Below, one piece after another: positions 1 to 41,251 of a stretch of 41,251 nucleotides of DNA. Position numbers and translations under genes: made by a program. The DNA lies in NCBI GenBank assembly GCA_014730295.1, contig WJIN01000069.1, positions 1 through 41,251 of the forward strand. Direction: 5' to 3'. Under the pieces are notes generated by a model. That model had not been told where the DNA came from, ran no database searches, and saw only the letters and a list, made by a program, of their open reading frames with translations. Position 1 is the stretch's first letter; each line of letters starts with the position of its first letter. Origin of the DNA: Promethearchaeota archaeon (lineage in GTDB: Archaea > Asgardarchaeota > Lokiarchaeia > Sigynarchaeales > SOKP01).

Positions 1-335
1 ATACCAACATCTTCATCAATAAGACCATACTTTTCTTGCATATATATTCCGATTTCCCCAGAAAGCATACCCATAGCGGTCATAATTGCCAAATCATAAG
101 CTGGTAATGAAGTTCCCGTACCCACCGCACCTCCATAGACCATATTTAAACCATTTTCTTTAGTATCAAGAGTCTCGACACCACTATGTTTATTATTTCT
201 TGAGATAATACCCATTTCAACTAATTTTTGTACAGGTAGTTTTTTTGTATACATATTTTCTCTTTGCCCCAATTTCTTGGTATCATGATGGATTTCAATT
301 ATGTTAGTCTTTATGAAGGGTTTAATTTTATCCAT
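1..335 (-). CDS. Unrecognised protein, N-terminal fragment cut by window edge
   Basis: An open minus-strand frame runs from an ATG at 335 to the left edge (111 codons, no stop). It has protein-like composition, with a charged N-terminal third and then a glycine-rich stretch (YGGAVGTGTSLPAYD, about residues 69-83) leading into a hydrophobic segment. I do not recognise the family. Directly upstream, and overlapping the ATG, a second short frame starts at 384 (ATG behind a GAAGTGAG-like ribosome site) and stops after 18 codons at 328. Joining the two frames by one base would give a continuous protein starting MSLALQLKEHLENADDYG. Either a tiny leader ORF is translationally coupled to the gene, or a one-base frameshift separates the true N-terminus. 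The missing C-terminus would decide the family. Confidence 0.5.
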   Translation of the reverse strand, partial: MDKIKPFIKTNIIEIHHDTKKLGQRENMYTKKLPVQKLVEMGIISRNNKHSGVETLDTKENGLNMVYGGAVGTGTSLPAYDLAIMTAMGMLSGEIGIYMQEKYGLIDEDVG

Positions 336-384
336 AATCGTCAGCATTTTCCAAGTGTTCTTTTAATTGCAGTGCTAAACTCAT

Positions 385-988
385 GGTTTTTTCTCACTTC
401 CATATCGATCTGTTTTTTTGTAGATTTTTCATAGTCTACTCTATCACCACATTGTATCATATCGGAGTTATTAAATCCTATCAAATTGCCGAATTTTTAT
501 TATCCCGCCACCTATTTCTTTTCTATTTAAAGCGTTCTATAGTCAGATTTCCATTTTCATAGACATTTAGTATTATTGGATATGATGAATGTAATGTTGG
601 CACATTTAGATGAGCTTCAATTTTGATATAAATCACATTTAAAGTAGAAAAAAATTTGCTTTTCACTCAGATAATTTTTAATCATAGTAAATTTGTGAGT
701 TTAAGACCTTTAAGATCACATTTCCTCTCTGAATTATGTCTTTTCAGCGAATCTATAAATAGATATCTAGATAAATAAACGATCTTCAAACTTAATTACT
801 CGTGATATGGCAACATATTTACCGCAAAACACGCAACTTTAAATAAGACGATAAAATACTTTATTTAACTATAACAGATTGAGTCTACATCAATCACACA
901 AAAAATCATTAAATCGAATCCGTCAGCATTATTAAAAACTATCAATGCTCATTTTATATAATTAAAAAAATCATACAAGGTTGAGGTA
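385..988. other. Intergenic, no clear gene
   Basis: About 600 bases of AT-rich sequence between the cut-off minus-strand gene and the first small cysteine-rich gene. A short minus-strand frame extends the 384-328 region upstream in another phase (it would encode KFGNLIGFNNSD and more), which may be the eroded start of the same gene. No other convincing gene, RNA or long repeat was seen. Confidence 0.4.
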
Positions 989-1156
989 ATGACGTCTAAA
1001 ACTGATTTTGACCCCGATCTCCACTTATTAGCGTGTCCTTTTTCCAATAGTTGCATATTGCCAAAAAAGCCAGAGATATGCCAGTTTCCAGCATATAAGC
1101 AATGTCCTGAATATGGGATGAAGGTCAAAAAAATCAAACCCCATAACATTCATTAA
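989..1156 (+). CDS. Tiny cysteine-rich protein, copy 1
   Basis: A 55-residue frame with ATG at 989 behind TTGAGGTA. The core reads CPFSNSCILP, five residues, CQFP, four residues, then CPEY. It therefore carries four cysteines in the pattern C-x5-C-x8-C-x7-C, suited to binding one zinc ion or a small Fe-S cluster. The gene 400 bases downstream (1544-1702) has the same pattern, including the words CPFS, SC, LP, FP and CPEY. Such conservation between two separate short frames is strong evidence that both are real genes. There is no signal peptide or membrane segment. The longer frame on the opposite strand here (949-1149) lacks such support and is taken as a shadow. Function is unknown; metal binding is inferred from the cysteines only. 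Confidence 0.68.
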   Translation: MTSKTDFDPDLHLLACPFSNSCILPKKPEICQFPAYKQCPEYGMKVKKIKPHNIH

Positions 1157-1543
1157 ATTTCCAAAAAGGAAAAACGTATGGAGCATCTTTTTTTGGGCAG
1201 CAATTTAATACTCTCTAATTCAAGAGCTGCTATAAGAGATATACTTTTAAAGCAGAAATAACATGTTCATTCCATTTTTGAATATACTCCAACGCGAAAA
1301 ACCCATTATTTACATCCATTCATATTTCTAATAAAAAAAAGAGGAGCTTCTTTTTTCCTTTATAAACTTTACGAAAAAACGCTTTTATAACATAACGCGA
1401 AGATTTTAATGGAAAGAAATGTTTTTCTTTTCAAGATTTTAGAAATATAAGAACGAAATAAAAAAATAACAGGTTTAACCTAATAAAACTCTTTTTAAAT
1501 ATAGAAATTTATTATTTTAAATCAATTTGGAAAATATTTGGTG
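1157..1543. other. Spacer between the twin cysteine-rich genes
   Basis: About 390 AT-rich bases. One short plus-strand frame, 1178-1261 (27 codons, preceded by AAAAAGGA), might be translated but resembles nothing and has no paralogue. A GGTG just before 1544 may serve the next gene. Nothing else was seen. Confidence 0.35.
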
Positions 1544-1702
1544 ATGTTATTGACAATTAATATGAAAGCAGGAAGCCGACCTATATGTCCGTTTTCCGAT
1601 AGCTGCGGTTTGCCACAGATGGAGATGCTTTGTAGTTTTCCGGAATGTAAAGTATGTCCGGAATATCAAAAAAAAGCTGAGATTCTTCAGAGAATTCAAT
1701 AA
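1544..1702 (+). CDS. Tiny cysteine-rich protein, copy 2
   Basis: A frame of 52 residues from the ATG at 1544, or 46 from a second ATG at 1562. The core is CPFSDSCGLP, five residues, CSFPECKVCPEY. It matches copy 1 at nearly every structural position (CPFS-x-SC-x-LP ... C-x-FP ... CPEY) and has one extra cysteine (FPEC). The C-terminus is a short charged helix. The start is uncertain: 1544 follows TTTGGTG closely, while 1562 has no ribosome site but begins nearer the conserved core. With copy 1 this forms a tandem, same-strand pair of putative metal-binding miniproteins. No function can be assigned. Confidence 0.66.
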   Translation: MLLTINMKAGSRPICPFSDSCGLPQMEMLCSFPECKVCPEYQKKAEILQRIQ

Positions 1703-1853
1703 TTATTCTGTTTCTTCGTGAAATATCGATTTCAATTGGTTTTGTATATATCAGTATGTTGTGGAGATAATACAATTCTTTTATTTCTAAATATAAATTG
1801 TGCAAAATGTAGGAATAAAAAGAGATAAAAAATTATTCTGGATTAGCTGTTGT

Positions 1854-2177
1854 CTATTTAGACTTAATCATAATAAGCAACATTTTGAATTGGGTCAATG
1901 CTTTTAACGCATGAGGGTCATTTGCGGGCATAATTAATGTTTGTCCGGTTTTGAGTTCATAATTATCTCCCGAAATTGTAATCTCAACGCTCCCTTCGAC
2001 CGCATATACGAGTGCATCATAGGGGGCCGTATGCTCGCTTAGACCTTGCCCTTTATCAAATGCAAAAAGGGTGACCGTGCCAGCCTCCTTATCAATGATC
2101 GTTTTACTGACTACTGCTCCGCTCTGATATTCCAGATCTTCAGTAAAATCTGTAATATTAATTTTATTCTCATTCAT
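1854..2177 (-). CDS. Single-domain cupin protein
   Basis: A 107-residue protein that is one small cupin beta-barrel. Cupin motif 1 is visible around residues 47-65 (GLSEHTAPYDALVYAVEGSVEI) and motif 2 around 75-90 (LKTGQTLIMPANDPHAL). Candidate metal ligands are His49 and the later DPHAL histidine. The histidine set is reduced compared with classical dioxygenase cupins. The family usually binds a divalent metal and small ligands; the substrate here is not deducible. The ATG at 2177 follows a GAGTGTGAC-like site. It is transcribed alone, divergent from the next gene at 2413. Confidence 0.85.
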   Translation of the reverse strand: MNENKINITDFTEDLEYQSGAVVSKTIIDKEAGTVTLFAFDKGQGLSEHTAPYDALVYAVEGSVEITISGDNYELKTGQTLIMPANDPHALKALTQFKMLLIMIKSK

Positions 2178-2412
2178 CTTAAGTCACACTCTGATCAAAT
2201 TTAATGGGATTAAAAGAAATTGGTTTAATAATTTATTAAACCTGATTATCAACCCGAGATCGGCTGATTAACCTCTTTAAGCGTATAATGGTTAATAATA
2301 TAAGATGAGACATAATTGTGTTATTAAGAAATATTATTGTGAATCATTTGAACAAAGGTAATAGACAATTACATACCCAAACCAATACAAATTTAGCATC
2401 CAAACTAATAAC

Positions 2413-3792
2413 ATGGTCAATACTTCGATGATCGAAGTGATCTTAGAGAAGTTTGACCAGAATTTCATAGAAATCTTAAACGAGAAAGTAAAGGAAATTC
2501 ATTTTTTAAAAAAAGAAGACCCATCGTATTTAAAACGAAGGGGACGTTTTACAGAAGAATGTTATGAATTTGGTTTTCACACGCAATGCCTCACCTTATA
2601 CTTGGACATTATTTTTGAAAAAGGCTATTATTGGTGGTTTCAATCCCCTTCAGGGGCCTTAAAACGCTATGTTTGGGAATCATTCTATCGGGAATTTATA
2701 TATGCGTTAATCAAGGTTTCCAGAATTGACACGAGATTGACAAGAGAAGCACAAATAATAGATTTAAATAAAGCCGATAAAAAGACTCAGGATTTTTTGG
2801 AAAAATTATTCGGTGACGTAGGAAACTCTCTTTGTGCCTCAATCTCACTCAAGACAGACCTTAGCAAAGAGAATCTTCCTAAAAGCTTAGGATATTTAGA
2901 TATGTTGTATAATGAAAAATTAGACGAATTAAAAGTAAAATTGACGCGTAGATTGATAACGCATAATCTTAAAACCAAATATTACAATGAGCTTAGAAAA
3001 CTCAAACACCATTATAAATACGAGTATACCCTCTCCGAGTTGGTCAATTATTGCATCCATAGCACGCATTTTGAATCATTTTTTAAGTACAACTCATCCC
3101 GAGAACTCAAGCAAGAATATTATAAAATGGCCAAAGAACTAATTTTAGAATTTTTAGAAAAATATAATATTAAGCTAAAGAAGTACAAAGATTCCCTTAA
3201 TTGCATACATTACTTTTTAACCCACCCAGTTTTTGAACGTATTAAAAGCGTATGCTTACAAATATGCGTGTCTGAGATTCAAATTAAATCGCTTGAACAT
3301 TATAAAGAATTTAAAGATTTTTATTCAAAATGTCCTATTTGCGGGAAAGAAAATATCAATCAAGTAAATTGCGAAAAAATCTATTTTTCCAATAAATTCA
3401 ATTACTATAAAGAAGCGTTAATGGAAGGAATGAATCAGGCGGAGTCTTTAGCAGAATTGAACAACAAAAATCATTATTTCGGTATTCCTTGCGAGGAGTG
3501 CTTCTATCTCGCGCGTAATATACAAGGAGATAGATATGATCTTGTAAATTTGGAGAAGTTCTTAGAGAAATATCGAACATGTCCTGTCTGCTCTAATAAA
3601 AATCATTCGGATTATCTAATTTCCTTCTATTATGATAAATCTAAAAGAGATTTACGCGATAGTCTGATTAAACGAATGACACATACAGAAAGGGAAGATT
3701 TATTGTTTAAGATTCATCTGGGTATTCCTTGCTGTAGATGTTATGAAGAAATTTTTGGTGAGAAACCCGAGTTTATCAATCATTTCTTTTAA
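2413..3792 (+). CDS. Hypothetical protein with two split zinc knuckles
   Basis: A 459-residue protein of unknown family. Residues 1-300 are mostly helical, charged and rich in Tyr/Phe, with no recognised domain. The C-terminal 155 residues contain a tandem repeat. Unit 1 has CPIC at 307-310 and GIPCEEC at about 357-363. Unit 2 has CPVC at 390-393 and GIPCCRC at about 437-443. Within each unit the CxxC pairs are about 50 residues apart, so each unit could fold a zinc site from distant pairs. No nuclease, helicase or methylase motif was found. The ATG at 2413 has no Shine-Dalgarno; a second ATG at 2428 is possible. The gene is convergent with the MFS gene, whose end is only 10 bases away. Confidence 0.75.
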   Translation: MVNTSMIEVILEKFDQNFIEILNEKVKEIHFLKKEDPSYLKRRGRFTEECYEFGFHTQCLTLYLDIIFEKGYYWWFQSPSGALKRYVWESFYREFIYALIKVSRIDTRLTREAQIIDLNKADKKTQDFLEKLFGDVGNSLCASISLKTDLSKENLPKSLGYLDMLYNEKLDELKVKLTRRLITHNLKTKYYNELRKLKHHYKYEYTLSELVNYCIHSTHFESFFKYNSSRELKQEYYKMAKELILEFLEKYNIKLKKYKDSLNCIHYFLTHPVFERIKSVCLQICVSEIQIKSLEHYKEFKDFYSKCPICGKENINQVNCEKIYFSNKFNYYKEALMEGMNQAESLAELNNKNHYFGIPCEECFYLARNIQGDRYDLVNLEKFLEKYRTCPVCSNKNHSDYLISFYYDKSKRDLRDSLIKRMTHTEREDLLFKIHLGIPCCRCYEEIFGEKPEFINHFF

Positions 3793-3802
3793 TTTCTATA
3801 TT

Positions 3803-4996
3803 TTAAGACGGATTTTCTAGTTTTATTCTAAGCTCTTTGACGATAGTTCCGATTAAATATGCACTTATAATGAATACCATTATACCTAAGAAGAACCAAA
3901 TCTGAAATGATGATCTTGTACCAATAATATCAGAAAAGAATCCCATCAATGGCCTTAATAATAAAAGCATTAAACTCGATATTAAGTTTGACAGAGAAAA
4001 GATTGATGCCCTGTATTTGTTATCGATATCATCATTTATAAGAACTTTAAGCGGGCTTTCACTTAAAAAATAGAAAAAACGAATAAAAATAATCCCTATC
4101 AAAGCATAGAGACTTGGGGAAAATCCGCTCAGACCAATAGCAACCCACATCCCGAATGTTCCAAAAATGATAAGATAATAACTGCCTATCCATTGAACTA
4201 ATTTGCCCGTAATCAATCCACCTATCACTCCTAAACTAGTAAATGTGAGATAGACTATTCCGAAAAATTCGATACTCACACCTAAATCTAATAAAAAAGG
4301 TTGGAAAATCAAAGTAGTGCTCCAACTGTAAGCATACAATAGAGCCAATACGAATATCAAGATACGTATAGGTTTATTTTTCCACGCAATATCAATTATA
4401 ACTTCTTTCATTTTGGGAATTAAAAAATCGTCTGGCTCTTTTTTGGGATTTGGTAAAGTAATAATCAGAATTCCCGCTGCCAGCACACATAAAGCATTCA
4501 CCAGAATGGGTAGATTTATATTTACAGAATAAAGCATACTGGCGAAAAAATGAGAAGTAATAAATGAAAGACTTGTTATTGCGGCGAAATATCCGAAAAT
4601 AGTATTTGATCTCTCTAATAGTTTCTCATCTTTTATTAACTCATAGATATAAGCTGTATCAGTCCCAGATATTATTGTTAGGAAAAAACTCCAACACACC
4701 CAGCAAATTAATAATAAATAAAACTCCGTGATCAGTATCATCATCAGAAAAGTAAACGCACCTAATATCGCCCCAAAAAAATAGGTCTTTTTTCTCCCAA
4801 TCCTATCTCCGATATACCCCATCGGAACTTCTAATACAACAATCATCCCCCAGTATAGCATATCGGCGATTATAATATCCGTAAAAGTAAGTCCCTTGTC
4901 AAGCAAAAAAATGACCCAAATGGGAAACCAAAACTGAAGCTGAATCAAAAAATAGGTTAAACCTAAACGGTAGAGTGGAAAATGGTTGAGTTTCAT
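3803..4996 (-). CDS. MFS transporter
   Basis: A 397-residue integral membrane protein with about 12 predicted membrane segments, normal for the major facilitator superfamily. The family signature between TM2 and TM3 is clear: GYIGDRIGRKKT at about residues 60-71, preceded by the acidic LEVPMG. A charged central loop (NPKKEPDDF, about residue 190) separates the two six-helix halves. It probably moves a small solute or drug across the cytoplasmic membrane by a cation gradient; the substrate cannot be read from sequence. It lies downstream of, and on the same strand as, the PadR gene (115-base gap with its own TATA-like box). Control by PadR, as for many PadR-linked efflux pumps, is plausible but inferred. 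Confidence 0.9.
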   Translation of the reverse strand: MKLNHFPLYRLGLTYFLIQLQFWFPIWVIFLLDKGLTFTDIIIADMLYWGMIVVLEVPMGYIGDRIGRKKTYFFGAILGAFTFLMMILITEFYLLLICWVCWSFFLTIISGTDTAYIYELIKDEKLLERSNTIFGYFAAITSLSFITSHFFASMLYSVNINLPILVNALCVLAAGILIITLPNPKKEPDDFLIPKMKEVIIDIAWKNKPIRILIFVLALLYAYSWSTTLIFQPFLLDLGVSIEFFGIVYLTFTSLGVIGGLITGKLVQWIGSYYLIIFGTFGMWVAIGLSGFSPSLYALIGIIFIRFFYFLSESPLKVLINDDIDNKYRASIFSLSNLISSLMLLLLRPLMGFFSDIIGTRSSFQIWFFLGIMVFIISAYLIGTIVKELRIKLENPS

Positions 4997-5084
4997 TTCT
5001 TTCTTATTAATATTTTACCAATTATACGCTTTTGTAAGGTATTGAAGGAACTATATTTTAATTTTTGTTAAAAATAGAATTTCA

Positions 5085-5092
5085 TATATAAA
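5085..5092 (-). promoter_or_regulatory. TATA-like box upstream of the MFS gene
   Basis: On the minus strand the sequence reads TTTATATA, about 90 bases before the MFS start codon and just after the end of the PadR gene. It suggests the transporter can be transcribed on its own. The distance implies a leader of roughly 60 bases. Confidence 0.35.
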
Positions 5093-5111
5093 TAGAGAAA
5101 AAAAAATTGAA

Positions 5112-5732
5112 TTACGTTCGGTTTCTTAATTCTGTTCCGCAGAACGAGCAAAATTCGACGCCTTGTTTTTCTATTTTTGACCCGCATTCAGGACAAAACC
5201 TTGGAAATTTTATATTTGTAGGAATTCGATTCATAATATTCGAAAACATATTATTTAACAAGGATTTAATCTGCTCGGTTTTTTCCTCTCTTTCAGCGTT
5301 AGGAAAACTGTTTATATAGATTATGGACAATTCAGTGAGAAAATTTTCAATATATTTTAGTTGATCATGGAAATTATCACTGACTTTCATTTTGATGATT
5401 TGCTTACCCGCCTCACTTAGAGAATACACGTTTTTTAGTGGTCCGATGGGACTTTTTACTTTCTTTGATTCCAAATAGCCATTTTTTTCTAATTTAGAGA
5501 GTATAGGATAGACTGTCCCTGAACTTGCTTCCCATGTTTTCGCAAACTGCTCGTTTAAAATGTTGATTAGATCATACCCTGAAATAGTCTTCAGATTGAA
5601 TACTGCTTCTAATATTGTGAATTCTAACGGTGTGAGTTTTTTCTTCTTGATTTTATCGAATATGTTCTTTTCTATGCTTTCACGGAGTTTTTCAATATCT
5701 TCTTCTACATCTAAAATTTTATTTAGCCACAT
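5112..5732 (-). CDS. PadR-family transcriptional regulator with C-terminal zinc ribbon
   Basis: A 206-residue DNA-binding protein. Residues about 35-115 form the PadR winged helix, with the signature SSGTVYPILSKLEKNGYL in the recognition helix and wing, followed by VYSLSEAGKQ. A helical dimerisation segment follows. The end carries a zinc ribbon (Cys180, 183, 195 and 198: CPEC ... CSFC), an addition common in archaeal regulators. The ATG at 5732 has a strong GAGGTGA site. It follows the 2TM gene by 14 bases, so the two form an operon. PadR proteins are usually autorepressors; the symmetrical site upstream of the operon (6317-6370) is the natural candidate operator. Confidence 0.88.
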   Translation of the reverse strand: MWLNKILDVEEDIEKLRESIEKNIFDKIKKKKLTPLEFTILEAVFNLKTISGYDLINILNEQFAKTWEASSGTVYPILSKLEKNGYLESKKVKSPIGPLKNVYSLSEAGKQIIKMKVSDNFHDQLKYIENFLTELSIIYINSFPNAEREEKTEQIKSLLNNMFSNIMNRIPTNIKFPRFCPECGSKIEKQGVEFCSFCGTELRNRT

Positions 5733-5746
5733 TAAGATTCACCTCA

Positions 5747-6280
5747 TTAATGTGCATCTTGCTCCAACTTACGCCGCAATTTTTCCATTTCTTTTTCGAC
5801 CGCTTTATCCTTTTTGGTCTTCATTTCACCATCTTCATTTAGCTTTGCGGAAAAATACATTTTATATATTATTCCGTGCACCAATAACGCGGCACCCCAA
5901 GAAGTCATCGGATAGAGAACCCAAGTAATCATCTGGAAAGTATAGCTCATAATATTTGCATTGATGGCAATCAATAGCATCATAACTGAAATATAGGCAA
6001 CTAGATGATATAGAAATGCTCGTTTTGCCATAGGATACACTCCTCGTGCATATAAGATATAGCTTGTGATATGCAAGCTTAGTCCTATAAACCATCCTAA
6101 TGCCGGGTAAAAGGCCCAAAGAAAATCATGGGTGGTCAAAATATTTAATATAAATAAAAAAACATTTATAAAGAAATAGATGGCCAAATGTACCTTTATT
6201 GTTAACCTGTATTTAACTTTCTGCTCTGCAATTCTTCTTAAACTCTCTTCTGAAAATCCAAATCCCTTTACTTCGCTCAT
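5747..6280 (-). CDS. 2TM-domain membrane protein
   Basis: A 177-residue protein with two successive 2TM-type hairpins. The first covers residues about 28-75 (HLAIYFFINVFLFILN ... FYPALGWFIGLSLH) and the second about 90-140 (HLVAYISVMMLLI ... VLYPMTSWGAALLVHG). Both show the family pattern of a His-containing first helix and a P-x-x-x-W-G turn before the second. A charged coiled-coil tail (about 148-177) lies in the cytoplasm. The family's molecular role is unknown; it often sits beside transcriptional regulators. It is first in an operon with the PadR gene and is presumably the main regulated product. Confidence 0.75.
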   Translation of the reverse strand: MSEVKGFGFSEESLRRIAEQKVKYRLTIKVHLAIYFFINVFLFILNILTTHDFLWAFYPALGWFIGLSLHITSYILYARGVYPMAKRAFLYHLVAYISVMMLLIAINANIMSYTFQMITWVLYPMTSWGAALLVHGIIYKMYFSAKLNEDGEMKTKKDKAVEKEMEKLRRKLEQDAH

Positions 6281-6310
6281 TTTAATACTTTTTTAAAATT
6301 TTATTATGAC

Positions 6311-6370
6311 TATATAGATTCAACAAGTATTATAAACTATGTGAGTCCAACAATTGTTACTTGTTGGATC
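6311..6370 (-). promoter_or_regulatory. TATA box and nested inverted-repeat operator of the 2TM-padR operon
   Basis: A minus-strand TATA (CTATATA, about 6311-6318) lies 30 bases before the 2TM start. Directly upstream of it are three CAACAA-type half-sites. GATTCAACAAGTA (6317-6329) pairs with TACTTGTTGGATC (6358-6370), one mismatch in 13. TCCAACAA (6346-6353) pairs perfectly with TTGTTGGA (6361-6368). AACAATTGTT (6349-6358) is itself palindromic. This placement over the TFB/TBP site fits a repressor, most simply the PadR protein of the same operon. Confidence 0.6.
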
Positions 6371-6550
6371 TTAATAAGAAAATAAATTAAAGTTCACGCT
6401 TTAGAGGTCGGAGATATGACATCCCATGTTAATTACTATAAACTCTATCTGTATAAAAACAAGATTTCGATTTTGAGTACTTATGATAACTTTCTTCAGG
6501 TTTAGAGCTATATATTGGATTGTCTTAGGGAACACTATTTTTCATAAAAA

Positions 6551-6558
6551 GATATATA
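6551..6558 (+). promoter_or_regulatory. TATA-like box for the 6607 gene
   Basis: An A-run followed by GATATATA lies about 50 bases before the GTG at 6607. This fits an archaeal promoter giving a leader of about 25 bases. The rest of the 6371-6550 spacer shows nothing distinctive. Confidence 0.35.
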
Positions 6559-6606
6559 CGTTTAATTCCATAATTCTTATAATCAAAACATTGAGAGTGA
6601 AAAAAC

Positions 6607-7326
6607 GTGTTAATTGACCCGAAAGTTGTGAAATTAATCATCTTCAATGGTGGTGGCGGTATCGTCGAAAGAAAAATGAAGCTTTCGCTTAATCAAGGAA
6701 TGAACGAATTTGAAATCCAAAATGTACCCGCAAGTTTCGATCCAAATACCGCTGATATCAAATTAGAATATCTTAATCCAGAGGATGAAAAAAATATTTC
6801 TCTCCAACAAACCGTCGTATCGCTTCCCGATAAAAAAACATCGGACCAAATCATTACACGGGAAAAGAATGCAGCGAGTCAGATAATCACCTATTCCATA
6901 GATTTTACCAGAGAACTACGCGAAAAGGTCACTAATATATGTGAGGCCAGTTCATACAGAACATATGCCGATATGAAAGGCACATTCAATTTTATAATCA
7001 ATTCGAATCGAGAAGGAGAGGTAATTGTGAAGATTCTGTATTTTATTGCTGACTTAAGGATTAAATGGGAGACCACCTTACAAGTGAACGTTCATAATGA
7101 TGAAAAAACTGCCGAGATAGAAGCATCTATTATTGTTGATAACCAGACAGGTTTTTCTTATAATGATGTTGAGTTGGGATTTGCGATTTTTGAACTTCCA
7201 AGCACTAGTGTTCCAACCACGGGTGCTATGATGCCAGAGCCTATGAATATCCCAATGGAACAACAAGCATTCCAACAATTGAGCAAACAAAAGCGCACTC
7301 AACGAATGAAAAATGTTATGTTATGA
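6607..7326 (+). CDS. DUF4140/DUF4139-type protein, N-terminal half
   Basis: A 239-residue protein. Its first about 55 residues match the N-terminal signature of the DUF4140/4139 (mucoidy-inhibitor A-like) family: a beta strand with a polarity change, then GMNEFEIQNVPASFDPNTADIKL, equivalent to the family's GLP-x-x-LDP-x-S words. Residues about 110-200 are beta-rich, resembling the start of the DUF4139 beta-sandwich. Complete family members run to about 500 residues, so this is only a half. The remainder is plausibly the next gene, 14 bases downstream. The GTG start follows GAGAGTGA. There is no signal peptide, unlike many bacterial members. Molecular function of the family is unknown. Confidence 0.6.
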   Translation: MLIDPKVVKLIIFNGGGGIVERKMKLSLNQGMNEFEIQNVPASFDPNTADIKLEYLNPEDEKNISLQQTVVSLPDKKTSDQIITREKNAASQIITYSIDFTRELREKVTNICEASSYRTYADMKGTFNFIINSNREGEVIVKILYFIADLRIKWETTLQVNVHNDEKTAEIEASIIVDNQTGFSYNDVELGFAIFELPSTSVPTTGAMMPEPMNIPMEQQAFQQLSKQKRTQRMKNVML

Positions 7327-7340
7327 GGATGTGAAAAAAA

Positions 7341-7994
7341 ATGAAAGCAAATATACCTACCAGAAAAAAAATTAAATTGAATTGGTTTAAAGCTAAAGCT
7401 GACCTAAATATTGATCGGAAAATTGATATACAATATAATTCTGTAAATATAACCTCAAATAAGTTAAATTGGGATGTCATAGTAAAATATGTACTGATTA
7501 AAGAAGGAGTTCCTAAAGAGATACCAATTAATTCCCCCATAACATTATATAAAGAAGGTTTACCCTTTTTGTTTCTGTCTACCGCCAATACAATCGGAAA
7601 TAAAACAATATCCGAAGATTTGATCGATGATGATATCAAGGTGGATGATGATATTATTCAAATTAAAGAAGGAGAGACTAAAGTAACCTATGAAGACGCG
7701 AAAGACCCTAAAGAGCATATTGAAGTTAGAACAAGATATGATAACATAACTAGACGGATTACCATCGAAAATAAGTTAGACAATTCTATCGAGCTCTTAC
7801 TCAAATATAAGCAAACAAAAGACGTAAACTTTGTCTCATCCACTCCAGAACCGAATAAAATTGAAGAACCAGAATATCATTATAGTATTACAATTTCTTC
7901 AGAGAATAAATTCAGATTGACCTTAGAACTGAAGGCAAAGATGGTTTCGCGAGTTACCAAGCTCAAACCCGAATTCTTAAAGAAAATAAAATAA
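7341..7994 (+). CDS. DUF4139-type protein, C-terminal half
   Basis: A 217-residue beta-rich protein in operon with the preceding gene, with its own GAGGATGTGA ribosome site. The last about 80 residues (RRITIENKLDNSIELLLKYK, then PEYHYSITISSENKFRLTLE) resemble the end of DUF4139: a strand with an N-K-x-D/N motif, followed by the strand pair closing the beta-sandwich. The middle is acidic (DDDIKVDDD, about residue 100). It has no membrane segment or signal peptide. It probably assembles with the 6607 product into the equivalent of one full-length family member. It could also be an independent paralogue, since the N-terminal 60 residues also look like a beta-sandwich edge. Confidence 0.55.
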   Translation: MKANIPTRKKIKLNWFKAKADLNIDRKIDIQYNSVNITSNKLNWDVIVKYVLIKEGVPKEIPINSPITLYKEGLPFLFLSTANTIGNKTISEDLIDDDIKVDDDIIQIKEGETKVTYEDAKDPKEHIEVRTRYDNITRRITIENKLDNSIELLLKYKQTKDVNFVSSTPEPNKIEEPEYHYSITISSENKFRLTLELKAKMVSRVTKLKPEFLKKIK

Positions 7995-8081
7995 TGTGGT
8001 CTCTTTTCTCATTTCTTTATTATTTTTTATTTATTCTAACATCTTCTTCTTTTCAATTAATCCGGAAGATTTAGAAGAATC

Positions 8082-8459
8082 CTAACACGTAGTATGAAAA
8101 ATTCCCGCTACTTTCTTATCTGAATTGAGATATTGATTTGCGATTTCTAAAATTTCTGGTGTGTTTTTCTGGATTATTTCAATATCTTTTTCTTCTGCTT
8201 TTGCTTCAAGCCAATTCACCGTTTCTTCACTCATAGGAAGAACTCCAGATTGTCCCATTCCAATGAGTAAGATATCTGGATTATCATCCAGAACACGCTT
8301 TAGCTCCCATACAGAAAGAGACCTATGACCACCTATCCTCGGTGAGTGCGACTTATCCCTTTTTTCTATTGTCCCATCCGGAAATAAGTAGACATCATGT
8401 TTATATTTTTTTCCTGAAATCGTAATAGACCCAAATTTAGTTTTCTCTAAGCTAATCAT
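8082..8459 (-). CDS. Mth938-like domain protein (AAMDC/DUF498 type)
   Basis: A 125-residue single-domain protein matching the Mth938-like fold, named after a Methanothermobacter protein. The N-terminus has the FGSITISGKKYKHDVYLFPDG strand pair. The family's central PDILLIGMGQSGVLP loop is present, followed by the alternating helix/strand half with the conserved AAxxYN-like segment near the end (EIANQYLNSDKKVAGIFHTTC). The biochemical role is unknown; the fold may bind a small ligand at the G-x-G-x-x-G loop. The ATG at 8459 has a GGAGTTGAT site. It is convergent with the DUF4139-like operon and alone in its unit. Confidence 0.85.
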   Translation of the reverse strand: MISLEKTKFGSITISGKKYKHDVYLFPDGTIEKRDKSHSPRIGGHRSLSVWELKRVLDDNPDILLIGMGQSGVLPMSEETVNWLEAKAEEKDIEIIQKNTPEILEIANQYLNSDKKVAGIFHTTC

Positions 8460-8783
8460 TCATATCAACTCCATTAAGAGATTATATTTTATATTCAAAT
8501 ATCATTAAGTAAAGCTGCTTAATAAGAATACTTTCCTTAACCATATTGATGAGAATTCTCTTTTTAATTAAGCGAGTTTCTAGGCAATTAAATAAATCTC
8601 TCAAGAAATAGGTTCAAAACCTTTAAAATTTAGGCAAAATACATATATACTGTTGATAATATCAATAGACTAAGGGTATCCATATCTCTAATAATATTAA
8701 TTTACTGAAAAGATATAATAATTAGGACAGCATTATTCATCCACGACCCATACATTTCAAAATAATGATAGGTGGGGAGTTTT
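8460..8783. promoter_or_regulatory. Divergent intergenic region with a TTGATA dyad
   Basis: About 320 bases between divergent genes. TTGATA-A-TATCAA (8653-8665) is a perfect 13-base dyad immediately beside a TATA-like ATATATAC (8643-8650). This pair could be an operator and promoter for the PAP2 gene, although that would give a leader over 100 bases long. Another TATA-like stretch (GATATAATAATT) lies near 8711. No gene was seen. Confidence 0.3.
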
Positions 8784-9407
8784 TTGACTGTTGAGACCTC
8801 ATTTAAAATATTCATCAAAAAGATTGAAGATTGGGATTTCAAAATCTTTTTAGACGTCTATGAGAGTAAGTTCTCAAGACGCAAAATTGTAAAAAAAATT
8901 GCTGAGATATATTCATTTTTCGGAAATGTATTTTTTTGGGGTTTGATTTGGCTCCTTTTAGGAATATATGGGTTTATTACTAAAGACTACCTATTGTTTG
9001 TCTTGATGACCGGTGGATTCCAACAGAGCATTATTTTACATGTATTAATTCGATATGTGATTGTAAGACGGAATAGACCATATATTACTTTGAAGGAGAA
9101 GGGAGTAATACAAGGAGATGACTTGATAAAAGAGCACAAATCATTTCCTTCGGGACACGTCACATTTTTCCTATTTTTTGGATGTGTATTTGCGTTTTAT
9201 TTTAATAGTTGGATATTTCTACTTATAATGATCGGATTGGACGTAATAATGGCAATTAGCCGTGTCATTCTTGGGGTTCATTTCCCTATAGATGTCATAT
9301 TCGGGTTTATCTTTGGTGCCCTGTTTGCACTCATATACTTAGGAATCACCTATCCGTTTTGGATTGAGTTTTATTACTGGTTAGGCAATGTTTTATCTCC
9401 TTTCTGA
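8784..9407 (+). CDS. PAP2-family membrane phosphatase
   Basis: An integral membrane phosphatase of the PAP2 superfamily. The three signature motifs appear in order: the RYVIVRRNRP segment (motif 1, KxxxxxxRP-like with Arg for Lys), SFPSGH (motif 2) and SRVILGVHFPIDV (motif 3, SRxxxxxHxxxD). The histidines of motifs 2 and 3 and the Arg of motif 3 form the usual catalytic set. About six membrane helices surround them. Likely substrates are lipid or prenyl (pyro)phosphates such as polyprenyl diphosphate. I chose the TTG at 8784 because GGTGGGGAG lies at the right distance; an in-frame GTG at 8772 would sit within that site. Confidence 0.88.
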   Translation: MTVETSFKIFIKKIEDWDFKIFLDVYESKFSRRKIVKKIAEIYSFFGNVFFWGLIWLLLGIYGFITKDYLLFVLMTGGFQQSIILHVLIRYVIVRRNRPYITLKEKGVIQGDDLIKEHKSFPSGHVTFFLFFGCVFAFYFNSWIFLLIMIGLDVIMAISRVILGVHFPIDVIFGFIFGALFALIYLGITYPFWIEFYYWLGNVLSPF

Positions 9408-9619
9408 CATTTATTTTTTAATTATTTTTACTATAAACTAAATTGATTTCTCTTCTACACCAGTAAGATTATCTTGAAGTGAAAATCATTCAGAAACTTC
9501 TTAAAATTATCAAGTTAATCATTTTATGGTTAAAAGGATGATTTCAATTTTATCATAAATATTAATAATATAATTGAATCTATGTTTTATTATTGCTATT
9601 AAAAAAAATTAGAAAAAGA

Positions 9620-10327
9620 ATGACGGAAAAGAGTCAAAATATTAAAGAAAAAACGAGAGATCCCACGTGTTTTAAATGCAATTCAATTAACTATTGTACC
9701 GTTGGTCGGGCAAGTAAGATGCTTGAGAATTGTCCAATGAAAATATTTCCAGAAGTAGAAAAAAAAGCGAAACAAATCTATGAGGAAAATGAAGAAATCA
9801 AGAAAATCACAAGAATCGCTTCAATTGTGGAAGCCCAAGGTTATATTAAATGGCCTCGACTAAAAGATACCGTGGAATTTGCAAAACAGATGGGATATAA
9901 AAAATTAGGGTTAGCTTTTTGTGTTGGATTAATTAAGGAAGCCGAACGAATTGCGGAGATTTTAGAAAAATATGGATTCCACGTAGTAGGGGTATGCTGC
10001 AAGACTGGATCGGTTAAAAAAACGGATCTTGGAATTCCTAAGGAATATACGATGATATCTAAAACGGGTTATACTATCGGGTGGATCACTTGCAATCCAG
10101 CAGCTCAAGCTTTGCTACTTAATGAAGTCAAGACCGATATGAACATTATTTGTGGGTTATGTGTGGGACATGATATTACGTTTACCAAATTATCAGACGC
10201 ACCCGTTACCACTTTAATCGCGAAAGATAGAAGTGTGCCACATAATCCCGCGGGTGTGCTTTTTTCACATTATGGAAAAGAATTCTTTTCAAGGGAATTT
10301 AAAGAAATGAAATCGCAAAATAAATAA
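9620..10327 (+). CDS. DUF1847 cysteine-rich metal-binding protein
   Basis: A protein of about 235 residues of the DUF1847 family. The N-terminus has a cysteine cluster (Cys17, 20, 26, then ENCPM at about 42), and the body holds further cysteines (AFCVGL, GVCCKTG, ITCNPAAQA, ICGLCVGHD). The C-terminal HDITFTKLSDAPVTTLIAKDRSVPHNP stretch is characteristic. The family occurs in anaerobes and is thought to bind a metal or Fe-S centre; its reaction is not known. The start is uncertain: an upstream in-frame TTG at 9593 has no ribosome site, nor does the ATG at 9620 have a good one. I prefer the ATG. Confidence 0.82.
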   Translation: MTEKSQNIKEKTRDPTCFKCNSINYCTVGRASKMLENCPMKIFPEVEKKAKQIYEENEEIKKITRIASIVEAQGYIKWPRLKDTVEFAKQMGYKKLGLAFCVGLIKEAERIAEILEKYGFHVVGVCCKTGSVKKTDLGIPKEYTMISKTGYTIGWITCNPAAQALLLNEVKTDMNIICGLCVGHDITFTKLSDAPVTTLIAKDRSVPHNPAGVLFSHYGKEFFSREFKEMKSQNK

Positions 10328-10416
10328 AACAAGACCCCTAACCCTCTCAAGATTCGTACGTTTTTTTAAAAGTTTATCATATTATATTAAAAGAAAAGAC
10401 ACGACCAAATTATTAA

Positions 10417-10971
10417 CTAAAACATATCTACATAATTATCTATTGATATGCGGGCGTTTCCCGCTTCTTTTTGTTGCTTTATTTCCTCATCAACCGCTCC
10501 CAACGCAATAATTGCAATAGGTTCGTATATTGATGAGGTAAGTTTAAAGATTCGTAAGATCTCTTCAGTTTGATCTTTCAGATTTGTTATCAGCGCGGTG
10601 CCTAATTCATCAACTGAATGAGCGAATAACAACATATTCTGAATAAATGCGCCAATAGAAAGTAAATCTCCATCTCTATCGGCATTCTCGTTGATTTTGC
10701 GAAAAATAACCAAGTCCGCATTTGCATCGGAAATAATGCTGCCAGTATCAAAATCCATTGTCTCCGCAATCATTTGCTTCACAGTTGGGTGAACTACTAT
10801 GTTTACTTTCCATGGTTCATATCCTTCCTCTGGTAATGGCGCCCAGCTTCCGCATTCTATAATATTTCGAAGTGTTTGGTCGGATATTTTGCGATAGGCA
10901 AAATTGGTAATATCCTTTCTTGATTTTATGAATTCAAATATCGAATTCTTTCCAACCGATTGAATTTCCAT
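10417..10971 (-). CDS. Nitroreductase-fold protein, divergent copy
   Basis: A protein of about 184 residues of the nitroreductase (FMN) superfamily. The N-terminal SRKDITNFAYRKISDQTLRNIIECGSWAP corresponds to the family's SRRSVRxF ... ILECGRWAPS region, and IAIIALGAVDEE matches the C-terminal strand. The FMN-phosphate motif SRRSVR is altered to SRKDIT, and the S-x-x-N-x-Q-P-W motif is reduced to PEEGYEPWKV. Cofactor binding or substrate may therefore differ from the canonical copy just upstream on the same strand. The frame can start at a TTG at 10995; I chose the ATG at 10971, behind a TTATAAAT stretch. Tandem duplication with divergence is the simplest explanation. Confidence 0.8.
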   Translation of the reverse strand: MEIQSVGKNSIFEFIKSRKDITNFAYRKISDQTLRNIIECGSWAPLPEEGYEPWKVNIVVHPTVKQMIAETMDFDTGSIISDANADLVIFRKINENADRDGDLLSIGAFIQNMLLFAHSVDELGTALITNLKDQTEEILRIFKLTSSIYEPIAIIALGAVDEEIKQQKEAGNARISIDNYVDMF

Positions 10972-11077
10972 ATTTATAAATAGGATTGTAAGCAAATTTA
11001 AATCTTATGATAATGTCAAATAATCTGTTATAAAATTACCAGAAAAAAGAAATTATGTAAAATTATTAAGAATTACC

Positions 11078-11611
11078 TTAGAACCACTCGCAAAAGTCTT
11101 CAATCGGTCTTCTCTCTCGCTGGCCCGCTTTTTTGGCATGCATTTTTTCATCTATAGCGCCTAATGCGATAACACCCATCAGTTCAAATTTATCTGGATC
11201 CAATTTGAAAATTTTCGTCACTTCTTCTTTTTTATTCAAAATCTCTCCGATCCATACTGCTCCAATCTTCAATGCATGCGCACCGAGCAAAAGATTTTCC
11301 ATAAAGGCCCCCATTGCCTGTATATCCTTGACTCGATGGTATCCTTTTTCTAAATCCAGAAAAACAACAATGCAGTAGTACGCACTCTCAATTATTCCAC
11401 TATATTTTGTAGCATCCGCAAGCATTTTCTTCACTGTGGGATGCTTAGCAACACAAACAAACCATGGTTGGTTATTTAACCCAGAAGGTGCCCATCGTCC
11501 ACATTCAAGGATCTTTTTCACAGTTTCTTCTTTAATATCTTCAAATATAAAATTTCTCACACTTCGGCGTGATTTAATAAACTCTAAAAATTGTTCACGA
11601 TTAGTTTCCAT
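11078..11611 (-). CDS. Nitroreductase-family FMN oxidoreductase
   Basis: A 177-residue protein, typical of short nitroreductases. Visible motifs are SRRSVRNF (residues about 14-21, FMN phosphate contact), ILECGRWAPSGLNNQPW (about 34-50, flavin and substrate edge), GAFMENLLLGAHALKIGAVWIGE (about 101-123) and GVIALGAIDE near the end. Members use FMN and NAD(P)H to reduce nitro groups, quinones or flavins; the specific substrate is not deducible. It lies about 100 bases upstream of a divergent paralogue on the same strand and may be co-transcribed with it. Confidence 0.9.
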   Translation of the reverse strand: METNREQFLEFIKSRRSVRNFIFEDIKEETVKKILECGRWAPSGLNNQPWFVCVAKHPTVKKMLADATKYSGIIESAYYCIVVFLDLEKGYHRVKDIQAMGAFMENLLLGAHALKIGAVWIGEILNKKEEVTKIFKLDPDKFELMGVIALGAIDEKMHAKKAGQRERRPIEDFCEWF

Positions 11612-11763
11612 AATAAGAATTCATTCTCTTCAATTATAAAAATTTTCCTATAAAATCTATGGTTATTTTTATAGTTTTTATTGACTTTTTTTAAATTTAT
11701 CAAATTCTTTATTTATATGAATCTTGCATGAATTATTATTTGATCCGTAGATGATATAAAAAT

Positions 11764-13449
11764 ATGAAAAAGGAATTTCACCCTAAATGGTGGCAAAAAA
11801 CTGTAGTATATCAGATTTACCCCCGCTCTTTTAAAGACAGCACGGGTAATGGTGTCGGGGATTTTCAAGGTATTATCTCAAAGCTAGACTATTTAGATGA
11901 ACTAGGAGTAGAAACTATCTGGTTTAGCCCTTTCTTTCCTTCACCTCAAGGAGATCATGGATATGATATACAAGATTATAGAGATATTGATCTTGAGTAC
12001 GGGACAATGGACGATTTTGATGAACTCCTCCGGAAACTCCATAGTAGGGAAATGAAAATTGTATTAGATATGGTATTGAATCATACCTCCTCAGAGCATC
12101 CTTGGTTCAAAGAATCAGCATCTTCGAAAGAGAATCCGAAACGTGATTGGTATATTTGGAGGGATGGTCAAAAATCAAATGGAAAGAAACCACCTAATAA
12201 TTGGAAATCTATGACTGGTGGTCCAGCATGGAAGTATTATGAAAATACCGATCAATGGGTCTATTATCATTTCCTTCCTTTTCAACCAGATTTAAATTAC
12301 CGAAATCCTGAAGTTAAGGAAGAAATGCTTGATACGTGCCGATTTTGGCTCGATAAAGGAGTTGATGGGTTTCGGTTGGATATTTTTCATACACTTTATG
12401 AACGAGAAGATTTAAAAGACAATCCCTTTACCTTCCAACTACTTCCTTCTGATGAGGAAGAATCTTCATTTTTCCAAAATCACCTATACGATGCTCATTT
12501 GCCAGAGACTATGGAATTTGCCAAAGACTTGAGGAGTCTTATTGATGAGTATGAAAATCCCGAGAGATTTTTAGTGGGTGAAATTAGTGGCAATATGACT
12601 GTTTTGAAACACTATTATGGTCCGAAAAATAACGGATTAAATATGGTGTTTCTCTTTCAATTTACATCTACTGCATCAAATGCAGAAAGTTTTGCCAATG
12701 TGATAAAGCAGATTGAGAAAAACTTCGCTTATCCTTATACGCCGACTTATGTGCTTGGAAATCACGATCGAATGCGATATATCACCCGTTACGGGAATGA
12801 CAGGGTTAAAGCACGATTATTAGCTACATTGCAATTGACTTTACGGGGAGTCCCTTTTATTTATTATGGAGAAGAGATTGGAATGGAAAATGTCAAGTTT
12901 AAGCTGAATACAAGCGAAGACCCAATAGGCAGAAAGTTCTGGTGGTTGCCCATTTCACAAATCAAACAAATGGGGTTTTCTTTAACTAGAGATGGGTGTA
13001 GGACACCAATGCAATGGGATGAGACACTTAATGCAGGATTTTCTCCTAATAATGGTGCAAAACCTTGGTTAAGAATACCTGAAAATTATAATGATATCAA
13101 TGTATCTCAACAACAAAAAGACTCAAAATCGTTATTAAATTGTTACAAAGCCCTCATACGGATAAGGAAGGAAAATATTGCCTTACACACGGGAATGTTA
13201 GAATTCATTAACACGAATATTTCAGAGACACATTGTCTAGGGTATAAAAGAGTCTATGGAGAACAAGAGATTGTTATATATCTAAACTTTTCTAATGATA
13301 TACAAAGAGTTCCCGTGCCACATAAAGAGTTCGAGCTACTTTTTTCAACAATCCCTAATAGAAAAAAAATCCAACAAGAGAAAAAAAATAATATAGATCT
13401 GATTGGGTATGAAGCCTTAATATTAAAAATAAAAAATATAGATAGATAA
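11764..13449 (+). CDS. GH13 alpha-glucosidase / oligo-1,6-glucosidase type
   Basis: A 561-residue cytoplasmic glycoside hydrolase, full length for the family. The (beta/alpha)8 barrel begins WWQKTVVYQIYPRSFKDS. Conserved region I is DMVLNHTSSEHPWF. Region II is GFRLDIF with nucleophile Asp206. Region III is VGEISG with acid/base Glu273. Region IV is LGNHDRMR with Asp335. The QPDLNYRNPEV motif marks the oligo-1,6-glucosidase/alpha-glucosidase subgroup. It should hydrolyse short alpha-glucans, releasing glucose. No signal peptide is seen. The C-terminal beta domain is present but short. The family is mostly bacterial, so transfer into this lineage is likely. No neighbouring sugar genes occur; it stands alone. 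Confidence 0.92.
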   Translation: MKKEFHPKWWQKTVVYQIYPRSFKDSTGNGVGDFQGIISKLDYLDELGVETIWFSPFFPSPQGDHGYDIQDYRDIDLEYGTMDDFDELLRKLHSREMKIVLDMVLNHTSSEHPWFKESASSKENPKRDWYIWRDGQKSNGKKPPNNWKSMTGGPAWKYYENTDQWVYYHFLPFQPDLNYRNPEVKEEMLDTCRFWLDKGVDGFRLDIFHTLYEREDLKDNPFTFQLLPSDEEESSFFQNHLYDAHLPETMEFAKDLRSLIDEYENPERFLVGEISGNMTVLKHYYGPKNNGLNMVFLFQFTSTASNAESFANVIKQIEKNFAYPYTPTYVLGNHDRMRYITRYGNDRVKARLLATLQLTLRGVPFIYYGEEIGMENVKFKLNTSEDPIGRKFWWLPISQIKQMGFSLTRDGCRTPMQWDETLNAGFSPNNGAKPWLRIPENYNDINVSQQQKDSKSLLNCYKALIRIRKENIALHTGMLEFINTNISETHCLGYKRVYGEQEIVIYLNFSNDIQRVPVPHKEFELLFSTIPNRKKIQQEKKNNIDLIGYEALILKIKNIDR

Positions 13450-13480
13450 AAAAATAAATAAATATTAGGTGTTTAGTAAA

Positions 13481-13996
13481 TTAATCAAGATCTTCTGCAT
13501 CGTCTTCCATTAAGTCGTAATATTCAATATCCATAAGTCCGCCTTGTCTATCTTCTTTCCAATGGGCTTTAATCGGCATTTTTATGTAGGTATCCTTCAC
13601 ATCCACCCCTGGTTCTAATTCTGCGATGCTACATGTATCGGTACCATCATGATGAACCAAAACCATTGGCTTTTCTTGCACTTTTCCTTCTTCATCCTTC
13701 AGATAAGCAATCGCATATGTTGCAACAGTGGCGGTATCTCTGATATCAACCCATCTGTCCGGTTTCACTAAACATTCCCCACAAACGAACCGTGGAGGAT
13801 AAAATACACGATTACATCCAGAACATTGATTTGCTACGAGTTTTTTCTCTTTTAATTTCTCTAAGAAGGGTTTGAAATGTGTGATATTGAATTTGTAATT
13901 ATAGCTGGATAAATACCAGCTTGCAGGCATTGTTCGTGTTCTTTCATACTTCTTTTTTACATAGTCCAAAGATTTTCTTTGAGTTTGTTTTGACAT
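13481..13996 (-). CDS. DUF35 OB-fold protein with rubredoxin-like zinc ribbon (second copy)
   Basis: A protein of about 171 residues. The zinc ribbon is CSGCNRVFYPPRFVCGEC (about residues 58-75), followed by an OB-fold typical of DUF35. These proteins are partners of thiolase-fold enzymes, where they form a CoA-binding or channelling subunit. It is the last of four tightly packed genes (DUF35, thiolase-like, thiolase-like, DUF35), 14 bases after the second thiolase-like gene. I chose the ATG at 13996 because GAGGTGA lies just upstream; the longer GTG start at 14005 would overlap that site. An acidic tail (DLMEDDAEDLD) follows the OB-fold. Confidence 0.85.
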   Translation of the reverse strand: MSKQTQRKSLDYVKKKYERTRTMPASWYLSSYNYKFNITHFKPFLEKLKEKKLVANQCSGCNRVFYPPRFVCGECLVKPDRWVDIRDTATVATYAIAYLKDEEGKVQEKPMVLVHHDGTDTCSIAELEPGVDVKDTYIKMPIKAHWKEDRQGGLMDIEYYDLMEDDAEDLD

Positions 13997-14010
13997 ATAT
14001 TTCACCTCAT

Positions 14011-15258
14011 TTAAGTAAATTTTCGTTTAGGTTCATCCGACATAACCATAAAGGTACAGAGATTCAGGCTTCCGCCCCACCCGTGTCCTATTGCAGTGTG
14101 AACGGTTTTTGGAACTTGGTTGCTGGCCTTTCCCATTATTTGAAGTGCGGCTTCTGCCGGTCGTTCCATAGCAGAGGCAGCGATTGCATTCGTAGAGTTA
14201 ACACCGCCGGAGCAGTTGACGGGAAGTTCCCCATCTGGTGCTGTGATTCCCGTCTCATACATTTCGGGTGCGGTAGTTTCTTCAAACAATCCTAATTTTT
14301 CCACCCACATTAATTCCTGGTTAGGAAACGGAGAATACACTTCCGCATAATCAATTTCTTTTCTCGGAAATGAGATTCCAGCTTGGCTATATCCTAATTC
14401 TGCAGATTTCATCGCACCCAATTGAGCTGAAGGATCGATTTGCGCTGATCCACTCCCATCATATCCTAATACGGCTGTTTCATTCGCAACACTTGCAACG
14501 CCATTCACATATACGGGAACGTCACAAATTTCTTTGGCTTTTTCTTCGGTTGTAAATAACATGGCGCAAGCCCCATCAGACGCAGGACAGACCATCCCAT
14601 ATCGCAATGGATATTGAACATATGGAGTATCTAACACTTCATCGATTGTCAAATCGGGCATTTTAAGGTGAGCCCACCATGTTTTTGCGGCATTTCTTCT
14701 ATTTTGAACGACAACTCGAGCTAAATCCTCTTCCGTGATTCTGCTTTTATTCATATATGTCGTCGCCTGATATGCCGCTACTCCAATTGCAGCTCCTGCA
14801 GATAATAGTCTATTTAATTGATCATAAGGAATACCAAGACTATTAAGTACTGAAATTTCCCCATAGGCAACACTCGCTAGTCCTACACTCGTGTCTCCTT
14901 GTGATTGTTGTTCAAAAGCGATTGCTAAAACTGTGTCAATCCCTGGTAATCCTGCAGTCACAGTGTAATATCCTGAGATTGCAACGGATCCTCCAGTAGT
15001 TCCTCCTGTAGTGACTCGCATTAGCGGTTTATCTCGTGCGCCCATCCAATCAGTCATCCATAGTTCTGGGATATTGGAACCTTCGAAGGCAGGCATATTA
15101 CCATTTACGTATGCATCTATATCATCTAATTCAAGACTTGGCACCTTTTTCAAACAATCTTCTATAGCCTCGTGGACTAATTCCGGCATGCTCACATCAG
15201 AACGCTTAGATGCATGTTCTGAAAATCCCGCTGAAGCTATTGCTACTTGTCTTCCCAT
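14011..15258 (-). CDS. SCP2-thiolase-like protein without catalytic cysteine (subunit 2)
   Basis: A 415-residue thiolase-fold protein of the SCP2/archaeal type. The start at 15258 is set by a strong GGAGGGAGGTG site; the longer frame would only add 16 unlikely residues. Thiolase landmarks are recognisable but altered. The nucleophile segment (normally a Cys-Ala/Ser-Ser/Gly-G word) reads VTTGGTTGGSVA, with no cysteine. The usual E-x-HDAF motif reads AEVYSPFPNQEL, with Tyr for His. The late glycine region reads AIGHGWGGSLN, retaining a histidine. The NxSGG word is present (PVNCSGG). Claisen thiolysis is therefore unlikely. Cysteine-less SCP2-type proteins paired with DUF35 are known as retro-aldolases in steroid side-chain degradation, and that chemistry or a structural role is possible. 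Confidence 0.82.
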   Translation of the reverse strand: MGRQVAIASAGFSEHASKRSDVSMPELVHEAIEDCLKKVPSLELDDIDAYVNGNMPAFEGSNIPELWMTDWMGARDKPLMRVTTGGTTGGSVAISGYYTVTAGLPGIDTVLAIAFEQQSQGDTSVGLASVAYGEISVLNSLGIPYDQLNRLLSAGAAIGVAAYQATTYMNKSRITEEDLARVVVQNRRNAAKTWWAHLKMPDLTIDEVLDTPYVQYPLRYGMVCPASDGACAMLFTTEEKAKEICDVPVYVNGVASVANETAVLGYDGSGSAQIDPSAQLGAMKSAELGYSQAGISFPRKEIDYAEVYSPFPNQELMWVEKLGLFEETTAPEMYETGITAPDGELPVNCSGGVNSTNAIAASAMERPAEAALQIMGKASNQVPKTVHTAIGHGWGGSLNLCTFMVMSDEPKRKFT

Positions 15259-15262
15259 TTTT

Positions 15263-16405
15263 TTATACACCTCCCTCCAATACATATACAATATTATTTT
15301 GCGCACACATTCCTATTTGTCCAGATGCTACCGCTCGTTCGGCGCCATCTACTTGATAGGATCCCGCTTCTCCTCTTAATTGTTTCACTGCTTCTATAAC
15401 TCGAATTAGTCCAGCTGCACAAGGTGGATTACCTCCCAATGCTCCCCCAGAGGGATTGATCGGGAGATCGCCAGTAATGGTAGTGTTTAATTCTGGTCCT
15501 TTCCCTTTTTCTGCTAAACCTAATGATTCGGCAAGGATCAATTCTTCATGAGCACAAGTTTCATGTAGTTCCGCAACATTTATTTGATTCGCTGGATCTT
15601 TGATTCCTGCCATATCATAGGCCATTTTCCCAGCAGTTTTCATTGATTTACTGGTATAGAGATCTCTTTCTCCTATATAATATGTTTCTTGATTATAACC
15701 TACACCCGCTATCCATACTGGTTTATCTGTAATTTTTAGTGCTTGACGTTCTGGGGCTAATAATAATGCTGCAACCCCATCACATGGTTCTCCAACCATT
15801 AATTCTGTCACTGGATCTGAATAGATCTCCGATTCCAATATTTGGTTTACCGTAATATCAGGATTTTGTGCCTCTTCTAAGGCTAATGGATTTTTTGCGG
15901 CATTTTGGTGATTCTTTACCGCAGTTTGTGCGATATCTTCGGATTCTATACCATATTCATTCATATAAGCTCTCATTTGGAAACCGCTTGCTGTGATATC
16001 ATTCACATAGGTATTTGGCCGTTCCCAGGTAGGATCGGTCTCATATAACCGTGCGGTATGATAAGGATAGCAAGAAGGCATACTTCCGCCCCAAACCACT
16101 GCAAGTTTATGATTTCCGGATAAAATTCGCATTAATCCATATAACATTGCATGCGCTCCGTCCATCTCTACCTTACTCTCATCGACAAGGTATCCTCCAC
16201 CTACTTCGACTGTAAAACAATTTGAAATTGTTCTCCCGTCATAATAATCATTAGTAGCAGAGATTACCGTGGTGATGTCCTTCTTCTTAAGACCCGCGTT
16301 ATCAATAGCGCCTCTGACTGCCTCGAAAATCATCTCATAACGTCCATAATTCGCATCTTTAAATAACTTAGTATAATAATATCCAACTATTCCTACTTTT
16401 TCCAT
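15263..16405 (-). CDS. SCP2-thiolase-like protein without catalytic cysteine (subunit 1)
   Basis: A 380-residue thiolase-fold protein, start ATG behind GAGGTGAT. At the nucleophile position the sequence is KVEMDGAHAM: Asp82 occupies the place of the usual Cys. His281 of the E-x-H motif is kept (AELHETCAHEEL). The PINPSGGALGGNPPCAAG segment keeps NPSGG but replaces the usual GHPxGAxG histidine by Asn. It is paralogous to the next gene, with only 4 bases between them. The two presumably form a heteromer together with the DUF35 proteins on either side. The substrate is presumably an acyl-CoA, since the fold and partners bind CoA. No HMG-CoA synthase gene lies nearby. Confidence 0.84.
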   Translation of the reverse strand: MEKVGIVGYYYTKLFKDANYGRYEMIFEAVRGAIDNAGLKKKDITTVISATNDYYDGRTISNCFTVEVGGGYLVDESKVEMDGAHAMLYGLMRILSGNHKLAVVWGGSMPSCYPYHTARLYETDPTWERPNTYVNDITASGFQMRAYMNEYGIESEDIAQTAVKNHQNAAKNPLALEEAQNPDITVNQILESEIYSDPVTELMVGEPCDGVAALLLAPERQALKITDKPVWIAGVGYNQETYYIGERDLYTSKSMKTAGKMAYDMAGIKDPANQINVAELHETCAHEELILAESLGLAEKGKGPELNTTITGDLPINPSGGALGGNPPCAAGLIRVIEAVKQLRGEAGSYQVDGAERAVASGQIGMCAQNNIVYVLEGGV

Positions 16406-16420
16406 CTTTTTAATATCACC

Positions 16421-16879
16421 TCACGCTTTAATGAAGCCTTCTATGTCAGAAGGGGCTCCTTTTGGTTGTTCTGTCCATTTAATTTTCACTTTCATTCCTA
16501 TTTCAATCTCCTCGGGGGCTATGTCGAGAGGATATATAATAGCAGTATTACTTCCATCGATATTCACCATCCCTATCAACTGGAAACTCTTGGATTTACG
16601 TGTTCTTCTGTCGCTCACCTTATATTGAGTCTTTGTATAGTTCATAAGTGTTCCTTGATCGGTTAATTCAACCCAGTTTTGGTCTAAGGATATTTTAATC
16701 TTACATTTCCCACAGACTTTTCGGGGAGGGACAAATACATCACCGCATTCAGGGCATTTATTGGCAACAATCTTCTTTTGCTCTAAGCCGTCATAGAATT
16801 TATCCATGTAAAGCCCTACCCAAAAATTAAAATCTGCTTTGACTAATCCCCGGGTTTTTTCTATAATTTTTTCGCTCAT
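16421..16879 (-). CDS. DUF35 OB-fold protein with zinc ribbon (first copy)
   Basis: A 152-residue protein that opens the four-gene operon. The zinc ribbon is CPECGDVFVPPRKVCGKC at about residues 41-58, followed by the OB-fold (LMNYTKTQYKVSDRR, then GMVNIDGSNTAIIYPLD). The N-terminal helix (FNFWVGLYMDKFYDGLEQKK) is the usual DUF35 partner-docking helix. The stop lies 15 bases before the ribosome-binding region of the first thiolase-like gene. Two DUF35 proteins for two thiolase-like subunits suggests a four-component complex. It has no Shine-Dalgarno, unlike the internal genes of the operon. Confidence 0.88.
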   Translation of the reverse strand: MSEKIIEKTRGLVKADFNFWVGLYMDKFYDGLEQKKIVANKCPECGDVFVPPRKVCGKCKIKISLDQNWVELTDQGTLMNYTKTQYKVSDRRTRKSKSFQLIGMVNIDGSNTAIIYPLDIAPEEIEIGMKVKIKWTEQPKGAPSDIEGFIKA

Positions 16880-17134
16880 TTTGTTTTCAGCATTTAGATC
16901 GTTTTTTAGATTTTATTAATTTTGATATTGTTATTGATATTATACATATTTTGATTCTGTTCCTATTTAATATTTTTCGATTTCACATAGGATTCTTAAT
17001 TCTTGGCAATTCGCTCTGGAACAAAGTAATCGGTATGAATAATAATTCTATGAAAAAAAAGATTAAATAGGATTTCTTTTATTAAATCCTTGTAGTTATC
17101 AAAATTAAATTTATTTGTAAAAAAGGGGAAAATT

Positions 17135-17593
17135 TTGCTTATTCGGGAATTTGGGATAATAATCGAAGGTGTTCCTATAATCTGTATTAATTATCATAAA
17201 ACAGGAGAACGAGAGGTTGATTTTGCGTGTAAAGGAGCTGTGATTTCCAGCATCATGAAATTTGCGGAAAATGTAATTGAACCAGTTGAGTCATTTGAAA
17301 GTAATAAGTATCACATATTATTTAAGAGGGATAAGATAAGGACAAAAAGTAATAAAAAAGCCCAAATGATTATTTATACAGTTTTAGATAAGAAAGAAGA
17401 TTTTTCAAAGAAGCTAAAAAATAAAATTATAGGTAAAATGGATAGCATTATACATGAATTTATGAGGCAATATAGTGGATATGATTATTCTGAAACATCC
17501 CAATTTGAAGAATTTGTAAAAGTAATAGACCACCACATTGGTTCATCTACTAAAACGCTTGACGATAAGGTCTCCTCTATCTTCCTTGACTAA
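17135..17593 (+). CDS. Longin/roadblock-like small protein, copy 1
   Basis: A 152-residue alpha/beta protein starting at TTG behind AAAAGGGG. The beginning (REFGIIIEGVPIICINYHK, a beta hairpin) followed by AVISSIMKFAEN (helix) and KYHILFK (strand) is the order of the longin/profilin-like fold used by AP-complex small subunits, SRX and many Asgard GTPase-associated proteins. A C-terminal helical segment holds FEEFVKVIDHHIG. Assignment to longin is by pattern only; a roadblock relative is possible. It is probably a cytoplasmic adaptor working with the membrane protein and acetyltransferase of the same set. The start agrees with copy 2, which begins MLLREFG. Confidence 0.72.
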   Translation: MLIREFGIIIEGVPIICINYHKTGEREVDFACKGAVISSIMKFAENVIEPVESFESNKYHILFKRDKIRTKSNKKAQMIIYTVLDKKEDFSKKLKNKIIGKMDSIIHEFMRQYSGYDYSETSQFEEFVKVIDHHIGSSTKTLDDKVSSIFLD

Positions 17594-17697
17594 AATTCAT
17601 TTTAACTCTAAAATAAATATATCAATTTAGAATTTATTCTTTTTATTAATCTTGTTCAAAGTAGAATTTTAGGAATAAATAGACTTCAATAGGAGAA

Positions 17698-18801
17698 TTA
17701 ACTTAACTGTTTTAATACGTGTTTAAGTATAGGCTCATTCATTTCGGTACAAGAGATATTCTCTTTGAGTGAATTTTTTGATTTTTCATGGAGATACTTA
17801 ACAAAGATCACCGAATCTACCAATACATCAGAATATCGAGGTTTAAAACCCCCGAGATTATATCCGCAAACGATAAATCCATTATCTAATACTTGTTGCA
17901 TTGATTTGACACCTTTTAGGGTTGCTGGAATATGCCAAATTAACATTCGATAATTTTTGAACTTATCCATCAAGAATTCTACGACTTTATAATCAGTCAC
18001 TCCCAAAAGTTTTACTCTTGAACCATAAAGATCAATAGACACTGAAATATCCTCTTTTTCTAAATATTCGGGCGTTTGCTTGAATTTTGTGTAGTAAACT
18101 GTATCTCTTTTCATTATATTTTTTGTCATTCTCTTGATATGTTTCATATAATCATAGAAGAAAATAATCAGCTCATTATCTAACAAATAGACTTCATTTG
18201 ACCTATTTTTAGAAAGACGCGGCAGAGGTGAAAAATAAAGATATGCACTTTCCTCATCCTGAGTAGGATATGGATTATAATAATCGCTATTCAGATCTCT
18301 TTTATCTCCAAAATTATTATAAAAGGGAATAAATCCATAAGGTATTCCCCTAGAATTTTCAGATAATTTTTGTGCTGTCACTTGTACTCCTCTTACATCA
18401 GAGTCGATTTTAATCCGATTATCTAAAACTCCAGAGTCATGAAGTTCTTTTACACTCCTGAAACCAAATCGAGACCCTAAACCCTTACCTCTGTAGCTTT
18501 TTCTTATGATGGTTTTGCTAGAAAATGCATAATTTTCTTTCAATTCCATCAAACTTGTCGCGATTAATTCCTCTTTTTGTAAATTCTCTCCGATGATCCA
18601 TATATTGTCCTCATCTGCGATATGTCCCTCTAATTCATGTTGATCGTAGATAATGGGGTTTACATAATTAGACCCGTATTCTTGTATATAAAGTTCAGAG
18701 ATTCTGTCAGCGTCTTCAGGTATCGCGTATCTCAAGCCATATTTCTCTTTAGTATCTGGCTCATACAAATAAAAATATTCTAAACTTTCTTGTTTCTGCA
18801 T
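17698..18801 (-). CDS. GNAT acetyltransferase with second GNAT-like domain, copy 1
   Basis: A 367-residue protein. Residues about 22-160 form a GNAT acetyltransferase domain with the acetyl-CoA pyrophosphate loop YRGKGLGSRFG (103-113; R-x-x-G-x-G) after strand 4. Residues about 250-340 (DLYGSRVKLLGVTDYKVV ... RMLIWHIPATLKGVKSMQQVLDNGFIVCGYN) look like a second, degenerate GNAT-like or dimerisation half without the loop. Nearly the same protein is encoded in copy 2. The substrate is unknown; protein or small-molecule amine acetylation is the family norm. The ATG has a GGGAGGA site. It follows the 7-TM gene by 78 bases and converges on the longin-like gene. Confidence 0.82.
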   Translation of the reverse strand: MQKQESLEYFYLYEPDTKEKYGLRYAIPEDADRISELYIQEYGSNYVNPIIYDQHELEGHIADEDNIWIIGENLQKEELIATSLMELKENYAFSSKTIIRKSYRGKGLGSRFGFRSVKELHDSGVLDNRIKIDSDVRGVQVTAQKLSENSRGIPYGFIPFYNNFGDKRDLNSDYYNPYPTQDEESAYLYFSPLPRLSKNRSNEVYLLDNELIIFFYDYMKHIKRMTKNIMKRDTVYYTKFKQTPEYLEKEDISVSIDLYGSRVKLLGVTDYKVVEFLMDKFKNYRMLIWHIPATLKGVKSMQQVLDNGFIVCGYNLGGFKPRYSDVLVDSVIFVKYLHEKSKNSLKENISCTEMNEPILKHVLKQLS

Positions 18802-18879
18802 AGAATCCTCCCTAATTTCCTAATTATTTACTATAATTCATATTTCCGGTGGAAAAAAATTATAAATTAAAATTTAAAT

Positions 18880-19602
18880 TTACTTTGTTGTTTGTTTTCT
18901 AAGACCATAATAAATCAAAATAACCCATAGGATCATTGAAATTGACAGTATGCTCGTTATCGTTCGAAATATTGGTACATCTAAGAGATTGGAAAAAAAA
19001 ATCACTACCAACAATGGACTTAAACCAAAAATTCCCAAAAGAAAATATAAATATCGCCTTCTTATTTTTTCTCCTTCTAATTGGTTATATATCTTATAAG
19101 AAGTGTTTAAGATTGGGACGAGAGCAATTCCCACCACAGATAAAAGTATGAATAGAAAGTAGTAAATGCTCCATTTAGGATACCCTGAACTGCTCATAGT
19201 GACACCCTCAAAAAACTGAATAAGAACTGTTCCTGCGATTAAGATTCCTCCGTATAACGCAAAATATCGTAAAATATCCTTTTTTGCAAAGACCATCGCA
19301 GATTTGAGAATAATTTGGTTTACCACGAAAAGGAAAGCTAATCCAAAGAAATTGAAGAAATTTGTAATCAAATGCATTATTACAACCACGAATTCTAAAG
19401 AAGTCCCTCCATAGGCGTAGATTAGGACATATATTATATTTATAATATTTCCGATTGTTAAAGAAAAGAAAAACATGCTAAAATAAAGATTTAGCTTCGT
19501 CTTTTTTCTTTTCCTAATGTTTGTTCCTATATAACCAAATGTCAAAATCAATATGGTTTGGACGAAAAAGGTTAAAACGATTCTCTCAAAACCGATTGCC
19601 AT
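18880..19602 (-). CDS. Seven-TM protein, copy 1
   Basis: A 240-residue membrane protein with seven predicted helices (about 8-27, 39-62, 68-97, 110-132, 142-165, 184-205, 210-233). Loops are short; the second contact is positive (NIRKRKKTKLN), placing it inside. A conserved polar patch SSSGYPKWS precedes TM5. No catalytic domain follows. It resembles sensory 7-TM modules (7TMR or MASE type) but could equally be a small transporter. It is the first gene of a unit with the GNAT gene, with AAAGGTG before the ATG. Two further paralogues lie in this window. A 10-base direct repeat AGTTTTAAAT (19635 and 19654) sits just upstream. Confidence 0.8.
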   Translation of the reverse strand: MAIGFERIVLTFFVQTILILTFGYIGTNIRKRKKTKLNLYFSMFFFSLTIGNIINIIYVLIYAYGGTSLEFVVVIMHLITNFFNFFGLAFLFVVNQIILKSAMVFAKKDILRYFALYGGILIAGTVLIQFFEGVTMSSSGYPKWSIYYFLFILLSVVGIALVPILNTSYKIYNQLEGEKIRRRYLYFLLGIFGLSPLLVVIFFSNLLDVPIFRTITSILSISMILWVILIYYGLRKQTTK

Positions 19603-20169
19603 TCATTACACCTTTTTAATTAAGTCATAGTTAAAGTTTTAAATCTCAATTAGAGTTTTAAATTCTAAGATTTTCACTTTTAATATATTATGAAAGTTTT
19701 AGTATATATAGTTTATTTTTAATAAAAATGTTCTTTGCCGATATACATAATACCATATTTTGCCATTACTAGATATATCTAAAAACTAAAAATCCAATAC
19801 AATAATCAAATTTCAAGCTATTAGTCTGATTAACCAACACATTAAATAATATATACTTCATTTTTAGATTTTGTATATTATCTATTTTGTATCCAAGTAT
19901 TCCTAACTTTCCTCTCTTATGTATATTGATTGATAATTCTCATAAAAGGTTATAATATCAGTACGATTCCAATTTGTTATTTAACAAAAAGAATAATAAA
20001 TGTAAATGAAAAAGATAGTTATTCTTCATATAATAGAGATTCATTCAAACTTTTCTATTCGAGTAAGTCAATCAAATAGTAAGTTGAAAATTGAACAGAA
20101 AATGTTAAATAAGAAATGTGTTTCTAGTAATAGGTAAATCAAGATTATTATGTGGAGGGGATAAACGGT
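19603..20169. other. Divergent intergenic region between the two sets
   Basis: About 560 very AT-rich bases. A 43-codon plus-strand frame (20006-20137) has no ribosome site and no relative, so I do not call it. The 20155-20163 GGAGGGGAT is the ribosome site of the next gene. No tRNA, hairpin terminator or repeat shared with the other set was seen. Confidence 0.35.
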
Positions 20170-20625
20170 ATGTTACTCAGAGAATTTGGGATAATTGTTG
20201 AGGGAATACCTATTATATGTATCAATTATCGCAAAACAGGTGATAAGACTGTTGATTTTATCTGTAAAAGCGCGGTCATTTCGAGTATTATGAAATTTGC
20301 TGAAAATCTAATAGAACCAATAGAATCTTTTGAAAGCAATAAATACCATATCTTCTTTAAGAAAAGTGAAATTAATACCAAGAGAACCGCAGGTGCTCAA
20401 ATAATTTCATATGGTGTATTAGATAGAAATATAAGCCTTACTCAAAAGCAAAAGAATATCTTCATAAATAAGTTGGAGGAAATATTAAGTAAATTTATTT
20501 CAGAATATAGCGGATTAGAATATTCTGATCCCTCAAAATTTAAAGCGTTCGTGAGAATCATTGATAAAATCATTGGCTCTACGACAAAAACAACGGAAGA
20601 GAAAGTTTCAAATCTGTTTTTCTAA
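20170..20625 (+). CDS. Longin/roadblock-like small protein, copy 2
   Basis: A 151-residue paralogue of the 17135 gene, with the same REFGII-x-EG-x-PIICINY hairpin and the FAEN-x-IEP-x-ESFESNKYHI segment. The first half is very conserved; the C-terminal half has drifted but keeps YSG-x-x-YS and IGS-x-TKT. I start it at the ATG at 20170 behind GGAGGGG; a GTG six codons earlier is in frame but lies inside the ribosome-site region and is not matched by copy 1. It converges on its GNAT partner, whose stop is about 20 bases away. An adaptor role is inferred. Confidence 0.74.
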   Translation: MLLREFGIIVEGIPIICINYRKTGDKTVDFICKSAVISSIMKFAENLIEPIESFESNKYHIFFKKSEINTKRTAGAQIISYGVLDRNISLTQKQKNIFINKLEEILSKFISEYSGLEYSDPSKFKAFVRIIDKIIGSTTKTTEEKVSNLFF

Positions 20626-20644
20626 TTTTAGAGAGAGAAAAATA

Positions 20645-21739
20645 TTACATTTGGGTTAGTACATGCTCATAAAATGGTTTGTTTTTACTAGTCAAATTGA
20701 TATCACCAAGTGTATTCTTTGATATATCATTTAGATATTTCACAAAAATTAAGGAATCTATAAGACCTTCAGAATAGCGCGGTTTAAAACTTCCTACATT
20801 ATAACCACATACAATAAATCCCTCTTCTAAGGCTTGTTGCATAGATTTCACTCCTTTTTGAGTTGTAGGAATATGCCAAATTAGCATTCTATAGTTTTTG
20901 AATTTATTGAGTAAAAAGTTTACGACGCTAATATCTGAAACTCCAATAAGTTTAATTTTGGAACCATACATATCTATAGAGACAGAAATGTCGTTATGTT
21001 CAACATACCCAGGAGTTGTATTTTTTTTTAGTAGGGTAATATCATCCTTTTTCATCATAACCTTAATTATTCGCTTTGTATCCTTCATAAGATCATATAA
21101 CGGGGATATCAATTCATCGTCCAATAGAAAGACTTCATTAATTCTATTTTCTATAAGCTTTGCCAAAGGCACAAAATAAAGGAATGCAGATTCCTCATTT
21201 TGTACGGGATAAGGTGTATAATAATCTGTGTTTAATTTCCTCTTATCTCCAAAATTATTATAAAACGGGATAAACCCATATGGTATCCCTCCCGCTCTTT
21301 CCGTTAATTTTTGAGCTTCAATTTGAACAGCTCTTACATCAGAGTCGACTTTAATCCTATCATCAAATATGTGCGATTCGTTAAGATGTTTCACACTCAT
21401 GAAGCCGAATTTAGAACCTAATCCTAAACCACGATAATCCTTATCTATTATAGTTTTACTAGAGAAAGCATAATTCTCTTTTAGTTCCATCAGACTTGTT
21501 GCAAATATCTCTTGGTTTTTTAGATTTTCCCCTACAATCCAAATATTATTTTTTTCAGAAATAATTTCTTGCAATTCGCTTGTATCATACATTTTTGGAT
21601 TTATGTAATTATAATCATATTCTTGCACATAAAGTCTAGATATTTTCTCAGCATCTTCAGGAATCGCATATCTAAGACCATATTTTTCGTTTTCTCTTTC
21701 ATAGATATAAAAGTATCGCACACTTTCTTGTTTCTGCAT
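20645..21739 (-). CDS. GNAT acetyltransferase with second GNAT-like domain, copy 2
   Basis: A 364-residue paralogue of the 17698 gene. The acetyl-CoA loop is DYRGLGLGSKFGF, the K of copy 1 replaced by L but R-x-x-G-x-G kept. The strictly conserved NNFGDKR and IPYGFIPFYNN segments between domains, and the C-terminal SIDMYGSKIKLIGVSD and MLIWHIPTTQKGVKSMQQ segments, show that both halves are under selection. The ATG has an AGGGGTAA-type site. It lies 63 bases after the 7-TM gene. The conserved acetyl-CoA loop argues that both copies are active enzymes. Confidence 0.82.
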   Translation of the reverse strand: MQKQESVRYFYIYERENEKYGLRYAIPEDAEKISRLYVQEYDYNYINPKMYDTSELQEIISEKNNIWIVGENLKNQEIFATSLMELKENYAFSSKTIIDKDYRGLGLGSKFGFMSVKHLNESHIFDDRIKVDSDVRAVQIEAQKLTERAGGIPYGFIPFYNNFGDKRKLNTDYYTPYPVQNEESAFLYFVPLAKLIENRINEVFLLDDELISPLYDLMKDTKRIIKVMMKKDDITLLKKNTTPGYVEHNDISVSIDMYGSKIKLIGVSDISVVNFLLNKFKNYRMLIWHIPTTQKGVKSMQQALEEGFIVCGYNVGSFKPRYSEGLIDSLIFVKYLNDISKNTLGDINLTSKNKPFYEHVLTQM

Positions 21740-21802
21740 ACATTTTACCCCTATTTTCCTTTTTAAGTGAATATTTTGAAATTAAAAAAAATTAGAAATT
21801 AT

Positions 21803-22516
21803 TTATTTTGTTCTCCTTCTTAGTCCATAATAGATTAAAAGAACCCAAAGAATCATTGAAACAGATACAAAGCTGACTATCGTTCGCATATTTGCTATAT
21901 TTAGGTAATTAGATATGAATATTGTAATTAGTAAAGGTATTAAACCGAGGATTCCAGCAAAAAATGAAAGATAGCGCCGTTTAATCTCTTTTCCTTCTAG
22001 CTGCTGATATATTCGGAATGAACTGATAATAATTGGGATTAATGCAATGATAATTGTTATACTCAGAATGAATATGAAGTAATATATGCTCCAAACAGGA
22101 TATCCTGAAGAACTCATTGAGACACCATCAAATAACTGTATAATTATGGAACCTACAATTAGGATCACCCCATATCCAATTAGATAACGCATTATATCTT
22201 TTTTAGAAAAAACCATTGCTGATTTCAATATAATTTGATTTACCACATAGAGAAAACCTAAACCAAAAAAATTGAAAAAATTCGTAATGAGATGTAAAAT
22301 AACTACAATATCACCTAGCCCACTATACGCAAATATCAGTACATATATAATGTTAATTACGTTTCCAACAGTTAGAAAGATAAAAAAAAGAGCAAAGTAC
22401 TTGTTAAGTTGATTCTTTTTTCTCCTTAAAATGCTCTGTGCGATATATCCAAATACTAACGATAATATTGCTTGTACAACAAAAGTTAAAATAACTCTAT
22501 CAGTGGTGATATACAT
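21803..22516 (-). CDS. Seven-TM protein, copy 2
   Basis: A 237-residue seven-helix membrane protein paralogous to the 18880 gene. Shared stretches include VINIIYVLIFAYSG at TM2, HLITNFFNFFG and VNQIILKSAMVFSKKDI at TM3 and its following loop, and SSSGYPVWSIYYF before TM5. The internal loop after TM1 is again basic (ILRRKKNQLN). The strongest conservation is in TM3 and its following loop, a likely ligand or partner site. The ATG follows GAGGATGA. It is the first gene of a unit with the GNAT gene. Role unknown; sensory or scaffold function is a guess. Confidence 0.8.
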   Translation of the reverse strand: MYITTDRVILTFVVQAILSLVFGYIAQSILRRKKNQLNKYFALFFIFLTVGNVINIIYVLIFAYSGLGDIVVILHLITNFFNFFGLGFLYVVNQIILKSAMVFSKKDIMRYLIGYGVILIVGSIIIQLFDGVSMSSSGYPVWSIYYFIFILSITIIIALIPIIISSFRIYQQLEGKEIKRRYLSFFAGILGLIPLLITIFISNYLNIANMRTIVSFVSVSMILWVLLIYYGLRRRTK

Positions 22517-23008
22517 TTTAATATCATCCTCTAAAACAATAATGTTGATGTAGCTTGATTCTAATTTTCAAAACATTCTAATTTATTTTTGGAAGAACCT
22601 TCCTTAATAATTGAATGGTATAATTAATAGCGGAATTAACACAATATTCACCAATAAATTCCATTAGAAAATCTATTTTCCTTTTTTTAAGTAAAGTCCT
22701 TCTTATATTTATTTAAATAAATCATATATATAACTCTTCGTTTTTTTCTTAGGAAAAATGTGAAATTAAGTGTTTGGATATTTCAAAACATTAAAAATTA
22801 AATAAAAACGTTACGTTTCTATTGGAATATTACACTACTGTAAAGGATATCAATATCCTTCTTGAATCAGATATATCACAAATATGATCGAAAATATATT
22901 ATCTAAATATGAGATTTGAATTTGGTTTTATGATTTTTAAGTAGTGTGAAAAAATTTATCACGTTTTTAATTAAAAAATGGTTTATCCATAATTCTAATA
23001 TCTAAGAT
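22517..23008. promoter_or_regulatory. AT-rich intergenic region with an 18-base palindrome
   Basis: About 490 bases without a gene. AAGGATAT-CA-ATATCCTT (22843-22860) is a perfect 8+2+8 inverted repeat. It could be an operator or a tight hairpin. It lies about 330 bases upstream of the copy-2 7-TM start and 150 bases past the methyltransferase end, so its target is unclear. No gene was seen. Confidence 0.3.
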
Positions 23009-23722
23009 CTATAGAGTTTCTTTTTTCCAAATTCCAATTAAATCATCTCCAAGTATATAGATATCTTCCTCTTTGATTCCAATCTTACTATAGAAGAGTT
23101 TTAGAGCATCATCGCTTTGGGCCCATTTAGATCTTGTCGCATAGCTATTAATTCCATCGTTATCACCAAAAAGAAAATCTATGATTTTAATAAGTGATTC
23201 TGGAAGATATCGCCCTATTAACATTATTAGACGACCTAGAAGTCCGTTTCCATTCATATTTTCAGGGCTAATACTAATAGGTTCGCATATAACTACCTTT
23301 TTCGTACATTTTTTAACTTTCTCCACTAATTCTTTATGTTTCGGGAAGATATGATGCAATATATCACACAAAAGAACACAATCTACATCTGGATAATCTT
23401 GGTACTCAAATATATCCTTCTGTTTTAACGTAATATTTTTTGGTTTACATGTTCCTTTTTTCCAATCCTTCTTAATTTTTTCAAGAAAAACGTTGTTTAA
23501 GTCCCATCCTTCATATGAAATATTAGGTTTTAAAAACCGCGCTAAATAACCCGTCCCACAGGGTATGTCTAAAATCTTTTTTTCCCCGTCTGAGCACACC
23601 ATACTTGCTAAGGTATTGTATTTCTTTTCTGAATTATGCAACCTTTGTGTTATGAAGTTATAGAAAAGAGGACTGCTATACATAATACTTTTAAATCCAT
23701 CTATTTTTGTTTCTGTACTCAT
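23009..23722 (-). CDS. Class I SAM-dependent methyltransferase
   Basis: A 237-residue protein with the Rossmann-like methyltransferase core. Motif I is KKILDIPCGTGYLARFL at about residues 48-64. YEGWDLNN gives the acidic residue that binds the SAM ribose. Motif IV is DCVLLCDILHHI at about 114-125, and VVICEPISIS follows. A C-terminal helical extension (LIMLIGRYLPESLIKIIDFLFGD) looks membrane- or lipid-facing. The substrate is not deducible. It is transcribed alone, between the duplicated sets and SepF. A 13-base inverted repeat lies 41-105 bases before its start. Confidence 0.85.
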   Translation of the reverse strand: MSTETKIDGFKSIMYSSPLFYNFITQRLHNSEKKYNTLASMVCSDGEKKILDIPCGTGYLARFLKPNISYEGWDLNNVFLEKIKKDWKKGTCKPKNITLKQKDIFEYQDYPDVDCVLLCDILHHIFPKHKELVEKVKKCTKKVVICEPISISPENMNGNGLLGRLIMLIGRYLPESLIKIIDFLFGDNDGINSYATRSKWAQSDDALKLFYSKIGIKEEDIYILGDDLIGIWKKETL

Positions 23723-23762
23723 TGTTTATCAGACTCATTTAATCAATTAGTTAAATAATCTT

Positions 23763-23827
23763 ATAATCTATTATCTAAGATTTATCTATATCCCCATATA
23801 GTTTAAAATGCTGGGATAATAGATTAT
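23763..23827. promoter_or_regulatory. Nested inverted repeats upstream of the methyltransferase
   Basis: ATAATCTATTATC (23763-23775) and GATAATAGATTAT (23815-23827) are a perfect 13-base inverted pair. Between them CTATAT-CCCC-ATATAG (23786-23801) is a second, 6-base hairpin. The structure lies 41-105 bases before the minus-strand start at 23722. It could be a regulator site or a structured leader. The rest of 23723-24260 is AT-rich without a gene. Confidence 0.4.
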
Positions 23828-24151
23828 TTCAATTAGAAACTATTTCTCTTTAATTATTGTAATAAAAGAACTTGTATTTAAGTTAACTAGAATTATCTTA
23901 AAAATCTATCTAAATACTCCAATAATCGAAGGGAAGAAATCTTATTTTCGATTAATGAATCAATCTCTATAAAAAATAAGCAAGATTTGATTTATAAACA
24001 TAATAAAAACTATGAAAGCTTTTAACTAAAGAAGTCTTCTCTGACTTCATAGCGTTATTGTCTTTTTTTTTATTACGACACTCTAACTAATTTTAAAGAA
24101 TTAGCAGGTTGATTGAAAGTATCATAATATACTAATGTTACGCTAGAAATG

Positions 24152-24179
24152 TGTTGACACCCTATTGACAATGTCAACA
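24152..24179 (+). promoter_or_regulatory. TGTTGACA inverted repeat upstream of sepF
   Basis: TGTTGACA (24152-24159) and TGTCAACA (24172-24179) are perfect inverted 8-mers. An extra direct TTGACA (24165-24170) lies 11 bases after the first, about one helical turn, and makes TTGACA-A-TGTCAA a second dyad. The cluster is 80-110 bases before the sepF start and upstream of an AT-rich CTTAAATAA box (about 24213-24221). This fits an activator or repressor site for division control. Confidence 0.5.
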
Positions 24180-24260
24180 TGTTATTGGCATATTATCCAA
24201 ATATTTATCACGCTTAAATAAAAAACTACATATTATTATTTTGAGGTGGCTATGTGAGAT

Positions 24261-24611
24261 ATGGTTAGCATATTTGGAAAAAAAGATGAAGATGAACTGG
24301 CAGAATCGCCTAAAGAAACCTTAGGGTTCACAAAGGATTTTAGTTCGGTGATCCAAGACTTCCTTATTAAGAAATATGATTTCTCGAATTTAGACCAAAT
24401 AGATGATATCAAAAAGCAATTGATGAATAGACGCGTGTTAATAATAAATGCGAATAAAATTTTAGAGAACGGAAAAGTTCCGGTATTAGAACTCAAACGT
24501 GCGATTGATGAGTTAAAACAATTTTTGAGGGAGAATGGAGGCTCTTTAGGACGTATAGGAGATAAATATCTAATTTTAACCCCAAATTCTCACATCCGAA
24601 TAGCTAATTAG
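24261..24611 (+). CDS. sepF: SepF cell-division protein
   Basis: A 116-residue protein matching archaeal SepF. A short N-terminal hydrophobic/basic peptide (MVSIFGKK) would be the membrane-binding helix. An acidic linker follows. The SepF core is at about residues 30-112: NLDQIDDIKKQLMNRRVLIINANKI, ELKRAIDELKQFLRENGGSLGRIGDKYLILTP, with the family's GG-x-x-x-RIGD-x-x-LILTP ending. SepF anchors FtsZ to the membrane in archaea that use FtsZ. The ATG at 24261 has GAGGTGG; an ATG nine bases earlier is followed directly by a stop. It is followed at 138 bases on the same strand by a 7-TM gene of the duplicated family. No ftsZ lies in the window. Confidence 0.85.
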   Translation: MVSIFGKKDEDELAESPKETLGFTKDFSSVIQDFLIKKYDFSNLDQIDDIKKQLMNRRVLIINANKILENGKVPVLELKRAIDELKQFLRENGGSLGRIGDKYLILTPNSHIRIAN

Positions 24612-24748
24612 ATGAACATACTTTTCTATTCGTAATTTTCACCCTGAATCTTTTTTCAAATTATTTTTCTCTTTTTACAAATTTTTAAAAATTAAATATT
24701 ATTTTTACATTTTAAAATGATATTTGCTGGATAATTAGGTGAATCACA

Positions 24749-25462
24749 ACGAACTTACCTATTGAACGAATCTTATTTATCTTTATTGGGGAATCCATTA
24801 TAATATTTGGTTTTATATTTCTTCTAAATAAAATTCGTAAGAGAAGCTCGACAAAATTAAAAAAATATCTCATGGGTTTTTTTATATTCACGCTAATAGG
24901 GTTAGTTATAAATATTGTTCATAGTATTGCTTTTTTATTCGTTCAAAACAAAGAAATAATAATAATAATGCATCTAATGGCAAGTTTTTTCACCTATTAT
25001 GCCTTCAGATTCTTAATTGCTATGAATGTCTTTCTAATTCAACCGAATTTTATAGATATGAAATCTAAAAAATGGTTATTTTTCTTGTTATATGGCGTTA
25101 TATTAGCAACTGGATTGATTATAGGGTATTTCACTGATGCAATTGATATTTCAATTTATGGATATCCTGTATGGAATCTCTGGTTTTTTCTTTTTATCAT
25201 AATAATAGTAGGGGGATGTGCAATAGTACCTATATTGGTATTATCATATAAGGTATTTTCAATGATGAAATATAAAATATTAAAAAGGCGTTATTTTTTG
25301 TTTTATGTTGGGATTTTTTGCTTTTCCCCTCTCCTATTTTTGATCTTTTTTTCGAATTATCTTGACATCTATTTCTTGAGATTAATAACAAGCGTCTATT
25401 CTCTCCTAACACCATTCTGGTTATATCTTATTTATTATGGAATTGCGAAGAATCTGGATTAA
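24749..25462 (+). CDS. Seven-TM protein, copy 3, apparent ACG start
   Basis: The third 7-TM paralogue. An ATG at 24872 would give only 196 residues and lose TM1. The frame stays open upstream to a TGA at 24740, and the codons from 24749 (ACG-AAC-TTA-CCT-ATT-GAA-CGA-ATC) encode a clear TM1 that aligns without gaps to the other copies: xNLPIERI against MAIGFERI and MYITTDRV. No ATG, GTG or TTG exists in that stretch. AGGTGA lies exactly six bases before the ACG. Started there, the protein has 237 residues, the same as copy 2. Either ACG initiates, or an ATG mutated to ACG (or a sequence error). It has no GNAT or longin partner here, and instead follows sepF. The SGYP word before TM5 becomes IYGYPVWN. 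Confidence 0.68.
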   Translation, partial: TNLPIERILFIFIGESIIIFGFIFLLNKIRKRSSTKLKKYLMGFFIFTLIGLVINIVHSIAFLFVQNKEIIIIMHLMASFFTYYAFRFLIAMNVFLIQPNFIDMKSKKWLFFLLYGVILATGLIIGYFTDAIDISIYGYPVWNLWFFLFIIIIVGGCAIVPILVLSYKVFSMMKYKILKRRYFLFYVGIFCFSPLLFLIFFSNYLDIYFLRLITSVYSLLTPFWLYLIYYGIAKNLD

Positions 25463-25530
25463 AAAAGTTAATTATCCCCAGTTTAATTTGATGTAAATAA
25501 AAAAGAAAGAAGAGAAGAAAAATCTTTAAA

Positions 25531-26793
25531 TTAGTTCTTTTTCTGTTCTAAAATCTCAATAAAGCTTTCGATTTGATTAGTTATTTGGATTTCATTAAAC
25601 TTTCGAGGATCGTTCATATCCCCTGTAATGATAAGACATGGAATATCATAATCCTCTTGCAAATGTCGTTTTAAATCGTACATCCCACATGAATTGGGTC
25701 TACATGATAGATTATTGTGGAGAACCACACCATCGATTTTCCATTCATCGACAGTTTCTTTAAATTTTTTGATTCTTGTGTCTAAATCGTATATATACCA
25801 GAAGCTAAGCATAAGCTCTGACATTGCCTCAATTGGTTTATTCAGAACCATCTCTTTTGTAACTTTAGGATTCATATATTTACTGAACGCATATGTATAA
25901 GTCTCGTAAACGATATTCGCTCCGTAGGTCTCTAAGGTGCTGAAATATTTTAATGCATGCCAGAATGGTATCCCTTCGAACATCAAGCGATATTTCTCAT
26001 TTTCCAAAGCACCTATTCCGTTCTCAATTCGCTCTTGTGCCTCTCTATACATCCTCTTATATAATCGTATGGGTGCCTTTAGGCCAGGCATCGTGAAAAG
26101 TGGGAAAAGCCCTCCAAATGTATCTCGCGTTGAGAGCGGAGAAGGTTCATGCTTCCTTAATTCAAAAATATCTTGCCATAGTTTCCCTAATACATAGGAA
26201 TTTTTAGCAACTTTCTTAGACTTTTCCATGTCGATTTCATGACCCGTAATATCCTCAACAAATTCTAAGAATTCCCATAATTGCTCTTGAACATACTTTT
26301 TATAATAATTATACTGTTTTTGGTTGGTATTACTTACAATATGGGGCACGTCAATCGAATAATGAGGGACGTTCATTCGTTCTGCCTGAGTTTGAAACCA
26401 ATCTACATGTGTATCGCAAATCACATCACTCGATAACATAAAAGTAGGTTTTCGTGTACCTCCCTGAATCATATCTGCATCGCTTAATACAGCGCCAATA
26501 TTTGTTTTAAAATAAGAGCATAAATCATACGAGAATCCTTCTTCCTCGGCGAGTTCAATGAAACCCTTAGAAAGTTTCTGGGCTGCCGACATAGTGGCCG
26601 AATTTTCGGGGAGCATTGGTTGGACATCCATCGCATACAACAATTCGACAGGAGTTCCAGAAGTTGCCCATGCTGTGGGTTTCCCATCTCTATATGCTTG
26701 CTCGATAGCGAGAATATGCCGTCCCATTATATTTTTTAATCCCTGAGTGGCTTCAAGAGCCTTACCTTTTCTTTGTGTTTCAATTTTTGACAT
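25531..26793 (-). CDS. 2-hydroxyacyl-CoA dehydratase / benzoyl-CoA reductase-like subunit (larger)
   Basis: A 420-residue protein of the 2-hydroxyacyl-CoA dehydratase D-component / BcrB-BcrC superfamily. It begins with the helical ALEATQGLKNIMGRHILAIEQAYRDGKPTAW region, then the substrate-side GTPVELLYAMDVQPMLPEN. Candidate [4Fe-4S] cysteines are in LCSYFKTNIG (about residue 93), SSDVICDTH (about 125) and NLSCRPNSCGMYD (about 370). These enzymes use ATP-driven electrons from a separate activator to dehydrate 2-hydroxyacyl-CoA or reduce benzoyl-CoA. Sequence alone cannot choose between the two. The ATG has a GGAGGGAT site. It follows its partner by 17 bases. Confidence 0.85.
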   Translation of the reverse strand: MSKIETQRKGKALEATQGLKNIMGRHILAIEQAYRDGKPTAWATSGTPVELLYAMDVQPMLPENSATMSAAQKLSKGFIELAEEEGFSYDLCSYFKTNIGAVLSDADMIQGGTRKPTFMLSSDVICDTHVDWFQTQAERMNVPHYSIDVPHIVSNTNQKQYNYYKKYVQEQLWEFLEFVEDITGHEIDMEKSKKVAKNSYVLGKLWQDIFELRKHEPSPLSTRDTFGGLFPLFTMPGLKAPIRLYKRMYREAQERIENGIGALENEKYRLMFEGIPFWHALKYFSTLETYGANIVYETYTYAFSKYMNPKVTKEMVLNKPIEAMSELMLSFWYIYDLDTRIKKFKETVDEWKIDGVVLHNNLSCRPNSCGMYDLKRHLQEDYDIPCLIITGDMNDPRKFNEIQITNQIESFIEILEQKKN

Positions 26794-26810
26794 GTTTTAA
26801 TCCCTCCATA

Positions 26811-27851
26811 TTATATAATTTCGGCAAATGCTTCAAACCTCGTTTTTAATTGTTTATAAGCTTCAGTATTATATTCTTTTTCAATAAAAAGATACGGAAG
26901 TCCTTTTTCTTTGAATTTTTTATTCATATAGGGATGATCATAGAGAATTGTTTCGCAAAACTTTTGGGCAATATTAACCACTCCATCAACTTGGTATTTA
27001 TTAATTAATTCCCCTATGAACTCATACCGGGAGTGGGATGGAATCTTAGTTGAATATAATGGTTTATTGAAATGATAATCCGCAAGTGCTTGGAGAGGGT
27101 CGTCGTGCGATTCGTCGACCTCTGTCCAGAAATAATGTGTTCCGAGGCACAAGTCATCAATAACTATTTGATAACCCGATTCTTCCATATGCTCAAGAAA
27201 GCTAGTATCATCTATGAGAGACCCCGTGATAAGCACTTTCTTGAGATGTTTATTCGCAAATGGCTCTTTAGATCTGAGTTTTTCCAAGGTGCTCTCGAGC
27301 ATTTCTAATGCTTTGTTTCTATCGCTAGTCATAACATCTTTGATGAGTTTGTGAAATTCTGAGCCCTTTAAGACCATTTTGCTTCGAAATTCCGAGATAT
27401 CCCGTAACAAGTTCCGAATTTTGTTCATCAAACGAATATTTTCCCAGATTTTATCCACAGTAATTTCTATATTAAAATAATCCTCCATATGCATTAAAAA
27501 TTCTTTCATATCGTCAATATAAAATTCCCTTGCAATTTTCGTTCGCTTCAAGGGACAATTGAGGAAGTGCATAAAATCTAAATCGACACAATCCAACCAA
27601 ATATCAAATTGCCTATTTGTACAATCGCACCCATGAACAGAAACCATTCCCACTATATCGTTGTCAAGCCCTCTTAGTCCCTGCTCTAAAACATTACGAG
27701 ACCATACACAATGAGTTGCGGGGACATGTTCATCAGCATGCTCATGAGTGATTGTTGGATCTCCAAAAAGTCTATAGGGAATAAAATCCGCCGCGAGAAT
27801 AAGTTCTTCAGGAGTATCGACGCATGTGTCAATAATTCCAATCTTTTTCAT
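26811..27851 (-). CDS. 2-hydroxyacyl-CoA dehydratase / benzoyl-CoA reductase-like subunit (smaller)
   Basis: A 346-residue partner of the preceding protein, first in a two-gene operon. It has the family layout: CVDTPEELILAADFIPYRLFGDP near the N-terminus, SVHGCDCTNRQFDIW (about residues 72-86) with the first cluster cysteines, FLNCPLKR (about 95), and QKFCETILYDHPYM near the C-terminus with the last cysteine before the final Rossmann-like half. The subunit probably binds one [4Fe-4S] cluster and pairs with the 420-residue subunit. The activator ATPase that must deliver electrons (HgdC/BcrA type) is not in the window. The likely pathway is anaerobic amino-acid or aromatic acyl-CoA degradation. 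Confidence 0.84.
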   Translation of the reverse strand: MKKIGIIDTCVDTPEELILAADFIPYRLFGDPTITHEHADEHVPATHCVWSRNVLEQGLRGLDNDIVGMVSVHGCDCTNRQFDIWLDCVDLDFMHFLNCPLKRTKIAREFYIDDMKEFLMHMEDYFNIEITVDKIWENIRLMNKIRNLLRDISEFRSKMVLKGSEFHKLIKDVMTSDRNKALEMLESTLEKLRSKEPFANKHLKKVLITGSLIDDTSFLEHMEESGYQIVIDDLCLGTHYFWTEVDESHDDPLQALADYHFNKPLYSTKIPSHSRYEFIGELINKYQVDGVVNIAQKFCETILYDHPYMNKKFKEKGLPYLFIEKEYNTEAYKQLKTRFEAFAEII

Positions 27852-28153
27852 AACTAACTGCCTACTAAATTATTCTATAATGTTTTTTCTTATTCTTTAA
27901 ACTATTAAAAATTAATGATATTCAAATATAGTTTTGGTTTTTATCAATTTAGTAAGGATTCTCTGCATCAGAGAAAGTCTTTAAGGAAATCCTCCAATAC
28001 ATTCATATTTCATATCACGAAACTCATCTAAATTGCTTCTCCCGAATTCTAAATCTCAAAACCCCAAAATATTAATTATATAGTATTTTAATATTAGTAA
28101 TTAGATTGAATATTTAATTTTCTTAGAGCAGCAAAAACTCGAGGTTCTCAAGG
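27852..28153. promoter_or_regulatory. Divergent intergenic region with hairpin; LSm promoter
   Basis: TTCTCTG-CAT-CAGAGAA (27959-27975) is a perfect 7+3+7 hairpin about 110 bases before the dehydratase operon. For the LSm operon a TATA-like ATTATATAGT lies at about 28075-28084, some 70 bases before its TTG. No gene was seen. Confidence 0.35.
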
Positions 28154-28471
28154 TTGGCAATTCAACGGACATTATCGAAAGCAATTCTTAAAGAAGAGGT
28201 CAGAATCAAGCTTAAAATCTGGAACACCTATCTCACTGGAAAACTTGTTAAATTTGATAATTACATGAATTTAATTGTTGAGAATGCGAAAGAGATTTAT
28301 TTCGGTCGAGGTGGAAAAAGAAGTAAAGACCTTGGAACCGTTATGATTCGAGGCGCTTCGATTATCCTAATAGGGCAAGATCGACAAAAACTCATGTTTT
28401 CTGATTCTGACTCTAAAGAGGATAAACTCTTGCATCGAAAAGAGGAAGATGAAGAAGACGAAGAAGAATAA
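28154..28471 (+). CDS. LSm (Sm-like archaeal) RNA-binding protein with acidic tail
   Basis: A 105-residue Sm-fold protein. Sm1 is VRIKLKIWNTYLTGKLVKFDNYMNLIVENAKE (about 16-47) with the D-x-x-MN-x-x RNA-binding loop as DNYMNL. Sm2 is LGTVMIRGASIILI (about 60-73), carrying the IRG signature. The family forms six- or seven-membered rings that bind U-rich RNA. A C-terminal tail of about 20 mostly Asp/Glu residues is unusual for archaeal LSm. The TTG at 28154 has GAGGT eight bases upstream. eL37 follows at 17 bases, the standard archaeal LSm-eL37 operon. Confidence 0.92.
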   Translation: MAIQRTLSKAILKEEVRIKLKIWNTYLTGKLVKFDNYMNLIVENAKEIYFGRGGKRSKDLGTVMIRGASIILIGQDRQKLMFSDSDSKEDKLLHRKEEDEEDEEE

Positions 28472-28488
28472 CTGAGAGGTGAAAACAT

Positions 28489-28689
28489 ATGGGAAAAGGA
28501 ACAGCCAGTAAGGGAAAAAAAAATAAGACGGCCACACATACAACTTGTCGAAGGTGTGGAAATCATTCCTTCAACAGACGGAAAGGATATTGTGCTAGTT
28601 GTGGTTTTGGAAAATCTGCAAAACTTAGAAATCCAAGCTGGAGAAATCGCGTACGTGCATCAAACGGAAACAAAAGCTTTTGTAAATAG
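28489..28689 (+). CDS. rpl37e: Ribosomal protein eL37
   Basis: A 66-residue large-subunit ribosomal protein. It opens [20 protein letters not shown], then the zinc finger CRRCG ... CASCGFG (C-x2-C-x14-C-x2-C, about residues 20-41), then the basic rRNA-binding tail. This is a full match to archaeal/eukaryotic eL37 in length and order. It is encoded directly after LSm with a GAGAGGTGA site, as in most archaea. Confidence 0.96.
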
Positions 28690-28992
28690 TCAGATCTATT
28701 CGACGACAATTTTTACTTTATTTCTATGTATTTTATAATCTCTTAGTGAATTTATATATATTAAAGACCTCACGTATCATAGATCTAAGTAAATAGGTTC
28801 ATTAGAACAGCTAGAAATAAATATTAATAAAGAGAAATACGATTTTTGGATTATTCACTTAAAATTTTGTTTTTAAGCAATTTTGTTTTAACTTTTTCGT
28901 TTTTACAAGACCACACATATTTTTTTATATCCACATTTTCTTAACTTACATACAAATATTAATTCAACTTAATATCGAAAGGTACTTACGTA
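28690..28992. promoter_or_regulatory. Intergenic region before the roadblock gene
   Basis: About 300 AT-rich bases. AATTTTGTTTT occurs twice in direct orientation (28863-28873 and 28879-28889). A TATA-like TTTTTATATCC near 28922-28932, about 60 bases before the start codon, is the likely promoter of the roadblock-E1 unit. No gene was seen. Confidence 0.3.
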
Positions 28993-29364
28993 ATGGAAGC
29001 CATCATTATCGATAGATTAAACGAAGAACTCCGGAAATTAGAGTTTACCGGAGGGATAATTGGAACGGCGGTAGTGAGGAAAAATGGGCTACTTATCACT
29101 TCACGATTACCACGAGATATTGATGAAAGAAAATTCGGCGCGATGGCTGCAACGATTCACGGTGCGTTTGAGACTGCACTTACACATATCGAAGGAGAGT
29201 ACATAAATCATATAACAATCGAACTAGAAGGGTATGAATTAATTGTAATGGGATTAGATAAATTAATCTTGATCTCATTATTAGAGAAAAACAAAAACTT
29301 AGCGATTGCTCTCATTGAGATGGAGCAAACGCTTAATAAATTTAAAACCATAATAAATAATTGA
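28993..29364 (+). CDS. Roadblock/LC7-domain protein
   Basis: A 123-residue single-domain protein of the roadblock/LC7 superfamily: an N-terminal helix, then GIIGTAVVRKNGLLITSRLP (beta hairpin), ERKFGAMAATIHGAFETALTHI (long helix) and strands HITIELEGYELIVMGLDKLILISLL, then a final helix. In Asgard archaea these are abundant and thought to act as platforms or regulators of small Ras-like GTPases (as in MglB or Ragulator). It overlaps or abuts the following E1-like gene, so the two are co-expressed; a direct functional link is inferred only. The ATG has an AAAGGTA site. Confidence 0.9.
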   Translation: MEAIIIDRLNEELRKLEFTGGIIGTAVVRKNGLLITSRLPRDIDERKFGAMAATIHGAFETALTHIEGEYINHITIELEGYELIVMGLDKLILISLLEKNKNLAIALIEMEQTLNKFKTIINN

Positions 29365-29369
29365 AGATC

Positions 29370-30110
29370 ATGTTGAATCAAAAAGAATTTGAAAGATATT
29401 CTAGACAGATACTTTCAGAATCAATAGGAGAAGAAGGTCAACAAAAATTATCTAAAATAAAAATACTTCAAATCGGAACTGGAGGATTAGGATCTCCCTG
29501 TGCGCTATATTTGACGGCTGCAGGAATCGGAGAATTAAGAATTATTGATAGTGATACTGTTTCTATTTCAAATCTACAACGACAAATTCTGTATAGTGAA
29601 GCAGATGTCGGAAGGGAGAAGGTGGAGGTGGCAAAAGAACGCTTATCGTCATTAAACTCATCAGTGAATATAAAAGCCTATAAAGATTACGTGGATGATG
29701 AATCAATAAAAAAATACATCCATGATATTGATTTTCTTATAGATTGTAGCGATAATATGAAAACAAAATTCCTTGTAAACAGAACAGGAATTCAAAATAA
29801 TATTCGCACTGTTATTGCGGGGATAAAAGACTTTTATGGTCAAATCCTCACAATCAATCCGAAAGAAAGTGCGTGTTATCAATGTGTCTTTTCAGAGCCT
29901 GAAGACGAAGAGGAATCAGAAAGTCCTCTCCCAGTGATTGGAGTAACTGCGGGGATTTTGGGTACATTAGAAGCATTAGAAGTAATTAAAACTGTACTTG
30001 GCCTTCCAAATTTGGAGAATCAGCTCCTAATGGTAAATCTGCTTAGTATGACGTTCAATAAAATTAAAGTATTAAAGGATGAGAATTGTTTTTGCTATTG
30101 CAGTGAATGA
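29370..30110 (+). CDS. E1/MoeB/ThiF-type adenylating enzyme without crossover cysteine
   Basis: A 246-residue activating enzyme of the ThiF/MoeB/UBA family. It starts with ERYSRQI, followed by the nucleotide loop GTGGLGSP (36-43), acidic Asp60/Asp62, NLQRQILY with arginine 71, and DCSDNMKTKFLVN (125-137). The zinc site is C169-x2-C172 plus an unusual C-x-C-x-C end (240, 242, 244) instead of CxxC. The crossover loop, where UBA4, ThiF and MoeB carry a cysteine, reads FSEPEDEEESESPLP and has none. It can probably adenylate the C-terminal glycine of a ubiquitin-like or MoaD/ThiS-like protein, but thioester formation is doubtful. I start it at the ATG at 29370; a TTG at 29361 overlaps the roadblock stop. 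Confidence 0.9.
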   Translation: MLNQKEFERYSRQILSESIGEEGQQKLSKIKILQIGTGGLGSPCALYLTAAGIGELRIIDSDTVSISNLQRQILYSEADVGREKVEVAKERLSSLNSSVNIKAYKDYVDDESIKKYIHDIDFLIDCSDNMKTKFLVNRTGIQNNIRTVIAGIKDFYGQILTINPKESACYQCVFSEPEDEEESESPLPVIGVTAGILGTLEALEVIKTVLGLPNLENQLLMVNLLSMTFNKIKVLKDENCFCYCSE

Positions 30111-30131
30111 AAGAAAAATAAAGAGATTTAG

Positions 30132-30671
30132 TTAGAAATAATTTGGATTTTTCTCGAAAAATTTTTTAAACGCAGCACCATTTTTTACATACTCCCCAGA
30201 GGTTTTTGCTCCTTGTAATTTCCCCGTATAGATACCTTCTTTTTTCGTTTCCGCGGGTATCCCCACAGCTAAGCTACGTGAGGGAATTTCCTTATTTAAT
30301 AAAACGGCACCAGCAGCTAATACAGAACCTTCGCCTAGTTTTGAATTGTGTAAAAGATTAGAGCCTATTCCCACAATACATCCATCCCCAATCTCGCAGG
30401 GGCCATGAACCATAGCATGATGTCCTATAATGCAATCAGCACCGATTTTTACACTCCTACCCATCTCTAGATGAATGGTTACATTTTCTTGGATACTTGT
30501 ATTCTCTCCTACCTTTATTGTTCCCCAATCTCCTCTTAGAATCGCTCCGAACCAAATATTAACACCCTCCGCCAGCTCAACATCACCTATAACCATTGCG
30601 TTAGGGGCAATAAAAACAGATTCATGAATTTTCGGTTCTTTACCCGTCCGAGGACTTGGCATTATTGGCAT
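30132..30671 (-). CDS. Gamma-carbonic anhydrase-like left-handed beta-helix protein
   Basis: A 179-residue protein made of hexapeptide repeats ([LIV]-G-x-x-x-x) through residues about 15-140, the YrdA/PaaY/Cam subgroup. Candidate zinc ligands are His67 (NVTIH) and the pair His84/His89 in IIGHHAMVHG, at the five-residue spacing found in Cam. The acid loop of true Cam is absent, as in most family members. A C-terminal helical segment (about 145-179) packs on the trimer. Carbonic anhydrase activity is possible but not certain. It is convergent with the E1-like gene, with 21 bases between them. Confidence 0.9.
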   Translation of the reverse strand: MPIMPSPRTGKEPKIHESVFIAPNAMVIGDVELAEGVNIWFGAILRGDWGTIKVGENTSIQENVTIHLEMGRSVKIGADCIIGHHAMVHGPCEIGDGCIVGIGSNLLHNSKLGEGSVLAAGAVLLNKEIPSRSLAVGIPAETKKEGIYTGKLQGAKTSGEYVKNGAAFKKFFEKNPNYF

Positions 30672-31068
30672 ATTTTTACTCCTTCTCTATTGTTTTTATT
30701 AATTATTATCAAAATCTAATGTTTTTAATTATGTAAAAGTTCTAACTCATTTTATTGTTTGGTTTAATTTGATAAGCAGAAAGCAGATTAAAGGTTATCG
30801 CTAATATGTAATAAAATAAAATCCCCAGAGATTCGAGATCTAATGGTATGATGAAATTCGAATTCACTATTATCCATATATATTCTGAAATTAAATTCGA
30901 AATCTCATAATTTAGTTCCTTCAAAAATTCTCAGATTTTTTTCAACAATAGTGGTTATAAATTAATTTAACTTCTCAAGTCCAAAGAATTTTAATGAGAG
31001 TTTTAAAAATTCTTTTAATTTTTTAAGAATTATTAGAAATAATAAAAAAGAAAAATGGTTGAAAGATC
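30672..31068. other. Intergenic region before SepCysS
   Basis: About 400 bases. A minus-strand frame of 60 codons (30742-30924, TTG start, no ribosome site, one hydrophobic stretch) is possible but unsupported. A run of TTTTAAAAATTCTTTTAATTTTTTAAG precedes the SepCysS gene at about 31000-31027 and may include its promoter. Nothing else was seen. Confidence 0.3.
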
Positions 31069-32286
31069 TTGGCGAATTTGGAATACAATAAAGACTTGGA
31101 GCAAAAATATTCATATTTAAGTAGAACGATAAATGAAGAATTTATTAATATTCATCCCATCCAGAGAGGAGGATTACTAACCCCAGAAGCACATAAGGCA
31201 TTGGTCGCTTATGCTGATGGCTATAGTTTGTGTGATAATTGTCTGAAAGGACGAATTGATAAGATCGAAAATCCTCCGGTCGTGGATTTTTTGGGAGATA
31301 TGTCGAAATATCTCAATATTGATAATGTGATGCCCACCGCCGCCGCAAGAAAATCCAAGCAAATCGCAATGTCAGTACTCGCTGAGAGATATCCTGAACG
31401 AAAAATGGTGGTTGTTGACAGTTTAGCACATTACACTACGTACCTTGCAATTGAAACGAATAAGTTAAAGGTAAAAGAAGTCCCTCACAAGGGTTACCCA
31501 GAATACAAATTAATGAGCGAGGATTTTGAGAATGTTATTAATGAAGTCCAAAAGGAAGAAGGTGTATTACCTCTCTTGGTAATTTTAACCCATGTAGATT
31601 ACAAATACGGCAATTATAATAATCCAAACCCAATTGGAAGAATATGTGAACAATACGACATCCCATTTTTATTGAATACTGCTTATTCGGGGGGTATCTT
31701 ACCCATAGATTGTGATGATGCGAAAATCGATTTTATCGCTTGCAGCGGGCACAAGTCAATGGCATCATCGGGTCCAATTGGACTGCTCGGGTTTAAAGAC
31801 GACTATTACGATGATGTAATGGTCCATTCGAAAATTCAAGGAAATTTGACAAACAAGTCTTTCTCAAATAAAATTTGTACTTTCATGGGCTGTCCTCCCG
31901 TTTATGGCGCACCTCTAATTACTTTGATGGCGAGCTTTCCGACAATTGTGAAAAGAACTCAGCAACAATTCGTTGAAGAGGAATCGAAAAAGGCGAATTA
32001 TGTAATTGAGAAAATACAAAAAATCAAAGATTTAAAAGTATTAGGTAAACTCCCAAAAGTTCATCCACTCACCAATATTGAGACTAAGTGTTTTGAGAAA
32101 GTTGCTAAATCTCATCCACGCAGAGGATTCTTCCTTCGAGATGAGTTCAAAGAAAGAGGCATTCTCGGATTATTACCTGGAATTTCTAAAGAGATTAAAT
32201 TCAATACATACGGTCTTACTTGGGAGCAGGTCGAGTATTTTGCAGATTCCTTTATAGAAATCGCCAAAAAATATAACCTAGTGTAA
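31069..32286 (+). CDS. pscS: Sep-tRNA:Cys-tRNA synthase (SepCysS)
   Basis: A 405-residue PLP enzyme that converts phosphoseryl-tRNA(Cys) to cysteinyl-tRNA(Cys), the second step of tRNA-dependent cysteine synthesis. Clear family marks are INIHPIQRGGLLT near residue 27, GYSLCDNC with Cys55 and Cys58 (persulfide/cluster cysteines), a third cysteine at 270 or 275 (NKICTFMGC), and the PLP lysine Lys229 in SGHKSMASSGPIG. The start is TTG; the AAAGATC just before it is a weak ribosome site. SepRS, which supplies the substrate, is not in the window. Its presence fits an anaerobic archaeon of the methanogen/Asgard type. Confidence 0.95.
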   Translation: MANLEYNKDLEQKYSYLSRTINEEFINIHPIQRGGLLTPEAHKALVAYADGYSLCDNCLKGRIDKIENPPVVDFLGDMSKYLNIDNVMPTAAARKSKQIAMSVLAERYPERKMVVVDSLAHYTTYLAIETNKLKVKEVPHKGYPEYKLMSEDFENVINEVQKEEGVLPLLVILTHVDYKYGNYNNPNPIGRICEQYDIPFLLNTAYSGGILPIDCDDAKIDFIACSGHKSMASSGPIGLLGFKDDYYDDVMVHSKIQGNLTNKSFSNKICTFMGCPPVYGAPLITLMASFPTIVKRTQQQFVEEESKKANYVIEKIQKIKDLKVLGKLPKVHPLTNIETKCFEKVAKSHPRRGFFLRDEFKERGILGLLPGISKEIKFNTYGLTWEQVEYFADSFIEIAKKYNLV

Positions 32287-32522
32287 TTTGTTTCATATTT
32301 GATGATTCTTAATAAGTTTTAAATAGTCTGAACACTCTAAATTTATTTTAAAATAAATTATTTTCACCTCTAAAAAATGTTCACCTATCTCTTTAAGCCT
32401 GTAAAAAATTGTGCAGATTTATATATTCAAATTCTCTTAATATATATGAACATCACCAGAGATAAATCTATGATAAGAATAATAACCACCCAAAATCAAT
32501 TCAAATCGATTTAAGGTAAATC

Positions 32523-33893
32523 ATGGCAAATACAAACAATTTAAGAGATAGTGGGATTAATATTGTTGGCCAGATTCCTTGGGGCACACACTTTTGCTAT
32601 TTTTACTATTCAGTTGAGGATCTCTTAAATCTTTTGCTTCCCTATATAGTTGAGGGTTTAATCTCCAATGAGATATGTATCTGGATAACTTCAAATGAAA
32701 TTAATGTTGATGATGCACATGATTTAATCATAAATGAATTAAATGGAGTGTTATCCAAGGTAAATTTAAAGGAGCAATTAAAGATCATTGATTATAATAA
32801 CTTCTTTTTCGAAAACCAATCGATAAGTGATGAAAATCCAATTAAATTATTAGATAAATTCCTCGAAAATCGAGTAGCACATAAATATGAAGGTATAAGA
32901 ATTACTGGGGATACAAATTGGTTAAGAAAAGGGGATTTTGAAGATTTCATGTGTTATGAATTAAAGATGGATAATGTCAAAAGAAAATTGAATTTGATGA
33001 TGCTTTGTACGTATCCAATCAATAAATTTATCAAGGCGGATGTTTTGAATATCGCAAATACTCATGATTTTTCAATCTTTGATAAGAATGATGGTTTAAA
33101 AATTATAAAAAGTTCGGAAAGAGAAGAAATAGAACAACAAAAAAGAGAAATTCAATTACAAATGCAAAATTTACAGCGTATAAATAATATAGGCGTGCTT
33201 ACAAGCAGCATTGCTCATGATTTCAACAATCTTCTTTCGATAATAAAAAGTTATGCTGATATGGCTCGAATGGAAATTGAAAGCGATGACCAAATCAATG
33301 GCTATCTCAACGAAATTAGTCTGTCTATTAAGAGTTCCGCAAAATTAATTCATCGACTACTGATGTATAGTAAAGAAGAATCACATCAAATGGATTTAGA
33401 AATAATAAATATCAATGATATTATTAAAGAACTGTTAGAAATGATGAATTATTTCATCGCTGAGAATATCATTATCCTTACTGAATTAGATTCCAATCTT
33501 CCAACAATAGAAGCCGATGTGGGGAAAATTGAACAAATCCTTATAAATCTCATAATAAATGCCAGAGATGCATTACCAAATGGAGGTATAATTAATATAA
33601 AAACCTTATTTCATAGAAGGGATGATTTAGATCGTATCCCAAAAGATTTGGAAGGAGGAAAAAGTTATATACAGATATATATAGAAGATAATGGCATTGG
33701 GATGGATAAACATACATTAGATAATATTTTTCAACCCTTTTTTACTACTAAAGACGAAGGAAAGGGTACTGGGTTAGGATTAACAATTGTAAAAACATTC
33801 ACAGAACATCATAATGGATGGGTTGATGTGGAAAGTGAAGAAGGGCAAGGAAGTATTTTTCGCGTATTTCTACCTATAAATCTAGAATCCTAA
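32523..33893 (+). CDS. MEDS-domain histidine kinase
   Basis: A 456-residue soluble sensor kinase. Residues about 9-195 form a MEDS domain (the DcmR-type sensory domain of methanogens and methylotrophs): GQIPWGTHFCYFY, then YIVEGLISNEICIWITSN, and RITGDTNWL. A short coiled coil (200-222) leads to the HisKA domain with H-box SSIAHDFNNLLS (His232). The ATPase domain has the N box (LINLIINARDALPNGG), G1 (IEDNGIGMD), F box (FQPFFTTK) and G2 (GKGTGLGLTIV). It has no receiver or membrane segment, so it senses a cytoplasmic signal. No response regulator is adjacent, and its output is unknown. The ATG has an AAGGTA site. Confidence 0.92.
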   Translation: MANTNNLRDSGINIVGQIPWGTHFCYFYYSVEDLLNLLLPYIVEGLISNEICIWITSNEINVDDAHDLIINELNGVLSKVNLKEQLKIIDYNNFFFENQSISDENPIKLLDKFLENRVAHKYEGIRITGDTNWLRKGDFEDFMCYELKMDNVKRKLNLMMLCTYPINKFIKADVLNIANTHDFSIFDKNDGLKIIKSSEREEIEQQKREIQLQMQNLQRINNIGVLTSSIAHDFNNLLSIIKSYADMARMEIESDDQINGYLNEISLSIKSSAKLIHRLLMYSKEESHQMDLEIININDIIKELLEMMNYFIAENIIILTELDSNLPTIEADVGKIEQILINLIINARDALPNGGIINIKTLFHRRDDLDRIPKDLEGGKSYIQIYIEDNGIGMDKHTLDNIFQPFFTTKDEGKGTGLGLTIVKTFTEHHNGWVDVESEEGQGSIFRVFLPINLES

Positions 33894-33975
33894 ATCATAT
33901 ATCTTAAAATCTAGCATTAATTATTTGTTATAAAATTTTCTTCATTGCCTCAAATCAATATCGAGGTGAATAATT

Positions 33976-34923
33976 ATGGAACTGAGTCAATTGCAGAAAG
34001 ATATTGTTGAATTAAAGAATCAGAAGGATGTTACGATTTTAGCCCATTACTATCAAGAACTCGGAATACAGGAAATAGCCGATCATTTAGGAGATTCTCT
34101 GGGTTTATCGCGTATCGCGAAAGAAAAAGCAAAAACCAAGTATATCATTTTTGCTGGTGTACTTTTTATGGCGGAAACTGCATCAATCCTGAATCAAGAT
34201 AAAAAAATACTCATTCCGTCCCTTGAAGCCTGTTGTCCTTTAGCGAATTTTTTAAATCGAGATATAGTGAATCAATACAGAAAAGAATATCCCGAACTTC
34301 CGGTAATTACTTATGTTAACAGTACGGCTGAAGTTAAAGCAGAATCTGATATTTGTTGTACCTCATCAAATTCTGTGAACATTGTTAAAAAGATAAGTAA
34401 AGAGTTTGGGGTGGATCAGGTATTATTCGGGCCCGATAAGAATTTAGCTGAATATGTTGAGGAACGAACTGAAATTAACGTGATAAAAATACCGGGGAAG
34501 GGGCATTGTTATGTGCATTCCCATTTATCCATAGATGATATCCAAGGAGTAAAAGAGGACCATCCTAGTGCTCAAGTTTTAGTTCATCCAGAATGTGAGA
34601 AAAATGTGAGAGATTTTGCAGATTATATTGGATCAACCGCGGGAATTTATAGCTTTGTAGAAGAACATCATATTGACCAAAAAGAATTTATTATTGGAAC
34701 GGAAAAAGGATTATTGGAACGATTAACAGTTGATTTTCCCAGAAACAATTTTTATTTAGCCTCAGATGGGCTTATATGTGAGGATATGAAAAAGAATAAG
34801 CTGGAAACAATGAGAATGTTATTGAAAGATTTAGATAATAATAGGTATGAGGTAAAAGTTCCCGAGGATATTGCCGAGAAAGCATATATTCCCATTGAAA
34901 AGATGCTCAAATTCTCCTCCTAA
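33976..34923 (+). CDS. nadA: Quinolinate synthase NadA
   Basis: A 315-residue [4Fe-4S] enzyme that condenses iminoaspartate with dihydroxyacetone phosphate to quinolinate, for NAD synthesis. The three pseudo-repeats are visible. Candidate cluster ligands are Cys86 (LEACCPLANF), Cys178 (GHCYVH) and Cys268 (LICEDMKKN). The ILAHYYQ, HLGDSLGLSR and NSTAEVKAESDICCTSSN motifs are typical, as is VLVHPEC. Length is normal for the archaeal form. The ATG follows a strong GAGGTGA. nadB/aspartate dehydrogenase and nadC are not adjacent. It lies 82 bases after the histidine kinase and may share its transcript. Confidence 0.96.
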   Translation: MELSQLQKDIVELKNQKDVTILAHYYQELGIQEIADHLGDSLGLSRIAKEKAKTKYIIFAGVLFMAETASILNQDKKILIPSLEACCPLANFLNRDIVNQYRKEYPELPVITYVNSTAEVKAESDICCTSSNSVNIVKKISKEFGVDQVLFGPDKNLAEYVEERTEINVIKIPGKGHCYVHSHLSIDDIQGVKEDHPSAQVLVHPECEKNVRDFADYIGSTAGIYSFVEEHHIDQKEFIIGTEKGLLERLTVDFPRNNFYLASDGLICEDMKKNKLETMRMLLKDLDNNRYEVKVPEDIAEKAYIPIEKMLKFSS

Positions 34924-34935
34924 AACTCAAATATA

Positions 34936-36237
34936 TTAATTTTCCTTTATCTGTGTATGGCAGATTGGACATTCTTCCCAATTAAGTGATACCTTTGCTT
35001 CACAATCGGGATTCGGACATATGATTAGTTCTTCTTGTTTTAAGAGTGCTTGTTTATATTCGATACTGGCTTGATTGGCTTTATCAATGCTTTTTAACAG
35101 ATTTGAGATTTCGAATTTATTTCCACATCTTGTGCATATTTTGGAAATGTCTCTTCGAAGGATTGATTTTCCACAATTCGGGCAAAAGCCTTTAATCTTA
35201 TCTAATAGTTCCTCTAATTTCTCTTCATGAGATTCAGAGATAGATACAATATTCAGATCTTCGTATTTCTCTGATCCTTTGATTATATTGACTAAGGAAT
35301 TGACCCCCTCTTCGGATTTTGCTAGCTTCTCTGATTGGACCACCATATCCATTAAAAAGGTTTTGGAAAGTCCCATTTCCATCGCAGTACGAATTATTAA
35401 TTTTTCAATCAGCATTTCAAACGGTTCTTGGATTTTGTCCCATATTAAGTTCATTTCTATAAGTTTGTCTGCTATTTGCTCTGCCATATTATCTAAATCG
35501 TAAAATTGGCGATATCCTTTCAGATTTATATGAATAATCTCCTCAATAAGCTGATCTTTAATTAAACGATTGGTGGTGGTGCCTAAAATATCATCCTTAT
35601 GGAAAAAAAACACATCCTTGTCTCTGGTGAACATATAAAATCCAAAATCGCTCGACATGATCTTATCCACATAAAAATCAATCCGCAACCTTTTCACGCT
35701 ATAATATTTACAAAATTCATTGATCTCGAACTTATAATCCCGTGTTAAGACTGAATTTAAAAACATATAAAATAATGCTAAAAATAATTCCCGGTTCTGA
35801 TTCAATTTAAAAAAATCATCCCCGATTTTTGAAATCTTTCGAAGTATTTGGAAGAGAATCGATTCTTCAACACCTATTTGATTGTAAAAATCGATTAATT
35901 CCGAAGTTCTAATAACAGTATCATTTATCTTGTTTCTATCAAACACTTCATTTTCATTAATAGCTTGATCCTCATTAAGCTTTTCAATCCCTTTTTCAGT
36001 TATGAAATAGTGAGGAGATTTCTCATAAATTCTTTTTTCGATATTATTTTTTTGAAGGTGGATTTTTATGTATTTTGAAAGTGTAGATTTACTCATCTCG
36101 GCTTTTTCTTCTAAATCAGAGAATCTATGGGGCCCCAAGTTTTTTAAAATGAATAGAATGCGTTTATCATATTCGAGTTCTTCGATTATATCTGAAATAC
36201 TTTTTCCAATTTCTTCAGAGATATTACGACTCTCCAT
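34936..36237 (-). CDS. Winged-helix protein with two C-terminal zinc ribbons
   Basis: A protein of about 433 residues. The N-terminus (about 20-95) is a winged helix of ArsR/MarR style (KRILFILKNLGPHRFSDLEEKAEMSKSTLSKYIKIHL, then HYFITEKGIEKL). A long, mostly helical middle of about 250 residues has no recognised domain. The end carries two zinc ribbons: CPNCGKS ... CTRCGNKF, and CPNPDC ... CPICHTQ. This resembles Asgard and other archaeal large transcription regulators; its target is unknown. I chose the ATG at 36237 (MESRNIS) over the upstream TTT-rich extension because that extra stretch is hydrophobic and unlike the family. It has no ribosome site. Confidence 0.75.
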   Translation of the reverse strand: MESRNISEEIGKSISDIIEELEYDKRILFILKNLGPHRFSDLEEKAEMSKSTLSKYIKIHLQKNNIEKRIYEKSPHYFITEKGIEKLNEDQAINENEVFDRNKINDTVIRTSELIDFYNQIGVEESILFQILRKISKIGDDFFKLNQNRELFLALFYMFLNSVLTRDYKFEINEFCKYYSVKRLRIDFYVDKIMSSDFGFYMFTRDKDVFFFHKDDILGTTTNRLIKDQLIEEIIHINLKGYRQFYDLDNMAEQIADKLIEMNLIWDKIQEPFEMLIEKLIIRTAMEMGLSKTFLMDMVVQSEKLAKSEEGVNSLVNIIKGSEKYEDLNIVSISESHEEKLEELLDKIKGFCPNCGKSILRRDISKICTRCGNKFEISNLLKSIDKANQASIEYKQALLKQEELIICPNPDCEAKVSLNWEECPICHTQIKEN

Positions 36238-36299
36238 ATGTATATAATTAAAAACTAAGTACTTAAACTTGAACAAAAGTGTTGATAATATTTATTATA

Positions 36300-36326
36300 G
36301 TTCGAACCTAAAGGTGGTAGGCGAAC
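36300..36326. promoter_or_regulatory. Hairpin in the divergent promoter region
   Basis: GTTCG-AA-CCTA, loop AAGGTGG, TAGG-CGAAC can fold into a nine-pair stem with a two-base bulge. It lies about 65 bases before the winged-helix gene. TTATG-AG-CATAA (about 36347-36358) is a second dyad nearby. A TATA-like TTTATATA (36396-36403) serves the plus-strand small gene. The hairpin may be an operator; it is not a tRNA. Confidence 0.35.
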
Positions 36327-36489
36327 TTAATTTTGGATTGAGAATTATGAGCATAAAATCCCATAATCCATAATTAATAACACTTAGCCAATAAATTTAT
36401 ATAATTTCGGTTTATACCTTAAATCGAACGCAATCTATTGAGAAGGTATCCGAATCTCGTCAAAAAATAACTCACAAGTAAAAATACTT

Positions 36490-36666
36490 ATGTCTGTAAA
36501 TAATCCTAATTTAATGGAAAGGTTAAATAAAATAGAAAATCGATTGGATGAATTGGAAAAAAGAATTTCAAATTTAGAGAAACTATTGAGGAGATCTCCC
36601 GGTCCATCGGATCGGCGTCCTTTTCCCGGAAAGGGTCCAAAGCCTCCAGAGCCGTTTAAATTTTAG
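36490..36666 (+). CDS. Small coiled-coil protein
   Basis: A 58-residue frame starting at ATG. Residues about 8-35 (LMERLNKIENRLDELEKRIS, then NLEKLLRR) follow a heptad pattern, with leucine or isoleucine at a and d positions, typical of a short parallel coiled coil. The tail (RSPGPSDRRPFPGKGPKPPEPFKF) is proline-rich and probably disordered. The heptad, the downstream same-strand gene 43 bases away and the TATA-like box at 36396 support a real gene. Function is unknown; oligomerisation is inferred. It may be co-transcribed with ligA. Confidence 0.6.
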   Translation: MSVNNPNLMERLNKIENRLDELEKRISNLEKLLRRSPGPSDRRPFPGKGPKPPEPFKF

Positions 36667-36709
36667 GGGAATTTAAAATCCATAATTCCAACAAAAGAGG
36701 GAGGAGATA

Positions 36710-38749
36710 ATGTCAGATAATAATGAATTTAATATTCCAGAAAACAAACAAGAAGCGAAACAACGCATACAAGATTTAAGAGAAGAAATTAGATATCATG
36801 ATAAAAAATATTTTGTTGAAAATCAACCCGTAATTAGCGACGCGGAATACGATGACCTTGTGAGAGAATTAGAAGCCTTGGAGGAGGCATATCCAGAATT
36901 TATTACAGAAGATTCACCCTCCCAACGCGTTGGAGCCGGGGAGATTGACGAATTTCAAACGGTTGAGCATAAATCAGTAATGTTAAGCTTAGATAAAGCC
37001 TTTAATTATGAAGAATTAAAAGATTTCGACGACAGAGTGAAAAGAAATTGGAAACAAACCGAGGTTGAGTACGTAGTTGAGACAAAAATAGATGGATTAG
37101 GGGTTGCTCTATTATATGAAGATAAATCATTAAAAAGGGGGGCTACTCGAGGGGATGGTGCCAGGGGGGATGATATTACTCCTAATATTCGTACAATCCA
37201 TGCGATACCTTTAAAACTCTCTGAAGAATCTATTCTAAGCAACGCAGAATTCCGAGGAGAGGTTTATATGCCTCGAGAAGCTTTTGAAGAGATGAATGCG
37301 AAGCGATTAAAAAAGGGAAAAGAACCGTTTGCTAATCCAAGAAATGCTGCTGCGGGGACGGTTCGAACAAAGGATCCCAAGGTTGTAGCAAAACGACCAT
37401 TAAATATTTTCATTTATTCGATGAGTTATTATGAAGAAGGAGATTTTTCAACTCATGAGGAAACTATAGAGGAAATGAAAAAAGCGGGATTAAGAATAAA
37501 TAAATACGTGGTAAAGAGAGGAATTGATGATGTTTATAAGTATCTACAAGAATTTGAAGAGCAAAAAGATGCTTTAAATTATGAAATCGATGGAATGGTT
37601 ATTAAAGTTAATGATCTGGAAGCACATAAAATACTTGGACATACTACTCATCACCCAAGATGGGCAATTGCGTATAAATATCCTCCTACGAGAAAAACGA
37701 CGGAAATCAAGGACATACGTATCTCTGTGGGAAGAACTGGGAAATTGACCCCAATTGCGATTTTGAATCCTATCGAATTATCAGGGACGACGGTCGGAAG
37801 AGCATCACTCCATAACGAAGATGAAATCGAAAGAAAAGATATCCGCATCGGGGATGTTGCACTAATCCAAAAGGCAGGTGAGATTATCCCCCAAGTGGTA
37901 AAGGTAATAAAGAATAAACGAGATGGAAGTGAAGAAAGGTTTCAAATGCCCCATACATGCCCGGTTTGTGGCAGCAAAGCAAAACGTTTTGGTGATGAAG
38001 TTGCACGCCGATGTGTGAATGCTCAATGCCCCGCTCAAGTAAAGCAAAGGATTGAGCATTGGGGTGAGAGAGGTGCAATGAATATCAAAGGATTAGGCCC
38101 AAAACTTTTAGATCGGCTTGTAGATAATGGAGTAGTGAAAAATATTGCTGAGATATATAAATTGAGCGAGGATGATTTAGCAGATATAGAACGGATGGGT
38201 CATAAATCGGCTCAGAATCTATTAGAAGAAATCGAAAATAGTAAAAGTATGGGATTAAGTAAAGTATTATATGGTCTAGGGATTACATATGTAGGTGATC
38301 ATGTCGCCAGAGTGCTAACTAAAAAATATAATTCTATTGATGATTTAAAGGATGCGAATAAAAAAGAATTAGAAGAAGTAGAAGAAATTGGGCCCAAAAT
38401 AGCTGAAAGTGTAGTTTCTTTTTTTGAGGAAGAAAAAAATAGAGATCTCATAGAAGAATTAAGATCTAATGGAGTAAAAATGGTAACAGAAAAGGAAAAG
38501 AAACGCCAATTTTTAAAAGGAAAAAAATTCGTATTCACTGGAGCGCTGGAGACATATACACGGGCAGAAGCATCCGAAAAAGTACGTGAAGTAGGAGGAA
38601 GGGTTACTTCAAGTGTAAGCGGAGAAACAGATTATCTCGTTGTTGGAGAGGATCCTGGATCTAAACTAGCAAAAGCAAAACGGGAAGGAACACAAATATT
38701 GGATGAAGAACAATTTTTAAATATGTTAAAAACCCATAAATTACCTTGA
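36710..38749 (+). CDS. ligA: NAD-dependent DNA ligase LigA
   Basis: A 679-residue full-length bacterial-type ligase. Domain Ia is at about 10-75 (HDKKYFVENQPVISDAEYDDL with the NAD-binding Tyr/Asp residues). The nucleotidyltransferase core has the KxDG motif TKIDG with Lys126. An OB-fold follows (SVGRTGKLTPIAIL). The zinc finger is CPVCGSK ... CVNAQC. The helix-hairpin-helix domain is at about 470-580, and the BRCT domain ends the protein (FVFTGALETYTRAEA to DYLVVGEDPGSK). It seals nicks using NAD+ and is expected to come by transfer from bacteria, since archaea normally use ATP ligases. The ribosome site is GGGAGGAGA. The KxDG residues and zinc ligands are intact, so it should be active. Confidence 0.97.
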   Translation: MSDNNEFNIPENKQEAKQRIQDLREEIRYHDKKYFVENQPVISDAEYDDLVRELEALEEAYPEFITEDSPSQRVGAGEIDEFQTVEHKSVMLSLDKAFNYEELKDFDDRVKRNWKQTEVEYVVETKIDGLGVALLYEDKSLKRGATRGDGARGDDITPNIRTIHAIPLKLSEESILSNAEFRGEVYMPREAFEEMNAKRLKKGKEPFANPRNAAAGTVRTKDPKVVAKRPLNIFIYSMSYYEEGDFSTHEETIEEMKKAGLRINKYVVKRGIDDVYKYLQEFEEQKDALNYEIDGMVIKVNDLEAHKILGHTTHHPRWAIAYKYPPTRKTTEIKDIRISVGRTGKLTPIAILNPIELSGTTVGRASLHNEDEIERKDIRIGDVALIQKAGEIIPQVVKVIKNKRDGSEERFQMPHTCPVCGSKAKRFGDEVARRCVNAQCPAQVKQRIEHWGERGAMNIKGLGPKLLDRLVDNGVVKNIAEIYKLSEDDLADIERMGHKSAQNLLEEIENSKSMGLSKVLYGLGITYVGDHVARVLTKKYNSIDDLKDANKKELEEVEEIGPKIAESVVSFFEEEKNRDLIEELRSNGVKMVTEKEKKRQFLKGKKFVFTGALETYTRAEASEKVREVGGRVTSSVSGETDYLVVGEDPGSKLAKAKREGTQILDEEQFLNMLKTHKLP

Positions 38750-38919
38750 ATTGGATTTCCTCTGAATTTGGGATTTGAAAAGTTTTAAATGTATTATTTT
38801 TGAAAAAAACTCTCTTGAACCTTAGTTCGCGTATTTCAACAAGAGTATTTTAATATTTTTAGTCAATCTTATTATTAAGAATTATTACTAAAATAACATT
38901 TAAAAAAAGAGGTTAGAGT

Positions 38920-39171
38920 ATGACACAATATCGTTTTAGATTAACAGGGGTTCCTCCGGATCAAGCCATCAAACAAATTGAGATTGATCCAAATCAGTCA
39001 ATTGGGGAGATCAAGAAGACTGTGCAAAGAGAATATAAGCTTAACCCAATTCTCGCTATACAGTTTATATTTAAGGGAAAAGTATTGCCTGATGATTTAA
39101 AGTTCTCCAAGATTGGTATCCATCCGAAGAAAGATGTGATAACCGTTATGGCTACGCAAGCTGGCGGTTAA
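38920..39171 (+). CDS. Ubiquitin-like protein with C-terminal Gly-Gly
   Basis: An 83-residue beta-grasp protein. The ubiquitin order is seen: first hairpin, helix (IGEIKKTVQREYKL), FIFKGKVLPDDLKF, then the last strand VITVMATQAGG. Aligned to ubiquitin, Ile50 matches Ile44, Lys54 matches Lys48 and the terminal GG is at 82-83, so no precursor tail needs removal. Arg72, a determinant of E1 choice, is Thr79 here. It may be a conjugated modifier or a sulfur carrier; the close similarity around the Ile44/Lys48 region favours the ubiquitin type. The nearest activating enzyme is at 29370, about 9 kb away. The ATG has GAGGTTAGAG. A hairpin terminator overlaps its stop. Confidence 0.85.
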   Translation: MTQYRFRLTGVPPDQAIKQIEIDPNQSIGEIKKTVQREYKLNPILAIQFIFKGKVLPDDLKFSKIGIHPKKDVITVMATQAGG

Positions 39172-39209
39172 GCTCCGCCCAGCTTATAGCCATTGAATTA
39201 ATTTTTTTT
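39158..39209 (+). terminator. Hairpin and T-run terminator overlapping the ubiquitin-like stop
   Basis: AAGCTGGCGG (39158-39167) pairs with CCGCCCAGCTT (39175-39185), ten base pairs with one bulged base, loop TTAAGCT. It includes the Gly-Gly codons and the TAA. An unbroken run of eight T follows (39202-39209). It is shaped like an intrinsic terminator. Confidence 0.6.
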
Positions 39210-39704
39210 AATTTTATTATCTTCATATTTTTGCATTGATACTTAAAATTTTTTTATTTCAAGCTTTCTGATAGGAATTTCTATTGGAAGATATAAGATT
39301 TTTAGTTTAAACCTAGAGATTGCTATCAATCAAATCGTCTAGGATGTAGTAATGGACAAAACCGAGATTTAATTTATACATGGTAAAATGAGAGTTTTAA
39401 ATATAGAAAAATAGGAAGAAGGAGAGAATATAAAAATATATTTACTAGTCTAATTATAAATATTTGAGGGGAAGGGATAGGAAAAACCAAAAGATAAAAA
39501 TCACAATCACACACCATTAGGAAATATATTTTTACATATCTGAAATAGTATAGGTGGTATTTAAATTCAAAGTCTAAAATTTATAAAAACCCCAAACTCT
39601 GCTAGTAAGGACTTAAAATAGCCCCGCAAGAATAGACTATAAAAAAAAGTGATTTGATGGATAAATAAGAGCTAAATCTGAAAGATTAAGGGAAAAAGTG
39701 AGTA
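39210..39704. other. Convergent intergenic region
   Basis: About 500 bases of AT-rich sequence between the ends of the ubiquitin-like and rubrerythrin genes. No frame of note on either strand, no tRNA and no repeat array was found. It is unusually long for a convergent spacer in this window. Confidence 0.4.
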
Positions 39705-40262
39705 TTATTCAAAACTTTTGAATTTTTCCCTTTTTGCTCCACAAATAGGACATTTATCTGGAGCATCTCCTTCTAAGGTAAAACCGCAAACTTCGCATAC
39801 TTGAACAGAATCTAACTCAACATCATCTCCAGCTTCTACGGCTTTTTTTGCTTTTTCATAAAGTTTTTTATGCTCTTTTTCTGTATTCAAAGCCCATTCA
39901 AAAGTGCGCACAGCACCGTCCTCTCCTTGAAATTGTGCTGTTTCGATATAGACGGGATACATTTCCATGATTTCAAAGGCTTCGCCATCTATGCCCAGTT
40001 GTATGTTCTTAAGGGTATTACCCGGTCCAAAGGCCCCCATACTATTGGCGACAAAACCATCATTCAGATGATCAATTTCTCGATAATGATCGCCTGCGTG
40101 GATATATTCGGCGTGTGAAATTGCTCTAAATAACCGAGCAACATTAGCATATCCCTCCTTTTCAGCGGTATTTGCGAAGTGTAAATATCTCATATGCGCC
40201 ATACTTTCTCCGCCGAAAGCATTAATCAAATTTTGTTCTGTCATTTGTTTCATTTTCTTCAT
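39705..40262 (-). CDS. Rubrerythrin
   Basis: A 185-residue non-heme diiron protein that reduces peroxide in anaerobes. The four-helix bundle carries Glu19 (FGGESMAH), Glu52 and His55 (HAEYIH), and the second half set (EIMEMYPVYIETAQ, then NTEKEHKKLY) as diiron ligands. The C-terminal rubredoxin-like centre is CEVCGFTLEG ... CPICG, C-x2-C-x12-C-x2-C. The length and order are of the classical type. It marks an anaerobe facing occasional oxygen. The ATG at 40262 has AAAAGG. It is transcribed alone. Confidence 0.95.
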   Translation of the reverse strand: MKKMKQMTEQNLINAFGGESMAHMRYLHFANTAEKEGYANVARLFRAISHAEYIHAGDHYREIDHLNDGFVANSMGAFGPGNTLKNIQLGIDGEAFEIMEMYPVYIETAQFQGEDGAVRTFEWALNTEKEHKKLYEKAKKAVEAGDDVELDSVQVCEVCGFTLEGDAPDKCPICGAKREKFKSFE

Positions 40263-40442
40263 CCTTTTAACTATAGCAGTGTAATTTTCTTCTTATCCAT
40301 GTAAATTTGGAACAGTTTTTAAAAATTTTTTTAATAATTAAGAAAAGGATTCCCAAAACAATCTAATAATTATAACTTGTAATTATCAAATTCTAAAACT
40401 AATATAATGTGGTGGGGTTATAAAAAAAATGAAGATGGTCAG

Positions 40443-40622
40443 TTATTTTTTAAATAAATTCATAATATGTCCGCCTATAGCCGCAACGAGACCAGCAATA
40501 GCTGCCAAGCACATTCCAGAGAGTAAATTCCAAATATTAGTTCCCGCATTACCAATTTGGACACCTCCGATAAATGCTACTAACCCACCGATAACAGCAA
40601 CCATAATACCAATACATTTCAC
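40443..40622 (-). CDS. Small glycine-rich membrane protein
   Basis: A 59-residue frame starting at GTG (40622), with a later ATG at codon 7. It has two hydrophobic, glycine-rich helices, about residues 5-22 (GIMVAVIGGLVAFIGGVQ) and 32-53 (NLLSGMCLAAIAGLVAAIGG), with repeated GGLVA/GLVAA-IGG words, and a lysine-rich end. This is a two-helix hairpin that could oligomerise. The frame on the other strand is a shadow. No family is recognised; its hydrophobic codon pattern is the main support. It has no clear ribosome site. Confidence 0.5.
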   Translation of the reverse strand: MKCIGIMVAVIGGLVAFIGGVQIGNAGTNIWNLLSGMCLAAIAGLVAAIGGHIMNLFKK

Positions 40623-40842
40623 ACTTTTTATGTAATTTTTTCATTCAAAATACTTACCTTTTTATTATTTTAATGCTAAAAATTACAAAATAGGTTGTAT
40701 TTGATTAGTTAATGCAATAAAATTTTGATAAAATTTAGGATAAGAACCATCGGTGATAAAATTTAAGCAGATCCAAAAATTAATCTAAAAGGAAAATCTT
40801 TATCGGCTTTTTTGGTTTATAATGAGGTTAAAGAAATGAGTT

Positions 40843-41251
40843 TTAGTCTTTGATGCGGGATTTAAAATAGTTTTGGGGGTCTCTACCGCGAATTTTCCTA
40901 TATAAGTCCTCCAACACGGGTGGCACGGAAGAGAAACAATTCCCTTTGAGTTTAGGCAGCCTTTTCAATCCGATTAGCCCGTTGGGAAGAGTGCTCAGCT
41001 GATTATTCTCGAGATTGAGCTCGTATAACTTGGAGATGTTTCCCAAGGAACCCGGGATTGAGATGAGGTTATTGTTGTTTAACTTTAGATATTTCACGTT
41101 ATCGAGATTGCCGATAGTTTCCGGCAGTTCGGTAAGCTTATTCGAACTCAACTCAAGGTATCGAAGGGAACAAAGGTTCCCTATAGAATCGGGAATATGT
41201 TTGAGCCTGTTATGGTCCAATTCTAACTTTTCCAGATTGCGGAGGTTGCCG
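40843..41251 (-). CDS. Leucine-rich-repeat protein, C-terminal part
   Basis: The frame is open to the right edge, so the N-terminus is missing. About 136 residues remain, with 23-residue LRR units of the LP-x-x-IGNL-x-x-L-x-x-L-x-L-x-x-N type (LKHIPDSIGNLCSLRYLELS, LTELPETIGNLDNVKYLKLN, LISIPGSLGNISKLYELNLE, LSTLPNGLIGLK). Codon use is richer in G and C than in neighbouring genes, perhaps from repeat expansion or transfer. Bacterial and Asgard LRR proteins of this form bind proteins; the partner is unknown. The C-terminal KSRIKD tail is basic. Confidence 0.85.
   Translation of the reverse strand, partial: GNLRNLEKLELDHNRLKHIPDSIGNLCSLRYLELSSNKLTELPETIGNLDNVKYLKLNNNNLISIPGSLGNISKLYELNLENNQLSTLPNGLIGLKRLPKLKGNCFSSVPPVLEDLYRKIRGRDPQNYFKSRIKD

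Follow-up and report, generated by a model that had tools for sequence, protein, structure and literature searches.

A tandemly duplicated gene set for a longin, an acetyltransferase-like protein and a seven-helix membrane protein recurring in Asgard archaea

Asgard archaea encode eukaryotic signature proteins, among them longins, Ras-like GTPases and roadblock proteins. The closest described counterparts of the small protein studied here are Trs23/Bet5 (TRAPPC4/TRAPPC1), which belong to the Rab GEF core of TRAPP, and the platforms of the MglB, Ragulator (LAMTOR) and Mon1-Ccz1 type, of which Ragulator is anchored by the lipidated LAMTOR1. In comparison with TRAPP, the present module has neither a TRAPPC3-like partner nor a GTPase; its longin, 11% identical to Trs23/Bet5, is tied instead to a seven-helix membrane protein (7TM) and to an acetyltransferase-like protein (GNAT). 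In contrast to the MglB, Ragulator and Mon1-Ccz1 platforms, no MglA-type partner is adjacent, and the anchor would be the separate 7TM protein and not a lipidated subunit. In the literature, 41 longin domains are quoted for Lokiarchaeota (PMC10933270, PMC4917890), the possible identification of Loki GTPase targets by operon analysis is named as an outstanding question (PMC4917890), and the GTPase genes of MK-D1 are described as generally not residing in operons with longin genes (PMC10933270). Neither 'transmembrane' nor 'acetyl' occurs in the main text of PMC10933270. No published description of the three-gene set was found, as judged by titles and the starts of abstracts, nor did any single paper bring together all four of Asgard, longin, acetyltransferase and transmembrane; both searches covered a minor part of the subscription literature and of bioRxiv.

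In the window, i.e. the whole analysed stretch of 41,251 nucleotides, the module was present as two blocks, A (17135-19602) and B (20152-22516), sharing gene order and orientation. Block A consists of the longin LON-A (17135..17593, plus strand, 152 aa, TTG start), GNAT-A (17698..18801, minus strand, 367 aa) and 7TM-A (18880..19602, minus strand, 240 aa). The corresponding genes of block B are LON-B (20170..20625, plus strand, 151 aa), GNAT-B (20645..21739, minus strand, 364 aa) and 7TM-B (21803..22516, minus strand, 237 aa). The ATG start of LON-B at 20170 is more likely than the alternative GTG at 20152, since the relatives of LON-B start there. The identities between the blocks were 60% over 151 aa for the longins, 66% over 366 aa for the GNATs and 64% over 238 aa for the 7TM proteins, and the spacers differed (104 vs 19 bp between longin and GNAT, 78 vs 63 bp between GNAT and 7TM). 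The original prediction of two collinear blocks with homologous counterparts and non-conserved spacers was thus borne out. In both blocks the longin gene converges on the adjacent GNAT gene, and GNAT and 7TM, lying together on the opposite strand, probably form one operon because of their shared strand. The 549-bp gap between 7TM-A and the divergent LON-B (19603..20151) may serve as a shared control region. Beyond the range of the original prediction (17135-22516), a SepF-like protein is encoded at 24261..24611 (plus strand; PF04472, E 2.6e-9), and so is a third 7TM paralogue of the same clade as the module 7TMs (about 24743..25462, plus strand, 39% identity to 7TM-A), which is full length only with a start other than ATG, GTG or TTG.

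The small protein had been proposed to be longin-like, and the AF2 model agreed with this: the topology by DSSP was b-b-a-b-b-b-a-a (pLDDT 81), and the similarity of the model to longins of known structure spanned most of the domain. The nearest solved folds were TRAPP subunits, and the longins of Sec22b and Vamp7 matched as well. The Foldseek list was led by chains of MglB, Ragulator (LAMTOR) and Mon1-Ccz1 type platforms, with TM-scores of 0.4-0.6 and a single match with E < 0.001. At the sequence level no useful Pfam match was obtained, the Longin profile matching 1 of the 37 family members (E 0.039). A single-sequence PDB search found no longin; in the family profile search of PDB the Loki longin 8yqg was tied for first (E 0.22), which, unlike the module longin, belongs to a Roadblock-Longin protein. 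The 151-aa protein stops after the longin helices, and a SNARE motif and a membrane anchor are absent.

In the case of the second protein, predicted as a dual GNAT, the assignment was supported for the N-terminal half and was not confirmed for the second domain. The acetyl-CoA loop motif is Q/R-x-x-G-x-G/A; the window copies carry RGKGLG (GNAT-A) and RGLGLG (GNAT-B), each preceded by Y. Across the family the central Gly was conserved in 28/28 members and Q/R in 26/28, with G or A at the last position in only 13/28. Pfam Acetyltransf_1 matched 13 of the 28 members (E up to 1, best 1e-5) and Acetyltransf_10 matched GNAT-B below the cut-off (E 0.017); GNAT-A alone matched no GNAT profile in Pfam, and neither copy matched NCBIfam. 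The family profile matched 3g8w_A (E 2e-4) and residues 22-148 of 3ddd_A (E 0.003) with the N-terminal part only. Unlike in two-domain GNATs such as 3ddd, which we take to be a tandem GNAT, the C-terminal half was not recognisable as GNAT: its profile gave 0 matches in PDB, and the alignment of half against half (hhalign) was confined to short end regions with a probability below 1%. The AF2 model built from 7 sequences had a pLDDT of 36.

The third protein resembles GPCRs and the 7TM sensor domains of bacterial kinases in having seven predicted helices with a predicted N-out/C-in orientation; it differs from them by having no significant receptor-family match and no output domain. By plain hydropathy 7 segments were predicted in both window copies, with positive-inside K/R counts of 16 vs 2 (7TM-A) and 18 vs 2 (7TM-B). 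In agreement with the original prediction, no room is left for an output domain. Among the 29 aligned members, 11 showed 7 segments, all with the same K/R bias, and the other 18 showed 4 to 6. The predicted cytoplasmic loops and tail are rich in K/R. No significant match to a receptor or transporter was found in Pfam, PDB or NCBIfam, the weak transporter-like matches being DctQ in 1/29 members (E 0.0033) and the putative transporter MAB_1171c for 7TM-B (E 0.68). The predicted helix 7 of 7TM-A and 7TM-B contains no lysine corresponding to the Schiff-base lysine of microbial rhodopsin.

The original prediction named two findings that would speak against it, a lack of neighbourhood in other genomes and a small protein with a fold other than longin/roadblock; neither was encountered, and the three genes were neighbours in further Asgard genomes. 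Full-length copies of the module GNAT occupied 26 loci, distributed over 20 of 227 genomes of the Asgard phylum; the 7TM gene was directly upstream at 17 of these and not directly upstream at 9, and the longin was positioned tail-to-tail with the GNAT, at most 107 bp away, at 13. The whole-genome searches covered the Asgard phylum, no holder outside it was named in wider searches, and no relatives of the GNAT were found among viral contigs. Most three-gene places belong to one lineage, in which the whole 19-kb context is syntenic, so that only two contexts contain all three genes. Between these two lineages the module proteins are 33-41% identical, and the longin, GNAT and 7TM families are all that their compared flanks have in common. 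The pairing of 7TM and longin recurs as well, and in two genomes, G102 and G103, it occurs without the module GNAT, the 7TM being of the module clade; there and in G154 and G155 the longin is located beside a homologue of the SepF-like protein with no adjoining GNAT of the module family. In a longin tree of 16 rows, 7 of which belong to neither group, the window longins grouped with the SepF-adjacent longins of genomes lacking an adjacent GNAT of the module family (support 98/94), apart from the module longins of the other lineage (support 100/100). This topology fits either two assemblies of the set or one old set with losses.

The duplication itself is old, since a second Lokiarchaeota genome (G001) carries both copies, its longin A lying beyond the contig end. 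For the five module gene pairs that could be compared between the window and G001, dN/dS was 0.07-0.14 (0.09-0.14 for the GNATs). This, together with the recurrence in other Asgard genomes, indicates that the arrangement is more than chance. GNAT-B also has a 92% match in SHMW01000037.1, and a near-identical relative of longin A (P0005) comes from a metagenome.

A second 7TM clade, traced from the search with the 28-row GNAT profile, was located beside other GNATs at 12 of 20 sampled loci, on the same strand and at most two genes apart. ThiF-like genes occur in several of these loci, a further GNAT and ThiF (E1-like adenylating) lying between 7TM and GNAT. 7TM-GNAT is therefore the recurrent pair, which favours the GNAT as a possible output. 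An earlier ranking of the GNAT as an add-on to a 7TM-longin core was dropped after this association was found. As no longin was seen in the sampled stretches of the second clade, the partnership with a longin is not general.

In the reading preferred here, with a probability of roughly 0.38, the module would work as an acetyltransferase that is anchored in the membrane and served by a longin adaptor. The 7TM protein would be the hub in the cell membrane, sensing an outside cue or simply anchoring, and would hold or control the GNAT of its operon. A longin dimer would bind the cytoplasmic face of the 7TM and, comparably to the TRAPP and Mon1-Ccz1 platforms, link the complex either with a membrane site or with a Ras/Rab-like GTPase whose gene lies elsewhere; the output would be acetylation of an amine, either a lysine of the longin or the GTPase or a small amine. 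Several observations speak against this reading: the longin is convergent and outside the probable 7TM-GNAT operon, at 9 of the 26 GNAT loci the gene directly upstream is not the 7TM, the clade-mate 7TM in G102 and G103 has a longin and no module GNAT, the sampled stretches of the second 7TM set have no longin, the last loop position often deviates, and the domain of the fused family described below is weakly longin-like. In addition, no GTPase gene is present in the window's module or was seen in the sampled stretch of 9/13 loci of the other lineage, and the description of MK-D1 places its GTPase genes generally outside operons with longin genes (PMC10933270).

7TM and GNAT form the most recurrent pair, and this would also suit a metabolic or signalling-molecule pair. 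In that case a small amine or peptide would be taken up, released or perceived by the 7TM and acetylated by the GNAT, and the longin would either have a regulatory role or adjoin them for historical reasons. The further GNAT and the ThiF (E1-like adenylating) enzyme of the second 7TM set recall gene sets that modify peptides or cofactors, and the weak DctQ and MAB_1171c matches point the same way. However, no transporter match exceeded the cut-off, and the 7TM-longin loci of G102 and G103 lack the module GNAT, leaving this explanation somewhat doubtful. Those same two genomes, and the closeness of the longin fold to TRAPP subunits, would fit a membrane-tethered platform whose working core is 7TM and longin acting on a Ras/Rab-like GTPase, with the GNAT only tuning it. 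The fused 7TM/longin-like family, which has Ras-like genes nearby at 8 of the 20 loci sampled, argues for it too, as do G116, G118, G120 and G125, in which the module itself is flanked by such a fused pair and by a Ras-like gene; but the longin-free pairing of the second 7TM clade with GNATs and the weak longin likeness of the fused domain make it rather unlikely.

A neighbourhood inherited without shared function would explain the syntenic 19-kb context and the restriction to two contexts, yet every other compared neighbour has changed between the two lineages, at 33-41% identity, and a separate 7TM clade is likewise tied to GNATs, so this is improbable. Least probable is that the module serves trafficking in the manner of longin-SNAREs or is a cassette with a GNAT toxin: the matches to Sec22b and Vamp7 and the patchy spread (20/227 genomes) are countered by the missing SNARE motif and anchor, by 0/6 antitoxin-like module genes and by the low dN/dS of the GNATs.

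That the set persists across distant Asgard lineages hints at a membrane device in which acetylation, of proteins or of small molecules, is joined to components serving small-GTPase control in eukaryotes. By linking its longin with one particular membrane protein and one particular enzyme, the conserved set names candidate partners. A wider scheme, which we consider rather unlikely, would have GPCR-like 7TM hubs across Asgard archaea, every clade having particular cytosolic partners: two 7TM clades would work with acetyltransferases, this module with longins and the related fused 7TM-longin pairs with Ras/Rab-like GTPases. Receptors acting via longin platforms and acetylation would then foreshadow, in prokaryotes, the control of small-GTPase signalling by receptors.

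At other tandem 7TM loci the neighbour d5 was considered as a degenerate GTPase and rejected, hhalign to Ras giving a probability of 0.6% and Pfam nothing significant in 4/13 members. For the C-terminal domain of the fused family, sequence comparison weakly suggests a longin: hhalign gave 11-25% with the joint profile, 11-14% with one subgroup and about 1% with the other, and the match to Trs23 had an E of 0.55. The Ras-like genes adjacent to this family provide concrete candidate longin/GTPase pairs.

Blocks A (17135-19602) and B (20152-22516) have the same gene order and orientation, as had been proposed; each of them holds a longin (+), a GNAT (-) and a 7TM (-) gene, giving six ORFs. The identities between copies A and B were 60%, 66% and 64% for the longin, GNAT and 7TM proteins, respectively. 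Each longin gene is convergent with its own GNAT gene, and the 7TM-GNAT arrangement looks like an operon. 7TM-A and longin B are divergent and 549 bp apart, a gap which could leave room for promoters of both. The window is of Asgard archaeal origin: a GNAT search of a collection of genome contigs gave a single locus, 92% identical, on SHMW01000037.1 of Candidatus Lokiarchaeota BC3 (genome G001), and one flank of the module is collinear between the window and this contig. The tandem order of the window was found in G001 up to the contig end, where longin A is cut off; the second GNAT copy of this genome lies at a contig end. The gene pairs of the two genomes were 91-96% identical with dN/dS values of 0.07-0.14 in five pairs. 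The tandem order in G001 and the dN/dS values indicate that the duplication is older than both genomes and that both copies have been maintained.

With a 5-row GNAT profile, matches were detected in 33 of the 227 Asgard-phylum genomes, and 26 full-length places (at least 160 bits) were located in 20 genomes. A 28-row profile recovered the identical 26 places, all with at least 433 bits. The next match had 62 bits, and this drop indicates a sharp boundary of the GNAT family. At E ≤0.01 the longin profile matched 87/227 genomes, paralogues included; the 7TM profile matched 68/227 at E ≤0.001. The neighbourhoods of all 26 GNAT places were examined. A same-strand 7TM gene was located within 400 bp upstream in 17 cases and a tail-to-tail longin gene, at a distance of 5-107 bp, in 13; the three genes are thus neighbours elsewhere too. 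In genome G111 the longin gene was 2.1 kb from the GNAT gene. Neither partner was present at nine places (two each in G086, G087 and G155, one each in G101, G141 and G154). Two tandem 7TM-GNAT pairs with one longin gene were observed in G125 (locus L059, 6754-10983), the GNATs being from different tree subgroups.

One lineage contributed 13 loci (L054-L063, L067, L068, L070) with flanking genes in common; these were therefore counted as one context, the second being the window with G001. In the clustering of all ORFs, the only clusters common to both contexts were 7TM, longin and GNAT. By rough arithmetic, with few longins and 7TMs among some thousands of genes per genome, the chance adjacency of both partners in two contexts is remote. 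The GNATs of the two module lineages grouped against the rest at 96/93. In the longin tree, the window longins grouped with the SepF-adjacent longins of G102, G103, G154 and G155, apart from the module longins of the other lineage. Either the trio was assembled twice, or an old trio has since lost parts.

The window GNATs carry RGLGLG/RGKGLG, matching the acetyl-CoA loop motif. Among the 28 family members the central glycine was invariant and Q/R was present in 26. The last loop position was G/A in just 13, so the chemistry of the loop may differ beyond the window lineage. In Pfam, Acetyltransf_1 was matched by 13/28 members (best E 1e-5), and PDB profile matches were confined to profile residues 26-182 (best 3g8w_A, 26-159). 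The structure model was of low confidence (pLDDT 36). The GNAT assignment of the original prediction was supported for the N-terminal half, at the family level. The C-terminal half is conserved across the family alignment; it gave no match in the PDB profile search and no detectable internal duplication on aligning the halves, and a second GNAT domain in it is possible.

Plain hydropathy gave seven segments for both 7TM-A and 7TM-B. The K/R counts in odd loops versus the others were 16 v 2 and 18 v 2, corresponding to N-out/C-in. Seven segments with the identical charge bias were determined in 11 of the 29 aligned members; the remaining 18 showed 4 to 6, the gene calls of several of these missing the N-terminus. 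Searches of Pfam, PDB and NCBIfam gave no significant match to any family. In a tree of the fetched 7TMs with a length of 185 aa or more (66 sequences, sampling the phylum in part), 23 formed one 100/99 clade: 19 GNAT-adjacent, two longin-adjacent without a module-family GNAT (G102, G103) and the third 7TMs of the window and G001. In a quick tree of 79 7TMs, one long, unsure row (L064) joined the module clade.

The third 7TM gene (24743-25462) lies 2.2 kb past the module and adjoins a SepF-like gene; in two genomes it is conserved over its full length, the second copy being at locus L053 (about 10538-11257, -). Its first in-frame ATG would remove helix 1, and an in-frame TGA is followed by ATC/ATA-type codons, so that a full-length product would require a start codon other than ATG, GTG or TTG. 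Other members of the 7TM family are mostly tandem pairs at a common locus (L093-L101, L103, L106, L107, L112), which also holds a helix-hairpin-helix protein (d3) and mostly a protein of ~200 aa (d5).

Twenty further loci were taken from weaker matches of the 28-row GNAT profile, nine picked for a nearby 7TM and 11 regardless. At 12 of these loci (9/9 and 3/11, respectively), a 7TM gene and the gene of a 405-427-aa GNAT (profile E 1e-17 to 1e-11) share a strand and are separated by one or two genes. At one locus the two genes were adjacent and divergent; seven had no 7TM in view, four of these on short contigs. The intervening genes encode another GNAT, which exceeded the Acetyltransf_1 cut-off in 4/4 tested, and also a ThiF-family protein (2/2 tested). 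This second set, in which a ~415-aa GNAT and a 7TM of a separate clade enclose these varying middle genes, was found at L133-L143 and L151 (also L150). Its 13 7TMs formed their own group (SH-aLRT 97) apart from the module clade, indicating that 7TM-GNAT pairing is present in two 7TM clades, each with different GNATs. The view of the GNAT as an add-on was dropped after this set was found; since a second 7TM clade also pairs with GNATs, the GNAT is a recurrent partner of the 7TM.

The small protein was confirmed to have the longin fold. Two 7TM proteins (372-388 aa) and a Ras-like GTPase are encoded beyond the longin end of the module in G116, G118, G120 and G125. In G102 and G103 a longin gene abuts a 7TM pair of this type, with no Ras gene seen. 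These longer 7TM proteins bear an extra C-terminal domain which, on weak evidence, looks longin-like: hhalign gave 11-25% with a joint profile, 11-14% with one subgroup and about 1% with the other, and the sole PDB profile match was Trs23 (E 0.55). The fused family matched 160/227 genomes at E ≤0.001, partial matches included. Among 20 loci hand-picked for good matches side by side, a Ras-like gene was directly adjacent in eight and within two genes in ten. Against a background of 10/760 genes the binomial probability was 2e-8, and 1e-5 to 2e-5 at an assumed 3%, values which are optimistic because the loci are partly related. The fused family is Asgard-wide, and at the hand-picked loci its members stood side by side in pairs or more (L057, L059, L067, L068, L113-L116, L119, L128-L130). 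A paralogous longin was observed beside ArgRS, agmatinase/arginase and deoxyhypusine synthase genes (identified by eye) at L088 and L090-L092, with Ras-like genes near.

Considering the longin fold, the family-level GNAT N-half, the 7TM topology and the conserved genomic association, the best reading is a 7TM hub with an acetyltransferase and a longin adaptor. The hub would anchor or control the putative acetyltransferase, and the longin adaptor may recruit a GTPase or a membrane site; protein contacts, an acetylation target, the GTPase link and sensing are what we infer beyond this. The parts all belong to known folds or types, and no description of the combination was found in the literature searched.

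Elsewhere in the window, a Roadblock/LC7 gene overlaps a ThiF/E1-like gene (28993-30110), homologues of both being together in L053, L079 and L082. Thiolase-like and ChsH2 zinc-ribbon genes are duplicated in mirrored order at 13481-16879, and also in G155 (L084). At 36710-38749, this archaeal contig encodes a DNA ligase of the NAD-dependent (bacterial) type, in which adenylation, OB, zinc, HHH and BRCT domains are present.
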